Below, piece after piece: positions 1 through 64,000 of a stretch of 64,000 nt of DNA. The notes under the pieces were generated by a model, which did no database searches, was not told the origin of the DNA, and saw only the letters and a list, made by a program, of their open reading frames with translations. A program made the translations under genes and the position numbers. Origin of the DNA: Tuwongella immobilis. Lineage in GTDB: Bacteria; Planctomycetota; Planctomycetia; Gemmatales; Gemmataceae. Within the stretch, counting starts at the first letter, position 1. The number at the start of each line of letters is the position of its first letter. The stretch lies in contig NZ_LR593887.1 of NCBI RefSeq assembly GCF_901538355.1, positions 3,510,920 to 3,574,919 of the forward strand. The letters are read 5' to 3'.

Positions 1-2078
1 CCGAGAATGACCACTTTTCGCGTCTCGCCCGGAGCAAGCGGTTGAGAATCATTCGCTTGTTCGGGAATATATTCTTGTTCGGGACTCGGCCAGGGAAAGT
101 AACCACCCAAATAGTAGCGTTGCTTGGACCGACCCAGTTCCAGTCCCGCGAAAATTCCCGCATCGTCCTTGCCTGCGGCTCGATTCAACGCCGGATCACT
201 GGGACAGAATGACCATTCGGAAGACAGATTCTTTACTTCCAATTGAATCATCATGACATTATTCCGGCGAGACTCTTGATCCGGATTTTTTCGAGATTTC
301 ACCCGAATCGGCCTCTCGACAATCGCAAGCGGCTTCACCTGCAACTGATTGACCGTAATCGTCTGCCCCAGCTTCACTTGAAGTTGTTCGGGAACCGGAC
401 GGTGGTTGTGCGGCACCAAATTGCTCAGACTCGATGTCTTGCGACGATCGGCTTTTTCGTATTCGCCCACCACATCGGGGATTGCCTCAAATGGGTGCCG
501 TGCTTCGATGGTTTGGAAGAACCACCCATAGACCGCTGCTCCGGTCGCCACTAGCGCCCACAGCAAGAAAATAATCAGCAGCATCGGATTGGCCCCCGAT
601 TTCGCGGGAGGCGTCCGAGGATTGGCACGAGTCCGAACAGGCTCAGATTCGACTTCGGGAGTTGGCGCAACTTCTGGAGCGGCCGGTGCAGAAAAGGCGT
701 TCGGTTGCGCAGCTGGTGCGGGTTGTTCCCAGCCCGAAAAGGTGTTGGCTTCCGCTTGCGGAGCGGGCGGCTCTTGCCCCCAATAAGCCGGTGCGGCAGG
801 AGGCGGAATCGTCGGAACCGGTTCGGGCGCAATCGGTTGCGGATAATTCGCTTGCGGATAATTCGCTTGCGGAGTCGGTCCACCCGGATACCCAGTGGGC
901 ATACCACCCGCATTCGGATAGTTGGGTGCATAGAAGTTAGGCTGCGGCGCGACCGCCGGCGGCGCGGGCGGGGCCACCATCGGTGGGGGCATCGCCGGTG
1001 CAGCGGGGGTGTACGCGCCCGGATTGCCAAACATCGGCGGCGCAGGCGGCACAAACGCGGGCGCTACCGGCGGTTCATATGCAGGCGCAGCAGGCGGTTC
1101 CGGTGGCAAAATCGGTTTTGTGCTACGGGTATCCGCGAAGAAATCATTCTCATCCGATTCGCTGAAGATGCTCTCGGGAGCCTCACGCGGCGGTTGAAAA
1201 CTCGGGAACATCGGTTCCGAATCATCATCGAGCGTTTCTTCGGATGGAAGTGGGAACGAATCCGTCGGTGCGGGCTGAGGCGCGGTCACTCGCTCATCGA
1301 CAAACGTCCGTTCGGATGACACTGGCTCGACGGGCGTCTGCTGCGACGGTGCCGGGGTGAACACCGGCTGAGCGGGTTGTTCAGCCGGGAGATGTTCCGA
1401 CGAGGATGGCACCGTCGGCGGCGGCGTCAACTCGAATGCGTGTGTCGCTTGATTCGAGGACGCGGCGGGGATGTTCGAAGTCGGAAATGTCGGCGGCACA
1501 ACCGGTGGAATCGCTGGCGGAGCCGGTGGCGATGCTGGCGATTGCGTCTGAAAATTCGTCGCGGGCAAAATCACCGGCGGGGGCGGCACCATCGGCGGGG
1601 TGCTCGTCGGCACAGGTGGTTGAAATGCCACGGGTTGCGGCGGCTGGACTGGTGGCTGATAGACCGGCTGTTGCGGCATCGGCGGCTGGTACGCCACGGG
1701 CTGCGGTTGCTGCGCGGGCGGCTGATAGACGGGTTGTTGCGGCGGCGCAGGCGGTTGATACGCTACAGGTTGCGGTTGCTGCGCGGGTGGCTGATATGGC
1801 ATCGGCTGAGGCTGCGGCGCAGGCGGCTGATAGGTCATTGGCTGCGGTTGCTGGGCCGGCGGCTGGTAGCTGGGTTGTTGCGGCGGGGGAGCCGGTTGAA
1901 CCGCTGGCGGTGGTTGCATCGGAGCAACGGGACGCGGAGCAACAGGCGGCGTGGGGCCGACGACGGGAGCCTGAACGACGTTCTTGCAGTGCGGACAGCG
2001 AACACTTCGCCCCATGTAGGCTTTGTTCACTGCCATCATTTGACCGCAGAACGAACAGTTAAACGTAATCGTCTCCAT
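1..2078 (-). CDS. Zinc-ribbon, Pro-rich, single-pass membrane protein (partial)
   Basis: The gene runs off the left edge, so the C-terminus is missing; 692 codons are visible and the frame is open throughout. Cysteines 8, 11, 28 and 31 form a CxxC-x16-CxxC zinc ribbon. Residues from about 45 to 490 are Pro/Gln/Ala-rich low complexity, including YQPP-type repeats. One hydrophobic helix lies at about 499-520 and is followed by at least 170 residues of ordered-looking sequence, so the ribbon should face the cytoplasm and the C-terminal domain the outside. The ATG at 2078 follows a GGGGAG ribosome site and begins 15 bases after the bioD stop, so it is probably the last gene of the bioAD transcript. 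The function is unknown; no link to biotin is visible in the protein itself. Confidence 0.85.
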   Translation of the reverse strand, partial: METITFNCSFCGQMMAVNKAYMGRSVRCPHCKNVVQAPVVGPTPPVAPRPVAPMQPPPAVQPAPPPQQPSYQPPAQQPQPMTYQPPAPQPQPMPYQPPAQQPQPVAYQPPAPPQQPVYQPPAQQPQPVAYQPPMPQQPVYQPPVQPPQPVAFQPPVPTSTPPMVPPPPVILPATNFQTQSPASPPAPPAIPPVVPPTFPTSNIPAASSNQATHAFELTPPPTVPSSSEHLPAEQPAQPVFTPAPSQQTPVEPVSSERTFVDERVTAPQPAPTDSFPLPSEETLDDDSEPMFPSFQPPREAPESIFSESDENDFFADTRSTKPILPPEPPAAPAYEPPVAPAFVPPAPPMFGNPGAYTPAAPAMPPPMVAPPAPPAVAPQPNFYAPNYPNAGGMPTGYPGGPTPQANYPQANYPQPIAPEPVPTIPPPAAPAYWGQEPPAPQAEANTFSGWEQPAPAAQPNAFSAPAAPEVAPTPEVESEPVRTRANPRTPPAKSGANPMLLIIFLLWALVATGAAVYGWFFQTIEARHPFEAIPDVVGEYEKADRRKTSSLSNLVPHNHRPVPEQLQVKLGQTITVNQLQVKPLAIVERPIRVKSRKNPDQESRRNNVMMIQLEVKNLSSEWSFCPSDPALNRAAGKDDAGIFAGLELGRSKQRYYLGGYFPWPSPEQEYIPEQANDSQPLAPGETRKVVIL
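1620..1890 (-). repeat. Imperfect YQPP/QQPQP coding repeats
   Basis: About eight imperfect copies of a unit encoding YQPP plus QQPQP-like residues lie in tandem inside the Pro-rich linker of the zinc-ribbon protein. The DNA shows matching short repeats (variants of ggctgataggcgggttgttg). The array probably forms an extended spacer, and its copy number may vary between strains. Confidence 0.6.
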
Positions 2079-2093
2079 CGTCTCCCCTGCGTC

Positions 2094-2819
2094 TTAAATC
2101 GGATTGCGGGTTGAGGATTCCAAAACAGTTTTCAGTGCCTGACGCAGTCGCTGGCCTTCCAGTTCCGGGATTTGGGCAGAATCCAACCGTCCCATCTCGG
2201 TATACGGAAGTTCGGCCCAGATGGGCAGCGGTATTCGACGCTGAATCTCCCGGACTGCGGTGCGTTCGGCGAGGCTGTCTCCGGGTCGATCGCTGTTGAC
2301 AATCAGTCCAACCACCGAAATTCCGCGGCGCATGGCGGCTTCGACAGTCAACAGCGTGTGATTCAGCGTCCCCAGCCCGCGCCGCGTCACGATCAGCGTG
2401 GGCATATTCAGGGCCGAAATCCAATCGGCAACCGTCTCGGTTTCGGTCAACGGGCAGAGTAACCCACCCACCCCTTCCACGATCAGGCAATGATTCGGCG
2501 ATAACTCCGCTTGAACCCCGGACACCAACTCAGCCAGTTGAAGCGATCGCCCCTCAACTTCCGCAGCGACGGGCGGCGCAGCCGGTTCCCGAAATCGCCA
2601 CGGCGTGATTCGTTCTGGCGGAATCGCTCGGCCTTGGGCGTCCCAAATTGCTCGAGTGTCTTCCGCCATTCCATCGGGTTGATTCGGATCGACTCCGCTG
2701 GCAACGGGCTTCAGAGTTCGTACCGCAACTCCTTGTTCACGAAGCAGTTGCGTTAGAAGCACCGTGACCATGGTTTTGCCCACGCCAGTATCGGTGCCGG
2801 TGATAAACAGCGCATTCAT
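2094..2819 (-). CDS. bioD: Dethiobiotin synthetase
   Basis: BioD makes dethiobiotin from 7,8-diaminopelargonate, CO2 and ATP, the penultimate step of biotin synthesis, in the cytoplasm. The 241-residue length is normal for the family. The P-loop GTDTGVGKT sits at residues 8-16, and the VEGVGG motif that contributes to the active site is present near residue 115. The gene starts 12 bases after the bioA stop on the same strand, so the two consecutive pathway steps are cotranscribed. The bioF and bioB genes are not in the window. Confidence 0.95.
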   Translation of the reverse strand: MNALFITGTDTGVGKTMVTVLLTQLLREQGVAVRTLKPVASGVDPNQPDGMAEDTRAIWDAQGRAIPPERITPWRFREPAAPPVAAEVEGRSLQLAELVSGVQAELSPNHCLIVEGVGGLLCPLTETETVADWISALNMPTLIVTRRGLGTLNHTLLTVEAAMRRGISVVGLIVNSDRPGDSLAERTAVREIQRRIPLPIWAELPYTEMGRLDSAQIPELEGQRLRQALKTVLESSTRNPI

Positions 2820-2831
2820 GAGAATGGAAAC

Positions 2832-4205
2832 TCACTCCATTGGAGTTGTGGAAATGGCATGATAAACGAATTCGCAGAGCCGGTCCAACAAAGAAACATC
2901 GATTCCCAGCGGCGGCATCACCACCAACACATCACGAAGCGGACGAATCAGAACGCCTTGTTCGCGCAGTTTGCGACAAATGTGATGTCCCAATCGTCGC
3001 TCGGCGGGAAAAGGCGTTTTGGTCTCTCGATTTTGCACCAATTCGACGCCCATCAGCAGGCCCAACTGCCGAACGTTGCCGACAATCGGGAGATCCCGCA
3101 ATCGCTCGGCCCACCGTTGGAGCAACTGCACCCGTTCGGCCAAACCGGCGAGAACGCCCCCCTCCAGCAGTCGATCGATACTGGCCAGCGAGACGGCCGC
3201 GCCAAGCGGGTTGCCGGTAAAGGTGTGCCCATGAAAAAACGTCGTCCCCGATAGCGCATCGCCCAAAAATGCCTGGAAAATTCGATCATGAGTCAAAGTC
3301 GCCGCCATGGGCAAATAGCCGCCGCTCAACCCTTTGGCGACGCAAAGGAAGTCGGGCACGACCGATTCATGCTGACAGGCGAACATCGTCCCCGTTCGTC
3401 CGAATCCGACCGCGACTTCGTCGGCAATCAACAAGACATCGTGGCGATGGGTCGCGTCGCGCAATCGTCGTAAGTAGTTGGCGGGTAACGGGATCATTCC
3501 CGCGGCCCCCTGCACTCCCGGCTCGATGACCACGGCGGCGAGTTGCTCAGCCTCCCGCTCGATGAGTCGCTCCAACTCCTGCACACATTCCAGCAAGCAG
3601 CTTGTGGGCTGCAACCCCATTGGACAGCGATAGCAGTTTGGCGAAGGTACACGGAAGGTCTCAAATAGCAACGGCTTAAAGCGATTGTGGAAGCGTCCGA
3701 TATCGCCGACGCTGACGTCGCCCAGAGTGTCGCCGTGATACGCGCCTTGGAGCGCCGCGAATCGAGTCTTCTGCGGTTTGGCGGGAGTGGTTTGCTGCCA
3801 AAACTGAAAGGCCATTTTGAGGGCGACTTCAACGGCCGTGGCACCACTGTCGGAAAAGAAAACGCGAGTCAGCCCTTCGGGTGCGATTTCCGCAAGTTTG
3901 CGGGCCAAGCGGATCGATGGCACATTCCCGATCCCCAGCAAGGTCGAATGCGCGACCTTCCCCAATTGATCGTGGATGGCTTGATCCAATTCCGGCACAC
4001 AATGCCCATGGACGTTGCACCACATCGACGAGACACCATCAATGTAGGCATTCCCGTCTAAATCATAGAGCATCGCCCCCTCGGCACGCTCGATAATCAG
4101 CGGACGTTCCTGAGCATATTCCTGCATCGGCGTGAACGGGTGCCAAACATGCTGACGATCCCAATCTTCGAGTTCCTGCCGACTGGGAAAAGCCGATGCG
4201 GTCAT
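2832..4205 (-). CDS. bioA: Adenosylmethionine-8-amino-7-oxononanoate aminotransferase
   Basis: BioA is a PLP enzyme that uses S-adenosylmethionine as amino donor to convert KAPA to 7,8-diaminopelargonate. The product is 457 residues long, close to the family norm. The N-terminal HVWHPFTPM segment, the GAYHGDTLG loop, the DEVAVGFGRTG aspartate motif and the PLP lysine in the CVAKGLSGGYLP segment are all visible. The frame is also open back to a TTG at 4220, but the ATG at 4205 is preferred because GGGAG lies about nine bases upstream and the family begins here. It is the first gene of the bioA-bioD-zinc-ribbon series; the leader contains an inverted repeat (4236-4291). Confidence 0.95.
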   Translation of the reverse strand: MTASAFPSRQELEDWDRQHVWHPFTPMQEYAQERPLIIERAEGAMLYDLDGNAYIDGVSSMWCNVHGHCVPELDQAIHDQLGKVAHSTLLGIGNVPSIRLARKLAEIAPEGLTRVFFSDSGATAVEVALKMAFQFWQQTTPAKPQKTRFAALQGAYHGDTLGDVSVGDIGRFHNRFKPLLFETFRVPSPNCYRCPMGLQPTSCLLECVQELERLIEREAEQLAAVVIEPGVQGAAGMIPLPANYLRRLRDATHRHDVLLIADEVAVGFGRTGTMFACQHESVVPDFLCVAKGLSGGYLPMAATLTHDRIFQAFLGDALSGTTFFHGHTFTGNPLGAAVSLASIDRLLEGGVLAGLAERVQLLQRWAERLRDLPIVGNVRQLGLLMGVELVQNRETKTPFPAERRLGHHICRKLREQGVLIRPLRDVLVVMPPLGIDVSLLDRLCEFVYHAISTTPME

Positions 4206-4235
4206 TCTGAATGCTCCCAAGCCAAAGATCCGATC

Positions 4236-4291
4236 GAAAGTCGGCAGAAGTCTGCATTCCGATCGGCTTGCCGACTTTCTCGCCGACTTCT
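4236..4291 (-). promoter_or_regulatory. Inverted repeat in bioA leader
   Basis: GAAAGTCGGCA at 4236-4246 is matched perfectly by its reverse complement at 4269-4279 with a 22-base spacer. A second pair, AGAAGTC (4246-4252) and GACTTCT (4285-4291), overlaps it, so the two pairings could be alternative. It lies 31-86 bases upstream of the bioA ATG. A weak promoter (TTCCCG, 17 bases, TATGCT, reading leftward from 4382 to 4354) would place it in the 5' leader. It resembles neither a BirA nor a BioR operator. Whether it acts as an RNA structure or a repressor site is unknown. Confidence 0.4.
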
Positions 4292-4479
4292 GATGACATA
4301 TTCATGCATGGCAACGCGATTCATTGCAACCGTGTCGCCGATTGTCCGCCATTAGCATACGTGCTGCGACGATTTCCGGGAAGTTGCACAAGAGACTCCC
4401 AAAGTGCGCCGCCGTCTGGTATGACGATGCTACCGAAAGCGTTCTGCTCAGCGATGTTCGTGCGACGTGAGGACGGCTC

Positions 4480-6099
4480 ATGGGTGTGACAAACGAGATG
4501 TTCCGGTTATTCTCCACGGAACTCGACCGGGACTTGCGAACTCTCATCCCGGAATTCCTGCTGATTCTCACCATGGTGATGATCCTGGTCTCCCGTCTGC
4601 TGTTGCCCGCGCGGCGCGTGCCCAGTCTGCTGCTGGGCATCCCGATGGCGAGTCTCGCCGCACTGATCGCCCTGGCTCAGCGATTTCGCCTCGATTTCGT
4701 CTGGCTGGATCACCCGCAGAATCTCCCCGATCGCTTTAGCGGATTGCTGAGTATTGATGGGATGGCGGAATATCTGCGCATCTTTCTGCTGGTGTTTCTG
4801 ATCGCGGGATTGCTGCTGTGTCGAGTCACCGCAGAGCCGCGCGGCGAAGATCGGGCCGACTTTACGATCCTGCTGATTGGCAGCACGCTCGGACTGATGT
4901 TCTTGGTGCAAGCGCAACATTTGCTGATGATGTTCGTCGCCATCGAAATGGCCAGCGTCCCCAGTTATGTGCTTGCGGGGTTCCAAAAGGGCAAGCGGAC
5001 CAGCTCCGAGGCGTCGTTAAAATATGTGCTATTCGGTGCGGCGGCTTCCGGGATGATGCTTTACGGAATCAGTCTGCTAACCGTCACCACCGGCATGGGC
5101 GACTTGATTCGCATCTCGCAAATCTTGCAGCAAACATCGGGAATTCCCAGCGCTGCCGTGATTTGCGCTGTGGGATTGATCGGCGTCGGGCTCGCCTTCA
5201 AACTATCGGCAGCACCCGTGCATCTGTGGTGTCCCGATGTGTTCACGGGGGCGTCGGCTCCGGTTGGCGCGTTTCTGTCAATCGCATCCAAAGCCGGGGC
5301 CGTCGCGGTCAGCATTCGGCTGTTTCATCACTTAGCCGCGAATGACCCGTCCAGCACGATGTTGGCCCAAGGAATCGCCACGGGGCTGATGATTGTCGCC
5401 ATGCTCACCATGACCATCGGCAATCTTGGGGCGTATCGGCAGACCAACGTCAAACGACTGCTGGCCTATTCCACCATCGCCCACGCGGGCTACCTGCTCA
5501 TGGGGATCGCCACGTTGCAGCAAGAAGGCACCAGCGCTGTGCTGTTCTACTTGGCGATGTATTTGCTGATGAATTTGGGTGCGTTTGCCATTGTCAGCTT
5601 TGTGAGCATGCATTCCGGCAGCGAGGAACTCGACGGCTATCGCGGATTGATCCAGCGGTGGCCGACAGCCGCTATCGGGTTGAGCATCTGCTTGATGAGT
5701 CTGATCGGCCTGCCGCCATTGGCCGGATTCCTCGCCAAGTATCAACTCTTTGCCGCAACGGTGGGCACCGCACGATCGATGCAAGAACAGCTCCCAATTC
5801 TGTCCAGTTGGTACTGGGTGATGCTCGGCGTCGCTGGATTGAACACCGTCCTGAGCATTGGATACTACCTGCATTGGATTCGTCTCATGCTGATCGAACC
5901 GGCAGAGCAATCGACCCATCCCCATCCCCAAGGTCGGTTGGTGTCGGCATTTGTGACCTTGCCAGCAACATTCTTGTTGCTGTTTGGCATCGGCGGTGAT
6001 TTGCTGATCCAAGAGGCCCGATCGCTGGCATATGACTCGCGGCCACCCAAGACGATCACGTTTATCAGTCCCTCGATGCCGGGAGGGCCGATCCAATGA
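4480..6099 (+). CDS. nuoN: NADH-quinone oxidoreductase subunit N
   Basis: NuoN is one of the three antiporter-like, proton-translocating membrane subunits of respiratory complex I. The 539-residue product is almost entirely hydrophobic, with about 14 predicted helices. Family features include the glutamate-bearing segment MMFVAIEMASVPSYVLAGF, the following SSEASLKYVLFGAAASG block, and the LAYSTIAHAGYLLMG motif. The ATG at 4480 follows GAGGA. No other nuo gene is adjacent: the left neighbour is the divergent bioA and the right one an unknown small gene that overlaps the nuoN stop by 4 bases. The gene therefore appears detached from the main nuo cluster. Confidence 0.92.
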   Translation: MGVTNEMFRLFSTELDRDLRTLIPEFLLILTMVMILVSRLLLPARRVPSLLLGIPMASLAALIALAQRFRLDFVWLDHPQNLPDRFSGLLSIDGMAEYLRIFLLVFLIAGLLLCRVTAEPRGEDRADFTILLIGSTLGLMFLVQAQHLLMMFVAIEMASVPSYVLAGFQKGKRTSSEASLKYVLFGAAASGMMLYGISLLTVTTGMGDLIRISQILQQTSGIPSAAVICAVGLIGVGLAFKLSAAPVHLWCPDVFTGASAPVGAFLSIASKAGAVAVSIRLFHHLAANDPSSTMLAQGIATGLMIVAMLTMTIGNLGAYRQTNVKRLLAYSTIAHAGYLLMGIATLQQEGTSAVLFYLAMYLLMNLGAFAIVSFVSMHSGSEELDGYRGLIQRWPTAAIGLSICLMSLIGLPPLAGFLAKYQLFAATVGTARSMQEQLPILSSWYWVMLGVAGLNTVLSIGYYLHWIRLMLIEPAEQSTHPHPQGRLVSAFVTLPATFLLLFGIGGDLLIQEARSLAYDSRPPKTITFISPSMPGGPIQ

Positions 6100-6512
6100 C
6101 CAAGCTCGAATCGTTGAAATCGTTCCGCGATCATGTCCGTTGGGAACTGCGATGTCTCTGGCCGTATTCGCAAGAAGCATCGCTCTGGGCCGCGCTGCAC
6201 GATCATCCGATGTTGACGCAGTTGCATCACTGCTGCGAGGTCGAGCACGGCATTTGGGAACGCATCGAGACCTGGCTCCAGCAGCAATCGATTTCGGTCG
6301 AACCGCTCGGACCGTTTCCATCTCGATTTTCGGGATACAATTTCGTCAATCTTCGCGCGATTCTGCCGTTGCTGCGCTCCGAAGCCGAAGTTTCCAAGCA
6401 CGCTTGGGACCGCTGGCTTCGGGAAGCCGACCCCGCAGTCGCGGAACCAGTGCGGCACTGGTTGACCGATTTGGACGAGAATCGTCAGCGATTTCTTGCG
6501 AGCATTCCGTAA
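6096..6512 (+). CDS. Hypothetical protein, 138 aa
   Basis: No known family was recognised. The start overlaps the nuoN stop as ATGA, which implies translational coupling, and the TatD gene begins 12 bases after its stop, so the three genes form one operon. The protein is soluble, with no signal peptide or membrane segment. It is rich in Trp, His and Leu, with a run near residue 45 containing HHCCEVEH and an apparently all-helical character. The close His and Cys residues could bind metal, but this is only a suggestion. A role in complex I assembly or in nucleic-acid metabolism with TatD cannot be distinguished. Confidence 0.75.
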   Translation: MTKLESLKSFRDHVRWELRCLWPYSQEASLWAALHDHPMLTQLHHCCEVEHGIWERIETWLQQQSISVEPLGPFPSRFSGYNFVNLRAILPLLRSEAEVSKHAWDRWLREADPAVAEPVRHWLTDLDENRQRFLASIP

Positions 6513-6524
6513 CCCGAGACGATT

Positions 6525-7310
6525 ATGCCTTGGATTGATACACACGCGCATTTGTTCGAAGACCGCTTTGATGCCGACCGCGATTCCATATTGTCTCGCT
6601 TTCCGGAAGATGGAATCGCCGCCTGCTTTTGCATCGGCCTCGATCGGCAGACTAGCGAGCAATCGCTGGCCATGGCGCAGGCATGGGAGCGGATTTTCGC
6701 GGTGGTGGGGATTCAGCCCAACTACACGGCGGAGGTGCAGCCTGGCGATTGGGAACAGATACTGCATCTGTCGCAGCAGCCGAAAGTTGTCGCCATCGGT
6801 GAATCCGGATTGGACCGATATTGGAAAGATCGCGCACCGTTTGATGTGCAACAAGTCTATTTCGATCGCCACTTGGAACTGGCGCATGAACGCGATTTGC
6901 CGATCATCATTCACAATCGAGAGGCGGATGCCGACATCCTGGAAAGCCTGCAACGGCATGCCGCCAAAATCGGAACGATTCGTGGGGTGATGCACTCGTT
7001 TAGCTCGCCGGATTGGGCGTTCGCGCGGGCCTGTCTCGATCTGGGATTGCATCTGTCCTTCGCGGGAATGCTCACCTACCCCAGCGCGAAACCGCTGCGC
7101 GAAATCGCCGCGAAAGTCCCCCTCGATCGTCTGCTGATCGAAACCGATTGCCCCTACTTGTCCCCGATTCCGAAACGCGGCCAACGCAACGAACCGGCAT
7201 ACGTCGCACACACGGCCCACAAGTTGGCCGAATTGCATCAATTGCCGATCGAGACCATGGCCGACACACTCTACCGCAACACCGTCCAGTTGTTCCGATT
7301 ACCGGAATGA
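6525..7310 (+). CDS. TatD-family metal-dependent hydrolase (probable DNase)
   Basis: This is a 261-residue TIM-barrel hydrolase of the TatD/YcfH family, whose studied members are Mg-dependent DNA exonucleases. Metal ligands are visible in order: HAH in DTHAHL near the N-terminus, the glutamate of GESGLD, the histidine of IIIHNREA, the histidine of GVMHSFS, and the aspartate of LIETDCPYLSP. The usual tyrosine pair after GEIGLD reads RY here. Length is typical. It is the third gene of the nuoN operon. Which family member it is (TatD, YcfH or YjjV type) cannot be decided from sequence alone. Confidence 0.9.
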   Translation: MPWIDTHAHLFEDRFDADRDSILSRFPEDGIAACFCIGLDRQTSEQSLAMAQAWERIFAVVGIQPNYTAEVQPGDWEQILHLSQQPKVVAIGESGLDRYWKDRAPFDVQQVYFDRHLELAHERDLPIIIHNREADADILESLQRHAAKIGTIRGVMHSFSSPDWAFARACLDLGLHLSFAGMLTYPSAKPLREIAAKVPLDRLLIETDCPYLSPIPKRGQRNEPAYVAHTAHKLAELHQLPIETMADTLYRNTVQLFRLPE

Positions 7311-7617
7311 ATCGGCTTGGCGATCTGCCCGTGTCGCTCGCATCGGTGCCGCCAGAATTCGCCATTTCGACGATCCTGCCACATAAACTTCGCCACTCAC
7401 CTAACAATTTTGTGATGGTCCCGGATCACATGAGTGGCGAACTCCCACATTCGAGCCGATTTCCTCTGTGTCCATGCATGCGATCGAAGTCGTCCGATTG
7501 CGGACGGTCCTTGAAATTGACCTGTTTCAGAAACTTAGTCATTGACCTAACTAAAATTCGTGGTAGACTGGCCACACCACTCGATGAGACGACGAGACCA
7601 ATCACCACGGTGCGGCC
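7311..7617 (+). other. Intergenic region with nested inverted repeats
   Basis: This 307-base gap contains no convincing gene. TTCGCCACTCA at 7389-7399 pairs perfectly with TGAGTGGCGAA at 7431-7441. Directly inside the right arm, TGTGAT (7411-7416) pairs with ATCACA (7425-7430) around an 8-base loop. Together they could form a 17-bp helix interrupted by an 11-base bulge on the left side. No T-tract follows, so it is not a standard intrinsic terminator, though it could end tatD mRNA or be a regulatory RNA or protein site. The right part holds the ArsR operator-promoter. Confidence 0.55.
7535..7571 (+). promoter_or_regulatory. Promoter overlapped by palindromic operator of arsR-like gene
   Basis: TTAGT (7535-7539) and ACTAA (7550-7554) form an imperfect 20-base palindrome. 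A -35-like TTGACC (7543-7548) lies inside it, and a -10-like TAGACT is at 7564-7569 with a short 15-base spacer. Repressor bound to the palindrome would block polymerase. That layout fits autoregulation by the ArsR-type protein encoded just downstream. Confidence 0.5.
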
Positions 7618-7968
7618 ATGGGCGATGCAGTGATGGCGGATGCAATCTTCCGCGCGCTATCCGATTCGACACGACGGAAAGTCTTGGAACGATTGGCCAA
7701 AGGCCCAGCGTCGGTGTCGGAGCTTGCTGCCCAATTTCAGATGAAGTTGCCGTCTTTTGTTCAGCATTTGTCCATTTTGGAGAAATGCCAACTGGTGACT
7801 TCTCAGAAAATCGGCCGCACGCGGTACTATCGGATCGAACGCGATCAGCTCAAGATTGCCGAGGATTGGCTCGTGCAGCAACGTCGAGAATGGGAAACCC
7901 GATTGGATCAGTTGGATGCGTATCTCGTTCAACTTCACGCAAAGGAATCCCGTGAATCAGACACCTGA
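7618..7968 (+). CDS. ArsR-family HTH transcriptional repressor
   Basis: This is a 116-residue winged helix-turn-helix protein. The N-terminal FRALSDSTRRKVLERLAKG segment, the recognition helix around SVSELAAQFQMKLPSFVQHL, and the wing region TSQKIGRTRYYRIE are typical of the metal-independent ArsR subgroup that sits beside SRPBCC proteins. The usual metal-site ELCVCD box is absent, so metal sensing is unlikely. The next gene starts inside its last codons (17-base overlap). An ATG at 7633 is an equally possible start, and neither has a clear ribosome site. A palindrome over its promoter suggests self-repression. Confidence 0.9.
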   Translation: MGDAVMADAIFRALSDSTRRKVLERLAKGPASVSELAAQFQMKLPSFVQHLSILEKCQLVTSQKIGRTRYYRIERDQLKIAEDWLVQQRREWETRLDQLDAYLVQLHAKESRESDT

Positions 7969-8443
7969 AATCAATCCCAAACTGGATCTGCTGCTGGATC
8001 GAACGATTCCCGTGCCACGCGAGTTGGTGTGGAAGGTATGGACCGAGCCGCAACATCTGATGCAGTGGTTCTGCCCGCGTCCCTGGAAAGTTTCGCACTG
8101 CGAAATGGAAGTCAAACCCGGTGGGATTTTCCACACCACCATGCAATCTCCCGAAGGACAGGAATTTCCGTCGACGGGCTGTTTTCTGGAGGCAATCCCC
8201 TGCGAACGGCTCGCCTTTACTTCGGTGTTGTTGCCCGGTTTCCGGCCAGCTCCCGTGGAAGGATTGCAGTTTTCGGTGGTCTTGACGCTCACGACAATCG
8301 ACGGCGGCACCCGCTATCGTGCCCATGTGTTACACCCGGATGAAGCCAGCCGAGAGCAGCATGAAGCGATGGGATTCCATCATGGCTGGAACGCCGCGTT
8401 GGATCAACTGATCGAATTCGCCCAATCGCTTGGCGCAGCGTAA
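7952..8443 (+). CDS. SRPBCC (AHSA1-like) domain protein
   Basis: This 163-residue protein has the START/Bet v1-like fold of the AHSA1 family, a hydrophobic cavity for small ligands. Recognisable segments are DRTIPVPRELVWKVWTEPQ at the N-terminus, the MQWFCPRPW block, EVKPGGIFHTTM, and the C-terminal MGFHHGWNAALDQL helix. The start is taken as GTG at 7952, which follows AAAGGAA and gives the family N-terminus. Overlap with the ArsR gene makes a two-gene unit in which the repressor probably controls the SRPBCC gene. The ligand is unknown. Confidence 0.9.
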   Translation: MNQTPEINPKLDLLLDRTIPVPRELVWKVWTEPQHLMQWFCPRPWKVSHCEMEVKPGGIFHTTMQSPEGQEFPSTGCFLEAIPCERLAFTSVLLPGFRPAPVEGLQFSVVLTLTTIDGGTRYRAHVLHPDEASREQHEAMGFHHGWNAALDQLIEFAQSLGAA

Positions 8444-8471
8444 TTCGCGGCCTGGAATCGATCCGCAAGAG

Positions 8472-8500
8472 TTGCCCGCTTTCGGGCATGAGGATACAAT
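8472..8500 (+). promoter_or_regulatory. Putative promoter for alpha/beta hydrolase
   Basis: TTGCCC (8472-8477) and TACAAT (8495-8500) are separated by 17 bases. The -35 overlaps a small hairpin, TGCCCG-CTTT-CGGGCA (8473-8488), which could act as the end of the upstream SRPBCC transcript. The leader to the hydrolase ATG would be about 87 bases. Confidence 0.4.
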
Positions 8501-8593
8501 CGAATCGGCTTGCAACGACTCGGCATCCGATGCGTCGGCTTGGCGATGTCGGTTGCAACCGTTCGATGGATTCTCCTTCTCGAGGCGCGACCC

Positions 8594-9409
8594 ATGTCGG
8601 CATTGCAAACGGAACACGGCATTCTGGCGTATCACGATGTCGGCAACGGCCCAGTTCTCGTCCTGCTCCATCCCTTCCCGTTTGACCATCTCATCTGGCA
8701 GCCGCAATGGGAGGGATTGTGCCAAATCGCGCGAATCATCACCCCCGATTTTCGCGGATTCGGCGGATCGTCGGCGTTTCCCAGTCAACCAACCATCGAC
8801 CAACTCGCGGATGATGTCGCGACGCTGCTCGATGGCTTGCAGATTTCCGGCCCGGTGGTGGTGGGCGGCTGTTCGATGGGTGGCTACGTTTCGCTCGCGT
8901 TCGCCCGGCGGCATGCGCAACGTCTGCGAGCATTGATTCTGATTGATACGAAAGCCGAAGCCGATTCCGACGAAGCGAAACAGAAGCGCGAAGCGACGCT
9001 CCGGATGCTTGAATCGGGAACCGCGTCGGATTTGGTCGAGCAAATGCTGCCGAATCTCGTGAGTGCGACCACCCGCGAGACACAACCGGGGATCATCGAA
9101 CGCATTCGCGGAATCGGCGGCGGTCAGCATCCGGCAGGAATCGCAGATGGTGTGCGTGCCCTGCGTGATCGCATCGATTCCACCCCGTCGCTGGGCCAAA
9201 TCACGGTGCCAACGCTGGTTGTTGTCGGGTCAGAAGATGCCATCACACCGCCAGCGAATGCGGAGAAACTCGCAGCCGGAATTCCCAATGCAACGCTCAT
9301 GACTATCCCGAAGGTCGGCCATTTGTCGCATTTGGAAAATCCCGCTGCGTTCAACGCGATTGTCGCCGATTTCTTGCAATCGGTCACGGGAGCATCGGCG
9401 GGGGCATGA
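8594..9409 (+). CDS. Alpha/beta-fold hydrolase
   Basis: This is a 271-residue cytoplasmic alpha/beta hydrolase. The catalytic serine lies in GGCSMGG near residue 97, the acid is probably in GSEDAITPP, and the histidine is in KVGHLSHLE near the C-terminus. The oxyanion-hole HPFPFD segment is present near residue 28. The frame is open further upstream to 8510, but the ATG at 8594 gives the family N-terminus (a beta strand followed by YHDVGNGPVLVLLH). The substrate is unknown; the closest named groups are the 3-oxoadipate enol-lactonase and BioH-like esterases. Its last 26 bases overlap the convergent cysteine hydrolase gene. Confidence 0.88.
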   Translation: MSALQTEHGILAYHDVGNGPVLVLLHPFPFDHLIWQPQWEGLCQIARIITPDFRGFGGSSAFPSQPTIDQLADDVATLLDGLQISGPVVVGGCSMGGYVSLAFARRHAQRLRALILIDTKAEADSDEAKQKREATLRMLESGTASDLVEQMLPNLVSATTRETQPGIIERIRGIGGGQHPAGIADGVRALRDRIDSTPSLGQITVPTLVVVGSEDAITPPANAEKLAAGIPNATLMTIPKVGHLSHLENPAAFNAIVADFLQSVTGASAGA

Positions 9410-10427
9410 TCGGACCAGCGCTTCCCGGAATCGTCTCGAGAAAATCATTCGAGAGGACCGTTGGGCACCAGTAGCGTTCGATATGTTCAATGATCATTTC
9501 CGTTCCGCGGGCGTGGCTGACATATGGCTTCTCCCGCGGATCGACCATGGCGTCCGTCAAGTCGCGCACCAGTACCACGTTCATGCCCAGTCGCGTCATC
9601 TGGCGAATTCCGAAGGATCGCCCCAAGATGCACATATTCGTATGCACCCCCATGATGGCGATATTCCTGATGCCATTCGCCCGGCAGAACGAATAAATTT
9701 CTTCGCCGGAATCGCTGACTCCATCATATCCTGCGATGTCCAATCCCGGATGCTGTCGGGAATAGCGTCGCACCACAGGGCCAAGCACGGGATCATCGCA
9801 CGCGCTTTTGCTCACATCGATCGGCAACGGCGGTTCGACTTTGGAATCCTCCGAACACCAGGCTTCAATCGGCACTGGTGGCGTTGCCCTGGGGGCCAAC
9901 TTCAGGCGATCTCGAAACGGGGTGCCCTCGTACATGGTCATCGTGCCGCTGGGGCAGTGAATAATCATCGCCCCGTGACTCCGAGCGGCGGAAAGGACCG
10001 CGTTCATCTTCGGGACCATGACGCGAATCCGCTGCGCCGCCATTTGGCAATAGATGTCGTCCCACATATCGCAGACCAAAATCGCCGTTTCCGACACTTT
10101 CCAGGGCGTCGATGCCGTTGATTTCGCCCAAAGACCCGCATCAGCCGCCGTTTGTCGCCGAGTCTTGAGCAGAAAATCGCCTGGCACCACCGGTCGGACG
10201 GGGGGAGCAGTCGCGGAGCGGGCATCCGGAGCAATCGACGGCACGGTCGGGCTGCCGGTGAGCATGGGCGGAATGGTCGTCTTTCCGTTCACATTTTGCG
10301 AGAATTTCCCGATGGCTGGCGTGGCGACTTTCCCCGGACTTTGCCCGGAGAGACTGGCAAACCCCACCACCACGATCATCCCGGCTCCAATTCCGCCAAG
10401 TAGAATTCGTTTGGATCGCATGCTCAT
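9384..10427 (-). CDS. Exported isochorismatase-like cysteine hydrolase
   Basis: This 347-residue protein begins with a hydrophobic signal or anchor helix at about residues 6-27, then a Pro/Ser/Thr-rich linker to about residue 85, then an isochorismatase-fold domain. The catalytic aspartate is in VCDMWDD, and the nucleophilic cysteine is in the VHTNMCILGR motif. Family relatives include nicotinamidase, N-carbamoylsarcosine amidase and isochorismatase, most of them cytosolic; an exported form is unusual. The ATG at 10427 follows a G-rich site and overlaps the stop of the upstream NUDIX gene as ATGA, implying coupled translation. The substrate is unknown. Confidence 0.88.
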   Translation of the reverse strand: MSMRSKRILLGGIGAGMIVVVGFASLSGQSPGKVATPAIGKFSQNVNGKTTIPPMLTGSPTVPSIAPDARSATAPPVRPVVPGDFLLKTRRQTAADAGLWAKSTASTPWKVSETAILVCDMWDDIYCQMAAQRIRVMVPKMNAVLSAARSHGAMIIHCPSGTMTMYEGTPFRDRLKLAPRATPPVPIEAWCSEDSKVEPPLPIDVSKSACDDPVLGPVVRRYSRQHPGLDIAGYDGVSDSGEEIYSFCRANGIRNIAIMGVHTNMCILGRSFGIRQMTRLGMNVVLVRDLTDAMVDPREKPYVSHARGTEMIIEHIERYWCPTVLSNDFLETIPGSAGPIMPPPMLP

Positions 10428-10945
10428 GCCCCCCAGTTGCCCGATTGAAATTGTTGCCACACCATCCAACCATCGGGACAGATGGGAGAGAATTCGCCCG
10501 ATTGGATTCCCGCTTGCAAGGCCGCCAGGGTGACGAATCGCCCCTGGGTCACTTCCTCGGGCTGAAACGCGAATGGCCCGTTGTGGATCACTCGGAACAC
10601 CTCGCCGAATACGACCGTTGCAGCGTCCGAATATCGCACGGAAAACAGGAACGTCGGTTCGATCGGCACGCCGAGTTCTTCGTGTCCTTCACGTCGAGCG
10701 GACTGGGCGAATGACTCCCCAGCTGCGGGAACTCCCCCGACGCAAACATCCCAGTAGCTTGGGAATACATCTTTGGTGGCAGTCCGCTGATGCACCAATA
10801 TTTCGCCACGATCGTTGAAGACCAGCAGATAGCAGCAGCGATGCGGCAGCCGATAGGTTCGCATGACGCGGCGGGTGGCCTGACCGATCACCCGGCCTGC
10901 TTCGTCGAGAATATCGACCAGTTCCTGCCCTGGATCACCGGCCAT
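10424..10945 (-). CDS. NUDIX hydrolase, YfcD-like
   Basis: This is a 173-residue NUDIX enzyme. The Nudix box matches GX5EX7REUXEEXGU in the segment that starts GVPAAGESF and ends with REGHEELGV, near the middle of the protein. The N-terminal ELVDILDEAGRVIG segment and the HRCCYLLVFNDRGEILVHQR block are typical of the YfcD/IPP-isomerase-like subgroup, which hydrolyses nucleoside diphosphate-linked compounds. The ATG at 10945 follows AAGGGGCGG; the frame extends upstream to 10972 without a better start. It is translationally coupled to the cysteine hydrolase gene. Confidence 0.9.
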   Translation of the reverse strand: MAGDPGQELVDILDEAGRVIGQATRRVMRTYRLPHRCCYLLVFNDRGEILVHQRTATKDVFPSYWDVCVGGVPAAGESFAQSARREGHEELGVPIEPTFLFSVRYSDAATVVFGEVFRVIHNGPFAFQPEEVTQGRFVTLAALQAGIQSGEFSPICPDGWMVWQQFQSGNWGA

Positions 10946-11054
10946 CGTCCGCCCCTTTTGACAAAATCGCAACCCGACTCTTGACCAACCGACGGTCAGC
11001 CTTCACGCTACCAAAGAGTGCCCTTTTCTGCACGAAGATTCGGAGAGTTCACGC

Positions 11055-12050
11055 ATGTCTGAAGACCGTCGCGGTTTCATTCGCAACTCGGCTGCCCTGA
11101 TCACCGGCGCAATCGCGGGCCAATCGCTGCTTCCCAACGCCGCTGCCGCGGATCCGGCCCCGGCGGCTGCGAATTCGGCACCGATTCGCAATCGCCTGGG
11201 GATTTCGACGTATTCGTTCTGGCAATTTCGCAACGCTGCTCTGCGTTCCGTGGGCGATTGCATCGAACGCGCTGCACGACTCGGCTTCGACGGGGTCGAA
11301 ATTCTGCATCGTCAAATGGAAGATGAATCGCCTGCCGCCCTGCAGAAACTCAAACGCTTGGCCTTCGTCAACGGCATCGATTTGATGGGCTTCTCGACCC
11401 ATCAAGGCTTCTTGTCACCCGATCCCGCGATTCGGCAAAAGAATATCGATCACACGATTCGCTGCATCGAAATGGCCTACGCGATGGGAATTCCGACCAT
11501 GCGCGTGAATACGGGAACGTGGGGCACCAGCAAGAATTTCGACGATTTGATGAAGAATCGCGGAATCGAGCCGCCGCAAAAGGGCTACACCGACGAGCAA
11601 GGTTTCGGCTGGGTGATCGATAGCTTCGGCCCGTGTCTGAAAGTCGCAGAAAAATGCGGCGTGCTGTTGGGATTGGAGAATCACTGGGGCTTGGGCCGCA
11701 CTCCGGAAGGGGTGCTGCGCGTCGTCGATGCCATTCGTTCGCCGTGGCTGCAAGTCACGCTCGATACCGGCAACTTCCTCGAAGATCCCTACGATCGATT
11801 GGCCCAACTCGCGCCGAAAGCCGTGTTAGTCCAAGCCAAAACGTATTACGGCGGCGGCCTGTGGTATCAACTCGATCTCGACTATCCGCGAATCGCCAAA
11901 ATGCTGCACAGCCATGGCTATCGCGGCTATGTTTCCTTGGAATTTGAAGGCAAAGAAGATCCGTTGACCGCCATTCCGAAGAGTCTGGCCCTGTTGCAAA
12001 AGTGCTTCCAAGGCCGCACCGATGTCACAGCACCCGACGGAACGCGATAA
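11055..12050 (+). CDS. Tat-exported sugar phosphate isomerase/epimerase-like TIM-barrel protein
   Basis: This 331-residue protein has a twin-arginine signal (DRRGFIRNSAALITG, residues 4-18) and an Ala-rich cleavage region near residue 32, followed by an AP-endonuclease-2/xylose-isomerase-like barrel. Metal-site residues of the family are visible as the glutamates in FDGVEILH and GLENHWG, the aspartate in LDTGNF, and the glutamate in SLEFEGKED. Folded export by Tat suits a metalloenzyme loaded in the cytoplasm. Such exported barrels are common in planctomycetes, and some act on 3-keto sugars or polyols. The substrate here is unknown. The SGNH gene follows 48 bases downstream. Confidence 0.88.
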   Translation: MSEDRRGFIRNSAALITGAIAGQSLLPNAAAADPAPAAANSAPIRNRLGISTYSFWQFRNAALRSVGDCIERAARLGFDGVEILHRQMEDESPAALQKLKRLAFVNGIDLMGFSTHQGFLSPDPAIRQKNIDHTIRCIEMAYAMGIPTMRVNTGTWGTSKNFDDLMKNRGIEPPQKGYTDEQGFGWVIDSFGPCLKVAEKCGVLLGLENHWGLGRTPEGVLRVVDAIRSPWLQVTLDTGNFLEDPYDRLAQLAPKAVLVQAKTYYGGGLWYQLDLDYPRIAKMLHSHGYRGYVSLEFEGKEDPLTAIPKSLALLQKCFQGRTDVTAPDGTR

Positions 12051-12098
12051 TCCGCTCGATTCGACTGCCCTGCTCCACTCTCGCCAAGGATTTACCGC

Positions 12099-13367
12099 AT
12101 GAATCGTGTCGTTCCTCTCCTGGCCGGGTTGTTGCTCCTGAGCAGCCCGGCGATGTTGCGCTCCCAATCCCCCGACAAACTCCCGCTCCCGAAATCGGGC
12201 ACCATCCTCTTTTTGGGCGATAGCAACACCTTCGCGGGTGGGTATGTGATCGCATTGGATGCGTATCTCAAGACGCGATTTCCTGACCGAGATTGGACGC
12301 TCATCAACCTCGGACTCCCGAGCGAAACCATCAGCGGATTATCCGAAGAAGATCATCCCTACCCGCGGCCCAATGTCCAAGATCGAATCGATGCCGCGTT
12401 GACGAAAACCAAACCCGCGATGGTCTGCATCGCCTACGGAATGAACGACGGCATTTACGCCCCGTTCGACTCGATGCGGCTGAAGCAATATCAAGCCGGA
12501 GTGGCAACCGCGATCCGCAAATCACGCGCCGTTGGTGCGTCGGTCATGCTGCTCACGCCGGATCCGTTTGATCCGATTCCCGTGAGCGCTCGCACGCAAC
12601 CGATTACGGGCAAACGGTTTTCGTATATTCACCCATTTCATGATTATGATTCCGTCTTGGCGAACTATGCCCAATGGCTGGTGACCCAACGAGCCGAAAA
12701 TCTCCCCGTCGCCGATGCCCATACGACAATCACCCGCTATTTGGCGATGGCACGCAAAGACGATCCCAAGACGGTGCTTTCCGGCGATGGTATCCACCCG
12801 AATGCGACGGGACATTGGCTGGTGGCGCATAGCATTCTCACCGAATGGAATGCCCCGCGCGAAGTCGATGATCTCACGATTCGATTCTCGGAAGAGAAAG
12901 CACCCGCGAACGGAATTCGGCGACTATCCACGACCGTGAAGTTGCCCATGCCAATTGATCCGGCCTGGGATCGTCGTTTGAAATCGAGCGAATTCGATCC
13001 GCAACAGTGGAATGCGCAAATTCTCCGCATTCGTGGCATTGAGGGTGGCCGATATGCACTGCGGGAAACCAACGGCAAAATGCTCGGCGAATTCTCGCAC
13101 GAAGTCTTGGCGAAAGGCATCGATTTAAGCCAAATTCCTGCCCTATCCACCAATGTCGATGCGCAGGAAGTGCTGCGATTGCTGAAATCGATCCATCAAA
13201 CGCGCGACCTTGCGTGGCTCACCGATGTCGGCCATCGTCGTCCGGATACGCCCAAGGGAATTCCGCTGGCCGATGCCCTGGCGAAGGTCAAACCGATGGA
13301 GGAAACGGTGCGGAAACTCACCGCTCCCCGCCAACTCCAACTCGATCTCGAACGGATCGGCGATTGA
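12099..13367 (+). CDS. Exported SGNH/GDSL hydrolase
   Basis: This 422-residue protein has a signal peptide at about residues 1-22. The SGNH blocks are visible: FLGDSNTF (nucleophile serine, near residue 42), the GLPSE glycine region, YGMND (block III, near residue 113), and GDGIHPNATGH (block V with Asp and His, near residue 232). Residues after about 255 form an additional region without a recognised domain. It may deacetylate sugars or esters outside the cytoplasm. The ATG at 12099 follows AAGGA. It is probably cotranscribed with the Tat-exported barrel protein and converges on a sialidase gene. Confidence 0.9.
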   Translation: MNRVVPLLAGLLLLSSPAMLRSQSPDKLPLPKSGTILFLGDSNTFAGGYVIALDAYLKTRFPDRDWTLINLGLPSETISGLSEEDHPYPRPNVQDRIDAALTKTKPAMVCIAYGMNDGIYAPFDSMRLKQYQAGVATAIRKSRAVGASVMLLTPDPFDPIPVSARTQPITGKRFSYIHPFHDYDSVLANYAQWLVTQRAENLPVADAHTTITRYLAMARKDDPKTVLSGDGIHPNATGHWLVAHSILTEWNAPREVDDLTIRFSEEKAPANGIRRLSTTVKLPMPIDPAWDRRLKSSEFDPQQWNAQILRIRGIEGGRYALRETNGKMLGEFSHEVLAKGIDLSQIPALSTNVDAQEVLRLLKSIHQTRDLAWLTDVGHRRPDTPKGIPLADALAKVKPMEETVRKLTAPRQLQLDLERIGD

Positions 13368-13385
13368 GCCGAATGCGTCAAACTC

Positions 13386-13422
13386 CCGCCGGGATTCCGA
13401 CTCTAACTCGTTCTCCCGGCGG
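13386..13422. terminator. Hairpin between convergent genes
   Basis: CCGCCGGGA (13386-13394) and TCCCGGCGG (13414-13422) pair perfectly around a 19-base loop, in the 63-base gap between the converging SGNH and sialidase genes. No T-run is present on either strand, so bidirectional termination is inferred from position and stem strength only. Confidence 0.4.
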
Positions 13423-13430
13423 CGGTTGCA

Positions 13431-14594
13431 TCAGGGGTTCGCTTTCGGCAATGGCTTCACCTCGGGGGCTGATTCTCCCCGATCGCCCGCGATCAACCAA
13501 GCGCGATCGAATTGAGCAAAATCGATTCGTTCATACGGCGATTTCAGCCCGGCCTCGTACAGGCAGCCGATGGTGCCATCCGGCAAACTCACGAGACAGG
13601 AATACGCCGCCGGGCCGGGATAAAGCACTCGAGAATGCTTCCAAGTTTCGGCTTCATCCACGCTGGCTCGAATCGTCATTTGTTCGCGCTTCGTCTTCGA
13701 CGCCGGATTGCTGAATACGATCCAATCCGGTTGCCGATTCGCCGCCCCGGAGATGCGACGGATACTCGCCTGACAGATTGGCTCGGTGAGGGTTTCATCG
13801 AATCGAATTGGTCCCCAAGTCAACCCGCCATCCGTACTGCGACTCACCGCCCGACACGGGTGCGACCGCTCGTAATTGCGCATGTTCAACAGCAACGATT
13901 GATCCGACAATGCCACCACTTCGCACTCATTGCATTTCGGCCCCACCGGCGTGCTGCGCTTCCACGTCACGCCCGCATCGTCGCTGACAATCACATGCGA
14001 ATGCATCGTTTTCTTCCCGGCAACAATGTGATCGCACGGCACCACCCAGCGACCACTTGCCAGCACAATTCCCGCCCCCGGCCCCGTCGCGTACCACGTC
14101 CAATCGGGCGATTTCACTTGCGAGGTGATTTCACGCGGTTTGCTCCACGTTGCTCCCTCATCCGCACTCGTCAGAATCCACACCGTCCGAGTCCCCTTCG
14201 AGGTGCCGTTGACAATCGCCTTTTCGCTGTCGCTGCCCCGGTTGTGCGTCAGCAGCAGGTGAATCATCCCCGTCTTCGGATCGATGATGGGACAGGGATT
14301 GCCGCAAGTGTTGTCGCCATCGTCCCAGACCACCGTCAGAGGGGCGAAGTTTTTGCCGTCTTGACTGCGCTTCAACACCAAATCGATATTCCCGGCGTCG
14401 CCCAAGCCGGACTTGCGCCCCTCTGCAAAGGCGAGGATCGTGCCCTTGGGGGTGACCACCACCGACGGGATGCGAAACGCGGCATAGCCATCCTGCTTGG
14501 CGGCAAAGACGGTCACTTGGCGGAGCGACTCCGCCGAGATGGGGCGGGTCATCAGCAGTGTCAGAATTCCGATCAGCCCGATGCGAATGCGCAT
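13431..14594 (-). CDS. Exported sialidase-like (BNR repeat) glycosidase
   Basis: This is a 387-residue six-bladed propeller protein with a signal peptide (about residues 1-21). The FRIPSV motif carrying the first catalytic arginine is near residue 41, followed by the AFAEGR segment and the aspartate-bearing [11 protein letters not shown] region. Asp-box repeats appear as [16 protein letters not shown] and STDGGLTW. The C-terminal half holds the segment [15 protein letters not shown] with the catalytic glutamate region. GH33 sialidases release sialic acids from glycans; some propeller relatives act on other sugars, so the substrate is not certain. The ATG at 14594 follows GGAGGGG. It is divergent from the ethanolamine operon, with back-to-back promoters. 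Confidence 0.88.
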
Positions 14595-14624
14595 GGTTCC
14601 CCTCCGAAATCGTGTGATCGCCCC

Positions 14625-14653
14625 AGAATACCCGCACGATGAGCGAGAACCAA
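14625..14653 (-). promoter_or_regulatory. Putative sialidase promoter
   Basis: Reading leftward, TTGGTT (14653-14648) and TATTCT (14630-14625) are 17 bases apart. The leader to the sialidase ATG would be about 24 bases and contains GGAGGGG. Its -35 lies only 3 bases from the -35 of the divergent eutB promoter. Confidence 0.5.
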
Positions 14654-14656
14654 CCC

Positions 14657-14685
14657 TTGCCAGCGGAATTCGTTCGCGGTACTCT
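14657..14685 (+). promoter_or_regulatory. Putative eut operon promoter
   Basis: TTGCCA (14657-14662) and TACTCT (14680-14685) are 17 bases apart. Transcription would begin near 14692, which leaves a leader of about 25 bases with AGGAG at 14704-14708 before the ATG at 14717. This supports 14717, not 14639, as the eutB start. Confidence 0.5.
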
Positions 14686-14716
14686 GGCAGTGCGACCTCT
14701 CCCAGGAGTCGAGCGA

Positions 14717-16135
14717 ATGACCTACCAAACGCAACTGCGTGGCGAATGCTTTTCGTTTTCCACGCTCGCAGACGTGTTTGCCAAAGCGAACGAAGTCAAA
14801 TCCGGGGACGAGCTTGCCGGCATCGCCGCGCGATCCGATCGCGAACGGATCGCCGCCAAATGGGTGTTGGCCGATCTGCCCCTCGCTCACATTGTCGACA
14901 ATCCGCTGATCCCACCCGAAATCGACGCCGTTTCCCGACTCATCCTGGATCAACACGATTCCGCAACATTCCGCGAATTCCGGCACTGGCCCGTCGGCCA
15001 ATTCCGCGAATGGCTGCTGGATGACCGCACCACCGGCGCGCAAATCCGCGCAATTTCCCAGGCGATTACGCCGGAAATCGCCGCCGCCGTCGCCAAGCTG
15101 ATGAGCAACAAGGATCTGATTGTCGCCGCCAGCAAGATTCGCGTGATCACACGCTGTCGCAACACACTCGGCCAAGCGGGAGTCCTCGGCGTTCGCGTGC
15201 AGCCGAATCACCCGGCAGATGATCCATCCGGCATTCTGTTCGCGGCGGTTGAAGGGCTGCTCTACGGTTGTGGCGACGCGGTGATTGGCGTCAATCCCGC
15301 GACCGAATCCGTCGATACCGTCGCAGCGATTCTGCACACGCTGGATCGACTCATCACAACCAGCGGTGCCCCGACGCAAGCGTGTTGTCTGGCCCACATT
15401 ACGACACAACTCGCCGCCATGGAACGCGGCGCTCCTGTGGATCTGCTCTTTCAGTCGGTCGCAGGCACGGAAGCGGCTAATTCATCGTTCGGAATCTCGC
15501 TCGATCTCCTTCGTGAAGGTCAGCAGCGCGTGTTGGAGCATCATGCCGCACGCCCCGTTTCGTGGGTCGGAATGCAGGCGATGTACTTTGAGACCGGCCA
15601 AGGTTCGGCCCTCTCCGCCGAGGCGCATCACGGCGTCGATCAACTCACGCTCGAAGCCCGCGCCTATGGTGTCGCCCGCGCCTTCGATCCGTTCTTGGTC
15701 AATACCGTGGTCGGATTCATCGGCCCGGAATATCTCGCCAACGAACGTCAGATTCTGCGTGCCGGATTGGAAGATCACTTCATGGGCAAGTTGCTTGGGC
15801 TGCCTATGGGGTGTGATGTCTGTTACACCAATCATGTGGATGCGGATCAGAATTCCGCCGATTTATTGCTCACGCTGCTGACTGCGGCGGGCTGCAACTA
15901 CTTTATGGGTGTGCCATGCGCAGATGATGTCATGCTCAATTATCAATCGACGAGTTATCACGATGTCGCCAGCATGCGCCGACTCTTTGGATTGGCACCC
16001 GCCCCGGAGTTTGCACACTGGCTGGAATCGATGGGGATTTTCCGAAACGGCCAACTCGCCTCACGCGATCGGGAATCGACGCACCCCTTGCATCAATCGA
16101 TTCGCGGGATGCTCGAATCGGTGACGACCGATTAA
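14717..16135 (+). CDS. eutB: Ethanolamine ammonia-lyase large (alpha) subunit
   Basis: EutB is the catalytic subunit of the adenosylcobalamin-dependent lyase that converts ethanolamine to acetaldehyde and ammonia. The 472-residue product matches the family from its first residues (MTYQTQL, then [17 protein letters not shown]). Other hallmarks are [20 protein letters not shown], the [15 protein letters not shown] block, [11 protein letters not shown], and the [17 protein letters not shown] region that forms the active site. The frame is open up to an ATG at 14639, but that would cover the promoter, while 14717 has AGGAG eight bases upstream. eutC follows 16 bases downstream. Confidence 0.95.
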
Positions 16136-16151
16136 CGCAGAAAGGCCGACG

Positions 16152-17006
16152 ATGTCGAATCCTCCCGAATCCGCCGCAAACCAGCCCGAGCCAGCGGCGT
16201 CTGTGCATTCCGCGTCGCCCATGGTGCCGAATCCTGCACATTCCGAAGGCGATGCTGCGCTGCAAGCGCTCCAGCAAACCGTGGCGGCAGTCACCCCCGC
16301 GCGGCTGCTCGTGGGTCGAGTCGGCGAATCGTATCGGACGCAGACGCTGTTGCAGTTGCGGGCCGATCACGCGGCGGCGACCGATGCCGTGCATGCGCCG
16401 CTGGCACTGTCGGAGTCATGGCTGCGCGAGTACAAGTTTCTCGTCGTGCAATCGCGGGCTGAAGATCGTCGCCGCTATCTGCTGCGCCCCGATCTCGGAC
16501 GACAACTCTCGGCAGAAAGTCAATCCATCCTCCGCGAATCTGGCCACCTCGAATGCGATGTGCAACTCATCGCCGGGGATGGACTCTCCGCCACCGCCGT
16601 GCAAAACCAGTTGCCGACACTCTTTCCGATGGTGTGGAACCAACTGCGTGACCAAGGTTTGCGATTGGGACGACCGATTCTCGTGCAGCATTGTCGAGTC
16701 GGGATTCTCAACGCCATCGGCGAGATTCTCCGCCCGAAAGTCGCTGTGCTGTTCATTGGCGAACGCCCCGGCTTGGCCACCGCGGAAAGTCTGTCCGCAT
16801 ATTTGGCCTATTCCCCGCAGCCCGGCCATACCGATGCGAACCGCAATCTGATCTCGAATATCCACGATCGCGGTGTTCCCGTTGCCGATGCGGCTCCCCG
16901 GATTCTCGCTCTGATTCGCGCGATGTTGGCACAACGAATCAGCGGCCCTGCCATCAAAGAATCGCTGCCAGGTATCCTCCCTCCTTATTCGGAATCACCG
17001 GAATGA
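16152..17006 (+). CDS. eutC: Ethanolamine ammonia-lyase small (beta) subunit
   Basis: EutC pairs with EutB and supplies part of the B12-binding surface. The product is 284 residues. After a Pro/Ala-rich N-terminal extension of about 40 residues, it shows family segments TPARLLVGRVGESY, LQLRADHAAATDAVH, QHCRVGILNAIGE, and VLFIGERPGLATAESLSAYLAY. The ATG follows AAAGG. The stop overlaps the start of the permease gene as ATGA, so lyase and transporter are translationally linked. Confidence 0.95.
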   Translation: MSNPPESAANQPEPAASVHSASPMVPNPAHSEGDAALQALQQTVAAVTPARLLVGRVGESYRTQTLLQLRADHAAATDAVHAPLALSESWLREYKFLVVQSRAEDRRRYLLRPDLGRQLSAESQSILRESGHLECDVQLIAGDGLSATAVQNQLPTLFPMVWNQLRDQGLRLGRPILVQHCRVGILNAIGEILRPKVAVLFIGERPGLATAESLSAYLAYSPQPGHTDANRNLISNIHDRGVPVADAAPRILALIRAMLAQRISGPAIKESLPGILPPYSESPE

Positions 17007-18505
17007 CCGCACCACAGTCCGATTCACCCACCGATGAGCAACTCCTGGAGAAATTGGGATACCGCCAAGAACTGGCGCGGCGCATGTCCGCATTCTCGAA
17101 CTTCGCAATTTCCTTCTCGATCATCTGCATTTTGGCGGGCGGAATCACGTCGTTCCATCTCGGATTGGCCAGCGTCGGCGGCGCATCGGTCGGCATCGGG
17201 TGGCCATTGGTAACGCTCTTCGCGCTGGTCGTCGCCGCAACCATGGGCCAAGTCGCCTCGGCATTCCCAACCGCCGGCGGACTCTACCACTGGGCATCGA
17301 TTCTGGGCGGACGTGGCTGGGGCTGGGCGACGGCGTGGTTCAATCTCGGTGGGCTGGTGATGGTTGCCGCCGCGATCAATTCCGGCACGTATCATTTCGC
17401 CTTCGATTCGCTGGGACTGCCGAAATCATTCACAACGCAAGTCTTGTTCCTCACGGGAATTACCGCGATTCAGGCAATCCTGAATCATCGTGGCATCCGA
17501 GTGACCACCATCCTCACCGATTTCAGCGGCTACTGGATTCTGGTCATCTCGATGCTGCTCACGGTCAGTCTGTTCGCCTGGGCACCCGGCTGGGATTGGA
17601 ACCGCTTGGTCACGTTCACCAATCTCAGCGGCCTGCCATCGGGTGAGGAACTTTCGCCGGTTGTTCCCGCGAACGAGTCGCTGCTTTGGCTGTTTGCCTT
17701 CAGTCTGATGCTCCCCGCATACACTCTGACGGGCTACGATGCATCCGCACATGTGTCGGAAGAAACCCGGAACGCGGAGCGATCGGTGCCCCGGGGGATC
17801 GTGCAATCGGTGTTGATCTCCGGAATCGCGGGTTGGATCATGCTCATCGCCATCATGTTGGCGATTCCCGACTTGCGAGACGCCGCCAATCAAGGCTCGG
17901 GTGCCGTCGTCTGGACCCTTCGCAACGTGTTGCCGCAACCGTTGGCGTTGGGATTGCTCCTGGCGATTATCTTGGCCCAATACTTGTGCGGACTGGCGAC
18001 CATCACCTCGGCATCGCGGATGACCTATGCCTTTGCCCGCGATGGCGGACTGCCCGCATCGCGCTGGTTGGCGACTGTGAGTCCGATCCGCAAGACTCCC
18101 GGCCCGGCGATTTGGACCGTCGCAATTGCAATCATCGCCTTCACGTTATACACACCGGTGTATGACACCATCGCGCTGGTCTGCACCATCTTCCTCTATG
18201 TCTCGTATGTGCTTCCGACTGCACTTGGATTCCTTGCGCATGGCAAGCGCTGGAATCATTTCGGCCCATGGAATCTGGGACGCTGGTATCGACCGCTGGC
18301 GGGAATCGCGGTTCTCGGGTGCGGCGGCTTGATTGTGCTGGGCATGCAACCACCGAATGAGAAAGCGGGCACCACCTTGGCCATCGCAATCGGTCTGCTC
18401 GTGCTTGGCTGGTTCGGCTATGCCCGTCGCCATTTCCCCGGCCCGCCGGTATCGCTGCTCAAAGCGGAGCATGAATCGGCGAATCCGGAGAATCGGCAAT
18501 TGTGA
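17003..18505 (+). CDS. APC-family permease, probable ethanolamine transporter
   Basis: This 500-residue integral membrane protein has about 12 hydrophobic helices. APC-family features include the N-terminal region with RMSAFSNFAISFSIICILAG, the PTAGGLYHWAS motif in helix 2, and the TGYDASAHVSEETRNAE segment after helix 6 that is typical of amino-acid/GABA/ethanolamine permeases. The start overlaps eutC by 4 bases, so ethanolamine uptake is the natural inference. The sequence alone would equally fit an amino-acid or choline-like permease. No eut shell, aldehyde dehydrogenase or reactivase gene follows; the next feature is tRNA-Gly. Confidence 0.88.
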   Translation: MTAPQSDSPTDEQLLEKLGYRQELARRMSAFSNFAISFSIICILAGGITSFHLGLASVGGASVGIGWPLVTLFALVVAATMGQVASAFPTAGGLYHWASILGGRGWGWATAWFNLGGLVMVAAAINSGTYHFAFDSLGLPKSFTTQVLFLTGITAIQAILNHRGIRVTTILTDFSGYWILVISMLLTVSLFAWAPGWDWNRLVTFTNLSGLPSGEELSPVVPANESLLWLFAFSLMLPAYTLTGYDASAHVSEETRNAERSVPRGIVQSVLISGIAGWIMLIAIMLAIPDLRDAANQGSGAVVWTLRNVLPQPLALGLLLAIILAQYLCGLATITSASRMTYAFARDGGLPASRWLATVSPIRKTPGPAIWTVAIAIIAFTLYTPVYDTIALVCTIFLYVSYVLPTALGFLAHGKRWNHFGPWNLGRWYRPLAGIAVLGCGGLIVLGMQPPNEKAGTTLAIAIGLLVLGWFGYARRHFPGPPVSLLKAEHESANPENRQL

Positions 18506-18564
18506 TCGAATTCGCAACCTGGGAACGCTGCCAAATTCGCGGCGAAGAATCGCAAGAACTCCCC

Positions 18565-18593
18565 TTGTGGAAATGCGACTTCGCCCTTAAATT
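18565..18593 (+). promoter_or_regulatory. Putative tRNA-Gly promoter
   Basis: TTGTGG (18565-18570) and TAAATT (18588-18593) are separated by 17 bases. Transcription would start near 18600, about ten bases before the mature tRNA. Confidence 0.45.
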
Positions 18594-18609
18594 ACAGATG
18601 TAGTCGATC

Positions 18610-18681
<72 letters not shown>

Positions 18682-18685
18682 CTTG

Positions 18686-18721
18686 AACCGAATCCACTCC
18701 TCGGAATGGATTCGGTTTTTT
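18686..18721 (+). terminator. Rho-independent terminator after tRNA-Gly
   Basis: AACCGAATCCA (18686-18696) and TGGATTCGGTT (18707-18717) form an 11-bp stem with a 10-base loop, running into six T residues (18716-18721). It is the clearest intrinsic terminator in the window. Confidence 0.85.
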
Positions 18722-18837
18722 CGTTTGCGGACCATATCGTTCCGACACCACTCCCAATCCGCACACAATCCACCAGCCCTGCCCCCGATGTTGTCAGCAT
18801 CAGAGACAGGGAAATTTCGCCAGACAGAATTGACGCT

Positions 18838-20088
18838 TCACTTGGCCTCGGTGCCAACCGTCGCAGTCGATTCCAACCCATCTCGATTCACCGTGATGAC
18901 CTTGTAGATCGAGGTCGTTGTTCCGTCCCGATCGAATAACGTCATGCTCGGATTTCGCGGGACCGCTTCATCGCCATAGTTCCACGATTGAAAGAGCCCT
19001 TGCGCATTGTCGCGGCCTTTGGGACTGCCGACCACGGCGATTTCTTTGCCATCACGCAGCACTCGAAACCCGCGAATGCCCGATTCCAAGTCAGCCACCG
19101 CCAACCAGCGAATCCGCATTCCGCCATTGGTATCGCGAGCGACCGACACCGCTATCGGAGCGGGTGGCGGCGTGGTATCCGTCAGTTCGCCGGTTTTTCC
19201 GAATGTCTGCCAGGCTTTGGCGAACGTCTCATCGATCAGCCAGGAGGCGGCATTGGCATCGCCGGGATACTTGTCTGCGGGAAAGATCGCTAGCGTATCG
19301 GGATTTCCCAGCCATGCCCGACTGCGATCCACCGGACGAAGCGCAGCCGTGGGCGAATCCGCAAGCGGCAAGCGGGCCGTGAGCGCAGCATCCAAAAAGC
19401 GAATGGAGAGATCGCGGCCACGCCGACAATCATGCGACGATTTCGGATCGATCGACGATGCCCAAACCGCACCGCGCGGCCGATTCTTCTGCATACTCGC
19501 CAGCGAATTGCGATGCACCGCTTCAAATCGGCCGGTTTTCTCTTGCTCGCCATATTGCAGCAGCACTGGCACCCCCATTGAGGCTTCGGGCAGATCGACC
19601 AATGCCTGCGATCGAGGCACGGCGGCGATCATTCGTTCGGGATGCCGAGCGACGTAGTGCATCGCCCACAGCGCTCCCCCCGAGTGCCCCCAAATCGCCA
19701 TCGGCAACTGGGGCAGTTCGGGATGCTTCGATTCCTGGGCGAATTTCGCCAGCGCATCTGCCAACGCACGTTCCGAACCATTGGTCGGCACAAACCAATC
19801 TGCGCACTCCTTCTGCGGGATGAAATGGGTGCCCAGCAGCGCGGCCCTATGCTTGATCGCCAGCGCTTGCCATTGCAAATCGCTGGCATGGTCCAGCCCC
19901 GCTCGACCGCAGCCATGTTGCCGAATAATCAACGCTCGCAACGTCGGCACATGATCCGGCACCCACAAGCGAAATGCCGCAGACTGATATTTCTCGCCCT
20001 CTTTGGGCGGAATGGACAATTCCCATTCTGCTCCCGAAGCCGACGAGACGAGCCCGATTCCGAGCAATCCGACAATCCAACTCCGCAT
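18838..20088 (-). CDS. Exported alpha/beta hydrolase with C-terminal FnIII-like region
   Basis: This 416-residue protein has a signal peptide (about residues 1-20, ending in SSASGAEWE). An alpha/beta-hydrolase domain follows, with an HGCGRAG segment near the oxyanion hole and a nucleophile motif IWGHSGGALWA. A C-terminal region after about residue 300 resembles a fibronectin-III-like module (TPPPAPIAVSVARD, then IRGFRVLRDGKEIAVVG). The start at 20088 has AGGAG seven bases upstream; an in-frame ATG at 20094 would overlap the previous stop as ATGA and is the alternative. It follows the CE15-like esterase, so the two probably act together on extracytoplasmic carbohydrate esters. Confidence 0.8.
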   Translation of the reverse strand: MRSWIVGLLGIGLVSSASGAEWELSIPPKEGEKYQSAAFRLWVPDHVPTLRALIIRQHGCGRAGLDHASDLQWQALAIKHRAALLGTHFIPQKECADWFVPTNGSERALADALAKFAQESKHPELPQLPMAIWGHSGGALWAMHYVARHPERMIAAVPRSQALVDLPEASMGVPVLLQYGEQEKTGRFEAVHRNSLASMQKNRPRGAVWASSIDPKSSHDCRRGRDLSIRFLDAALTARLPLADSPTAALRPVDRSRAWLGNPDTLAIFPADKYPGDANAASWLIDETFAKAWQTFGKTGELTDTTPPPAPIAVSVARDTNGGMRIRWLAVADLESGIRGFRVLRDGKEIAVVGSPKGRDNAQGLFQSWNYGDEAVPRNPSMTLFDRDGTTTSIYKVITVNRDGLESTATVGTEAK

Positions 20089-20090
20089 GG

Positions 20091-21392
20091 TCATTCTCCT
20101 TTGGCCGGATTTTTGGCGAACTCGCGATCGGCGAAATCCAGAAATGCCTTCCAATCCTGCCGATTCATCGAATGCTCACCCGGGCGGAGAAAATAGCCGA
20201 GTCGATCGCCGATCAGCTCATTCATGACGGGTTTCGCCGCGGAATCAATGCCCGCCTTCCCGTACAATTGCCAGACGGAATTGGCCGATTTCAGCACCTC
20301 CAACTGCCCGTCCGGATTCGCCCAAGTATCTTTGACCGCGTTGGAAAACAGCAGCGAACGCGGCGCGACCAATGCCGCCAAGCAGTTTTGATCGAACGGC
20401 AGTCGATCGGGGGATTTGTTGAATGTCTTGAAATTGTCGTTGAACCAGTGCGGGAAGACGGTGTTGATGCGTTCAACGGGTTCGCCGATTTTCCCACGAC
20501 TCGGCGCGGAGCCGCCGCACCCCGCTTGATGCGAGATCACCACTTGGACTCGATCGTCGAACGCCCCACATAGCAAAGCGGTCTTGCCCAATCGGGAGTG
20601 TCCGACAATCGCCACCCGCGCGGGATCAATTTCGGATAATTCGCGGACATACGACACAACTTGCGACATCCCCCATGCCCAAACCGCGATTGTCGAGAAA
20701 TCGGCGGCTCCGTGCGGTCGACCGAGTTTCTGTCGCAAAATCGGCTGATACCCGCCGCGTAAGTCGGTGCGGTCGGGGTCAAAGTCGCCGGAGTAGACTA
20801 ACGCCACCGCATATCCGCGCGCGATCGCCTGATCGATCGCCCAGACATCGACTTGGCTGCCACGGCTGGCTTCGGTCGCACGATTATCCGTGACGCCGGG
20901 ATATTTCGGATAAATCCAGTTGGGATTGATTCGCACCTTGGGATGATCGGTCGCCGCGTGATTGCCTGCGAAATTCATCCCCACGAAAATCGGATGTGTT
21001 TTCTTGCCATCATTGGGAATCACCAGAAGCAGATGCACCGGCGGCGCATCGGCATTACCCATCCGCAGGGTAATGTCGCGGAGTGTCGCCTTGCCAGAAT
21101 ACGCCTTGGTATCCTCCATCTCCACGGCGGCCAGCACCGGCATCCGCTCGGGCAGTTGGCCGTACATATAGTGGGAGATGAGTTTGGCCAACTCGGGCCG
21201 ACGCTGCATTTCCCACTCGGAAACCGTGCGGACAATCGGCCCGGTAGTGGGTTTCAGCGGGTCGGGCAGTTCCGGGCGACTGGGAAGTTGGTCAACCGTG
21301 GGAAAGGTTTCCGCATGAGCCGCAGACAGCCCGCAAAGCAAGCTGCCCACGAAGACCAGCGAGCGAATGGAGACGTGACGAACCGAACGCAT
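20091..21392 (-). CDS. Exported CE15-type glucuronoyl esterase-like protein
   Basis: This 433-residue protein has a signal peptide (about residues 1-27). The nucleophile motif IVGHSRLGKTAL places the serine at residue 266 with the Arg-x-Gly-Lys context characteristic of carbohydrate esterase family 15. The HQAGCGGSAPSRGK block and the C-terminal GEHSMNRQDW with the likely catalytic histidine also fit. CE15 enzymes cleave ester bonds between lignin alcohols and glucuronoyl groups of xylan; some bacterial members have other substrates. It lies downstream of ggt on the same strand across 73 bases and immediately upstream of an alpha/beta hydrolase gene. Confidence 0.82.
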   Translation of the reverse strand: MRSVRHVSIRSLVFVGSLLCGLSAAHAETFPTVDQLPSRPELPDPLKPTTGPIVRTVSEWEMQRRPELAKLISHYMYGQLPERMPVLAAVEMEDTKAYSGKATLRDITLRMGNADAPPVHLLLVIPNDGKKTHPIFVGMNFAGNHAATDHPKVRINPNWIYPKYPGVTDNRATEASRGSQVDVWAIDQAIARGYAVALVYSGDFDPDRTDLRGGYQPILRQKLGRPHGAADFSTIAVWAWGMSQVVSYVRELSEIDPARVAIVGHSRLGKTALLCGAFDDRVQVVISHQAGCGGSAPSRGKIGEPVERINTVFPHWFNDNFKTFNKSPDRLPFDQNCLAALVAPRSLLFSNAVKDTWANPDGQLEVLKSANSVWQLYGKAGIDSAAKPVMNELIGDRLGYFLRPGEHSMNRQDWKAFLDFADREFAKNPAKGE

Positions 21393-21465
21393 GAGAGAGC
21401 CTCCGCGAGAGAGAACGCTGAGTATCAGAGTGCCTCAGTGTAAAATCCCTCGCGGACTGATGCCA

Positions 21466-23160
21466 TCAATAACCCGCGGCTTTCCCTTCAATGCGATGGT
21501 CCGATGCACCGTGATACTTCCCGGTCTTTGGATCCACCCAAATGCTATGGGCATCGCCCTGATTGTGCCCCGTCAGTTGATGGCCAATCGCGCGAAGCCG
21601 TTGCGCTTCCAACGGAAACTTCGCCAGCGATTCCATGCGGATTTCATTCGGCAACCACTGATGATGAACCCGTGGCGAGGCGACTGCCGCTTGAATCTCC
21701 ATGTCATAATCAACGACGCTAACGATGATATTCATGACGGTATTCGTGATGGTTCGCCCACCGGGACTCCCGACGATCAGCACGACTTTGCCATCTTTTC
21801 GCAGAATCGTCGGGGTCATCGACGACAACATTCGCTTGTTCGGCTGAATGCGGTTGGGCATCGTACCAATCTTGCCCGTGCGATCGGTGACACCGGGGTA
21901 GATGTTGAAGTCGGTCATTTCGTTATTCAGCAGAAATCCCGCCCCGGGTACCACGATGCGAGCGCCGTAACTTCGCTCAAGCGTGTAGGTGTTGGAGACT
22001 GCCATTCCGTCTTTGTCGATGATCGAAAAGTGTGTGGTGGACGGGCTTTCCGGCGGAATGTTCAGCTCGGGTGCCAACGCTTCGCTGCGAATCGCAGCAT
22101 TGGGTCGAATGAGTTTCGCCAACTTCTCGGCATGTTCTTTGCGCGTTAGATGTTCGGGAATCGAATTGAAATCGGGATCGCCCAGATATTTTGCGCGCTC
22201 ACTGTACGCAATCTTCATCGACTCGGCCATCCGATGGATGGTTTCGGCGGAGAATCGTGGATGCTCGGCCTTCGGGAACGTCTCCAGGATGTTCAACGCC
22301 AATGACAGCGTGATTCCACCCGCGCTCGGCGGTGGCGTGGAGATGATTTCGTACCCCCGATACGAGCTGCGGATCGGCGTGCGTTGTTTGGCCTGATAGT
22401 TCGCCAAATCTTCGAGCGTAATCAGTCCCCCGCTGCGTTGCATCTCGGCGGCCAACAACTTGGCGGTTTCGCCAGTATAGAATTCGCTCGCTCCCTGCTC
22501 CATCACGCGGGTCAATGTCTTCGCCAAATCCGGCTGGATGAATCGATCGCCGGCCTGCCATTCGCCTTTGCCGTTTTTCCCGAAGGTCTGCCGGAATAAG
22601 GGGTTATTCGGTTTCGATTGCACAACGATATTCAAACCATCTGCCAGCGCTTGACTGACGGGAAAGCCATCGCGGGCCAGTCGAACCGCCGGTTCCACCA
22701 GCGTCTTCCAGGGGAGTTTACCATATTTTTGGTGCGCCAATTCCAACCCGCGAAGCGTCCCCGGCACGCCCACCGCTTTCGGCGTGGCCCAACTAGTGGG
22801 ACTCGCCAGCATTTCGGGAGTCGAAGCTTTCGGTGCCTTTTCCCGATAGTCGAACAGTGTCGGTTCGGCACCCTTGGGCGGTTGCACGAGCATAAATCCA
22901 CCGCCGCCGATATTTCCGGCTTCGGGAAACGTCACCGCTTCGGCCAACGCGACCGCAACCGCCGCATCCACTGCCGTGCCACCCTGCTTGAGAATCTCCA
23001 CCCCGATATCGGCGGCGATGGGCGACACACACACCACCATGCCATTTTCAGCGACCGTCGCGGCTCGTGGCGGCGCATCCGGCGCGGGTGGGCGGGCCTC
23101 CCCCGAGCGTGTCAGAACCAGCACCATCCACGCAGCCAAGACGGTTGTTCGCAGTCGCAT
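21466..23160 (-). CDS. ggt: Gamma-glutamyltransferase (periplasmic)
   Basis: GGT is an Ntn hydrolase that cleaves or transfers the gamma-glutamyl group of glutathione and related peptides. The 564-residue precursor has a signal peptide (about 1-22). Family segments are VEILKQGGTAVDAAVA, the GGGGFMLV block, and the processing site SPSTTHFSI, where Thr375 would become the N-terminus of the small subunit and catalytic nucleophile. The GSPGGRTI motif and LNNEMTDF segment line the active site. The start ATG follows AAGGA, and only three bases separate it from the alkB stop. Confidence 0.94.
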   Translation of the reverse strand: MRLRTTVLAAWMVLVLTRSGEARPPAPDAPPRAATVAENGMVVCVSPIAADIGVEILKQGGTAVDAAVAVALAEAVTFPEAGNIGGGGFMLVQPPKGAEPTLFDYREKAPKASTPEMLASPTSWATPKAVGVPGTLRGLELAHQKYGKLPWKTLVEPAVRLARDGFPVSQALADGLNIVVQSKPNNPLFRQTFGKNGKGEWQAGDRFIQPDLAKTLTRVMEQGASEFYTGETAKLLAAEMQRSGGLITLEDLANYQAKQRTPIRSSYRGYEIISTPPPSAGGITLSLALNILETFPKAEHPRFSAETIHRMAESMKIAYSERAKYLGDPDFNSIPEHLTRKEHAEKLAKLIRPNAAIRSEALAPELNIPPESPSTTHFSIIDKDGMAVSNTYTLERSYGARIVVPGAGFLLNNEMTDFNIYPGVTDRTGKIGTMPNRIQPNKRMLSSMTPTILRKDGKVVLIVGSPGGRTITNTVMNIIVSVVDYDMEIQAAVASPRVHHQWLPNEIRMESLAKFPLEAQRLRAIGHQLTGHNQGDAHSIWVDPKTGKYHGASDHRIEGKAAGY

Positions 23161-23163
23161 CGG

Positions 23164-23781
23164 TCATCCTTCTCTCAATTGTGGCAATCGGACGTTCGTC
23201 CTGCGAAAGGTGAGATTCACACGCTCACCCACGGAGAGGTTCGTTTTCGGCAACGCATGTTCCCAATGATGTTGGAGCGTGCCAAACATCCACAGGAGCG
23301 AGCCGGATGTCAAATTCATGGTCATCGTCTCGCGTGTCGAGACATGCCGCAAGCGGAATCGGCGCACCGCTCCCAAGGAAAGCGATGCGATGATGGGATT
23401 TTGCCCCAGTTCCGGCTCATTGTCCGCATGAAAGGCGACCGAATCTTGACCATTCCGATAACGATTGAGCAGGACGCTATTGAACGATGCATCCAACCCA
23501 TCCGCCGATCCGTTCTCCGAGATCGCATCTCGAAGCTGAATCAAGGGTTGCGTCCAGTGCTCAGGATTGTGCTGGATGCCAGAATAGCGATACGTTACCC
23601 CCGCATCACCATACCAAGCCGTGAGTCGGGGAATCGGTTTCCCGAAGAAGAAATGCTGTTCCCAAGGCGTGTCATGGAGCAACGATTGCAAGAGCGACTC
23701 CGCCTCGGCGGGAGCGAGAAAATCGGGAATGAACCCGATTTCCCCACCATCGGCAAGCGAATACCGCTGCCACGCGGTCAT
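23164..23781 (-). CDS. alkB: AlkB-type 2-oxoglutarate/Fe(II) dioxygenase
   Basis: AlkB-type enzymes demethylate alkylated bases in DNA or RNA. The 205-residue product shows the iron-binding HxD in AFHADNEPELG, the distal histidine in HHWEHALPK, and the 2-oxoglutarate-binding arginines in ERVNLTFRRT. The PRLTAWYGD segment is typical of the ALKBH2/3-like group, and length is close to that of E. coli AlkB. The start overlaps the stop of the upstream methyltransferase/MetF gene as ATGA, so translation is coupled, an odd pairing of one-carbon metabolism with alkylation repair. Confidence 0.88.
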   Translation of the reverse strand: MTAWQRYSLADGGEIGFIPDFLAPAEAESLLQSLLHDTPWEQHFFFGKPIPRLTAWYGDAGVTYRYSGIQHNPEHWTQPLIQLRDAISENGSADGLDASFNSVLLNRYRNGQDSVAFHADNEPELGQNPIIASLSLGAVRRFRLRHVSTRETMTMNLTSGSLLWMFGTLQHHWEHALPKTNLSVGERVNLTFRRTNVRLPQLREG

Positions 23782-25718
23782 GCTCCCGAAACTCCGCTGG
23801 CCTCCGGAGCAGGAATCTTGCTTTGAATGTGCGCCATCAGTTCGACCGCCATTTCCGTAAACTTCTGCGGGGGAATCAGATAGAACGCATCCGCAGTCGG
23901 GAACATCTGATCGATGAGTTCCATGGCGATGCGGTTGCCCATCTTGCGGCCTTCTTTGCCGGAAAAGCCTTTCATCCGAGAACGAGCATCATCGGTCAGC
24001 TTGATCCCCGGCACTTCATTGTGCAGATATTCGGCATTCCGTTCGCTCAAAAGCGGCATGATCCCCACGAAGATCGGCGTCTTGAACTCCTGCGTCGCCG
24101 CGATCATTTCGTGATACCGCACGACATCGTACATCGGCTGCGTCATCGCAAAGTGTGCCCCGCGTTCGACTTTGCGACGCAACTTATCGACCACCGCCTT
24201 CAGGTTGCGACCATTCGGATCAAACGCCACGCCGATGGTGTATTCTGTCCGACCGGCAATGCTCAGTTCCGAATCATTGACGCCACGATTGAATTTCGCA
24301 ATCAGTTCGATCAGATCGAAACTGTTGAGATCATAAACGCTCGTCGCTCCGGGCGTATCTCCGACCTTCGAAGGATCGCCGGTCAATGCGAGGATGGTCC
24401 GCATGCCACGCACATGCGCTTCCAGCAACTTCGATTGGATCCCCAGTTTGTTGGAATCCCGGCAGGCCATATGCAGAATGACCGGAATATCGGCCTCGCG
24501 TTGGACAATCTCCGAGAAACCGAGATTCCCCATGTGCAGCGTGGCGACGGGGTTATCGGCCACCGTAATGGCATCGACACCCATATCGCGCAACTGCTGA
24601 GCCCGCTTGATGATCGGGCCGAAATTCAACCCACGCGGCGGATCCAGTTCGACCACCACCATCGGCCGCCGCCCCGGACGCTTTTCAACTGGAAGACCAT
24701 AATAGCGATCGGCAGTGTCGAGTTGGTGCAACAGTGATCCAGCAGGCGGCGGAGCAGGAATCGGCCCCTTCGGTTCGGCAGGCACCACAGCTGGCGGCAC
24801 CGCAGCTTCGATGCGCACCCGCACGCTCGGCTTGCGCGATCGCAACCGTTCCGCCATGCGGCGAATGGTGTCCGGAGTCGTCCCGCAACAGCCACCAACC
24901 AAATTGACGCCAGCTTGGACCATTCGTTCGGCGGAATCGACCATATACGGAAGCGGGGCCGCAAATCGATACCGGCCGTCGACAAATTGCGGCATCCCCG
25001 CATTCGGAAACGCACTAATCAGACAATCGCCCGAGCGAGCCATCGTCTCGACGGCACTGATGACACACCGAACACCACGACCGCAATTCGACCCGATCAC
25101 ATCGGCACCGGCTTGCACCAGCGAATCCATCGCTTGGGCGACCGTCACACCGGTGAGCGTGTGCCCATGCTCTTGGAACGTCATCTGAGCGATCACCGGC
25201 AGATCAGTAACCGTTTTCGCAACCTCAATCGCCAGCAGGAGTTGGCGAAGATCGCTGAAGGTTTCCAGAAGCAGCAGATCGACTCCGCCGTTGGCCAGAG
25301 CAACGATCGGCTCCCGAAAAAACTCGCGGATTTCATCATCGGTATGCGGGACGGTCTGGTCCGGCGTCAGCGTCATGCGAAGCGGCCCGACCGCACCCGC
25401 GACATACGCTTGATCCCCCGCCGCCGACTTTGCGAGTTCGGCAGCAACGGAATTAATCTCAGCGACTTCCTGCGGGTGATTCAGCGAGCCGAGTTTGGTG
25501 CGATTCGCCCCAAAGGTATTGGTTTCCAGGAGTTGCGCACCGGCATTGACGTATGCCGAGTGAATTTCCCGAATGAGTTGCGGCTGAAGTAGATTCAGGC
25601 GTTCAGGTCGGAGATCGGGCCGATGCTCCGAGTCGGATAAGAGCGTCCCGATTGCCCCATCGCCGATCAGAACTTCTTCACGAAGACGTGCCAAGAATTC
25701 GGAGCCGCGCGCGTTCAT
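23778..25718 (-). CDS. Homocysteine S-methyltransferase / methylenetetrahydrofolate reductase fusion
   Basis: This 646-residue protein joins two enzymes, like B. subtilis YitJ. Residues 1 to about 305 form a homocysteine methyltransferase barrel, with GDGAIGT near the start, the zinc cysteine in GSNCGRG, and the CC pair in GGCCGTTPDT. A Pro/Ala-rich linker (about 306-345) leads to a MetF domain with VVELDPPRG, TVADNPVATLHMGN, LTGDPSK, and the MTQPMYD segment. The fusion would couple 5-methyl-THF formation to methionine synthesis. It is the first gene of the alkB-ggt series and lies 136 bases downstream of tRNA-Ser. Confidence 0.92.
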   Translation of the reverse strand: MNARGSEFLARLREEVLIGDGAIGTLLSDSEHRPDLRPERLNLLQPQLIREIHSAYVNAGAQLLETNTFGANRTKLGSLNHPQEVAEINSVAAELAKSAAGDQAYVAGAVGPLRMTLTPDQTVPHTDDEIREFFREPIVALANGGVDLLLLETFSDLRQLLLAIEVAKTVTDLPVIAQMTFQEHGHTLTGVTVAQAMDSLVQAGADVIGSNCGRGVRCVISAVETMARSGDCLISAFPNAGMPQFVDGRYRFAAPLPYMVDSAERMVQAGVNLVGGCCGTTPDTIRRMAERLRSRKPSVRVRIEAAVPPAVVPAEPKGPIPAPPPAGSLLHQLDTADRYYGLPVEKRPGRRPMVVVELDPPRGLNFGPIIKRAQQLRDMGVDAITVADNPVATLHMGNLGFSEIVQREADIPVILHMACRDSNKLGIQSKLLEAHVRGMRTILALTGDPSKVGDTPGATSVYDLNSFDLIELIAKFNRGVNDSELSIAGRTEYTIGVAFDPNGRNLKAVVDKLRRKVERGAHFAMTQPMYDVVRYHEMIAATQEFKTPIFVGIMPLLSERNAEYLHNEVPGIKLTDDARSRMKGFSGKEGRKMGNRIAMELIDQMFPTADAFYLIPPQKFTEMAVELMAHIQSKIPAPEASGVSGA

Positions 25719-25854
25719 GATGCCGCCTCAAACTCAAGTCGGGACACGAGGATACGTCCCCTGTTCGGATTCACCAAATTCCAGCGGAAGTCGGAGATGG
25801 GCATGGAAGGATGTGCGGGATGATTCGTGCAACGAATCGAGTGAGCAAGTAAAG

Positions 25855-25941
25855 CGGAGAGAGAGGGATTTGAACCCTCGATACGGTTTCCCGTATACAG
25901 CATTTCCAGTGCTGCGCCTTCGACCACTCGGCCACCTCTCC
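25855..25941 (-). tRNA. tRNA-Ser (GGA)
   Basis: Reading leftward, the acceptor stem GGAGAGG (25941-25935) pairs with TCTCTCC (25862-25856) with one G-T pair and G as discriminator. The D-arm contains GGCCGAGTGGTCGAAGGC, the anticodon stem-loop CAGCACTGGAAATGCTG carries GGA, a long variable arm TACGGGAAACCGTA identifies a class II tRNA, and the T-arm is GAGGGTTCAAATCCCTC. The 87-base gene begins only 12 bases after the pyrB stop on the same strand. Confidence 0.96.
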
Positions 25942-25953
25942 GGCTTCTTCTTT

Positions 25954-26949
25954 TTAGCGGGTGATCGCCGCCGGTTCAATCGGACTGTGCCCAACTTTTT
26001 TCTGATTCGCACGTTTTGTTCGTTCGTCGGCAATCAACGACAACACCGCCATGCGAATGGCCAGCCCGTTTGTCACCTGTTCCAGAATCACGGAATTGCT
26101 GCCATCCGCAACTTCCGGAGTGATTTCGACCCCGCGATTGATCGGCCCGGGTGCCAACAGCAGCAAGTCTTTCTTGGCCCGTGCGAGTCGCTCGGAATTC
26201 ATACCAAACAAGAGCGCATATTCGTGAATTGATGGGAACATGCCACTCCGCTGACGCTCAAATTGAATTCGGAGCATATTGACCACATCGCATTCCGGCA
26301 GAATCGCGTCGAGATTATGCGCGACTTGCACTCCGAGTTGGCGTAATTCATCGGGCACCAGCGTTGGTGGACCGCAGACAATGACCCGCGCTCCGAACTT
26401 GAGCAACCCGTTGATGTTGCTGCGAGCTACCCGACTGTGCAGAATATCGCCCACCAGTGCAACCGTAAGATTCTTCAGATCGCCCTTATGTTGGCGGATC
26501 GTAAAGATATCCAATAATCCCTGAGTCGGATGCGAATGCGCTCCGTCCCCCGCGTTGACGATTGACGCATTCAGATGGCGGGAAAGCAGATGCGGCGCAC
26601 CGGGCGATGCGTGGCGAACCACCATGATATCCACGCCCATCGCTTCGATATTTCGAGCCGTGTCGATGAATGTCTCGCCTTTGCTGATGCTCGACCCGCT
26701 GGGAGCAAAGTCCATCGTGTCCGCACCGAGCCGCCGCGCAGCCAGACTGAAGCTCATTCGAGTTCGCGTGGAGGATTCAAAGAACAGATTAGCGATCATC
26801 TTCCCTTTGAGGTCGTCCCGTTTCATTCCGCCGGTTCGACAGAGCGGGAGATACTCTTCTGCCCGCTTGAAGATCATTTCGATTTCGCCGATCGAATAAT
26901 CTTCCAACCCGAGCAGATGCAGGGAATTCCAGGTCGCGCCGTCGCTCAT
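25954..26949 (-). CDS. pyrB: Aspartate carbamoyltransferase catalytic subunit
   Basis: PyrB condenses carbamoyl phosphate with aspartate in pyrimidine synthesis. The 331-residue protein shows the carbamoyl-phosphate loop [12 protein letters not shown] near residue 57, the SISKGETF segment, [10 protein letters not shown] near residue 140, and the aspartate-binding [10 protein letters not shown] near the C-terminus. The C-terminal tail is about 15 residues longer than usual. No pyrI was seen. It starts 33 bases after an amidohydrolase gene and is followed directly by tRNA-Ser. Confidence 0.95.
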
Positions 26950-26982
26950 GCCAATATCCTCTCACACCCCATGGAAAGGTGG

Positions 26983-28539
26983 TTAATCGCCGCGTCGGAG
27001 TCCCCGTCCTGGCAGTGCTGGGGTGCGCATCCCTTGATGCAGAACCAGTTTACCGTTGACGAGCACATCCGACATTCCCACAGCAAGGGTTTTGCCTTGT
27101 TCGAATGTCGATCGATCGGCGATCGACTCCGGATCGAAAACAATCACATCCGCTGCCATACCTGCACGGATCAGTCCACGTTGTCGCAACCCATGGCGAC
27201 GAGCGGCATGATACGACAAATGGGAAACGGCCTGTTCCAAACTCCAGTGTTTCCGATCTCGAACATGATACCCGAGATAGCGCGCAAAGCAGCCTGTCCC
27301 CCGCGGATGGGGACAACCACCCACGAAAATTCCGTCGCTGCCACCCATCATTGCCGGATGGTTCATCAACTGCCGCAGGTCGTTCTCGGTGCGGCGGCGA
27401 TCGTGGGGCACCACCGTTCCGGCCGCCAACCGGGTCGCCACCGCGACTTCGCAGATGAATTCGCCCAACTCCATTTTGGCATCTTTCGCGGCATCGGCGA
27501 GGGTCCATCCCTCATATCGCACAAATCGTGGGTGGGCCACCGCAGATAATCGGATCGGCTCCAACGGCACCCGCGGATTCTCAAACCACGCCCGGAGCGA
27601 TGCACGCACCGCAGGATCGCTCAATCGCTCAAGCGTCGGTTCCACGCCGCCTTGTTGGACATCCGGCGGAAGCGCAATCATCCCCAAAATCGTGCTACCA
27701 AACAGGTAACAGTACAGATCGAAGGTGATATCCACATTCTGCCGGGCATGATCGAGCCACGGCAACACCACATCCGCCAGACAATTAAAATGCGAGATAT
27801 GGACTGCACAACCAGATTCTCGAAAGATCGTCGCCATTTCCTCCATGGCAGGAATCACCGTCTCCGGCGAATAGCCCCGCATATGGCTGACATAGACGCC
27901 GTCTACGGGTGCCAATTCTTTGCAAATCTCGACCAGTTCAGCCGTTGTGGCGTATCGACTCGGGATGTAATCCAGTCCGCTGGAGATTCCGACGGCCCCC
28001 TGCTCCAGATTTTCCTGGATGATCGCCCGCATCGCTTGCCGTTCCTGTGGAGTGGAGTCGCGGGGATCCAACCCCATCACCTCCATGCGAACATTGCCAT
28101 TCGGAATGAGCACCGCCACATTCAACGCACAGCGATTGGTGAACGCTTCTAAATAGGTTGCCGTATCATACCAAGTCCGATCCGTAATCACATGCCCACC
28201 ACTAAAGCCCGCCGTGTATCGTCGCATGTACTCCTGCGTGTCGGCCGAACCGGGAGTCATCGCAACGCCGTCTTGTCCGATGATGTAAGTCGTGACTCCC
28301 TGACGGATTGCGGCTTCATGCAGCGGATCGACCAGCAGCGCCAAATCGCCGTGGACATGGGCATCGATTAATCCAGGTGCAACAATCTGATGGTTTGCAT
28401 CAATGGTCACCTCGGCGTGGGCGGCGGCAAGATTGCCAACGGCTGCAATGCGATCGCCGATGATCCCGACATCCCCGGCAAACCACGGCAGACCCGAGCC
28501 ATCCACAATCCGACCATTGCGAATCAACACATCGAACAT
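26983..28539 (-). CDS. N-acyl-D-amino-acid deacylase-like amidohydrolase
   Basis: This is a 518-residue amidohydrolase-superfamily enzyme. The first metal motif is HVH in GLIDAHVHGDL near residue 62. A conserved glycine-rich start (DVLIRNGRIVDGSG) and the later SHMRGYSPETV, HISHFN and MMGGSDGIF segments match the D-aminoacylase/COG3653 group, which removes acyl groups from D-amino acids. The size is far longer than a PyrC dihydroorotase (about 430). The ATG at 28539 has GGGAGGG at a good distance; a GTG two codons upstream has none. Its place directly before pyrB, where pyrC often sits, is notable. Confidence 0.87.
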   Translation of the reverse strand: MFDVLIRNGRIVDGSGLPWFAGDVGIIGDRIAAVGNLAAAHAEVTIDANHQIVAPGLIDAHVHGDLALLVDPLHEAAIRQGVTTYIIGQDGVAMTPGSADTQEYMRRYTAGFSGGHVITDRTWYDTATYLEAFTNRCALNVAVLIPNGNVRMEVMGLDPRDSTPQERQAMRAIIQENLEQGAVGISSGLDYIPSRYATTAELVEICKELAPVDGVYVSHMRGYSPETVIPAMEEMATIFRESGCAVHISHFNCLADVVLPWLDHARQNVDITFDLYCYLFGSTILGMIALPPDVQQGGVEPTLERLSDPAVRASLRAWFENPRVPLEPIRLSAVAHPRFVRYEGWTLADAAKDAKMELGEFICEVAVATRLAAGTVVPHDRRRTENDLRQLMNHPAMMGGSDGIFVGGCPHPRGTGCFARYLGYHVRDRKHWSLEQAVSHLSYHAARRHGLRQRGLIRAGMAADVIVFDPESIADRSTFEQGKTLAVGMSDVLVNGKLVLHQGMRTPALPGRGLRRGD

Positions 28540-28737
28540 TGGCACCCTCCCGCTTCAGATGGATATGATTGGAACCATGCCAACTCGTTCCGGCAAGCGG
28601 AAAATCTCCCCGCCAATCGGAACGAGTGGCGGAACCACCCGCGAGCGGAAGCAAATTCGGACTCGCACCCCGGCATGAATCGGGGTAGAACCAATCCACT
28701 TTCGAAGCGTGCCCGTTCCTTTCGACCGAGGTTCGTT

Positions 28738-29211
28738 ATGTCGCAATCAGCGGATCAATCCAAACCCAGCACCTTTACCTATCCTTATGCCAGACCAGCG
28801 GTTACGGTCGATTTAGTCATTGCAACGCAGGAATCGAACCCGCGTGTCCTGTTGATCCAACGAGCGAAAGATCCATTTGCTGGGAGTTGGGCGTTGCCAG
28901 GCGGATTTGTCGATGCCGGTGAGACTCTCGAAGCCGCCGCCCGACGGGAATTATTGGAAGAAACCCAACTGCAAGTCGAGACCCTGCAACAGTTTGGCGC
29001 ATTCGGCGACCCCGGCCGCGACCCGCGTGGTTGGACCATTTCGATTGCCTTTCTGACGAAAATCGCCCCAGAAGCGGCCTCCGCGATTGCTGGCGATGAT
29101 GCCGCTGCCGTGGGATGGTTTCCCTTTCGCAAATTGCCCAAACTCGCGTTCGATCATGAAGCCATTTTGACCGCCGCCCGTGTGGCCCTTCGACGTTGGC
29201 GGAACCGATGA
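28738..29211 (+). CDS. NUDIX hydrolase, ADP-ribose pyrophosphatase-like
   Basis: This is a 157-residue NUDIX protein. The box appears as GFVDAGETLEAAARRELLEE followed by T, preceded by the SWALPGG strand. The N-terminal YPYARPAVTVDLVIAT and the later FGDPGRDPRGWTISIAF segments fit the COG1051 group acting on ADP-ribose and related nucleotides. The ATG at 28738 follows GAGG and gives the family N-terminus; the upstream open frame has no credible start. It is divergent from the amidohydrolase gene; the 198-base gap holds no obvious feature. Confidence 0.9.
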   Translation: MSQSADQSKPSTFTYPYARPAVTVDLVIATQESNPRVLLIQRAKDPFAGSWALPGGFVDAGETLEAAARRELLEETQLQVETLQQFGAFGDPGRDPRGWTISIAFLTKIAPEAASAIAGDDAAAVGWFPFRKLPKLAFDHEAILTAARVALRRWRNR

Positions 29212-29329
29212 ACCGGTAGCCTCGATTTGTAACTTCACCAAATTTCCATCGAAACGGGCTTTTCTCCGACATTCCGGTTCGGATAAAATGAACAATTGTG
29301 AGAGACTCTTTCCACCACGCTGAACCCCA

Positions 29330-31687
29330 ATGTCCCACTCTCCGCTATCTTCCGATCCAACCTCTCGCTCGATGTCGATCCGTCGAGCGAACGTGAATCG
29401 TTCCAGACTCCATGTGGAACGTCTGGAGGATCGCGCGGTTCCGGCCATTCTAACCGTAACCTCACTGGCAGATAGTGGAAACGGCACGCTTCGTGAGCAA
29501 ATTTCGATCGCCAACTCCACCAACGAACACGATGTCATTCGCTTCAGCGAAACGCTGGCGCGGGGTGTGATCGATTTGGTGAGCATTGCCGATCGGACCT
29601 GGGGACCGACCGCGCTCTGGATCACGTCATCGATCACGGTCGAAGGCACCGGGCAAATCCTGCGACGGGCCGGTGGCGCGGGGGCCATGCGATTGTTCGG
29701 AATTGCACCCGGCGCATCGCTGCGATTGGAACATCTCAGCTTGGAAAACGGCCTCGCACTCGGCGGCAACGGTGGCTCTGGTGAGGCCGGCGGCGGCGGT
29801 GGTGCGGGATTGGGTGGCGCGATTTACAATGCCGGCTCGCTGACCCTGGTTGCCACCACGTTTGCCAACAATCACGCCATTGGTGGCGATGGCGGCGATG
29901 GTGGGAATCTCGGTGCCGGGTATGGTGTGGGTGGTTCGCTTCAAGGCAATGGCGGGGTGCTGCCACCGCCTGTGAATCCACCAGTGCTTCCGCCACCGAA
30001 CAATCCGCCAATTGTACAACCGAGTCCACCACCACCCCTTTCGCCTCCGGTAGAAGGTGGCGGTCTTGATTCCTCGAAAACGACTCAACTCAAGCATGGC
30101 AACATTCACGATGCCACGCTGGCGATTTTGACCGGCGCGGTGGCGACAATCCCCACACCGCCCCCAGCGACGCTCCCGCCGATTCCGAGCACACCGCCGT
30201 TGCCTGCCGTAAATACATTGATTCCCAGCGTTTACGGTCAAGGTGGTACCGCCAACGCCCTTGACGCCTTGGGCGGATTTGGCTCCGGCGCAGCGGGGCG
30301 AGCCGGAATCAATCTCACCGGCGGACTTGGCGGTGGACAAGGGTTGGGGACAGCCGGAGGCGGTGGCGCTGGCATGGGCGGTGCGATCTTCAATCAAGGT
30401 GGCACGCTCACCATCATCAACTCGACCTTTGTCGACAATCTGGCAATGGCGGGCGAAGGTGGCTTCAACGGTGTTCAATCGGCTCTGTCGGGGAGCGCCT
30501 TTGGCGGTGCCATTTTCAATCTCAGTGGTGTCGTCACCGTCGTGCATTCGACACTCACTCGAAATCGCGTCATACTGCCGACCAGCGTACCGGCGACCGC
30601 TCCATCGACCGCTCGCGGGGCTGGGATTTTCTCCACGGCCGTTTCGATGGAAGGAATCAGCGGGGTTGCCGGGCGAGTCGAACTGATTAACTCAATCGTA
30701 TTTGGAAATGCCGGCGGACCGGATGTTTCCAATCCCGATCAAGCGGGCTTCGGTTCGAGTGTGATCGCCGTGCTGCCCAATCGCGTCGGCAGTCTGCAGG
30801 GTGGAAACATCGATTCTCGCGGCGTCTCGAATGATGATCCGGGGCTGGGCAGCTTCCAAGATCACGGCGGCTGGACGAAAACCGTCAGTCTTCGCCCAGG
30901 AAGCTCGGCGCAGAATCTCGGCGCGGAAGTCCCACGACAACTGGGACCCGCATTGGATCAACGCGGACTCCCGCGCGACGATAAGCCGGACTTGGGTGCT
31001 TACGAAGTGGCCAACCCACTCGCCATCCCGCCGGTGCCGCTCAGTCAACAAAGCTCGGAAGATGATACGGTCATGCTGATTGTCTCGGCATATCGTTCGA
31101 TTCTTCGTCGCAATCCCACCGCAACCGAGACAGGGCAAGCCTCCCAACTGTTGCAAGCCGCCGATTTGGAAGCCCTGGCCGAATCACTCTGGCAATCGCG
31201 AGAGCATCGGGAATTCCAAGTTCGGCAGATGAGTTTGGCCGTTCTCGGACGCACACCCACCGCGACCGAAAGCCAATCGTGGGTTGGTAAACTGCTCCAG
31301 GGTGTTGGTGAATTGGTGCTGCTGCAAGAATTATTTGCTCACAGCGAATTCGGCGGTTCGCTGAATTCCACGTCGTTCCTTGATAAACTCGGCTGGCAAC
31401 TCTGGAATCGGGAATTGACCTTCACCGAACGCGACTCCGCTCTCCAACGGCTCAACTCCGGCGTTTCACGCGAAACCATCATTCAGGAATGGCTCTGGAA
31501 TGTCGAATTTCTCACACCGACATTGCAGGGTTATCATGTCGCGTTCGTCGGGAACCGAATGTCGGCGGAGTCGGCGATGCTGATGGCCGAGCGAATTCGA
31601 GTGGGTGAAGAACGGCTCGACCGATTTGTCATCCAGATGATTGTGGATCAAAGTCTGAAGCAGATTCAGGTGCCGTTAACTCCGTAA
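29330..31687 (+). CDS. Large surface protein with beta-helix and DUF4214-like domains
   Basis: This 785-residue protein lacks a classical signal peptide but has an N-terminal LHVERLEDRAVPA segment (residues 27-39), the planctomycete LExLExR-type motif thought to direct export. Residues about 40-150 and 300-545 form Gly-rich beta-helix repeats (GGAIYNAGSLTL, GGAIFNQGGTLTI, GGAIFNLSGVVTV). A Pro-rich spacer at about 205-300 splits them. The block around DQRGLPRDDKPDLGAYE matches choice-of-anchor-Q regions. Residues from about 580 resemble DUF4214 repeats (AYRSILRRNPTATET, then a second SLAVLGRTPTATES). A role in adhesion or cell-surface structure is inferred. No strong ribosome site precedes the ATG. 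Confidence 0.82.
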   Translation: MSHSPLSSDPTSRSMSIRRANVNRSRLHVERLEDRAVPAILTVTSLADSGNGTLREQISIANSTNEHDVIRFSETLARGVIDLVSIADRTWGPTALWITSSITVEGTGQILRRAGGAGAMRLFGIAPGASLRLEHLSLENGLALGGNGGSGEAGGGGGAGLGGAIYNAGSLTLVATTFANNHAIGGDGGDGGNLGAGYGVGGSLQGNGGVLPPPVNPPVLPPPNNPPIVQPSPPPPLSPPVEGGGLDSSKTTQLKHGNIHDATLAILTGAVATIPTPPPATLPPIPSTPPLPAVNTLIPSVYGQGGTANALDALGGFGSGAAGRAGINLTGGLGGGQGLGTAGGGGAGMGGAIFNQGGTLTIINSTFVDNLAMAGEGGFNGVQSALSGSAFGGAIFNLSGVVTVVHSTLTRNRVILPTSVPATAPSTARGAGIFSTAVSMEGISGVAGRVELINSIVFGNAGGPDVSNPDQAGFGSSVIAVLPNRVGSLQGGNIDSRGVSNDDPGLGSFQDHGGWTKTVSLRPGSSAQNLGAEVPRQLGPALDQRGLPRDDKPDLGAYEVANPLAIPPVPLSQQSSEDDTVMLIVSAYRSILRRNPTATETGQASQLLQAADLEALAESLWQSREHREFQVRQMSLAVLGRTPTATESQSWVGKLLQGVGELVLLQELFAHSEFGGSLNSTSFLDKLGWQLWNRELTFTERDSALQRLNSGVSRETIIQEWLWNVEFLTPTLQGYHVAFVGNRMSAESAMLMAERIRVGEERLDRFVIQMIVDQSLKQIQVPLTP

Positions 31688-31723
31688 CCCGAATCCGCTT
31701 CTCGACTTCGGAAATCCGATCCA

Positions 31724-33226
31724 TCAATACGAGCGAGCGAAAATCACTCGACCGGCAGACGGTTTGCCGCTAATCATGCAGACGCCCGGTTCATCCGGAC
31801 GATCAAACGGAATGCAGCGAATCGTCGCTTTGGTTTCTTCCTGAATCTTCGTTTCTGTTTCGGCGGTTCCGTCCCAGTGGGCCCAGATAAAGCCGGGTTG
31901 TTCGATTAATTCTTTGAATTCGTCATACGAATTCGCCGTGCGAAGGTGGCTATCGCGGAATGCTTTCGCACGATCGAACAGGCTTTGCTGAATTTCTGGC
32001 AACAGCTTGGCGATGACCTCCGCAGCCCCCGAAAGCGGAATGCCGAATTGCTTGCCTTCCTTCCCAGGCACATCCCGGCGAGCAATCACGCAGGCCGATT
32101 TCTCCAAATCCTTTGGTCCCAATTCAATCCGGATGGGCACCCCCTTGAGTTCCCAATCGTTGAATTTGTAGCCGGGTTGGTATTGCTCGCGATCATCCAC
32201 TTTGACGGAAATCGCTTCATACGAGAGCCACGGCATGCGCGGATACTCCCGAATGCTGGCCGCCAACTGGTGGCATGCCGCATAGACACTCGCCTTTTCT
32301 TCGTCTTTGCGGTAGATGGGCACAATCACCACATGCAACGGGGCGATCCGCGGCGGAATGACCAGCCCCTTATCGTCGGAATGGGTCATAATCAACCCGC
32401 CGATCAACCGCGTGGAGACGCCCCACGAAGTTGCCCAGGCATATTCCCGACTGCCGGTTTCGCTTTGAAACTGGACATCGAACGCCTTCGCGAAATTCTG
32501 CCCCAAGAAATGGCTCGTCCCGGCCTGCAACGCTTTGCCATCTTGCATCATCGCTTCGATGCAGAGCGTGTAAATCGCTCCGGGGAACTTTTGCCCTTCG
32601 CTCTTGGGGCCGGTCATCACCGGCATGGCCATGTAGTCTTCGGCGAACTTCCGATAGACTTCGAGCATCTGCCGAGTCTCGGCTTCCGCCTCGGCCTGCG
32701 TGGCGTGTGCGGTGTGCCCTTCTTGCCAGAGAAACTCAGCCGTTCGCAAGAATAACCGCGTGCGCATTTCCCAGCGAACGACGTTCGCCCACTGATTAAT
32801 CAGTAGCGGAAGATCGCGATACGATTGAATCCAACTCTTATACGTATTCCAAATGATTGTTTCCGAAGTCGGTCGAACAATCAGCTCTTCTTCCAATTTT
32901 GCGTCGGGATCGACCGCCACTCCCTGCCCCGGAATCGCTTTGAGGCGGTAGTGGGTCACCACCGCGCATTCCTTCGCAAAGCCTTCCGCCATCTGTTCTT
33001 CCTTCGCCAGAAACGACTTGGGAATGAACAGCGGAAAGTACGCATTCACATGGCCGGTCTCTTTGAACATGCGATCCAGAGCGTCGCGCATTTTTTCCCA
33101 CAGCGCGTACCCGGTCGGCTTAATGACCATGCAGCCACGCACCGCGGAGTTCTCGGCAAGCCCGGCTTGATCGACAATGCTCTGATACCATTTCGAGTAA
33201 TCTTCGGCCCGTGTGGTGATGGGCAT
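31724..33226 (-). CDS. proS: Prolyl-tRNA synthetase, short (archaeal/eukaryote-like) form
   Basis: ProRS charges tRNA-Pro. The 500-residue length and the absence of the bacterial editing insert between motifs 2 and 3 identify the type-3 (archaeal/eukaryotic-like) form also found in several bacteria. Class II elements visible are the motif 1 region with [15 protein letters not shown], motif 2 as [21 protein letters not shown], and the [20 protein letters not shown] block of motif 3. A C-terminal zinc-domain-like end (CMISGKPS) is present. The ATG at 33226 follows AGAAGGA. The DUF58 gene lies 85 bases upstream on the same strand. Confidence 0.95.
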
Positions 33227-33311
33227 AAGCGATTCCTTCTCATTCCGAATTAAATGCCATCGCGTCGAAACGGTCGATCGTCGCGCTGGAATGGTCCACC
33301 AGTTGCCCGCA

Positions 33312-34667
33312 TCATATCAAGGCCGTTTCGATTCCATAGGGATTCTCGCCGGGTTCCAGGAGATTCTTGCCGAGCAACGCAAGCTCGCTTTCCCGATTGA
33401 TTGACCGAACATCGCGCACGCCTTCGCTAATCAACCGCCCCTGGGCGACGGCCCGCTCATCTTCGGATAGTCCAATGAGAATCACCGAAACAGCAAACCC
33501 CTGACGCCGAATCAACCCCAACGCAACGGCCGACTCGACCGGCACTTGCGGTAGCACCGCCAGCACCGTTGCATCGCGCGGCATTCGTGGCAGCATTTCC
33601 ATAACCAATTGCGGAAGCGCCAGCGAATCGGCCAGTTCCAGCCGGGCCAAGTAATCACGGATATTCGCAAAAACTTCGATTCCTCGGCGTGTCTCGACGT
33701 GGACAGGACGCAGCCGATCATTCGCTTCGTCCATCTGCACATTCTGCCGAACGGAATCCCGTGTCGCTTCCCCATCCACCGGACTGGGTGCCTGTTCCTG
33801 TCGAAGTCGGTCGGCGGCATCCCGCCCGTTGGAGACCAACCCCACTTGCTGACCCAATTCCTGGACAGCGTTGGCGAGCGCAACCGTCACAATCACCGCG
33901 AGTTCCGATCGGTACGGCTCTCCACGTTGATGATAGCCATCGGCATGAAAATCGAGCAGCAGCGTCGCCCCAGCCAGCGTCGTTGGTTCATAGATCCGCG
34001 AATGCAGACTCCCGGTTCGCGCCGTGGCCCGCCAGTGGACCCGCTGCAGTGGATCGCCCAGGCGATACGGGCGAACCCCCGCCGTGCGAGTGGGATCTTC
34101 AAACAACCAATGGGCGAGCTGCACCTCACCCACGGGACGCTCACTGGCAAAATCGTAATTTGGGAGCGGTCGAATTGGTGGATTCACCTGGAGATATTGC
34201 GGCCGCCCCAGCAGTCGATGCCGACGATGCAGCCCGAAGAGATCCCCCGTCTCGGCCACGAGTGGTCCAATTTGGTAAAACCCGCGCATTTCGCCATGCA
34301 AGCGATATTTGATGGTGATCGACTTTCCTGCGCGGATCATCGCAATTCGCAATCGCTTGCCCTTCATGCTCAGCCGCGTGGGACGTTGTCGCAGGGCCAA
34401 CGTGGGGAGTAAGTCTTCGACCAGCACCCAAGCAATCGGCCACCGTCCGCGATTGTGGAGCCGAATTTTCACTTCAATCGATTGCCCCACTTCGATGGGC
34501 GATTCAATCGGTTCCCGCTCGATTTCGAGGCTTCGCACCCATTCCCTTGCCAGATAACGACTTCCAATTGCAATGGCGAACAGCGTGTAGCTGGCATACA
34601 CGATCAGACCCGCTTCCAACACGGTTGCAATCAACAGCAACGCACCAATGCCCAAGAACCAGCGCAT
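33312..34667 (-). CDS. DUF58 domain protein with N-terminal membrane helices
   Basis: This 451-residue protein starts with one or two hydrophobic helices (about residues 3-35). A beta-rich region follows, and then the DUF58 signature around [20 protein letters not shown] and the TLLLDF strand typical of a VWA-like fold. DUF58 proteins usually accompany MoxR ATPases and transglutaminase-like genes, but no MoxR gene is adjacent here. The ATG at 34667 follows GGAG, only five bases after the stop of the giant propeller gene, so the two are cotranscribed. The open frame extends upstream, but that part is a shadow of the previous gene. The function is unknown. Confidence 0.87.
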
Positions 34668-34672
34668 GGTGG

Positions 34673-37600
34673 TTACTCCGGTGCCGTGATGGCGGGGGAT
34701 GGTCCGGCGGCGCGAACGGCTGCCTCTCGAGATAATTCCAACAGCGTACCATCGCTCAACGGCACGAGCCAGGATTGCGGTCCATATGGCAGGATTCCGC
34801 CGGCACTCGCCGTCCCGACTGGAAATGGGAGCGTCTCGGTGATGCGCCCCGAATCGAGTCCCACGCGAATCACCCGATCCAAGAGCGTAATCCAAACTTG
34901 GCCATCGCGATACCGTGGCTCTTGAATCTCACCCGCTTGCGGCAGTTGCATGGTCCAACTCGGACTCGCATCGTTTGGATTCAGTGCCACCAGTTGAGCG
35001 CCTTGCACCACCACCAGAATGATTGGCCCCGTTTCGGTGGGCAAAACCCATGGCCCGGCGGTGAGCGGCCCGCTCGGGAATCGCCCCGCTGTCTCGCCAC
35101 GCCACTGGCGGACAGTCTGCTCGAAGGCCGCGCCTTGCAGCACGCTGACCGTTTGGGTGCGATCGCGGATCACCACCATCGGCTTGTCGCCGGGCATCGC
35201 CGCGATACTTCCCTGCAACGGTTGTAGCAATGTGCGTTCGCCGACAATCTCAAACGGCTGATCGGCGGGCCAGCGAATCCGCTTGAGGACACGATCACCG
35301 TCGGAGATGAGAAATTCGTCGCTCGAAATCGCCACGAGGATTGGCGGTTTGGCAGACGCAACGGCCTTTTCTCGCCACCCTGGTCCCGGTTCGGGGGAGA
35401 CGCCGCTCTTGAGCGGCAAGCGGTAGGTCGATCCATCCGCCAATGGAAGAATAAACGCATTGCCCAACTTGAGACAATCGCCTGCCAGCGGTGCATTGAT
35501 GCGATAGCGCAGGCGAGTCGCCGGTACACCGGAGCGCACTCGGGAGACTTCCAGCGCGGTTCCCCCATCGACTTCGATGGAGACGAATGCGAGTAAATCC
35601 GTCGCATCCGTCATCAGCGATGGAACGCCGACCAACTTGGCGATCGGTTTGGAGAAATCCGGACGATCGGTGACGGTTCGCCATTGCTCAGACAGTTTTG
35701 CATCCGTCGCCGGGTCGAGAATCTGCACCGCACCGGAGCGATCGAGAATCCCCAACCGGTCGCCGGGAATCGGCACGGCGGATTCGAGGCGATTGCCCAC
35801 CTGCCGCTGCCAGACGATCTTCCCGGTCGCCACTTCCAAATTCGTGACTAAACAGGTGTTATTCGCCTGATTTTGCGTCACCAAACAGACCATGTCCCCG
35901 GCAAATCGAACTTGCGCGGGATGCACCAACGAGCCAATCTCGAGCGGCGGTCGAACCATCGCCAAGCGTGGCCCGCGAATCGGATCGAAGCCGATCCCGC
36001 AAATATACAGACGATCGTTACAGATCATCCACAAACTGGTATCGTCCAGATACACTACCTGCGCGGTGCGTGGGATCTGCCCTGCGGGGGCGTTGGCTCC
36101 AGCCACCGCGGATGGTACCACCAGCCCGGTTTCGTTGACCCGCAACGTCTCGCGCAGCCAGGGGAACAGAATCGAGTCCCGATTCCCAAGTTGGTTGACT
36201 CCAAAGAGTCCCAACTCACCGCGATCGGTGACAATGGCCAAGCGTTCTTCATCGGTGCTGGGCGATCGGTTCAAACTCCCGAGCATCCCCAGTTCGTGTG
36301 AGACTGGGTCCGGCCACGGAGCTGGCGTTTGCACGGGCGGAATCGCGAACGCTCGCAGGCGAATGCGCTCGACTCCATCGGCCTGAACCAGCAGCAGATG
36401 CGCTGGCTGTTCCTCGGCGTTGCCCGGTTGGAGCATGATCGGTGCGGTGCGCAAGGAACGCGCAGGGTGGTTGGTCTTCAACAGCCCAACGCAGATTGGA
36501 TCGAGTCGCGAACCATCGGCGGCGAGTTTCTCGACATCAAAGACGAAGACATCGCGCTCTTCCGCTGGGAAGAACAGATACCCCGTTCCGGGTAATCGCA
36601 CTCCACCGGCATCGAGCCGACGTTCGGTAATCAGATTGCCCAAGCGGTTGCCGGTCGTGGTTTCAAACACGGCGATCGTCCCGCGATCATCGCGCAACGG
36701 TAGAAACGCTCGCCGACCAATCAGCACGGGCTGCCCAATCGGTGGATGTTCCAACGGTTGTTGCCACAATGCCTGTCCCGTCGCCAACAAGCGGGCCGTC
36801 AACAAGATTTGTTCCGCCTCTTGTGACAACACCAAGACGACTTCGGGAGGTTTGCGAATTTCGGGATTGCCCGATAACAACGGTGGCGGCAGCGATTCTT
36901 GATCGATGCCCACCCGAACAGCCCAACGTGGGGTGCCTTGATCGGCATCCAGCGCCACCAACACCCCTTTATTCTGAGCGAGAAACACCCCCGTCGCAGG
37001 CGCGGAGTTGGTGCGACGCATTTGCCATTCCAGTGGCACATCCACCGGCGTGGTCACGAGCATCTGCTGGAAGGCAGGTACTTTCGCAACCTGTGGCTCC
37101 GTCGGCGGTTCGAGCGCAACATAGCGGATGGCATCCTGTTGCGCTTTGCGGGCTTTGGCGAGAATGGCAAGAGCTTCCGAATCACGACGGAGTCCCTTGT
37201 CGTCAATCCAACGCTCCATTGCCTTAATGTTCGTCTCACTGGGGACTTCGCCCAGCTTTCGCAGATAGGCGACCGCTTCATCTCGGGCTCGACGGGTGGT
37301 GATCCGGGCGCGGATCGTCTCCACCTGTTTCGCAAAGTTGGAAGGTTGGGCGTCGCTCGGCTGGTAGCGCGTGTAGGCCTCCAGGAATCGCTCGATGGCG
37401 GGGAGCCGTTGTTCGACTGCCGCCAACTCCCCGTTGCCGAGTTTGTCCTCTGCCCCGGCGATGAGGTCTTCCACCAGCTTTTGCAGCGTCTCCCACAAAT
37501 CGACGGCATACCGATCCGGCTTTAGGAAGGGATCCTCCGCGTGATCGGTCACAAATTGATCCATCGCTTGCATCGATGCATCGGGTTCGGCCCGACTGAT

Positions 37601-38683
37601 GACCGAATAGATCGTCCGTCGCAAATCACTGATATCCGCAAAGAATCGATACTCTTTCGATCGCCGACTCGTTGGATATTCCGTCATCAACTTGCGATAG
37701 AGTTCCCCCGACTCGGCAAATTTCTTGTCATCGTACGTGGTCTTGGCCACTTCCGCTTCGCGTGATTCACGCATCACCGTGTAATCGTAATACAGATAGG
37801 ATCCGATCGACACGGATAAGACGAACGCGACAATCAAGCCAATGAGCAACGGACCGGCCCAGCGTTTGCGACGTGGCTGCCAGTCTGGCAAATCGGCGTC
37901 GGGATCATCGGCGGATGAATCGGCGGGTGGCGTCCGTGTCGCGCTGCCTCGGAATGGGTCATCCGAATCAGCGCGATTGCGACGATCCGATTTCGACCGC
38001 GATCGACTCCCGGAATCCCGCGTGGAGTCGGCACGGCGACTGTCCGGACGAGAATCCCCATCGCTGGATTTCCGTTCGGATCGCTCAGGCCGTTTGGCTC
38101 GCTCGGGTTCCCGTGGTGCGTCAAGATCCAACAGCAAATCGGGGGGAACTTGCCGAGAACGAGTCGGTTCGATCGGCTCGGGGGCCACCGGCGGCAGATT
38201 CGGGAGCGGCGCATCGGGCAGCGATTCATCCGGCGACCAGACGACTTCTTCCGGGGGTGCAATCGGCGGTTGGGCGGCCGTTACCGGCGGCGGAACGGGT
38301 GGCTCGCTCGGCAACTGGAAATCGGCCATCGGCAGATCGTTATCGTTGCCGCGAAACGGATCGGTTTGCGGAACCGGCGGCGGCGGTTCGGGTGTCGCCG
38401 GGAGATCAAACCGAATCGGCAAATCGGGACGCGCGGCCGGTTCGGGACGCGCAGCCGGTTCGGGACGCGACCCACCGAAACCGGAGCTGGGTGGCATCGG
38501 CGAGAGCAGCATCGGCGGCTCATCCGACTGCATGATACTGGGCGCATCCAGCGTTTCCGGGAGCGGAAACACCTTGAAGACCGTCATGCATTGCGGATTG
38601 GGACACCGCATCGACTTGTTGATCTTCTCGGGTCGGACTTGATAGCGACTACGACATTCCGGACATTCGGTCTGAATATACAC
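34673..38683 (-). CDS. Giant zinc-ribbon, Pro-rich, membrane protein with PQQ-like propeller
   Basis: This is a 1336-residue protein. Cysteines 7, 10, 27 and 32 form an MJ0042-type zinc ribbon. Residues about 40-270 are Pro-rich, then Arg/Ser/Asp-rich. A membrane helix lies at about 275-298, preceded by QPRRKRW, so the N-terminus is cytoplasmic. Helical, TPR-like sequence (about 300-520) leads to a long region with PQQ/quinoprotein-like propeller blades (GVLVALDADQGTPRWAVRV; TNLEVATGKIVWQRQVG; AQLVALNPNDASPSWTMQL). PQQ-binding residues cannot be confirmed, so a scaffold role is possible. The start is GTG at 38683, eight bases after GAGGAT. It is coupled to the DUF58 gene and shares its architecture with the 1-2078 protein. 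Confidence 0.87.
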   Translation of the reverse strand: MYIQTECPECRSRYQVRPEKINKSMRCPNPQCMTVFKVFPLPETLDAPSIMQSDEPPMLLSPMPPSSGFGGSRPEPAARPEPAARPDLPIRFDLPATPEPPPPVPQTDPFRGNDNDLPMADFQLPSEPPVPPPVTAAQPPIAPPEEVVWSPDESLPDAPLPNLPPVAPEPIEPTRSRQVPPDLLLDLDAPREPERAKRPERSERKSSDGDSRPDSRRADSTRDSGSRSRSKSDRRNRADSDDPFRGSATRTPPADSSADDPDADLPDWQPRRKRWAGPLLIGLIVAFVLSVSIGSYLYYDYTVMRESREAEVAKTTYDDKKFAESGELYRKLMTEYPTSRRSKEYRFFADISDLRRTIYSVISRAEPDASMQAMDQFVTDHAEDPFLKPDRYAVDLWETLQKLVEDLIAGAEDKLGNGELAAVEQRLPAIERFLEAYTRYQPSDAQPSNFAKQVETIRARITTRRARDEAVAYLRKLGEVPSETNIKAMERWIDDKGLRRDSEALAILAKARKAQQDAIRYVALEPPTEPQVAKVPAFQQMLVTTPVDVPLEWQMRRTNSAPATGVFLAQNKGVLVALDADQGTPRWAVRVGIDQESLPPPLLSGNPEIRKPPEVVLVLSQEAEQILLTARLLATGQALWQQPLEHPPIGQPVLIGRRAFLPLRDDRGTIAVFETTTGNRLGNLITERRLDAGGVRLPGTGYLFFPAEERDVFVFDVEKLAADGSRLDPICVGLLKTNHPARSLRTAPIMLQPGNAEEQPAHLLLVQADGVERIRLRAFAIPPVQTPAPWPDPVSHELGMLGSLNRSPSTDEERLAIVTDRGELGLFGVNQLGNRDSILFPWLRETLRVNETGLVVPSAVAGANAPAGQIPRTAQVVYLDDTSLWMICNDRLYICGIGFDPIRGPRLAMVRPPLEIGSLVHPAQVRFAGDMVCLVTQNQANNTCLVTNLEVATGKIVWQRQVGNRLESAVPIPGDRLGILDRSGAVQILDPATDAKLSEQWRTVTDRPDFSKPIAKLVGVPSLMTDATDLLAFVSIEVDGGTALEVSRVRSGVPATRLRYRINAPLAGDCLKLGNAFILPLADGSTYRLPLKSGVSPEPGPGWREKAVASAKPPILVAISSDEFLISDGDRVLKRIRWPADQPFEIVGERTLLQPLQGSIAAMPGDKPMVVIRDRTQTVSVLQGAAFEQTVRQWRGETAGRFPSGPLTAGPWVLPTETGPIILVVVQGAQLVALNPNDASPSWTMQLPQAGEIQEPRYRDGQVWITLLDRVIRVGLDSGRITETLPFPVGTASAGGILPYGPQSWLVPLSDGTLLELSREAAVRAAGPSPAITAPE

Positions 38684-38800
38684 GGATCATCCTCGCCGAG
38701 CAGGGCCAATGCAAAACGAACGCTGAACACGAATATCCACCATCATACCGAGAACCCTCTCGATTTCCGCTAGCGATTTTTGCAAGGTTGCCGCGGGAAA

Positions 38801-39622
38801 TTACGAACGCAATCCTTCGGCTTGCATCAACGCATCGGTTGCCGCATACGCTTCCGTGACCCATTCGACGATTTTGCTCGGTTCGGGAGAATATTCTAAC
38901 TCGATGCTAATCGAACCGGCGATGCCAAGTGCGTGAATTTCTCGCAAATACGGTGCAAAATCGATGACTCCGCGTCCGGGTGGCAGATCGCCATGGACCT
39001 TGCCATCGCAATCGGAGAGGTGGACGTGAATCGCCCGACCGGCGAGTTTCCGCAATGATTCGGGCGGATCATGGGCCAAAACCATGTGCGAAATATCGAT
39101 ATTCGCAGCAACGGCGGGATGATTCACCGCATCCAAAAATTGCACCATCGCTTCCACACGATTGAGCAACGATAGTTGGAACGGCTCCATTTCCAGGGCA
39201 ATCTCAATCCCCCGATCTGCCGCATATTGCCCCAAATGCCGAAGTTGCGCCACCGCCGTTTGCCATTGCTCCTGAGGCGGAATCACCTGGCGTTCCCAAA
39301 TGTATTCGCCCAGCACCAGCAGCAGATTCTTGGCGTTCCAATCGCGGACCAAATCCAAGTACGCTTCGCAGCGTTGGCGATGGAATCGCTGCACGGACGG
39401 ATTAAAATCGATCAATCCGACGGCGACACAAGCGACGCTCACGATGGGTAAGCCCGCCGCTTGGCATTCGCCGGCGATGAGTTCTTTCTCAGTTGGGTCC
39501 AAATCGAGCGGGTCGGCAAATATATCGATCGTGTCAAAGCCGATTTCTTTGGTCTTTCGGATTCCGTACGCGGTTCCCTGTCCCGCTTGCACCCATGCCG
39601 AATTGATGAGGCCCAATTTCAT
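38801..39622 (-). CDS. Sugar phosphate isomerase/epimerase-like TIM-barrel protein
   Basis: This 273-residue cytoplasmic protein has the AP-endonuclease-2/xylose-isomerase-like fold. Likely metal ligands are the glutamate in EIALEMEPF, the aspartate and histidine in NIDISHMVLAH, the histidines of IHVHLSDCDG, and the glutamate in SISIELEY near the C-terminus. Family members include hydroxypyruvate isomerase, tagatose epimerase and inosose enzymes; the substrate here is not determined. The ATG at 39622 follows AAGGAG. It is 117 bases upstream of the giant propeller gene on the same strand. Confidence 0.88.
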   Translation of the reverse strand: MKLGLINSAWVQAGQGTAYGIRKTKEIGFDTIDIFADPLDLDPTEKELIAGECQAAGLPIVSVACVAVGLIDFNPSVQRFHRQRCEAYLDLVRDWNAKNLLLVLGEYIWERQVIPPQEQWQTAVAQLRHLGQYAADRGIEIALEMEPFQLSLLNRVEAMVQFLDAVNHPAVAANIDISHMVLAHDPPESLRKLAGRAIHVHLSDCDGKVHGDLPPGRGVIDFAPYLREIHALGIAGSISIELEYSPEPSKIVEWVTEAYAATDALMQAEGLRS

Positions 39623-39655
39623 CGGCTCGCTCCTTTGGGAGGTCTCCGGTTCGGA

Positions 39656-39684
39656 TAGTCAGGATTCGACGATGCGACTATAAT
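39656..39684 (+). promoter_or_regulatory. Putative DedA-family gene promoter
   Basis: A perfect -10 TATAAT (39679-39684) lies 17 bases after TAGTCA (39656-39661), which matches four of six -35 consensus positions. The leader to the ATG would be about 52 bases. Confidence 0.5.
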
Positions 39685-39742
39685 ACCGGAAACGGCAGGA
39701 AGCCGCCGTCGAATTTTCCCCAGGAATCAGGGGCTTACGGCG

Positions 39743-40516
39743 ATGAACGAAGCGATCATAACCGCGCTGTGGCAGTACGCTACCGTCTTCGCCCTCCTGG
39801 TTGGCGCAGGGTTCGGCCTGCCAATGCCCGAAGAATTGCCCATCGCCATCGGCGGAGGGATGGTCGGCCACGCCAGCGAAGATCCCAACAGTTGGTTGGT
39901 GTGGTGGATCATGCTCCCTCTGTGCATGATCGGCGTCGTTCTCGCGGATGTCACCTTATATCTGAGCGGCCGAATCTGGGGGGTGAAACTCCTGGAAAAA
40001 CAGTGGGTCCGCAAAATTCTGCCAGTCGATAAGCAAGCTCGCATTCGTCGAAACTTCGAGCAATATGGCATTTCAATTCTTCTGGCCGCGCGACTGACTC
40101 CGGGAGTGCGAACGCCAGTATTCATGATGGCGGGTGTCACTGGAATGCCGCTGCATCGGTTCCTGCTTGCCGATGGGCTGTACGCAATTCCCGGCGTGAC
40201 ACTCATTTTCACGCTCGGCTATTTTCTGGGAGATCGCTTTGTTGATGCCGTGCGAGCAGTGGGGCAATACAAACCGTTGATTATCGCCGTGCTCCTGGGT
40301 GTCATCATCGGCTATCTGCTGCATTCGCTGCTGCGGCGCCCCATGGCGACGGGTCACCCCGAAGATATCCCCATCATCGGCAAACAAGTCGATTCGCTCA
40401 TGCTGCGGACCGACGCCAAATCGCCCCGCCCCGATGATCGATCTTCTGCGGTTCGCGTGGAGCCGGTTCGTGCGGAGCCAGAGCGCCCCAGCCAGCCGCC
40501 CCGAAATTCTCCCTAA
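39743..40516 (+). CDS. DedA-family (VTT domain) membrane protein
   Basis: This is a 257-residue polytopic membrane protein. The conserved GFGLPMPEELPIAIGG segment near residue 23 and the RLTPGVRTPVFMMAGVTGM motif near residue 120 are the two signatures of the DedA/SNARE-associated family, which includes polyprenyl-phosphate and phospholipid flippases. Hydrophobic helices follow the usual pattern with one at about residues 175-195. The Pro/Arg-rich C-terminal tail after about residue 200 is longer than usual and probably cytoplasmic. The substrate is unknown. Confidence 0.9.
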   Translation: MNEAIITALWQYATVFALLVGAGFGLPMPEELPIAIGGGMVGHASEDPNSWLVWWIMLPLCMIGVVLADVTLYLSGRIWGVKLLEKQWVRKILPVDKQARIRRNFEQYGISILLAARLTPGVRTPVFMMAGVTGMPLHRFLLADGLYAIPGVTLIFTLGYFLGDRFVDAVRAVGQYKPLIIAVLLGVIIGYLLHSLLRRPMATGHPEDIPIIGKQVDSLMLRTDAKSPRPDDRSSAVRVEPVRAEPERPSQPPRNSP

Positions 40517-40532
40517 GTTACCCCCGTTCGAC

Positions 40533-40564
40533 GTGAAATCATTTTCACTACGGACATCGTGAAA
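40533..40564. promoter_or_regulatory. GTGAAA palindrome and repeat upstream of five-gene operon
   Basis: GTGAAA (40533-40538) and TTTCAC (40543-40548) form a perfect palindrome with a TCAT centre. A third copy of GTGAAA lies at 40559-40564 in direct orientation. The group ends 17 bases before the putative -35, a suitable place for an activator or repressor. The binding protein is unknown. Confidence 0.4.
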
Positions 40565-40581
40565 ACTCTTCCAATGGATTA

Positions 40582-40610
40582 TTGATTAGTCATCTGCGAC
40601 CGGGTTAAAT
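40582..40610 (+). promoter_or_regulatory. Putative promoter of YehP/L/M-like operon
   Basis: TTGATT (40582-40587) and TTAAAT (40605-40610) are 17 bases apart. Transcription would start near 40617, giving a leader of about 40 bases with GAAGGA before the first ATG. The operon genes that follow have gaps of 17 bases or less, so this may drive all five. Confidence 0.5.
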
Positions 40611-40656
40611 GTGCAAACCCTGTCTCCGATGCAATCCATTGAAGGAATTTGCGATC

Positions 40657-41100
40657 ATGTCCGAACTCATGGAATCGTTGTATTCCCGACCGGCGGAACC
40701 GCAGCCACCTCGTCCACGGAAGATCAAAACCGTTCCCTTCGTCGAATTGTACCGCGATCGATTGCAAGGGGTCGCCTCCAGCGATTCGGACATCGAACGG
40801 GTCTATTGTGCCTTTATCACGGCGGTCACCGGTGAGCATTATTCAAGCACGAATAACGATCGCCCCGATGCCGGCACCGCGAAACGCATTCGCTATCTGG
40901 TCGATGAAGCGTATGCCCAATATGGCGAGGCACGGGTTCGCCGGTTTCTCCAGCTTGCCCAAGATCCGCGCTCGCGTCTCGGCCCGCAACGCCGGGCACC
41001 CGCCAGCGAAGTATTCAGCCGATTCCTGAATTATCTCAAATTTCTCGATCGCCAAATCGCTGATCCCGCCATTCCGGAAATGGCGTGGTTTCTCGAATAA
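40657..41100 (+). CDS. Hypothetical protein, 147 aa, first gene of VWA/MoxR/DUF5682 operon
   Basis: No known family was recognised. The protein is soluble, has a Pro-rich, basic N-terminal segment (about residues 11-23), and then appears helical (DSDIERVYCAFITAVTGEHY; GEARVRRFLQLAQDP; the C-terminal FSRFLNYLKFLDRQI). The ATG at 40657 follows GAAGGA; the frame is open to 40609, but that start has no ribosome site and lies almost on the predicted -10 box. The next gene begins nine bases after its stop. By position it could be a regulator, adaptor or small effector of the ATPase system, but nothing in the sequence decides this. Confidence 0.85.
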   Translation: MSELMESLYSRPAEPQPPRPRKIKTVPFVELYRDRLQGVASSDSDIERVYCAFITAVTGEHYSSTNNDRPDAGTAKRIRYLVDEAYAQYGEARVRRFLQLAQDPRSRLGPQRRAPASEVFSRFLNYLKFLDRQIADPAIPEMAWFLE

Positions 41101-41109
41101 GGGGCCCGC

Positions 41110-42519
41110 ATGTCGCTACGTCAGCCACTGACCGTCCCCGAGGCGGTTTCCACCACGCAACAACTGATCGTCGCAATCGATTCGGTCCTGACGATCGGCA
41201 TCGGTCGACTCGGCCCCGAACAAACCGAAACGCTGTCCCGATTAACCCGCATCGCCACCGGCAGCCCGTTGGAGGTGCCGATTCGAGACGCGATTGAGGC
41301 GATCGGACGCAACGAATTTCAGGATAAGCACTTCTTGGCGATTGCTGCATTCCGCGTCGCGCTCCAAGGTGCAATTGCCGATCGACTCCGACACGTCGCC
41401 GCCGAGTCACTCGGACGACCAAGCCCCGCATGCGACGATCCCCAACCGATTCACCCGGCACCGATTGATGGTCCGGTTGGAAGTCGGCAAGAAGCGACGC
41501 GAAATTGGTTGATGGAACTGGCGATTGCGGGATTTCAGAATCTGGATGCATCGACAGTCGATCCATTCCTCACGACGCTGGAACGCCTGCAAGACGAACC
41601 AGCCGCCGCACGATTGGCCGCGCTATTGACTGGATTTGTTGGCGAACTCAACGCCGCGTTACCGCTGACGGATAGCAGCGTGCTGCCGACGTATCGCTGG
41701 TGCGATTTATGGAGCCGAGCGTTCGTTCTGGCCTCGCGATCGCTCGAATCCGCCGCAGGTTCGCAAGTCCATGGCACATTCTTCCCCATGGGCGTCGATT
41801 TGCGGCATCATGGATTTGTGGTGCAAGCCGAAGTCTACGGGATTCTCGAATCGCCGCAGGCGGAGTGGGTCCGCGTTCCCGTTGCATCCTACAAAGTCGA
41901 TGTATTAGTCGGCCCTGAGATGTTACGCAGCTTCGAAAGTCGGCTACCGCAGCTTTGGGAAGCACTCAAGTCGGGTAAATCGCTCCAAGTCAGCGATGCG
42001 GTCCGACTTCCGGGCGGACTCCTCCGACTCGATGGCGAGTTGAAGTTGGGCAGTGCGATCGATTTCACCGCGCTGACCGATCGTTTCGCCGTGGGTGCCG
42101 AGAATCTCCCGAAGGAAGATCCCCTTCCTGGTGCGGATCGTCACCCGCTGCTGCTGGCCGAGCCAGTGACACTCACCGGAGTTTCGGTACTTGCGGATTC
42201 CCCCGCACGATTGAAGCTCCCCGATGGCAGCGAGTTGGCAATCGCCACCAAGCGGATCAGTCCCAGTAGCGAACTGAATGTCAGCAATCTGACCAAGATG
42301 GATCGCGTATTCGGCCTGCTGCGATTCGATGGCAAAGATTGGTCGATTCAACCGCTGATTGCCTCGCTTTCGACCAAGAAAAATAGCGAGATTCGCACCG
42401 GAAGCAGCATCCTCGACGCCACTGCGAAGAAAAAGGGCGACACGTTGGAACAACTTCAGGAGCGAGCGAGCCGACTGCTTCGCGCCAAGCCCAGCAGTAA
42501 AACAGGGGCCACACCATGA
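41110..42519 (+). CDS. Hypothetical protein, 469 aa, in VWA/MoxR/DUF5682 operon
   Basis: No family was recognised. The first 210 residues look mainly helical (PEAVSTTQQLIVAIDSVLTI; ARLAALLTGFVGELNAALP). The middle, from about residue 225 to 425, looks beta-rich, with a GTFFPMGVDLRHHGFVVQAE segment and repeated LxLxDG-type strands. The last 30 residues are Lys/Arg/Ser-rich. There is no signal peptide, membrane helix or CxCx-CxH pattern, so it is not a SWIM zinc-finger protein. The ATG follows AAGGGG, and the stop overlaps the VWA gene by 4 bases, implying coupled expression with it. It may hold the position that SWIM or DUF5691 partners take in related operons. Confidence 0.88.
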   Translation: MSLRQPLTVPEAVSTTQQLIVAIDSVLTIGIGRLGPEQTETLSRLTRIATGSPLEVPIRDAIEAIGRNEFQDKHFLAIAAFRVALQGAIADRLRHVAAESLGRPSPACDDPQPIHPAPIDGPVGSRQEATRNWLMELAIAGFQNLDASTVDPFLTTLERLQDEPAAARLAALLTGFVGELNAALPLTDSSVLPTYRWCDLWSRAFVLASRSLESAAGSQVHGTFFPMGVDLRHHGFVVQAEVYGILESPQAEWVRVPVASYKVDVLVGPEMLRSFESRLPQLWEALKSGKSLQVSDAVRLPGGLLRLDGELKLGSAIDFTALTDRFAVGAENLPKEDPLPGADRHPLLLAEPVTLTGVSVLADSPARLKLPDGSELAIATKRISPSSELNVSNLTKMDRVFGLLRFDGKDWSIQPLIASLSTKKNSEIRTGSSILDATAKKKGDTLEQLQERASRLLRAKPSSKTGATP

Positions 42520-44153
42520 GCGACAACTCGCTGGCGACGACTGGCACTTCTGCGGACGATCTCGCCCTACGAAATCAGCGGCAGGTGATCTTCTGGCGGC
42601 TCTTGGCCACCGTCTTTGCCATGAATTCCAACGCGCCGAATTTCCAAGCGCTTGCCGAGGAAATCGCGGAATCACTGGAACTGCCTGAAGCGATTCTCGA
42701 ACCCACACTTGGAGTCGATTCGCTGATCCAGCGCTACCCCGATCTGGAGGGTGATTTTGATCGCCTCAAGGAGATTCTGACCGCGCCGGAGAATCCGCTC
42801 GCCGATCTCGCCGCCAATGACGATGCCGACGACGATGCGGAGGACTCCGACGACGATGCGGATGCCGATGCCGAAACGGAAGAATCGGCAGCGACGCCGA
42901 GTGTTCCTCCCGCAACGACGCAACCCCAAGCGAAAGCCGGACTTGCAACCGAAAGCGATGCATCGGCAGGTGGCCCGAGCGTGGCGGATGCGTTACCCAC
43001 GACAGCCGACGGCGAACCAAAGCCGGATTTGCGGCGCAGTCTGGTCTATTCCAAGCTGTTGCTCAACGTCTTTGGGCCGAATACGCAATCGCGGCAGATC
43101 ACGGCGACGCAGTACAACCAGTGGTGCAAAGACGTGGGTCGGCTGGAGGATGTCCTCGGCTATCGTCCGGGTGGTCTGCGGGGCAAATCCAACGCAGGCG
43201 GTTCGGGTTCGGGTGCGGGTGCCTCGTCGACTGGCACTGGCGGCGGGGTGCCGATCACCGATGAAGAATTGCAAGCGGGCATCAAGGCGATGGAAGGGCA
43301 ATTGATCGACCGGATGCACCTGCGCGAGGTGCTCAAAGACGATCAGATGGCTGCGAGTCTGACACCGTCGATGCCGCTGATGGAGCAATTGCTGCGGGAT
43401 AAATCGAATCTCTCTGGCAATGCCCTGAAGAACGCAAAATCGCTGATTTCCTCGTACATTCAGCAACTGGCGGATGTGTTGCGGTTGCAGGTCATGCGAG
43501 CCGTGAAGGGGAAACTCGATCGCTCGGTTCCACCGAAACGGGTGTTCCGAAACTTGGATTTGAAGCGGACGCTTTGGAAGAACCTCATCAATTACAATCC
43601 CGAGGATCGTCGGCTTTATGTGCAGCAGTTGTACTATCGTCAGACGGCGACCAAATCAACGCCCACGCGGATGATCGTGGTGGTGGATCAATCCGGTTCG
43701 ATGGTCGATGCAATGGTCCAATGCACGATTCTGGCCTCGATTTTCGCCGGTCTGCCGCGCGTGGATATGCACCTAATGGCGTTCGATACGCAAGTCATCG
43801 ACTTGACGCCGTGGGTGCAAGATCCGTTTGAAGTGCTAATGCGCACGAATCTGGGCGGCGGCACGCTGATCCGCAAGGCATTGCTGGAAGCGATGCAGAA
43901 AATCGAAGAACCACGCAACACCGCGTTGGTGCTGATCTCCGACTTTTTCGAAGGTGGCAGCGACCAGGAATTGCTCGATACCATCGTCGCCATCAAGACT
44001 TCCGGCGTGAAATTCATCCCCGTCGGTGCTGTCACCAGCTCGGGATATTTCTCCGTCAGCCAGTTCTTCCGCACCAAGTTGAAGGAACTCGGCACCCCCA
44101 TTTTGACTGGCAACATCAAGAAACTGATCAACGAACTCAAAAATTTGCTGTAA
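42516..44153 (+). CDS. VWA domain protein (YehP-like)
   Basis: This is a 545-residue soluble protein. An acidic stretch of Asp/Glu/Ala lies at about residues 101-125, then a linker, a helical middle region (about 165-370), and a C-terminal von Willebrand A domain. The MIDAS motif is intact: DQSGSM near residue 390, the threonine in RTNLGGGTLIRKA, and the aspartate in LISDFFEGG. The C-terminal segment reads GTPILTGNIKKLINELKNLL. VWA proteins paired with MoxR ATPases act as metal-dependent partners that deliver or remodel targets. It overlaps the preceding gene by 4 bases and precedes the MoxR gene by 17, so a complex with both is likely. Confidence 0.9.
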   Translation: MSDNSLATTGTSADDLALRNQRQVIFWRLLATVFAMNSNAPNFQALAEEIAESLELPEAILEPTLGVDSLIQRYPDLEGDFDRLKEILTAPENPLADLAANDDADDDAEDSDDDADADAETEESAATPSVPPATTQPQAKAGLATESDASAGGPSVADALPTTADGEPKPDLRRSLVYSKLLLNVFGPNTQSRQITATQYNQWCKDVGRLEDVLGYRPGGLRGKSNAGGSGSGAGASSTGTGGGVPITDEELQAGIKAMEGQLIDRMHLREVLKDDQMAASLTPSMPLMEQLLRDKSNLSGNALKNAKSLISSYIQQLADVLRLQVMRAVKGKLDRSVPPKRVFRNLDLKRTLWKNLINYNPEDRRLYVQQLYYRQTATKSTPTRMIVVVDQSGSMVDAMVQCTILASIFAGLPRVDMHLMAFDTQVIDLTPWVQDPFEVLMRTNLGGGTLIRKALLEAMQKIEEPRNTALVLISDFFEGGSDQELLDTIVAIKTSGVKFIPVGAVTSSGYFSVSQFFRTKLKELGTPILTGNIKKLINELKNLL

Positions 44154-44170
44154 CGGAAAGGGATACGATC

Positions 44171-45436
44171 ATGGCGAAGAAATCAGCGAAATCGGCGGCG
44201 GCGGCTCCCACGGAATCCCCGGCGGAAGTCACGACCGAAACCACGACGACTCCAGTTGCAGCAACTCCGGCCGTCAGTTCGACACCAGCTCCTGCCCCAG
44301 CAGCGGCGGCGAAGTCGGGCGGGGATACGATTTTGCGTCAACCGGCGGAAGTGAAATATGCCGATGAATTGGCGTATCTGATTGGCGTGGATACTGCACC
44401 GCGACCGTTTACCTGGCGATTGTCGCCGCGGATGGTGCGGACATTTATTCTCGGTTCCAAGCCATCGGATAAGCTCGACCGCGAAATCAAGCAGAAATTT
44501 TACGGCGATCCCAGCGTCGTGGAACGGGCGATTGTCACGTTGGCATCGGATCGCGGGTTGCTGCTGATCGGCGATCCGGGCACGGGCAAAAGTTGGCTGG
44601 CGGAATTGCTGGCGGCGGCGGTGTGCGGAAACTCCACGCACGTCGTGCAAGGCACCGCCGGAACGACCGAAGATCAGATCAAATACTCCTGGAACGTGGC
44701 GATGGTGATTGCCGCCGGTCAATCGCAGCAATCGCTGATTCCATCGCCGATTATGACCGCCATGAAAAAGGGCGAAATTGGCCGATTTGAAGAACTCACG
44801 CGCTGCACCTCCGACGTGCAAGATGCGTTGATCTCGATCCTTTCGGAAAAGTATGTCTCGGTGCCGGAATTGTCCGGCGGCGACGGGGTGGTCTTCGCTC
44901 AGCCGGGGTTCAACATCATTGCCACCGCGAATAGTCGGGATCGCGGCGTCAACGACCTGTCCACCGCGCTGAAGCGGCGGTTCAATTTCGTTCAGATTCC
45001 CGTGGTCACCAATAAGAAAACTGAAAAGGAAATCGTGCTGTTCCGCACCAAGGAACTGCTGGCTCGCAATCAATTCAGCGTCGATGTTCCGCCCGCACTC
45101 ATGGATGTGCTGCTGCAAACCTTTGCGGATATGCGACAAGCAGCGGCAGCGGCGACAAGCGACGATTCCAAGCTGGAATCGTCACTCTCCACGGCGGAAC
45201 AGATTGGCGTGCTGGAAGATGCGGTCCTGCATGGGCAGTTCTTTGGCCAGTCGATGCTGGATTCCGCAACCTTGGCGAAATCGATTGTTGGCACACTGGT
45301 GCGACGGATTCCGGAAGATGTCTCGATTTTGAACAAATTCTGGCATAGCGTCGTCGAAAAGCACGCGAAGGAAGATAAGGGCGAATGGGTGTCGTTTCTG
45401 CAAGGCGGAAAAGACGCGATGTCCAACATGAGCTAA
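44171..45436 (+). CDS. MoxR-type AAA+ ATPase (YehL-like)
   Basis: This is a 421-residue protein. Residues 1 to about 50 are Ala/Thr/Pro-rich and probably disordered. The AAA+ core has Walker A GDPGTGKS at about residues 134-141, a Walker B region reading GRFEELTRC where most MoxR proteins have DEIN, a sensor-1 asparagine in NIIATANSRDRG, and the arginine-finger region ALKRRFNF. The lid domain follows, with a Ser/Ala-rich insert. The acidic pair EE in place of DE is a small departure. It should form a hexamer that works with the VWA protein; GGAAAGGG precedes the ATG. Confidence 0.92.
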   Translation: MAKKSAKSAAAAPTESPAEVTTETTTTPVAATPAVSSTPAPAPAAAAKSGGDTILRQPAEVKYADELAYLIGVDTAPRPFTWRLSPRMVRTFILGSKPSDKLDREIKQKFYGDPSVVERAIVTLASDRGLLLIGDPGTGKSWLAELLAAAVCGNSTHVVQGTAGTTEDQIKYSWNVAMVIAAGQSQQSLIPSPIMTAMKKGEIGRFEELTRCTSDVQDALISILSEKYVSVPELSGGDGVVFAQPGFNIIATANSRDRGVNDLSTALKRRFNFVQIPVVTNKKTEKEIVLFRTKELLARNQFSVDVPPALMDVLLQTFADMRQAAAAATSDDSKLESSLSTAEQIGVLEDAVLHGQFFGQSMLDSATLAKSIVGTLVRRIPEDVSILNKFWHSVVEKHAKEDKGEWVSFLQGGKDAMSNMS

Positions 45437-45448
45437 CGGAGGCGAGTC

Positions 45449-48406
45449 ATGAGTCCGAGCAAATCGCCGCCGAATGCCGCGCCGCCGAGTGCGAATCCGC
45501 CGCTTCCGGGGGTGGATGCCCCGCTTCGCCAACAGCTGTTGGATGCCGCCAAACAATTCGGCGGGGGGGAAGATGCGCTCTCGAAAATCTGGGCGGGAAT
45601 CCTGGATGATGTCGATCGGCTGATGCACGAACGGCTGGAGATTTTCCCCGTTTGTCACCATTCGCCCGCTTCGGCGGTGCATTTGGTGCAGCGTCTCCGC
45701 CGTCAGCCGCCGCGTGTGATTTTCATGGAGATGTGCGAAGATTTTCGCCCGCTGTGCGAGAAACTCCGCGATTGCCGACTGCCGGTGGCGTTCCAAGCGT
45801 TCGCGGGTGCCTCGCAAGCCTTTCCCGCCAGTTGGACGCCGTTGGCAGTGGTGGCACCGCTAACGGAATTCTCCGCGGAATATCAGGCGATTGTCTACGC
45901 CATGGAACGCCCGACGACGGAATTGGTCTTCGTCGATCGCAGTGTCGATTTGTTGTTCCAATGGATGCCGCAAAAGGAAGATGAGCTCGAAAAGCATCTG
46001 GGCAAAGAGACCGGCGAGGGCGAAGCGCCCGATCCCGGCGAGGGCGAAGCGGAGGGACCGAGCAGCCACGGCACCGCCGTCGGAATCCAAATCGGCGAGA
46101 TCGAACCGACATTCGAGCAGTTCCGCGAATTCCTACTGCAAAACGCCCAGGTTCGCTACTTTTCCGAATGGTGGGAACAATATGTCGAGCAGGCGATCAT
46201 TGGCCGAGATTATGTCACCTATCGGCAAGTGATGGCGCTCGTGGGGAGTCTGCTGCGGAAACTTGGTCGAAAGGACGATGACCTGGAATCCGACCGCAAG
46301 CGTGAACGATTCATGTGGACGCGGATGAAGGAGTATCTGCGCGAACATGCGATTGCGCCGGAAGATGCGCTGTACATCTGCGGGGCGGCCCACATTGCCA
46401 GCGATGTTCCGGAATTCGGCACGCGAACGGATGCGACCTGGGAGATTCCCGCGCGCTCGCCAACGGCGTGGTTGTATGGCACGATTCCGTCGAGCTATTC
46501 CGCAATCGAGGCGCAATTCCATCACCCGGCAGGCACCGTCACGCTGGCGGATGCGAATTGGCAGAAGGCGCAACGTGGCCTGGAAATCGAGCCGTTCATT
46601 CTGACAAAATCGGACGGCAAAAATGCGAAGCAGGCGCAGAAAGCGCTCGCGATTCCCGCCTCGCCGCATGTGCCGGCGGTGGCAAGTCAGCGGAGTGGAT
46701 TGCTGAGTTATCTCACCTCTCCGCCCGAAGTTGGGTTGGAGGATGAGGAACAGTTGCTGGCGTGGTGTGTGGGAATTGTCGGGTCGGCTCGGAAACACGG
46801 CTACATGTCATCCACCGCCGATTCTATCGCCATTTATCACACGGCCAAACTGTTGGGACAACTGCGAAATCGGCCGCATCCCTCGGCATACGATTTTCGA
46901 GATGCCGCGATTACCTGCCTGGAAAAAGACCGCACCCCGAAGAAACGCAATATCGAGCGATTATGCGAAATTCTTCTCGGCGGCGATCGATTCGGCCAAG
47001 TCGGGTACACATCGCTGCCGCCGCTGGCGCAGGATGTCTACGATCGACTCGCGCCATTGAATTTGAATCTCCAGGCAACCGCGCTGCAACGTGCCCTGCT
47101 CGATTTCCGGGCGCATCCGGAATTACTCGCCTGCTCGGATTTGCTCTGGAAACTGCGCTATCTGCTCGCGGAGCGAACCGTGCGGGTGATTATGGGGGAG
47201 CGCACCCTGGGCCACACCCCGGTGCAGGAATCGTGGGATATTGCCATCGGCAAGAATCAGACACCGCTGATTATGCTGGGCTACGAAGGGGTGACGATCG
47301 AGCAAGTGCTCGAAAAGCGCATCAAAGCCAAGGCATTTGCCAGCGAAGCGACGGCGGCGGATGCGCTGGCAATGGTCGAAGATACGATTCTCTATCTGAA
47401 AAGTATTCGACTTTCGGAAGAAATCGGCGAGCATGCGATTCGGTTGCTGCTCGAAGAAACTGGGGCGCAAACCGCTCCGGAAATCTTCGAGCGAGTGCGG
47501 AAACTGGTGGGATATTATCGCTCCACCGCGTCGGGGTTGCCGAGCTGGTTGAAGCGCTTCATCACCACGGGCTATTCGCACTATTCGACATTGCTGCCGA
47601 CGGCCTTTTCGGATCGCGGAACGACTCCGGAGCAGATTGCCGGGATGCTGTCGTTCTTATTCACGCTGGAAAGTCTGGCACTGTCGCTGGGCTGTCAGCG
47701 GAGTCAGTTGCTCATCGCCGTGCAACAAGCCGGGCCGGTAACCAGCGACCCGCCCAAGTTGGGACTGCTCTGGTCGGCGGAGTGGGTGTTAGGCTTGCGG
47801 ACCATCGATCAGATTCGGATCTATTTTCTCGATCTGCTCGAAAATCCGTTGGCGATCGGATCGTATCCCGGCTATGTGCAAGGGTTTCTGCTGGCGTTGA
47901 AATTTACATCGCTGGTGGGGCGGCTGGTCGTGGAACTGCTGTCGCGGGCGTTTGAGCGGCTGCCGGATCGCATTCTGCTGCCGTGGTTGCCGGGGTTGAT
48001 TATGACCCTGAAACCGCACATGGATACGCTGATGCCCGTATTGCTGAAAGAGGCATCGGCGTGCTTCCCGGCGAAGCTCAAGCAGTTGCTGAACTGGCAA
48101 GCGCCGTGGGATCGAGCGGCCCCGCCCAAACCCGCCGTCAGCGACAGTCGACCGACGTTCGAACGCACCCCGGAAGATGCGGCGATTTTCGGCCTGCTGC
48201 ACGCCCATCCACAATCCACGAATGCGCTCGCGGGCTTGTTGGGGGCCACCGTGCAATGGAATCTCGGCGGCGAATCCGCTGGAGAATCCGCCAGCACCAC
48301 TGTCGCGCTCACGCCAGAAGATCAACTCGTGGTGACACTTCTGCGCGAAATGGGCACGACGGCGAATAGTCTGAAAATGATCCTTCCAGGATCATCGACA
48401 CACTAA
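45449..48406 (+). CDS. DUF5682-family protein (YehM-like)
   Basis: This is a 985-residue soluble protein. The N-terminal half carries the family marks IFPVCHHSPASAVHL near residue 67, VIFMEMCEDFRPL near 90, and LYICGAAHIASDVPEF near 310. Paired His-containing motifs recall TIKI/EreA/TraB-like hydrolases, but that relation is inference. An acidic GEGE-rich insert is near residue 190. The C-terminal half is helical (about 480-890) with a low-complexity end. It starts 12 bases after the MoxR stop with GGAGG, and it is the last gene of the operon. By homology to the yehLMPQ set, it is probably the component processed or delivered by the MoxR/VWA pair, or the effector. No activity is proven. Confidence 0.88.
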   Translation: MSPSKSPPNAAPPSANPPLPGVDAPLRQQLLDAAKQFGGGEDALSKIWAGILDDVDRLMHERLEIFPVCHHSPASAVHLVQRLRRQPPRVIFMEMCEDFRPLCEKLRDCRLPVAFQAFAGASQAFPASWTPLAVVAPLTEFSAEYQAIVYAMERPTTELVFVDRSVDLLFQWMPQKEDELEKHLGKETGEGEAPDPGEGEAEGPSSHGTAVGIQIGEIEPTFEQFREFLLQNAQVRYFSEWWEQYVEQAIIGRDYVTYRQVMALVGSLLRKLGRKDDDLESDRKRERFMWTRMKEYLREHAIAPEDALYICGAAHIASDVPEFGTRTDATWEIPARSPTAWLYGTIPSSYSAIEAQFHHPAGTVTLADANWQKAQRGLEIEPFILTKSDGKNAKQAQKALAIPASPHVPAVASQRSGLLSYLTSPPEVGLEDEEQLLAWCVGIVGSARKHGYMSSTADSIAIYHTAKLLGQLRNRPHPSAYDFRDAAITCLEKDRTPKKRNIERLCEILLGGDRFGQVGYTSLPPLAQDVYDRLAPLNLNLQATALQRALLDFRAHPELLACSDLLWKLRYLLAERTVRVIMGERTLGHTPVQESWDIAIGKNQTPLIMLGYEGVTIEQVLEKRIKAKAFASEATAADALAMVEDTILYLKSIRLSEEIGEHAIRLLLEETGAQTAPEIFERVRKLVGYYRSTASGLPSWLKRFITTGYSHYSTLLPTAFSDRGTTPEQIAGMLSFLFTLESLALSLGCQRSQLLIAVQQAGPVTSDPPKLGLLWSAEWVLGLRTIDQIRIYFLDLLENPLAIGSYPGYVQGFLLALKFTSLVGRLVVELLSRAFERLPDRILLPWLPGLIMTLKPHMDTLMPVLLKEASACFPAKLKQLLNWQAPWDRAAPPKPAVSDSRPTFERTPEDAAIFGLLHAHPQSTNALAGLLGATVQWNLGGESAGESASTTVALTPEDQLVVTLLREMGTTANSLKMILPGSSTH

Positions 48407-48435
48407 TTGGACCCGATTCGGATGATCGGTCACGG

Positions 48436-49434
48436 TCACACCAGGCCGATCATCCGAAACAACCGACCCACCCAAGGCCACGCGATCAGCACCACCCACG
48501 GAAGCAAAGCCACTCGTTTTCCGGCAGCAATCGGCACCAGCGACACCAACAGCAACAGCAGCGTTGCCGCCTGCCAGCCGAATAATCCCCCCCACGCAAT
48601 CAAGATCAGGCGCATCCCCGTGTCGAATTCCACGATGCGATCGATGCGCAATAGTCCCAGGATTCGGATTCCCACGATCATAAACCCACCGCCCAGTAGC
48701 AGGGTGATGATGCCATCGGGAATCCCCAATTTCGGCAGCGTCACGATCGGAACCGTGGGATTTGATGTCAGAAGTGTGCGTTGCTCGTATCGATAGGCCG
48801 GCTTCCATGGGGCGAGTTGCAGACCGGGCATGACATCATTCAGACCTTGCGATTGCCGATTCAGATTCACCAGAACATCCGTCTCGGCGTTGGGCCACGG
48901 CCAAGGATATGCGAGGGTGAACCCCGCCACCATGACACAGGCCGTCACCCCGATCGATGCCGGAATGGGTCGCTGCATGCGGGAGATTTGAAAGACGATG
49001 ATACTGAACGCGATCAGAATAGCGATCACCAGAAACCACAACCAAATTTCGACCGGAATCGCCCCAAGCAGGAACAGCGGTCGAATCGATTGAATCATCG
49101 GAAATCGCATCCAATTCATCACCACCAAAACATAGAACGCGGCCAGAAATAACACGCCGGTACCGATCTCGACCCCGAAGTAACTCGCGGAGAACGGGGC
49201 CTTGCACTTGCGACATTTCCCACGAAGCAACCAATATCCAAGAATCGGAATATTATCATGCCAGCGAATTTTCTGGAAGCAGTGGAAGCAATGCGATGAT
49301 GGCCAAAGGACACTACAACGATTGGGAATTCGGAAAATAAAGACATTCAAACCGCTTCCAACCGCGAGGCCAATGAGGAACACGCACGCCATCCACATGG
49401 CCATCAATGGCACAGGTGTCACCAACTCGAGCAT
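48436..49434 (-). CDS. Prepilin peptidase-like membrane protein, apparently catalytically degenerate
   Basis: This is a 332-residue polytopic membrane protein. The N-terminal half matches the A24 N-terminal domain: LIGLAVGSGLNVFIFRIPNR, then a zinc-site pattern CFHC and CRKC around residues 49-76, and the GVEIGTG segment. In true prepilin peptidases the two catalytic aspartates lie in a D-x-IPD region and a GxGD segment. Here the corresponding positions read SRMQRPIPASIG and FDTGMRLI, so both aspartates seem absent or displaced. The C-terminal half is also longer than usual, with an inserted loop of about 60 residues. It may be an inactive relative with a new role. The ATG follows AAGGGG. Confidence 0.8.
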   Translation of the reverse strand: MLELVTPVPLMAMWMACVFLIGLAVGSGLNVFIFRIPNRCSVLWPSSHCFHCFQKIRWHDNIPILGYWLLRGKCRKCKAPFSASYFGVEIGTGVLFLAAFYVLVVMNWMRFPMIQSIRPLFLLGAIPVEIWLWFLVIAILIAFSIIVFQISRMQRPIPASIGVTACVMVAGFTLAYPWPWPNAETDVLVNLNRQSQGLNDVMPGLQLAPWKPAYRYEQRTLLTSNPTVPIVTLPKLGIPDGIITLLLGGGFMIVGIRILGLLRIDRIVEFDTGMRLILIAWGGLFGWQAATLLLLLVSLVPIAAGKRVALLPWVVLIAWPWVGRLFRMIGLV

Positions 49435-49605
49435 GGCATTCCCCTTCGGAACGAAAACGGCAATCCGATTCTGATGCGTACGATTCTAGCAATTTTTTCG
49501 GATGAAACATGGCCTGAAATCGCCACTTGAGACGAGAATCGTCGCTGAAAGCCCTGATGGGATCACGAGTTGGGGTTTGCAGGTATCGCCGGGAACGATC
49601 CGATC

Positions 49606-49634
49606 GTGACGAGATTCGGTAAAGATGGTAAAAT
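49606..49634 (+). promoter_or_regulatory. Putative promoter of surface protein gene
   Basis: GTGACG (49606-49611) and TAAAAT (49629-49634) are separated by 17 bases. The leader to the ATG at 49691 would be about 50 bases and holds GAGGA. The first surface protein gene also has TAAAAT upstream (29284-29289), but with a weak -35. Confidence 0.4.
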
Positions 49635-49690
49635 CGGCAAGACTGGGACTCGCTCGCTCAAGGATGATCTCCGAACGAGGATCATAGCCA

Positions 49691-52375
49691 ATGCCGCAGT
49701 TACGCCAATCTCCCCTACGCTCCCTCGAAGAGTTGGAACGTCGGGATACGCCGACGACGTGGGTGGTGAACACCAGCGACGATGTGAATATCGCCGTTGA
49801 TGGGAAACTCACGCTGCGAGAAGCACTCTTAGCAGCGATCACCAACAGCGCGGTCGGTGACGCGGCGGCGGGCGATCCCACTCAAGAAGATGTCATTACG
49901 TTTGATCTCGGCCCCAATCCGCGATTGCTCGTCATCACCGGCAACGGCCTGCCAACCATCAGCGGTGGTGGGCCACTGCGAATCGACGGCTCGCTCCCGG
50001 ACGGAAAGATTGTCCACATTGATGGCAGTCTGGTCCCGGATGGCGTCCCAGGCTTGATCATCGAGAACTCGAGCGGCGTGGTGCTCCACAAGTTAACCAT
50101 CGCTCGATTTCGGGATTCCGGGATCATCATCCAAAATTCCAGTAATGTCACGATCACCAGCTCGACCGTTGGCACCAATCCTGCCAACGCAATCGGCCTG
50201 GGCAATCGCGGGCACGGCATCCACATTCGCGGTGGATCGCAGCAGGTGACCATCGGCGGAACCACACCCGAGTTGGGCAATCGCATCTCCGCCAATCGCG
50301 ATTCCGGGGTCCGTGTCGAACCGGATAGTCACTCGGTCGCCATTCTGGGCAACATCATCAACGGGCACGGAACACTTGGCATCGATCGCGGGATCGAAGG
50401 CGTTGGTGGCACGGGTCCAACCGGCCCGGCATTTCCGGTCTTGTCGCAAGCCCACGTTACCCCGAATGGCTTGGTGATTACGGGCACGCTCACCGGTCGG
50501 CCGCTCCAGGAATACCGCGTTGAATTCTTCCGTGGAAATCCGCCCAACGCCTCGGGCCACGGCGAAGCCACGACGTTCATCAGCAGCATCCAAGTGATCA
50601 CGGATGCCAATGGCGTGGCCAATTTCCGCACGCCCAATCTCCCGCCGATCATTTCCAACGCGGCCATCACCGCGACGGCAACGGATTGGACCACGCAAGA
50701 TACCAGCGAGTTTGCTGCCAATATCCTCAGCAAACGCACCGGTGGCACCGTCCATGGCGTCGTGTTTCGAGACAACAATTTCAACGGCATTCAGGATGCG
50801 GGCGAGCCGGGAATCGCCAACGCACAAGTCTATGTTGATGCCGATGGGAACAACACATTCTCCGAAGGGGAAATCATCGTCTCGACGAATTCCCTCGGGG
50901 AATTCATGTTCACGCTGGAAAACGATGGCAATTATTCGCTGCGACAATTGCCAATCGAAGGATTCACGACAACAACTCCCTTCCCACCAGCGTTCCCCGT
51001 CATCGGCGGCACGAAAACGACGGGGATTTCGTTCGGAAATCGCGTCACTCCCGATGGCGGCACCCCCAGCGGCAGCGTCTCTGGAATCGTCTATCGAGAT
51101 TTGAATCAAAATTCGGTTCGAGACGCAGATGATCCACTGCTTCCGGGTGTTCGTGCGTACTTGGATCTGAACAATAATCAGCGATACGATGTGGGTGAAC
51201 CGACGGGATTCACCAATGCGGATGGTGTCTACACGATCACCGCACCGATCAACCGGACGTATCTGGTTCGCATCGAATCGCCGAGCCAACTCACTCCGGT
51301 TTCGCAAGATGCGTATTCGGTGACCGTGACGGATGGTCGGCCGCAGACCGGATTGGATTTTGGCCTGCGTGCCATCAATCGGAATCTCCTTCTGGGTGGG
51401 CCACGCTACGCGGTTGGGGCCGATGCGGGTGGTGCACCGATTGTGCGAATTTACGCACAAGAGAATCCCGAACCGCTTCTGACGATTCAGGCCTTTGATT
51501 CGCAGTTTACCGGCGGCGTTCGGGTGGCCATGGGCGATGTCAACCGGGATGGCATTCCAGACGTCTTCGCGGCGGCTGGACCGGGAGCGCCACCAGAAGT
51601 TCGCGTTTACGATGGCCAAACCGGCATGCTCATCGGCACGATTCTCGCCTTTGAAGCCAGTTTCCGCGGCGGCGTCTTCATCTCGACGGCGGACTTCAAT
51701 TTTGACGGCGTGACCGATTTCGTTGTCTCACCCGATCAGGGTGGTGGACCGCGTGTGCGAATCCTGGATGGGAACTCGCTGGCAACGATCGCCGACTTCT
51801 TCGGGATCGAAGACCCCAATTTCCGTGGGGGTGCCCGAGTTGCGATCACGGATATCAACCGCGACGATGTTCCGGATCTGCTCATCGCAGCGGGATTTGG
51901 AGGCGGGCCACGGGTCGCCGCGTTCGATGGTCGCTCCTTGCGATCGGGTGCGACTCCGGTGAAATTCTTCGGCGATTTCTTCCTGTTCGAGCCGACGCTG
52001 CGAAACGGCGTCTATCTGGCAGGTGGCGATATTGACGGAGATGGCTTTGGAGATCTGGTCGCTGGCGGTGGGCCGGGCGGCGGACCACGGGTGTTTGCGC
52101 TCTCGGGTCGGCGTCTCATTGAATCATCGGGCGCAGATCAGGTCGTTCTGGCAAACTTTTTTGCAGGTTCCTCGGCAAGTCGCGGCGGAATTCGGTTGTC
52201 GATGAAGGATCTCGACGGCGATAATCGGGCGGAGATTGTCGCGGGGGCTGGAACCGGCGATGGTGCTTTCACCGCCGCATTTCGCGGATCCTCGGTTACT
52301 CCCGACGGAGAGCCGACGAGTATGCTGCGGATGGAGGTGTTTCCGGACTTTCGCGGCGGAGTCTACGTTGGCTAA
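49691..52375 (+). CDS. Large surface protein with beta-helix, SdrD-like and FG-GAP repeats
   Basis: This is an 894-residue protein. The N-terminus has the LRSLEELERRDTP segment (residues 9-21), the planctomycete LExLExR-type motif, in place of a normal signal peptide. Residues about 25-240 form parallel beta-helix repeats (SGVVLHKLTIARFRDSGIII; SSNVTITSSTVG). Two SdrD-like B domains follow (GVVFRDNNFNGIQDAGEPG near 355; GIVYRDLNQNSVRDADDP near 465). The C-terminal third has four or five FG-GAP/VCBS blades with calcium-type motifs such as GDVNRDGIPDVFAAAG and GDIDGDGFGDLVAGGG. A calcium-stabilised surface protein is inferred. No sortase-like or PEP-type tail is visible. Confidence 0.87.
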   Translation: MPQLRQSPLRSLEELERRDTPTTWVVNTSDDVNIAVDGKLTLREALLAAITNSAVGDAAAGDPTQEDVITFDLGPNPRLLVITGNGLPTISGGGPLRIDGSLPDGKIVHIDGSLVPDGVPGLIIENSSGVVLHKLTIARFRDSGIIIQNSSNVTITSSTVGTNPANAIGLGNRGHGIHIRGGSQQVTIGGTTPELGNRISANRDSGVRVEPDSHSVAILGNIINGHGTLGIDRGIEGVGGTGPTGPAFPVLSQAHVTPNGLVITGTLTGRPLQEYRVEFFRGNPPNASGHGEATTFISSIQVITDANGVANFRTPNLPPIISNAAITATATDWTTQDTSEFAANILSKRTGGTVHGVVFRDNNFNGIQDAGEPGIANAQVYVDADGNNTFSEGEIIVSTNSLGEFMFTLENDGNYSLRQLPIEGFTTTTPFPPAFPVIGGTKTTGISFGNRVTPDGGTPSGSVSGIVYRDLNQNSVRDADDPLLPGVRAYLDLNNNQRYDVGEPTGFTNADGVYTITAPINRTYLVRIESPSQLTPVSQDAYSVTVTDGRPQTGLDFGLRAINRNLLLGGPRYAVGADAGGAPIVRIYAQENPEPLLTIQAFDSQFTGGVRVAMGDVNRDGIPDVFAAAGPGAPPEVRVYDGQTGMLIGTILAFEASFRGGVFISTADFNFDGVTDFVVSPDQGGGPRVRILDGNSLATIADFFGIEDPNFRGGARVAITDINRDDVPDLLIAAGFGGGPRVAAFDGRSLRSGATPVKFFGDFFLFEPTLRNGVYLAGGDIDGDGFGDLVAGGGPGGGPRVFALSGRRLIESSGADQVVLANFFAGSSASRGGIRLSMKDLDGDNRAEIVAGAGTGDGAFTAAFRGSSVTPDGEPTSMLRMEVFPDFRGGVYVG

Positions 52376-52377
52376 TC

Positions 52378-52399
52378 CATCGTCGCGGATTCGACGATG
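52378..52399 (+). terminator. Hairpin after surface protein gene
   Basis: CATCGTCG (52378-52385) and CGACGATG (52392-52399) form an 8-bp stem with a 6-base loop, three bases after the stop codon. No T-run follows, so termination is only a possibility. Confidence 0.35.
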
Positions 52400-52429
52400 C
52401 CTCTCCGATTTGAACCACGAGGACCGATC

Positions 52430-53554
52430 ATGCGTTGGATGATTGCATTGTTGATGCTCACCGGGATTGGAATGCTGCCGTCGATGCACGCAGCCGATGC
52501 TCCGGCAATTACCGTCAGTCAAGCCCCGTTTGGCAAGCTGCCGGATGGACACGAAGTCACCCTGTACACGCTCAAGTCGCCCACCATGGTCGTGAAAATC
52601 ATGGATTACGGCGCGTTGGTCACAGAACTGCACACGCCCGATTCCAAGGGGAAGCTCGGCGATGTCGTGCTGGGCTTTGACAACTTGGAAGGTTATCTCA
52701 AGGGGCATCCGTACTTCGGGGCCACCATCGGCCGAGTCGCCAATCGCGTCGGAAACGCCACCTTCCAACTGAACGGCAAGACGTACAAGTTGGCCGCCAA
52801 CAACGGCAAGCATTCGCTGCACGGCGGGGAAAAAGGCTTTGACAAAGTCCTGTGGAAAGGCACGATGTCGCAAGCCAACGGCAACGCCAGCGTGAAATTC
52901 ACGTATCTCAGCAAAGACGGCGAAGAAGGCTACCCCGGAAATCTGCAAGTGGCGGTCACCTACACGCTGACGGCGAAAAACGAACTCCAAATCGATTACG
53001 TTGCGACGACCGATCAAGATACCCCCGTCAACCTGACGCACCACAGCTATTTCAATCTCGCCGGGCACGCCTCGGGCAACGTCCTGAAGCAGGCCATTCG
53101 CATCGATGCCGATCAATACACGCCGGGCGACGAAACCCTCGTCCCCACCGGGAAACTCGCTCCGGTCAAGGAGACGCCGCTGGACCTGACCAGCGCCACG
53201 CCAATTGGCAAAAACATCGGCCAATTAACCGGCGAACCAGGTGGGTACGATCATAACTATGTGCTGCGTCGAACCGATAAGAAACTCGCGGAAGTCGCCG
53301 AAGTGACCGATCCCGAATCCGGGCGTGTGCTGAAGGTGCTGACCACCGAGCCGGGGCTGCAATTCTACACCGGCAACTTCCTGGATGGCACGGTGAAAGG
53401 CAAAGGCGGCGCAGTCTATGCCAAGCATCAAGCGTTCTGCCTGGAGCCGCAACATTACCCGGATTCGATCAACCAGCCGACGTTCCCATCGATCGTGCTC
53501 AAGCCCGGCAAGACTTACGAGCAGACGACCGTCTACGCCTTCTCGGCCAAATAA
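52430..53554 (+). CDS. galM: Exported aldose 1-epimerase
   Basis: GalM interconverts the alpha and beta anomers of aldoses. The 374-residue precursor has a signal peptide (about 1-20, ending MHAADAP), so it acts outside the cytoplasm, as is common in planctomycetes. Active-site segments are GATIGRVANRVGNATF, the first histidine in GKHSLHGGEKGFDK, the catalytic histidine in LTHHSYFNLAGH, the glutamate region in FCLEPQHYPDSIN, and GGYDHNYVL. The start is the ATG at 52430 after GAGGA; the frame is open upstream to 52397 without a ribosome site. Confidence 0.95.
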   Translation: MRWMIALLMLTGIGMLPSMHAADAPAITVSQAPFGKLPDGHEVTLYTLKSPTMVVKIMDYGALVTELHTPDSKGKLGDVVLGFDNLEGYLKGHPYFGATIGRVANRVGNATFQLNGKTYKLAANNGKHSLHGGEKGFDKVLWKGTMSQANGNASVKFTYLSKDGEEGYPGNLQVAVTYTLTAKNELQIDYVATTDQDTPVNLTHHSYFNLAGHASGNVLKQAIRIDADQYTPGDETLVPTGKLAPVKETPLDLTSATPIGKNIGQLTGEPGGYDHNYVLRRTDKKLAEVAEVTDPESGRVLKVLTTEPGLQFYTGNFLDGTVKGKGGAVYAKHQAFCLEPQHYPDSINQPTFPSIVLKPGKTYEQTTVYAFSAK

Positions 53555-53647
53555 CGTCGCGTTCGTAACGCAATTCATTCTGAGGGGTTGAATCAAGAGA
53601 CAGCCCCCACTGGGGGGAACCAGGCACCGATCGAGGAGCAACGGCTG

Positions 53648-55342
53648 ATGGACAGCAATCCGAAATCTGCACCCGGTTCCACCTCGGCGAATTCCACCAG
53701 CGGGGATCGCACCCCCGATTTGGTCAACCAAACCTTGGGCGATTTCCAACTCTTGCGGAAACTTGGCCAAGGCGGCATGGGTCAAGTCTATCTCGCGCGA
53801 CAACTCACCCTCAAACGGCAAGTCGCGGTCAAAATCCTTCGCGCGGAACTGGCCCAAAATGTGACCGCCCTGCGACGCTTTCAGGCCGAAGCCGAAGCCG
53901 TCGCCCGCATTGTCCACGCCAATATCGTGCAGGTTTACGCCATCGGCGAGCAAAACGGCCTCAACTACATGGCGTTGGAGTTTGTCGATGGTCGCACGCT
54001 CCGCGATTATCTCGTCCGCAAAGGCACGCTCGATCTGCCCGTTGCCTTGAGCATCATGCGGCAAGTGCTGGCCGCCTTGGCCCGCGCCCACGAGATGGGC
54101 TTTGTGCATCGCGACATCAAACCGGAAAACATTCTGATTTCCCGCAAGGGCGAAGCGAAAGTGACGGACTTCGGCCTTTCCCGCTGCTTCGCCACCGATG
54201 AGCCGCTGAATATCACCCAATCCGGCGTGACCATGGGCACACCGTTGTACATGAGTCCCGAACAGGTCCAAGGACACGCCGTCGATCCACGAACCGATTT
54301 ATATTCGTTCGGAGTCACCTGCTTCCATTTATTGTGTGGCGAACCACCGTTTCGGGGCAATACGCCATTCGAAGTCGCGCTCCAGCACGTCCAGGCGGAA
54401 CCGCCGCAGCTGCGCGCCATCCGTCCCGACTTGCCCGACGAATTATGTCAACTCGTTCACAAACTGATGGCCAAGCGGAAGGAAGATCGCTTTGCCACCG
54501 CCAAGGAAGTGCTTCGGGATCTGGCCCGGATTCGCGAGCAATTGGGCATGTTGCCCGGCACGACGGCCCCGGTCATGCCGCTGACCAATCCTGCCAGCCA
54601 AACGCTGCAAACCACCAGCGACCCGAATCGGGCTGGCCTCCCCGCCGCCGGCAGCGAACCGCGATTGGGGACATTGACCGGCACAATCCCGTCGCAACCC
54701 TCTTCATCGCAGCGGCGAATCCGCATGCTCGTCGGTGCGGTGGCCCTGGTCGCCAGTGGTGCAATCGGATTCTGGTTGAATGAACAATCGCTGCGATCGA
54801 GTTCGCCAGTGGAAGTCAGCCGTGAAGATTCTGCGGGAACCGCCCTGCCCAGCCCCCCGGCCAGCGACCCGAGCGCGAGCTTGCCGAAACTCGCCTCACT
54901 CCGCGAACGTGCATTGCTGGCCGAGTTGAAATCTCCCAAGATCGACCCGGTTCGATTGACGCAGTTCACCGTCGAATTGGCGTTGATTTATGTGGAAGAA
55001 CGGCGATTGGACGAAGCGGAGCAGTTGTTCCGCAGTCTGAGTCGCGGCGGAATCCTTCCGCGCAACCGACTTCCCGAAATCGGCGTCGCGATTGTCACCG
55101 CCTATCGAGACGATGTGGATCCGGAAGCCGCCGTGAAGTCGGCTGCCAAATTTCTCGAAGTGTTGGGCGAACGGGATGGCAAAGTTGCCGCCGTCACATT
55201 GCGAGGATACCCGCTATTGTCGCAGGCCATTGGCGTGGCGTTGCAGCGCAATGCCGAAAACCTGAAGGCACAAGGCAAGTCACTCGATCCGAAATTGGAA
55301 CGATTCCGCAGCGGCCAGGGGATTTTCACCCCGAAAGCCTGA
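53648..55342 (+). CDS. Transmembrane Ser/Thr protein kinase (PknB-like)
   Basis: This is a 564-residue protein. After about 30 low-complexity residues, the kinase domain shows the glycine loop LGQGGMGQVYLA at about 39-50, the lysine in VAVKIL (about 62), HRDIKPEN at about 154, DFGLSR at about 174, and GTPLYMSPEQ in the activation segment. A Pro/Ser/Thr linker leads to one membrane helix (about 358-377) and an outer domain of about 185 residues that looks helical and TPR-like. The frame is open upstream to a TTG at 53588, but the ATG at 53648 has GAGGAG nine bases before it. It converges on another kinase gene with a three-base gap. Confidence 0.92.
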   Translation: MDSNPKSAPGSTSANSTSGDRTPDLVNQTLGDFQLLRKLGQGGMGQVYLARQLTLKRQVAVKILRAELAQNVTALRRFQAEAEAVARIVHANIVQVYAIGEQNGLNYMALEFVDGRTLRDYLVRKGTLDLPVALSIMRQVLAALARAHEMGFVHRDIKPENILISRKGEAKVTDFGLSRCFATDEPLNITQSGVTMGTPLYMSPEQVQGHAVDPRTDLYSFGVTCFHLLCGEPPFRGNTPFEVALQHVQAEPPQLRAIRPDLPDELCQLVHKLMAKRKEDRFATAKEVLRDLARIREQLGMLPGTTAPVMPLTNPASQTLQTTSDPNRAGLPAAGSEPRLGTLTGTIPSQPSSSQRRIRMLVGAVALVASGAIGFWLNEQSLRSSSPVEVSREDSAGTALPSPPASDPSASLPKLASLRERALLAELKSPKIDPVRLTQFTVELALIYVEERRLDEAEQLFRSLSRGGILPRNRLPEIGVAIVTAYRDDVDPEAAVKSAAKFLEVLGERDGKVAAVTLRGYPLLSQAIGVALQRNAENLKAQGKSLDPKLERFRSGQGIFTPKA

Positions 55343-55345
55343 TGA

Positions 55346-56647
55346 TTACCCGCCCATCAGATACGCACGGGCTTCGATGAAGATGGTGGCACAGCGTTCC
55401 CGCCACGTCTCATCATTGAGTTGAGCGACGGAATTGGGACGGAAGATCAGTTCAATCAACAACTTACTATCGCCCCGCGCCTCCACGGAATGCAAGCGGA
55501 GTTCGAGTTCGATTGCGGTCGATTTTCGCCCCAATCCCAACCAAGACAATGCCGATCCGCGCGTGCGCCCCCGCTGCCCCATCCGCACTCGAATCAGTCC
55601 GGGCACGCTTTCCAACACCTCGCCGCCGGAATCGTGGACGAAGCCGCGCACCTTCACAATCGCAATCGATTGTGGCATCCACGCTTCCATGTGATAGGTG
55701 AGTACCGATGGATCGCGCGTCAACTCCGGCATCATCAGTTCGGGCTGCGTCACACGGCTTGGTTCTTCGTAGTACTCCTCTTGCGGCTCCATGTCCGAGA
55801 GCAGTGCCCCTTCGAACCACTCGGCCAACACACGTGCCGACTGCGGGCGATCTTCGCGATTTTTCGCCAAGCAGGTGAATACCACTTGCTCCACCAGCGG
55901 CGGAATGTAGATCCCCATATTCAATTCGCCGAACGATGGTGGAACTTCGGTGGCATGAGCCAGCAGCATATCCATGCTGGACGGGCCGAGAAACGGCAGT
56001 CGTCCGGTGAGCAGTTCGTACATAATCACGCCAACCGAGTAGATGTCGCCGCGATGGTCCATCTCTTCGCCGCGGACCTGCTCCGGGCAGATGTAGCCGG
56101 GCGTCCCGACGGCGAAATCGACGTTCGTGTCGGTGACTTTCTTCATTTCATCGCGTTCGACCATCTTCGCCAGACCGAAATCCATCACCTTGATGGTTTC
56201 GTTGGGCGTATCCGGTTCAATCACCATCAAGTTGGACGGTTTGAGATCGCGGTGGATCATGCCACTCTCGTGGGCGGCGTGCAAGACATCGCACAATTGT
56301 CCGATCAGCCGCCCGACGCGAGCGGGGTTAAATCGCGTATTTTTTTCGAGAAGTTTATCGAGGTTTTTGCCCCGAATATATTCCATGACCAAACATGGGC
56401 CAAGCGGATCCTCCAACGATGCGTCCAGGAATGACACGCAGTACGGGTGTCGGAACCCCTTCATGAGTTCGGATTCGCGGGCGAAGCGGTCCCGAAATTT
56501 TTGATCTTCAGCAATGTGTTCGTGCATCACTTTCACGACCACTTGCCGATTGTTGTCAAGCGAACGTGCCAGATACACCCGCCCCATGCCCCCTTCGCCG
56601 ATTAAGCGGAGGACTTCGTAGCGGCCCATGAAAATTCGACCGATCAT
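55346..56647 (-). CDS. Soluble Ser/Thr protein kinase
   Basis: This is a 433-residue protein with no membrane helix. The kinase domain has the glycine loop IGEGGMGRVYLA at about residues 16-27, the lysine in VVVKVM (39), HRDLKPSN at about 132, DFGLAK at about 156, and GTPGYICPEQ. Residues after about 290 form a separate C-terminal region beginning with a Glu/Pro-rich linker; part of it (PQSIAIVKVRGFVHDSGGEV) looks beta-rich and is unassigned. Its targets are unknown. A weak ribosome site precedes the ATG at 56647; an in-frame ATG six codons later is possible. Confidence 0.92.
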   Translation of the reverse strand: MIGRIFMGRYEVLRLIGEGGMGRVYLARSLDNNRQVVVKVMHEHIAEDQKFRDRFARESELMKGFRHPYCVSFLDASLEDPLGPCLVMEYIRGKNLDKLLEKNTRFNPARVGRLIGQLCDVLHAAHESGMIHRDLKPSNLMVIEPDTPNETIKVMDFGLAKMVERDEMKKVTDTNVDFAVGTPGYICPEQVRGEEMDHRGDIYSVGVIMYELLTGRLPFLGPSSMDMLLAHATEVPPSFGELNMGIYIPPLVEQVVFTCLAKNREDRPQSARVLAEWFEGALLSDMEPQEEYYEEPSRVTQPELMMPELTRDPSVLTYHMEAWMPQSIAIVKVRGFVHDSGGEVLESVPGLIRVRMGQRGRTRGSALSWLGLGRKSTAIELELRLHSVEARGDSKLLIELIFRPNSVAQLNDETWRERCATIFIEARAYLMGG

Positions 56648-56705
56648 TTCGGGTATCCCGAGGTGGTGCTGGCCAATCGTAATCCCAAGTCATCGGCCTG
56701 ACAGC

Positions 56706-56734
56706 AACATAGTACAGACTACTCGCGATGCCAA
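56706..56734 (-). promoter_or_regulatory. Putative kinase promoter
   Basis: Reading leftward, TTGGCA (56734-56729) and TATGTT (56711-56706) have a 17-base spacer. The leader to the kinase ATG would be about 52 bases. Confidence 0.4.
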
Positions 56735-56799
56735 ACGCATGCTAGGAATTCCCGACAACAGATACGTATTTCCTCGCTTTTCCCGGAAGAATGATTCGT

Positions 56800-56828
56800 T
56801 TGCGGTGACCGGCGATCCGTGTTAGGAT
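56800..56828 (+). promoter_or_regulatory. Putative universal stress protein promoter
   Basis: TTGCGG (56800-56805) and TAGGAT (56823-56828) are 17 bases apart. Transcription would start near 56835, giving a leader of about 69 bases with AGGAGG before the ATG. Confidence 0.45.
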
Positions 56829-56903
56829 GAGAATGTCATTTCTGGCGAGATTGAAGCATCCGTCTGAACTGCCCACATCAGACACCTTCAGGAGGAACTC
56901 GGA

Positions 56904-57356
56904 ATGCTGCCGATCCGAAAGATTCTTTATCCGACTGATTTCTCGTCGTATTCGACGCAGGCTTACTTCCACGCGATTGCCCTTGCCGAAAACCATCACG
57001 CCAGTCTGACCATCTTGTATGTCTATCAGCCCGATATGCATCATGAACAATCCGGCGACCGTTCCTTTTGGCGTGGGCAATTGGAACAGATTCGCCCCAT
57101 GAATCCCGAGATTGAAGTCCATCACGAACTGCTCGAAGGCCCCCCAGCGCAGGCCATCATTCGATACGCAACCGAACACCTGATGGATCTGATTGTCTTG
57201 GGAATTCATGGTCGCACGGCCACGACCGGCCAACTGATGGGGAGTGTTGCGGAGCAGGTGCTGCGCGATGCCCCCTGCTCCGTGCTAACCGTGAAACTGC
57301 CGCAACATGCCCCGCCGGTCACACCGATGTTCGGAACCCGCCGCAATAGTTATTGA
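56904..57356 (+). CDS. Universal stress protein (UspA family)
   Basis: This is a 150-residue single-domain protein. The N-terminal KILYPTDFS strand and the nucleotide-binding pattern G-x2-G-x9-G-S in GIHGRTATTGQLMGS near residue 100 indicate the ATP-binding subgroup. The ILYVYQP segment is typical of the second strand. Usp proteins support survival under stress through unclear mechanisms. AGGAGG precedes the ATG at a good distance. The last seven bases overlap the convergent aldehyde dehydrogenase gene. Confidence 0.93.
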   Translation: MLPIRKILYPTDFSSYSTQAYFHAIALAENHHASLTILYVYQPDMHHEQSGDRSFWRGQLEQIRPMNPEIEVHHELLEGPPAQAIIRYATEHLMDLIVLGIHGRTATTGQLMGSVAEQVLRDAPCSVLTVKLPQHAPPVTPMFGTRRNSY

Positions 57357-58870
57357 CCGGAGTGGGCTGCCGAGTCTGACTTCGCCTTTGGCATCGATTT
57401 GCCCAGTTGCATCATGCCGCGAATGATCTGCCACATCCCCGCCATTCGCACGGAAAGCCTGGAGCCGTGCGAACTTCGGAGCATCCCCACGAGCATCCGT
57501 TCCAAGGCCGGGACCGATTCGCCCTCGCCAATCTGATAGTGCGGGCGAAAGGTTCCCGGCTTATGCGACACGGCTTGCGGCACCGTCATCGCCAAAAGCC
57601 CCTCGGCCCCTTGAGTTGTCCCCCAGCCGGATTCGCGCCGACCGCCAAAGGGGGTGGCCGGGTGCGCTGCCGACACCAACGCATCGTTGACCACCACCAT
57701 CCCGACCGGGAGTTGCTGTGCGATTGCTTCGGCACGCGTGGCATCGGCGGTGAAGATCGATGCGCCCAAAGCATACGCACACTGAGATTGTTGCTTCAGC
57801 AAATCCGCATCATCCTGACCCCGCAGTACGGCCACGATCGGGGCAAAGGTCGCCTCCCGACAGATGGCCATTTCCGGTCGCACATCGACCAGCACGGCGG
57901 GAGACATCGACCGATCGCCAGCAGTTCGCACCGGTTCGAGCAAACGTGCGCCCTGTGCAACGGCGTCATCGATCAGCCGTTGCGCCTGTTCGCGCTGACT
58001 GGCCATCGCGAGCGGCCAAGGTGCATGATCCGCAGCCAAGCTCCGGAGCGATTCCAAATACCGATCGATGACCGATTCCGCGACCAGTGCCCGCCGCACC
58101 GCAATGCACGTTTGGCCCTTGTTGATCGTGGTGCCGAACCAGGTCGCCTGTGCCGCCATTTCGACGTTGGCGTCATCCAACACGAAGAGGGAATCGCACC
58201 CGGAAAGTTCGAGAATCGAGGGAATCAGTCGTTGGGCCAATCGCGTCGCAATCTGCCGCCCCACCCCGACCGATCCGGTGAACACCAAAAAATCGATGTC
58301 GGCATCGAGAATCTTGGCACCGTTCTCGCGGATTGCGGGAACCATCTGGAACCGATTTGCCGGAACTCCCGCTGCCACAAGCATTTCGTGCAGCAACCTC
58401 GCACTGGTCCCTGCCAGTTCAGACGGCTTCCAAAGCACCGCATTCCCGGCAACAATCGCTTGGACAATCTGCACAGCGTTCAAGAACCAGGGGTAATTCC
58501 AAGTCCCAATCACTGCGACGATGCCGTGAGGGCGACGATGGATCGTGTCGCGCTCGCCCATCAGCCAGATCGGTCGATGGCGATCCGGCATGCGGCTTGG
58601 CTTGAGCAGTTTCTCGGCAGATTGCTCCAAGAATCGGCAGGCATCCGCGGTTGGCAACAAATCGCTGGCCAATAATTCCTGGGGCAAGCGCGGGAGATCC
58701 GCTTGAATGGCGGCGATGATTTCCGGATAGCGGGCCGCGACTTGTTCCCGAAATTGTCGGACCCAGCGGAGCCGATCGCGGACGGATTCGCGCGCCGAAG
58801 CAGCCAACGATTCCCGTGCCAGGGTCGTTTCCCGGTAAAACGGTTGGTCCAAGGTGTTCGCGCTGGTCAT
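57350..58870 (-). CDS. NAD(P)-dependent aldehyde dehydrogenase
   Basis: This is a 506-residue enzyme of the ALDH superfamily. The IGTWNYPWFL segment near residue 121, the KPSE lysine at 148, the GSVGVG cofactor loop near 199, the general-base glutamate in LELSGCDS (221), and the nucleophile in NKGQTCIAVRR (255) are intact. The pattern resembles the group-3/coniferyl-aldehyde-like and betaine-aldehyde-like branches that act on hydrophobic aldehydes. A short C-terminal tail of about 60 residues after the catalytic domain is present. No clear ribosome site precedes the ATG. The substrate is unknown; it is far from the eut genes. Confidence 0.9.
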   Translation of the reverse strand: MTSANTLDQPFYRETTLARESLAASARESVRDRLRWVRQFREQVAARYPEIIAAIQADLPRLPQELLASDLLPTADACRFLEQSAEKLLKPSRMPDRHRPIWLMGERDTIHRRPHGIVAVIGTWNYPWFLNAVQIVQAIVAGNAVLWKPSELAGTSARLLHEMLVAAGVPANRFQMVPAIRENGAKILDADIDFLVFTGSVGVGRQIATRLAQRLIPSILELSGCDSLFVLDDANVEMAAQATWFGTTINKGQTCIAVRRALVAESVIDRYLESLRSLAADHAPWPLAMASQREQAQRLIDDAVAQGARLLEPVRTAGDRSMSPAVLVDVRPEMAICREATFAPIVAVLRGQDDADLLKQQSQCAYALGASIFTADATRAEAIAQQLPVGMVVVNDALVSAAHPATPFGGRRESGWGTTQGAEGLLAMTVPQAVSHKPGTFRPHYQIGEGESVPALERMLVGMLRSSHGSRLSVRMAGMWQIIRGMMQLGKSMPKAKSDSAAHSGQ

Positions 58871-58929
58871 GGCCTGCTATGCTCGTAAGGAGTTTGAGAA
58901 TTCCGGATCCATTTTGGGAGATTGTCGGC

Positions 58930-60081
58930 ATGCTGCCGTTTTCGCTGAATCCACCTTATTTGACAGCCAGCATGCCGGGAATCGGCGGTCGAATCAAAGT
59001 CGAACCCGATGATTTTATCGTGGAAGAAATCCCGGCGTACCTACCGAGCGGTAGCGGCGATTTCTTGTATCTGTGGGTCGAGAAGCGCGACCTGGGTGCC
59101 GAGTATTTCCAGCGACAAATCGCCCAACGGCTCGGCATCCCCAACGGCGAAGTTGGCATGGCTGGGTTGAAAGATCGTCGAGCCGTCACCCGCCAATGGA
59201 TTTCGGTTCCCGCCACCGCCGAATCGCATCTGTCGGCATTGGACGGCGATGGCATTCGCGTCTTGCAGGTGGATCGCCACAGCAACAAACTCCGAGCGGG
59301 TCATCTGCATGGCAATCGTTTCCAGATTCGCATCCGCGATTGCTCGCCGGAAACGCCGCAGTTATTACCGCCGATTTTGGAGCAACTCACCCGCGACGGC
59401 ATGCCCAACTTCTATGGTAGTCAGCGATTCGGCAACGGCGGCGAAACCGCCCGAATTGGCATGCAACTGCTGCGAAATGAACGCACGGATCGCCCGGTGC
59501 GCAGTCCGTTTCTGCGGAAATTATTCTTGTCTGCCGCGCAATCGTTGCTGTTCAATGCAATTGTCGCCCGACGAATTGAAGATGCTCGATTTCGCACGGT
59601 GTTGGCCGGGGATGTGATGATGAAACTGCCCACCGGCGGCATGTTCACCGCCGAGGATCTCCCGACCGAGCAAGAACGCATGGACCGCCGCGAAACGGTG
59701 CCCGCCGCCGCAATTTTCGGCAAAAAAACCTTCCCCAGCAAAGGCGAGGCTCAACAACGCGAGTTGGCGATTCTTCAAGAAGCGGGCATCCGTATGGATC
59801 AATTTCGCGGGTTCGGCAAACTGATGTCGGGCACCCGTCGGCCGATCCTCGTTTACCCGGAATCGTTTGAGTTGCTCCAAGTCGGCGAAATCGTCGAATT
59901 CCGCGTCACACTCCCGGCAGGCAGTTATGCGACAATCTTATTGCGGGAGTGGATGAAGAACGACCAAGCCGACTTGGATGAACGGGTATTCTCACCCGCA
60001 TCGGATCGGCCCGAGACAACCGAACTGACCGATGACGCGAGTTCACCCGAGGCGGATGATGAAGATGCGATGACCGAATAA
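58930..60081 (+). CDS. truD: tRNA pseudouridine(13) synthase
   Basis: TruD makes pseudouridine at position 13 of certain tRNAs. The 383-residue product has the catalytic aspartate in GLKDRRAVTRQW (Asp82), the N-terminal RIKVEPDDFIVEEIP motif, and the GMPNFYGSQRFG block. The C-terminal 30 residues are an acidic Asp/Glu/Ser tail. The frame is open upstream to 58816, but the ATG at 58930 follows GGGAG and gives the family start. It converges with the dihydrouridine synthase gene across four bases, so two tRNA-modification genes end together. Confidence 0.94.
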   Translation: MLPFSLNPPYLTASMPGIGGRIKVEPDDFIVEEIPAYLPSGSGDFLYLWVEKRDLGAEYFQRQIAQRLGIPNGEVGMAGLKDRRAVTRQWISVPATAESHLSALDGDGIRVLQVDRHSNKLRAGHLHGNRFQIRIRDCSPETPQLLPPILEQLTRDGMPNFYGSQRFGNGGETARIGMQLLRNERTDRPVRSPFLRKLFLSAAQSLLFNAIVARRIEDARFRTVLAGDVMMKLPTGGMFTAEDLPTEQERMDRRETVPAAAIFGKKTFPSKGEAQQRELAILQEAGIRMDQFRGFGKLMSGTRRPILVYPESFELLQVGEIVEFRVTLPAGSYATILLREWMKNDQADLDERVFSPASDRPETTELTDDASSPEADDEDAMTE

Positions 60082-60085
60082 TCGC

Positions 60086-61180
60086 TCACCAGTGTGCATT
60101 CGGCCCTTTGGGAATGGATAACGTCGGCTCGGTGGCATCGAACACATGCCACCCCTTCGGCGGCCCCTGTTCCCGAAGGGCGTTCACGACCTCCAAGAAA
60201 TGGGCAAGCGTGTCCAACTGCACGAGCGTCTGCTGATACTCCCGCGTGATTTTCATCGCCTTGCAATACCAGTTCGCCACTTTGCGGAAATCCAAACAAG
60301 CGTAATGCTCACCGCGCCAATCGATGAGCGCACGCAAGTGCGATTCCATAAAGTCGAGCCGCTCATCGAAGCTGGAACGCGGGCCGGGATCACCCGTCTG
60401 AATCCAGCGATCCAATTGCAGGAACATCCAAGGATTGGCCAATGCACCGCGACCAATGGCAATTCCCGCGCAACCCGTTTCGTTTCGCATGGTTGCAGCG
60501 TCGGCCAACGTGCGAACATCGCCGTTTGCGATCACCGGAATGCGCTCAACGGCTTCCACAACCGCACGAATGCCCGCGCGGTTCACCTCGCCAGAAAATC
60601 CCTGCTCCCGAGTCCGCCCATGAATCGTGACCGCCGCAACTCCCACCTGTTCAAAGGCTTGCGCGAAGTACGGCGCGTTCAGATTGTCGTCATCCCAACC
60701 GAGTCGCATCTTCACCGTCACCGGCACCCGGACACTGTCGACAATCCGCTTGACTAAGTCGATGGTATTGGTGGGCGAACACATCATCGCCGAGCCGCCG
60801 CCCCCCTTCACCACCTTGCGAACCGGGCATCCCATGTTGATGTCGATCATCGGAATGCCGAGGCTTTCGACTTTTTGAGCGGCCGCGCTCATTTCGCCGG
60901 GGTCCGAGCCAAAGATTTGCACCGCCATCGGCCGATCTTCGGCGTTGGTCGCCATCAGCGCGAAGGTCTTGTGACTGTTCTCCAAAATCGCGCGGGCGTT
61001 CACCAAATCGGTCGTTGCCAGTCCCAATCCACCGAGTCGCCGCACACTCAAGCGAAACGGGAGATTCGTGTACCCGGCCAATGGAGCCAGGTTGAAATGC
61101 GACGGAATCGTGATCCCACCAATGATCAACGGACCATCCCATTTCGGCGGCGGTGGTAACAGATCCAGATTCCACGACAT
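60086..61180 (-). CDS. tRNA-dihydrouridine synthase
   Basis: This is a 364-residue flavoenzyme that reduces uridines in tRNA D-loops. Key segments are LAPLAGYTNLPFR near the N-terminus, the catalytic cysteine in DINMGCPVRKVVKGGGG, the lysine in VKMRLGWDDD, the histidine in TIHGRTREQGFSG, and the FMN phosphate site around IANGDV and IGRGALANPW. The pattern fits the DusB-like bacterial group. The ATG at 61180 has GGAG ten bases upstream; an in-frame ATG at 61198 would add six residues but lacks a ribosome site and lies about 15 bases from the predicted transcript start. Confidence 0.92.
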   Translation of the reverse strand: MSWNLDLLPPPPKWDGPLIIGGITIPSHFNLAPLAGYTNLPFRLSVRRLGGLGLATTDLVNARAILENSHKTFALMATNAEDRPMAVQIFGSDPGEMSAAAQKVESLGIPMIDINMGCPVRKVVKGGGGSAMMCSPTNTIDLVKRIVDSVRVPVTVKMRLGWDDDNLNAPYFAQAFEQVGVAAVTIHGRTREQGFSGEVNRAGIRAVVEAVERIPVIANGDVRTLADAATMRNETGCAGIAIGRGALANPWMFLQLDRWIQTGDPGPRSSFDERLDFMESHLRALIDWRGEHYACLDFRKVANWYCKAMKITREYQQTLVQLDTLAHFLEVVNALREQGPPKGWHVFDATEPTLSIPKGPNAHW

Positions 61181-61220
61181 TGCAACGGCGCTCCGCATTG
61201 GATTGACGAGAATTCTGCAC

Positions 61221-61249
61221 AGTATACCGAATTTCTAACCAATTGACCA
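61221..61249 (-). promoter_or_regulatory. Putative dihydrouridine synthase promoter
   Basis: Reading leftward, TGGTCA (61249-61244) and TATACT (61226-61221) are 17 bases apart. Transcription would start near 61214, giving about 34 bases of leader to the ATG at 61180. Confidence 0.45.
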
Positions 61250-61436
61250 CCGGCCCATGCCGATTGTTCGCATCCGATCGAATCGGATTCCCGGTCGCTC
61301 GAGGGTGCGAATGCCGATTTTTTCGACGGGCCGCATCACTTTCGACGAAGAAATCCAAGATTCGTCCGCCCGGTACGGATACACTCATACGGGAATCGAT
61401 CTTAGCCGAGCGGCGACCGCTTTACCGCGAGACCAG

Positions 61437-62909
61437 ATGATGAGCCACATGCGCAATCGATTGATCGGGATTCTCGGAATCGCCATCGCTGGCCTCCTTG
61501 TTGGCTTTGCGGTGATGCTTCCGCGCGGCGAGGAAATCGAAAAACTGGTTGCCCCCGTGTCGCGATTTTCACAAACTTCGGCCACGCAAGTCCGCTCCCT
61601 GCGCGACCAACTCGACGAATTTCGACAATCGGAATGGCGAGAACTAGGCGAGCGCATCGGCCAGCAGACTGGCAAACTGACCGAAATGCTGCGCAAGCAA
61701 TCAATCGATTACGATGCCATCCAGGCATTGGAGCAAGGATTAGGCGGCGTCTCGCGCAGTTTGGGCGAGTGGACTCAATCGTTGGACACGACGCAACTGA
61801 CCCAGTTGGCCGATGCGTTCCGAAAGACTGCGGATTACCTCGAACAGAATCTCGGCGAATCTGGCCCGAAGACCGCAGCGGCATTGGAAAAACTCGCGGA
61901 TGCGTTTGAAATCGACGCCAAACGGCTGAGCGCATTTTTGACGCAATCGCCGCCGGACTTAAAGGCCGCACGGGAAGTCTACGATGCGCTCGGTCGATTC
62001 GAAAGCGGCCTGGATGCAGTCGAAACGGCAGTCAAATTTGAGCGATTCGGCGAAATGCGCGAGGGATTACGCGGCATGGAATCGGCATTGGGCAAGACCG
62101 CCGAACAAGTCGAACGGATCGGCCGATTCAGCTACCCGGTCGTCAAATTTCAAGGGCTTAAGCCCGATGTGCAACAGCAGCCGTTTTTCCCCGCGGCAGG
62201 CGAAATCGCCGAAGGAATGAACAAATCCGCCAAGGGGATCAACGCAGCCGGCGAAGAAATGGACAAATTCGCCACCGCACTGCCCAAACTGCGCGATTCG
62301 TTATCGGCATCGCGAGCGATTTTGGGCCGAACCCGCGAGACACTCGGCAAAGCGCTGTCGCAAGAATCGGCCATTGAATCAACGCTCCAACGATTGCCGA
62401 AACAGACCGCCCAAATCAGCGAACAACTCCCGAAGATCGCCCGTGAATTCGCATCCATGTTGCGAAAAACCGAGCAATTCCAGAAATCGGCACAATCGCT
62501 GCGAAAAACCGGCGACTCGTTGCAAACCATCGCCGATCGCTGGCCGACCATCCGCGAGCAAATCGGGCAATCTGCGAAGGCACTTACCGTCATCCGGGGC
62601 CAATTGCAAAAACTGCTCAATCAACGCGATACCACCGACCAAAATTTGCAGGAAGTCCGCGAAATTGTGGGTCGATTTGCGACACTCACGCCGTTGGCTC
62701 AACAGCAATTCGATGCCCGACTCTCCACGCAAATCGAATCCATGGAACAGTTTGAAGCACTCTTTACGGATGTCGATCGGGAAATTGCGAAGACGGTCAA
62801 CGTGTTGCAACGAATCTCGTGGGTTGCCACGGGGTTACTCGTCGCCATGGCTGGGTTGACGCTGACACAGTCGATCGGAATCCTACGACGAGATCGACCT
62901 TCCGATTGA
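61437..62909 (+). CDS. Coiled-coil membrane protein, function unknown
   Basis: This is a 490-residue protein with a hydrophobic helix at about residues 8-28 and a second at about 463-483, joined by a long helical, coiled-coil-like middle (repeats such as LRDQLDEFRQSEWRELGERI and LRKTGDSLQTIADRW). The arrangement resembles methyl-accepting or tape-measure-like proteins, but there is no HAMP or signalling domain. The frame is open back to 61257; the ATG at 61437 was chosen because it directly precedes the first hydrophobic helix, although 61440 and 61449 are possible. The next gene also encodes a membrane protein and follows 69 bases later. Confidence 0.78.
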   Translation: MMSHMRNRLIGILGIAIAGLLVGFAVMLPRGEEIEKLVAPVSRFSQTSATQVRSLRDQLDEFRQSEWRELGERIGQQTGKLTEMLRKQSIDYDAIQALEQGLGGVSRSLGEWTQSLDTTQLTQLADAFRKTADYLEQNLGESGPKTAAALEKLADAFEIDAKRLSAFLTQSPPDLKAAREVYDALGRFESGLDAVETAVKFERFGEMREGLRGMESALGKTAEQVERIGRFSYPVVKFQGLKPDVQQQPFFPAAGEIAEGMNKSAKGINAAGEEMDKFATALPKLRDSLSASRAILGRTRETLGKALSQESAIESTLQRLPKQTAQISEQLPKIAREFASMLRKTEQFQKSAQSLRKTGDSLQTIADRWPTIREQIGQSAKALTVIRGQLQKLLNQRDTTDQNLQEVREIVGRFATLTPLAQQQFDARLSTQIESMEQFEALFTDVDREIAKTVNVLQRISWVATGLLVAMAGLTLTQSIGILRRDRPSD

Positions 62910-62934
62910 CCCTGAGTCGGATTCGCCCTATCAT
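62906..62934 (+). promoter_or_regulatory. Putative promoter of final gene
   Basis: TTGACC (62906-62911) and TATCAT (62929-62934) are 17 bases apart, a close match to the sigma-70 consensus. The leader is about 38 bases with AGGAG before the ATG at 62979. Confidence 0.55.
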
Positions 62935-62978
62935 CGAATCTATCTCATGAGTTCCGTGATTCGATAGGAGCGTCCCGC

Positions 62979-64000
62979 ATGAAAGCGGAAGATCGCAAAC
63001 CCGTGACACCTGCCGCAACTCCACCCGCCGCCCCCGAGGTACCCGATACGTCGGTCAGCTCGGCGTTGACGGATGCGAAAGACCGACTCAAAAGCATGTC
63101 CGGCTTTTTGGTGAACGGTCTGCTCAGTGTCGCGTTGGGAGTTGTGCTCGTATTACTGTACAACGTCTTCGCGGGCTGGGGTGCTGGCGAAAATTCCAGC
63201 CGTTGGCTTCAGCTCGACATGGCGGATGAACGGGTTCTGGGGGAACTGATCACCCGAGATGGCGATACCCTTCCCGGCAAGATCGCTCGCGTTTACGAAG
63301 CCCGAAGTTTGTTCGGTCCGCGCGGGCTGAACAACCTCAGCAGCCAAACGCCGGCGACGCGCCAAAATGCGATCGACTCCATCGAAAAAGCCCGCGACAT
63401 CTACGAAAAATTAGTGAGCGAATTGGCCGATGAGCCGGTGCTGCGCTACGAAGCGGCCATCAATGCCGCCCGCGCGGAAGAAACGCTGATTGGCATTCCC
63501 AAGAAAGACAAGCCCAGCGAATTTCGTGGGGATCTGGCCAAGGCCCAATCGCTATACGAACAAGCGGCAAAATTCCGCGATGCGCTTCGGAAATCCGCTC
63601 CGAAGACCGCCGCTGAGCTGGAAACGCTCGCCGATTTGGACAAAGTTGCGCTCGATCCCGCCGCGAAGGCCAAAGAGCTGAAGGAAAACGCCGATTCCAT
63701 CAAGGCGTTCTACACGCAGTTGAACGATTTTCTGGCGAAGAAAGAACGCGCGGAAATTCCCGCCGCTCCGGTCATTCCTGGTGCATCAGGCGTGACTCCG
63801 GGTGGGGAAATCCCCGGCTTCGGTCCGCTGATCATCCCCGATGCCACGAAGGACGCCCCGAAGACGGATACCAAGATGGCCCCGCCACTGGTGATTCCGC
63901 CCGAAACCAAAGACGCTCCAAAGGGCGAACCGAAGGCCGAGCCAAAGGCCGAGCCGAAGACAATCACCCCGATGCCGAAGGCGGAACCCAAGGCTGAGCC
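62979..64000 (+). CDS. Membrane protein with Lys/Glu/Pro-Ala repeat tail (partial)
   Basis: The gene runs off the right edge; about 340 residues are visible. Residues 1-28 are Pro/Ala-rich, a membrane helix lies at about 42-62 (FLVNGLLSVALGVVLVLLYN), and a helical, TPR-like region follows (IEKARDIYEKLVSEL; AKAQSLYEQAAKFRDAL). From about residue 260 the sequence becomes Pro/Lys/Glu-rich, with KAEP-type repeats near the edge. The ATG at 62979 follows TAGGAG. The function is unknown. The topology suggests a cytoplasmic N-terminus and an extracytoplasmic helical domain. Confidence 0.8.
   Translation, partial: MKAEDRKPVTPAATPPAAPEVPDTSVSSALTDAKDRLKSMSGFLVNGLLSVALGVVLVLLYNVFAGWGAGENSSRWLQLDMADERVLGELITRDGDTLPGKIARVYEARSLFGPRGLNNLSSQTPATRQNAIDSIEKARDIYEKLVSELADEPVLRYEAAINAARAEETLIGIPKKDKPSEFRGDLAKAQSLYEQAAKFRDALRKSAPKTAAELETLADLDKVALDPAAKAKELKENADSIKAFYTQLNDFLAKKERAEIPAAPVIPGASGVTPGGEIPGFGPLIIPDATKDAPKTDTKMAPPLVIPPETKDAPKGEPKAEPKAEPKTITPMPKAEPKAE
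63920..64000 (+). repeat. KAEPKAEP-type coding repeats
   Basis: Several copies of a unit encoding Lys-Ala-Glu-Pro (aaggccgagccg and variants) lie in tandem in the C-terminal part of the last gene and continue to the window edge, so the total count is unknown. Confidence 0.6.

What the first reader, a model, noticed from the sequence alone, without database searches (positions are those of the whole stretch)
40657..48406. Five-gene VWA/MoxR/DUF5682 operon, a possible conflict or remodelling system
The sequence shows a tightly packed operon (gaps of -4 to 17 bases) encoding two unrecognised proteins, a VWA protein with intact MIDAS, a MoxR-type AAA+ ATPase and a 985-residue DUF5682-type protein. 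E. coli YehP, YehL and YehM are the established counterparts of the last three, and related operons are thought to be NTP-dependent systems that may act in biological conflict. No SWIM-domain partner (YehQ-like) is present, so this is a variant with two new components. The proposed defence or quality-control role is inference.
Basis: partly seen in the sequence, partly recalled or inferred. Interest (0 to 1): 0.85.

Follow-up and report, generated by a model that had tools for sequence, protein, structure and literature searches.

The report
Divergent YehL-type five-gene AAA+ chaperone operon
Five neighbouring genes encode an ATP-driven protein-remodelling machine of unknown purpose that recurs, in the same gene order, in actinomycetes and myxobacteria; it is a distinct variant of a system E. 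coli also has (YehL, YehM, YehP, YehQ), and one of its two 'unknown' proteins proves to be a zinc-finger-like (SWIM-like) protein that has lost its zinc site in this genome.

Summary
The operon is real at the stated coordinates (gaps 9, -4, 17, 12 bases). Pfam confirms VWA_CoxE, AAA_5/MoxR and DUF5682. The order X-Y-VWA-MoxR-DUF5682 recurs in two Myxococcales contigs (a third is cut off before X) and five actinomycete replicons; X, Y and DUF5682 searches hit the same five of 72,556 plasmid records. MoxR, VWA and DUF5682 each place the set in one fully supported clade. In 392 genomes of the phylum, Y occurs only in the window's genome.

The claim that no SWIM partner is present is probably wrong: X belongs to a SWIM-like family (relatives carry C-x7-C-x6-C-x-H; profile match E 6.7e-13 to a domain in related DUF5682 operons). 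Only the window's X has lost every ligand. Y may correspond to the YehQ body; that evidence is weak. So this looks like a rearranged relative of YehL/M/P/Q.

Best reading: a MoxR-VWA remodelling machine with DUF5682 as third core part and X/Y as recognition parts; client unknown. A defence role is not supported: no PADLOC, phage or viral match, no effector domain, housekeeping neighbours. New variant of a known, experimentally uncharacterised kind.

The parts
40657..41100 (+). X, 147 aa: SWIM-like family protein, zinc ligands lost in this copy
   Evidence: Homologues at 40-46% identity in 7 loci; X-family profile vs C-terminal domain of SWIM-like proteins of related operons, hhalign E 6.7e-13, 0 of 40 shuffles as high
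40834..40890 (+). Remnant of the SWIM-like site: EHYSSTNNDRPDAGTAKRI, where relatives read FxCSTNNNRxCGGxRGxxCxHI/L; three Cys and the His replaced, four residues missing
   Evidence: Alignment; no cysteine-rich alternative in the other frames
41110..42519 (+). Y, 469 aa, no database family; candidate counterpart of the YehQ body / of the protein encoded between the SWIM-like gene and moxR in related operons
   Evidence: No Pfam, NCBIfam or PADLOC match; homologues 27-39% identical in 8 loci; weak profile match to that protein, E 0.01, 0 of 150 shuffles as high, falling to 0.13 with a larger set
42516..44153 (+). VWA protein, 545 aa, CoxE/YehP-like VWA at the C-terminus
   Evidence: PF05762 E 2.1e-33; clade support 100/100
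43686..43700 (+). MIDAS core DQSGS (residues 391-395)
   Evidence: Alignment
44171..45436 (+). MoxR-type AAA+ ATPase, 421 aa, YehL-like (RFEELTR in the Walker B position, shared with E. coli YehL)
   Evidence: PF07728 E 2.1e-38; alignment; 72-81% identity to the other five-gene loci
44570..44593 (+). Walker A GDPGTGKS (residues 134-141)
   Evidence: Alignment
45449..48406 (+). DUF5682 protein, 985 aa, divergent branch; conserved HHSPAS, MEMCED and CGAAH motifs
   Evidence: PF18934 E 3.1e-29; only copy in the genome; 47-59% identity to the other five-gene loci

Best explanation
The operon encodes a distinct, vertically coherent branch of the YehL/YehM/YehP/YehQ type of MoxR-VWA machine. Shown: five co-conserved genes; an AAA+ MoxR ATPase with its nucleotide motifs; a VWA protein with an intact MIDAS; a DUF5682 protein; and X, a SWIM-like protein whose zinc site is lost in this genome. 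Inferred from MoxR/VWA biochemistry (NorQ/NorD, RavA/ViaA): the MoxR hexamer binds the VWA protein and uses ATP to pull on or twist a client protein held through the VWA protein. Inferred with less support: DUF5682 is the third core subunit that docks or processes the client, and X with Y are the recognition subunits, doing the job that SWIM-domain YehQ does in E. coli. The outcome would be maturation or remodelling of a specific, still unknown client rather than killing of an invader.
For: Same five genes in the same order in two Myxococcales loci (a third is cut off before X) and five actinomycete loci. X, Y and DUF5682 searches return the same five of 72,556 plasmid records. MoxR and VWA trees put the nine loci in one clade at 100/100, the DUF5682 tree at 100 SH-aLRT; the MoxR and DUF5682 trees agree on window plus Myxococcales against actinomycetes. 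In the MoxR tree the nearest branch (94/92) is the same-family operon type whose upstream genes encode X-like SWIM proteins. DUF5682 membership: E 1.5e-30. Walker A, sensor and Arg-finger motifs and the MIDAS are intact. MoxR-VWA mechanism: NorQD structures (PMC13036017); MoxR proteins mature specific complexes (PMC3893208).
Against: No experiment exists on any DUF5682 protein in the papers searched (no paper with the term). Y's link to YehQ is weak (E 0.01 to 0.13). X does not reach Pfam's SWIM model and its motif (C-x7-C-x6-C-x-H) is not the standard CxC...CxH. The zinc site is lost in the window, so X's function may differ here. Both AlphaFold models are poor (pLDDT 43.8 and 42.7), so no complex or fold is shown.
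Confidence: 0.62

Rival explanations
1. A conflict (anti-phage or inter-bacterial) system: MoxR-VWA acts as an NTP-dependent switch that releases or activates an effector, with X/Y as sensors and DUF5682 as the effector.
For: Patchy distribution over three phyla; some copies on large actinomycete plasmids; conflict systems built on MoxR-VWA pairs are described (PMC7159879). One actinomycete copy lies near an N-6 DNA methylase.
Against: No PADLOC match for the five proteins; no relative in 50,697 phage records or viral contigs; no variable effector domain, the VWA protein ends with its VWA domain; all five parts conserved rather than swapped; window neighbours are housekeeping genes; the described third components (VMAP, iSTAND, beta-propeller) are absent.
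Confidence: 0.13
2. A metal- or cofactor-insertion chaperone in the strict NorQD/CoxD sense, serving one enzyme.
For: VWA is of the CoxE-like Pfam family; NorQD and CoxD act this way.
Against: No metalloenzyme gene is linked to the operon in the window; the partners DUF5682, X and Y are not part of NorQD or Cox systems.
Confidence: 0.2
3. Two or more unrelated modules that only happen to be transcribed together (X-Y on one side, VWA-MoxR-DUF5682 on the other).
For: X and Y have low identity (27-46%) compared with MoxR (72-81%).
Against: X, Y and DUF5682 are found in exactly the same plasmid records, always in the same order.
Confidence: 0.05

Closest known systems
E. coli yehL-yehM-yehP-yehQ (MoxR YehL subfamily, DUF5682, VWA, SWIM)
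   Same: MoxR of YehL type with the RFEE(I/L)TR signature, CoxE-like VWA, DUF5682, a SWIM-type partner
   Different: Gene order L-M-P-Q against X-Y-VWA-MoxR-DUF5682; YehQ is one 614-aa protein with a Pfam SWIM domain, here two proteins of 147 and 469 aa and a decayed zinc site; DUF5682 on a long separate branch
Operons mostly from genomes of the window's own family: pentapeptide/SWIM-like protein(s) - 373-aa protein - MoxR - DUF5682 - VWA (L084, L085, L087, L089, L095, L097, L098, L104)
   Same: X-like SWIM domain, including stand-alone 177-aa copies; a second protein between it and moxR; nearest MoxR branch
   Different: SWIM-like genes in tandem arrays with pentapeptide repeats; VWA at the end; the 373-aa protein resembles Y only weakly
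SWIM (483 aa) - HEAT-repeat (600 aa) - MoxR - DUF5682 - VWA operons of the same phylum
   Same: Same three core proteins and a SWIM protein
   Different: Typical SWIM motif, a HEAT protein in Y's place, other order
NorQ/NorD and RavA/ViaA MoxR-VWA pairs
   Same: AAA+ plus VWA pair, the basis for the proposed mechanism (PMC13036017, PMC3893208)
   Different: Different MoxR subfamilies; no DUF5682, X or Y

Membership tests
YehL/YehM/YehP/YehQ-type system | DUF5682 protein | tested here: met
   102 bits against cut-off 26; profile-profile E 1.5e-30
YehL/YehM/YehP/YehQ-type system | CoxE-like VWA protein with intact MIDAS | tested here: met
YehL/YehM/YehP/YehQ-type system | MoxR ATPase of the YehL subfamily | tested here: inconclusive
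   Shares YehL signatures and clusters with YehL-type sequences, but no other MoxR subfamily was in the tree
YehL/YehM/YehP/YehQ-type system | SWIM zinc-finger partner with intact metal ligands | tested here: not met
   X is of a SWIM-like family but the window copy lacks all ligands; below Pfam's SWIM model in relatives too
YehL/YehM/YehP/YehQ-type system | YehQ-type body fused to SWIM | tested here: inconclusive
   Y is a separate protein; weak profile evidence only
YehL/YehM/YehP/YehQ-type system | ATP-dependent remodelling of a client | not testable with these tools
   Needs biochemistry; not shown for YehL itself in the papers searched
MoxR-vWA ternary conflict systems (Kaur et al. 2020) | Third component VMAP, iSTAND or beta-propeller | tested here: not met
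   No such family in the five proteins; bpMoxR only 20 bits against cut-off 27
MoxR-vWA ternary conflict systems (Kaur et al. 2020) | Variable effector domains C-terminal to vWA | tested here: not met
   VWA protein ends with the VWA domain in the five-gene loci read
Known anti-phage defence systems (PADLOC 2.0) | Match to a system model | tested here: not met
   Only weak ATPase and VWA background matches
TraB/EreA/ChaN superfamily (for DUF5682) | Profile similarity of the N-terminal domain | tested here: not met
   hhalign E 0.16 to 0.94, same as controls; fold-level kinship not testable with the poor model

The most novel reading that the evidence does not exclude
The five genes are a separate, undescribed class of AAA+ machine with its own client and a genuinely new subunit (Y), spread between actinomycetes, myxobacteria and this lineage, in which DUF5682 is an enzyme acting on the client and X has switched from zinc-dependent to zinc-free recognition in this genome.
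Probability: 0.15. Interest if true: 0.75.

Novelty: new variant of a known kind. Interest (0 to 1): 0.5.

Why it matters
YehL is one of only two MoxR ATPases of E. coli K-12 (PMC3893208), yet no function of YehL/M/P/Q or of DUF5682 was found in the papers searched. A compact five-gene version found intact in Streptomyces and Embleya gives a tractable, minimal set of parts, and the X/Y split with tandem SWIM-like arrays in relatives points to the SWIM side as the changeable recognition part. If confirmed, it makes the question 'what do YehL-type MoxR machines act on?' directly testable.

Tried and rejected
(1) DUF5682 as a TraB/EreA/ChaN relative, from the HHSPAS...MEMCED...CGAAH pattern: profile comparison no better than controls. 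(2) Structure prediction of Y and DUF5682 from 4 and 3 sequences: pLDDT 43.8 and 42.7; the PDB fold searches gave nothing below E 0.001 and are not used. (3) PDB sequence search: nothing significant. (4) Viral and phage relatives: none. (5) Defence-island reading of the surroundings: only one actinomycete copy near a methylase. (6) Recent transfer into this genome: G+C and GC3 of the five genes lie in or next to the range of the neighbours, so a transfer, if any, is old. (7) A hidden frameshift restoring X's cysteines: none in the other frames. (8) Y and the 373-aa protein as clear homologues: E 0.01 with 8 members, 0.13 with 12; left as weak. One of the added sequences (L168) was read in a wrong frame, seen as unaligned text in the error output; it lies in the larger set (and so in the 373-aa protein vs YehQ value of E 7.4e-4), not. 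(10) The L112 row of the VWA alignment was read in a wrong frame and is ignored; the tree used the coordinates.

Full report
1. Observation. The five ORFs stand at the stated coordinates on the + strand with gaps of 9, -4, 17 and 12 bases. Pfam finds VWA_CoxE in the third protein (E 2.1e-33), AAA_5 in the fourth (E 2.1e-38) and DUF5682 in the fifth (E 3.1e-29, 102 bits, cut-off 26); the first two, called X and Y here, have no family, none in NCBIfam above cut-off and none in PADLOC. The VWA MIDAS (DQSGS, GGGT, SDF) is intact. The MoxR protein has Walker A GDPGTGKS, the RFEELTR block in the Walker B position that E. coli YehL also has (RFEEITR), the ATAN sensor and the ALKRRF arginine finger.

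2. DUF5682 here is a divergent branch. It is the only copy in the 6.69-Mb genome. In 294 genomes of the phylum 30 have DUF5682, nearly all at 290 to 944 bits, against 101 for the window's. Within the order (102 genomes) only relatives under 48 bits were found. A profile of the five-gene branch still matches classical DUF5682 over 281 columns at E 1.5e-30, so membership is firm.

3. The five-gene order recurs. A scan of one genome for each of 84,980 species gave three Myxococcales MAG contigs with DUF5682 at 55-57% identity; two carry all five genes in the same order, the third begins inside the operon and lacks X. Plasmid records gave five more: Nonomuraea, two Embleya, two Streptomyces, all with the five genes in order. 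Independent searches with Y and with X returned the same five records of 72,556 and no others. Y was found in no other of 392 genomes of the window's phylum, and in 3 of 14 genomes of the Myxococcales order searched, the same three. The genome scan relies on exact short peptide patterns, so the number of loci is a lower bound. In trees of MoxR and VWA the nine loci form one clade with support 100/100; in the DUF5682 tree, a quick one, 100 SH-aLRT. The MoxR and DUF5682 trees join the window to the Myxococcales copies and set actinomycetes apart; in the VWA tree that fork is open.

4. X is a SWIM-like protein. In Myxococcales and actinomycetes X reads FxCSTNNNRxCGGxRGxxCxHI/L, with small variations. 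An HMM of three X sequences picked out, in operons mostly of the window's own family, proteins with pentapeptide repeats and a C-terminal CCTQNL..CGGLRG..CKHL domain, encoded upstream of moxR (E down to 2e-9), and stand-alone 177-aa copies. Profile against profile gives E 6.7e-13, probability 97.8; 0 of 40 column shuffles reached the score. That domain in turn resembles the Pfam-recognised SWIM region of other DUF5682 operons, weakly (E 1e-3), so the step from 'X family' to 'SWIM' rests on motif, place and a modest profile match. In the window's X the three cysteines and the histidine are replaced and four residues are missing, while the flanks (STNN.RP before; IPEMAWF at the end) are kept; no other frame supplies the ligands.

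5. Y. Predicted secondary structure is helical up to about residue 212 and beta-rich after it, but the model is poor (pLDDT 43.8). The protein encoded in Y's place in the related operons (373 aa) shares a collinear C-terminal stretch ending in GL(L/M)(R/H)(F/Y)...QPL, E 0.01; 0 of 150 shuffles reached the score for it or for YehQ. With a larger set the E-value fell to 0.13; that set held one sequence read in a wrong frame. The 373-aa protein itself matches the YehQ body at E 7.4e-4 (0 of 60 shuffles), a value from the same set and so to be taken with the same caution. X plus Y as a split YehQ is thus a reasonable but unproven reading.

6. Surroundings. Neighbours within the window are a DedA/VTT protein, a xylose-isomerase-like TIM barrel, prolyl-tRNA synthetase, NUDIX, DUF58, aldose epimerase, protein kinases, aldehyde dehydrogenase and dihydrouridine synthase: no mobile elements or defence genes were seen among those scanned. 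Base composition matches the neighbours.

7. Mechanism. For MoxR-VWA pairs the best-resolved case is NorQD, where the VWA protein inserts a finger into the AAA+ pore and ATP-driven movement remodels a linker needed for metal insertion (PMC13036017); RavA/ViaA and others mature specific complexes (PMC3893208). By analogy the window's MoxR and VWA proteins would form the motor, DUF5682 the third core part, and X/Y the part that chooses the client; tandem arrays of SWIM-like genes in related operons agree with a recognition role. Steps shown: parts, motifs, co-conservation, common descent. Steps inferred: complex formation, direction of force, client choice, client maturation.

8. Known or new. 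No paper in the searched library mentions DUF5682, and the few with two or more of yehL/M/P/Q are genome announcements or strain lists. The conflict-system survey does not mention YehL, YehM, YehP, SWIM or DUF5682 in its main text. I rate it a new variant of a known, uncharacterised kind.

Noticed in passing
L097 1-6309, L095 12753-18999, L098 13880-19001, L087 556-5370, L089 11237-15478: Tandem arrays of 2 to 5 SWIM-like genes, most with N-terminal pentapeptide repeats, upstream of the 373-aa protein, moxR, DUF5682 and VWA genes; looks like a diversifying recognition part.
   Followed up: partly
L072, L080, L081, L082: DUF5682 and VWA fused in one protein of about 1200-1270 residues, followed by a SWIM gene.
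   Followed up: no
L086 10932-13952 and L090 11356-15927: YehI (DUF4132)-like genes next to YehL-type operons, as in E. coli where yehI lies just upstream of yehK and yehL.
   Followed up: no
L097 11809-14216: Two adjacent, overlapping VWA-gene matches after DUF5682, possibly a duplication.
   Followed up: no
window 53588-55342 (+) and 55346-56647 (-): Two convergent protein-kinase genes.
   Followed up: no
window 49691-52375: 894-aa protein that by eye has a beta-helix-like region followed by FG-GAP-like repeats; not searched against any library.
   Followed up: no

Follow-up and report, generated by a model that had tools for sequence, protein, structure and literature searches.

A 469-aa protein, here called P0001 and encoded on the forward strand at positions 41110–42519 of a 64,000-nt stretch of the Tuwongella immobilis genome (the window), was found to belong to an uncatalogued family that forms a variant of the yehLMPQ-like MoxR–VWA–DUF5682 machines. 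We consider it fairly probable that P0001 belongs to the core of a machine encoded by five genes (operon type III below), in which it would be a fusion of two proteins known separately from a sister operon (c7 and c6), would dock on the VWA protein and would, together with a finger protein, do the job of a SWIM protein.

Specifically, a yehLMP-type core of three adjacent forward-strand genes follows P0001. They encode a YehP-like VWA_CoxE protein of 545 aa (42516–44153; PF05762, 2.1e-33), a YehL-like MoxR-type AAA+ ATPase of 421 aa (44171–45436; AAA_5, PF07728, 2.1e-38), also placed by a MoxR tree, and a YehM-like DUF5682 protein of 985 aa (45449–48406; PF18934, 3.1e-29). Family profiles recovered YehP (3e-63), YehL (3.6e-92) and YehM (5e-13) of E. 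coli K-12, where yehL, yehM, yehP and yehQ encode the MoxR, DUF5682, VWA and SWIM proteins, respectively. The three core subunits are homologous by profile in the two systems, whereas the gene order differs and the single SWIM protein YehQ stands against a finger protein plus P0001 in the window. No sequence match to YehQ was detectable with the P0001 profile. In the literature searched, we found no description of the function of the yehLMPQ system and no naming of DUF5682 or DUF5691, and two or more of the gene names yehL, yehM, yehP and yehQ occurred together in only two papers, both of them genome reports that mention each name once. The window DUF5682 protein covers only positions 3–472 of the 727 of the Pfam family, nearly all of which are covered by YehM, and the C-terminus of the type III DUF5682 proteins may be a different domain. 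Elsewhere in the window, the protein encoded at 33312–34895 looks DUF58-type-like (a VWA-related family) by eye, and no MoxR gene was seen beside it.

The P0001 reading frame starts with ATG and is intact, and its last four bases, ATGA (42516–42519, forward strand), contain both its stop codon and the start of the VWA gene. This overlap had been pointed out in an earlier note on this DNA and taken there to imply stoichiometric synthesis. Because ATGA forms the last four bases of 67 of the 80 P0001 homologs in the best 80 loci picked by MoxR similarity, the overlap represents a conserved translational coupling; stoichiometry does not follow, since an overlap alone is no proof of it. Searches of the P0001 sequence against Pfam, NCBIfam, PHROGs, PADLOC and PDB returned no family or relative, the domain and family scans gave no enzyme family, and no confident match to any characterised family was found, so the statement that it has no known domain (Pfam and NCBIfam) stands. 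Weak Pfam matches to RRF_GI (0.26), SpoVG and NTase_sub_bind (the last two in one member each) and a PDB match to Mediator-22 (0.01) were judged to be due to chance, and a phage origin was rejected, as there was neither a phage match nor a PHROG. The SWIM motif CxCx(n)CxH is likewise absent, as had been noted before: PF04434 was unmatched, and the two scattered Cys and seven His of the protein are not in a SWIM arrangement.

Single-sequence searches made P0001 look like an orphan, even when they were confined to its phylum or to the 25 genera of its family. No direct relative was found in 40 relatives or in a first scan of genome contigs, and 392 Planctomycetota genomes yielded none, with two sub-threshold fragments only. 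The first operons in the same bacterial family were found through the VWA and DUF5682 proteins and fell into types I and II. The window MoxR was then aligned with the type II MoxRs, and all GTDB genome contigs were scanned with this alignment; the best 80 loci were chosen for MoxR similarity, with P0001 playing no part in the choice. All 80 encoded a P0001 homolog (27–40% identity), and 78 encoded a homolog of P0002, the small protein encoded just upstream of P0001. The type III gene order is that of the window, namely, finger protein – P0001 – VWA – MoxR – DUF5682, and the loci came from Myxococcota, Cyanobacteria, Planctomycetota (Singulisphaera), Actinomycetota, Chloroflexota and Spirochaetota. 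Genes flanking these five were common to at most 5 of the 80 loci, indicating that the unit consists of five genes. On a Streptomyces fungicidicus plasmid (RefSeq/PLSDB), the five are annotated as hypothetical, hypothetical, VWA, AAA and DUF5682, the P0001 family thus being a "hypothetical protein" in that record.

An alignment of 24 diverse members contained 27 invariant columns, including the motifs P-x-x-R-W-x-D-L-W, H-P, G-L-x-R and a C-terminal L-x-E-R-x-x-x-L-L-R that was present in 24/24. The window protein keeps every invariant position, and its gene lies between the finger and VWA genes. Considering its homologs at the same place in 80/80 operons, these invariant columns and the shared ATGA ending, P0001 is a real gene. 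When the 392 sampled Planctomycetota genomes were searched with the P0001 profile, the only match was the window's own genome; this rarity within the phylum suggests that the type III operon was acquired laterally.

With 24 sequences, AlphaFold gave a P0001 model with a pLDDT of 87.5 and a pTM of 0.87. The helical N-terminal half and beta-rich C-terminal half expected from the sequence were both recovered: bundle 1 spans residues 11–101 (41140–41412), bundle 2 spans residues 122–209 (41473–41736) and ends in P-x-x-R-W-x-D-L-W (193–201), and the beta-rich half spans residues 218–429 (41761–42396), all on the forward strand. The beta half carries the signature G-L-x-R-x-D...Q-P-L and is OB-like by weak fold match in Foldseek. 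Against PDB, P0001 had a best E of 4.6e-3, all matches being above E = 0.001 with a TM of about 0.2. A C-terminal helix (residues 445–458; 42442–42483) holds the invariant L-x-E-R-x-x-x-L-L-R (449–458), which is probably a docking motif. The tail is basic, as proposed (net charge +4), while the beta half has a net charge of −2 (family median −5), and the whole protein is also net acidic.

Sister operons provided relatives of P0001 under other names. In Planctomycetia, type I operons have the order SWIM – DUF5691/HEAT – MoxR – DUF5682 – VWA, and type II operons, present in 17 of 298 Planctomycetia genomes, have the order c3 – c7 – c6 – MoxR – DUF5682 – VWA. The P0001-family HMM found only c6 proteins among 2308 ORFs of the Planctomycetia loci (4e-5 and 0.0021, the former within the beta half), and, reciprocally, the c6 HMM found only P0001 homologs among 5747 ORFs of type III loci (0.007 and 0.035). 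In hhalign, family columns 122–419 aligned with c6 over 290 columns (P = 0.0017) and columns 19–71 with c7 (P = 0.0037), each beating 25/25 column shuffles and the reversed profile, whereas single-sequence hhalign of P0001 against c6, SWIM and DUF5691 proteins gave no informative score. The homology to c7 plus c6 is therefore collinear and beyond chance, bundle 1 being the counterpart of c7 and bundle 2 that of the c6 N-terminus, and on these profile comparisons a fusion of the two is the best reading of P0001. The earlier note was right to see in it an unrecognised partner of the VWA protein and had envisaged a new module; P0001 is, however, neither restricted to this genome nor an isolated module, but a subunit conserved across phyla with homologs in another operon type.

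The MoxR tree split exactly by accessory set, SWIM plus DUF5691/HEAT (type I), finger plus c7 plus c6 (type II) and finger plus P0001 (type III), with supports of 100/100, 89/94 and 100/100, respectively. The window MoxR lies inside the type III clade, near those of Myxococcota and Singulisphaera. Since each set of accessory subunits goes with its own ATPase clade, the SWIM-type arm probably sets the target of the machine. Type I and type III operons share the three core subunits, and in its AlphaFold model the type I SWIM protein comprises a finger, a helical bundle and an OB-like beta half; however, type I joins finger and body in one protein, has its own DUF5691/HEAT subunit, which type III lacks, and forms a separate MoxR clade. 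Type II resembles type III in having split homologs of P0001 and a c3 protein that bears the P0002 finger, and differs in its several c3 paralogs with pentapeptide or BRCT fusions, its separate c7 and c6 genes and its VWA gene in last position. Some type II operons also contain a tandem pair of VWA genes (L062:11809–14216, L086:3968–6803).

P0002 is a stand-alone SWIM-like finger protein of 163 aa (40609–41100, forward strand), with an alternative start at an internal Met (residue 17, 40657). Its family matched the zinc-finger domain of c3 (hhalign E = 3.9e-17), in which the finger forms the C-terminus and is joined to either pentapeptide repeats or a BRCT domain, and the type I SWIM-protein profile found the c3 fingers at E = 2e-4. 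By sequence, the domain shared by the P0002 family and c3 is thus a SWIM-type finger, and the "missing" SWIM subunit of the window is probably encoded by the small gene just upstream of P0001. The earlier remark that a SWIM slot is occupied by a protein without the SWIM motif holds for P0001, but the operon does have a gene of the finger family, that of P0002, on which the earlier note was silent. In the relatives, the zinc site (40843–40887 in the window) reads C-STNNNRP-C-GG..G..-C-K-H, a motif found in 78/78, whereas the window copy reads SSTNNDRPDAG(gap)TAKRI; all four ligands are gone, and no Cys or His is kept. Among the P0002 copies examined, this loss occurs in this genome alone, the rest of the protein being well conserved. 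With a finger lacking its zinc ligands, the machine may work differently here. As a separate observation, type II loci (L062:1–6312, L060:11877–15936, L111:3010–6964, L116:9235–13455) encode SWIM-like finger paralogs, as many as five per operon, with either a BRCT domain or pentapeptide repeats of varying length at the N-terminus, and these paralogs are possibly a family of interchangeable targeting subunits.

The body of P0001 was also compared with that of the SWIM proteins. Sequence profiles of the two stayed at background level with no direct link, and hhalign with secondary structure gave no significant score. An AlphaFold model of one type I SWIM protein (pLDDT 84, pTM 0.64) showed a finger, a single helical bundle and a beta half, and its final domain shared the strand/helix order E-E-E-H-E-E-E with that of P0001. 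Baculovirus LEF-3 (7yny) was among the top three PDB matches of both models, with matches above E = 0.001, and many of the entries in both Foldseek lists were nucleic-acid binders with tandem OB folds (LEF-3, RPA, POT1, SSB and HIN). This weak but concordant agreement between predicted models suggests that the two bodies might be the same kind of part.

Taking these results together, we propose that P0001 would dock on the VWA protein and hold the SWIM-like finger protein, and that the two together would replace the single SWIM protein of the YehQ type. They would present a client to VWA–MoxR, and the MoxR hexamer would remodel this client through the VWA protein at the expense of ATP. The acidic beta half speaks more for an adaptor that contacts proteins than for direct binding of nucleic acid. 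The earlier note had suggested substrate recognition; such a role is possible, and, given the acidic overall charge and the constant sequence, that of an adaptor or scaffold fits at least as well. More tentatively, and with rather low confidence, the type III operons of at least six phyla might be regarded as a "split-SWIM" MoxR–VWA class, in which the finger and the OB-like P0001 would form a client- or nucleic-acid-recognition arm and the sister fingers with pentapeptide or BRCT targeting domains would make up a modular receptor platform.

Other MoxR–VWA systems offer partial parallels. In the classical ternary vWA–MoxR–VMAP systems, MoxR and vWA couple with a third component (PMC7159879). 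Type III operons likewise combine MoxR and VWA with a third component, in their case DUF5682 and finger/P0001, and they have no VMAP, iSTAND, FtsH or beta-propeller; Pfam scans of all five window proteins found no VMAP family. NorQ/NorD and RavA/ViaA also pair a MoxR ATPase with a VWA protein, and we know of no DUF5682, finger or P0001-type subunit in either. Remodelling of clients by a MoxR ATPase acting with a VWA protein is established for NorQ/NorD, where, as outlined in PMC13036017, a finger of the VWA protein is inserted into the pore of the ATPase and the linker of NorD undergoes twisting.

A nucleic-acid sensor, whose tandem-OB beta half would bind DNA or RNA and thereby set off the MoxR–VWA machine, would account for the tandem-OB binders that are frequent in the fold searches of P0001 and the SWIM protein and for the BRCT or pentapeptide domains fused to sister-operon fingers. 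However, every fold match lies above E = 0.001, the net charge is negative for the beta half and for the protein as a whole, and OB folds bind proteins too; we regard this reading as unlikely. Descent from a far-diverged DUF5691 protein (PF18944) came into consideration because DUF5691 proteins adjoin SWIM, MoxR and DUF5682 genes in related operons and because the earlier note had expected a SWIM or DUF5691 protein at this place. The profile comparison stayed at background, with at least 10 of 25 shuffles scoring as well, no DUF5691 match occurred in the 24 P0001 members or in the window's genome, and helical bundles with a beta half are unlike the HEAT repeats of the Gemmataceae counterparts, against whose profile P0001 also scored at background. 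With no PF18944 profile match, we rejected this descent as extremely improbable. The DUF5691 slot of Gemmataceae type I operons (L072:7353–9128, L073:5870–7660) itself holds HEAT-repeat proteins with a weak DUF5691 match over about 70 residues, or none.

The loss in P0002 of all four zinc ligands, which 78/78 relatives keep, together with the failure to find a second P0002 copy in the genome, might indicate that the operon is decaying here and that P0001 is a relic. All five ORFs are nevertheless intact, P0001 keeps every invariant position of its family, and P0002 still matches its own family with 192 bits, making decay very doubtful. It is highly unlikely, too, that P0001 acts as an effector, be it a toxin or an enzyme, which the machine sets free during a conflict response of the vWA–MoxR–VMAP kind: other MoxR–vWA systems have been argued to be conflict systems (PMC7159879), but P0001 belongs to no PADLOC or enzyme family, the loci have no flanking genes in common, VMAP, STAND and beta-propeller components are absent, and one constant subunit recurs across phyla in place of variable effectors.

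What had looked like one odd protein is now a defined family, so far uncatalogued, of over 80 members with fixed partners. Three operon types, with E. coli yehLMPQ included, are thereby joined as one group of machines, and named parts are now on hand for tests of what these machines do.
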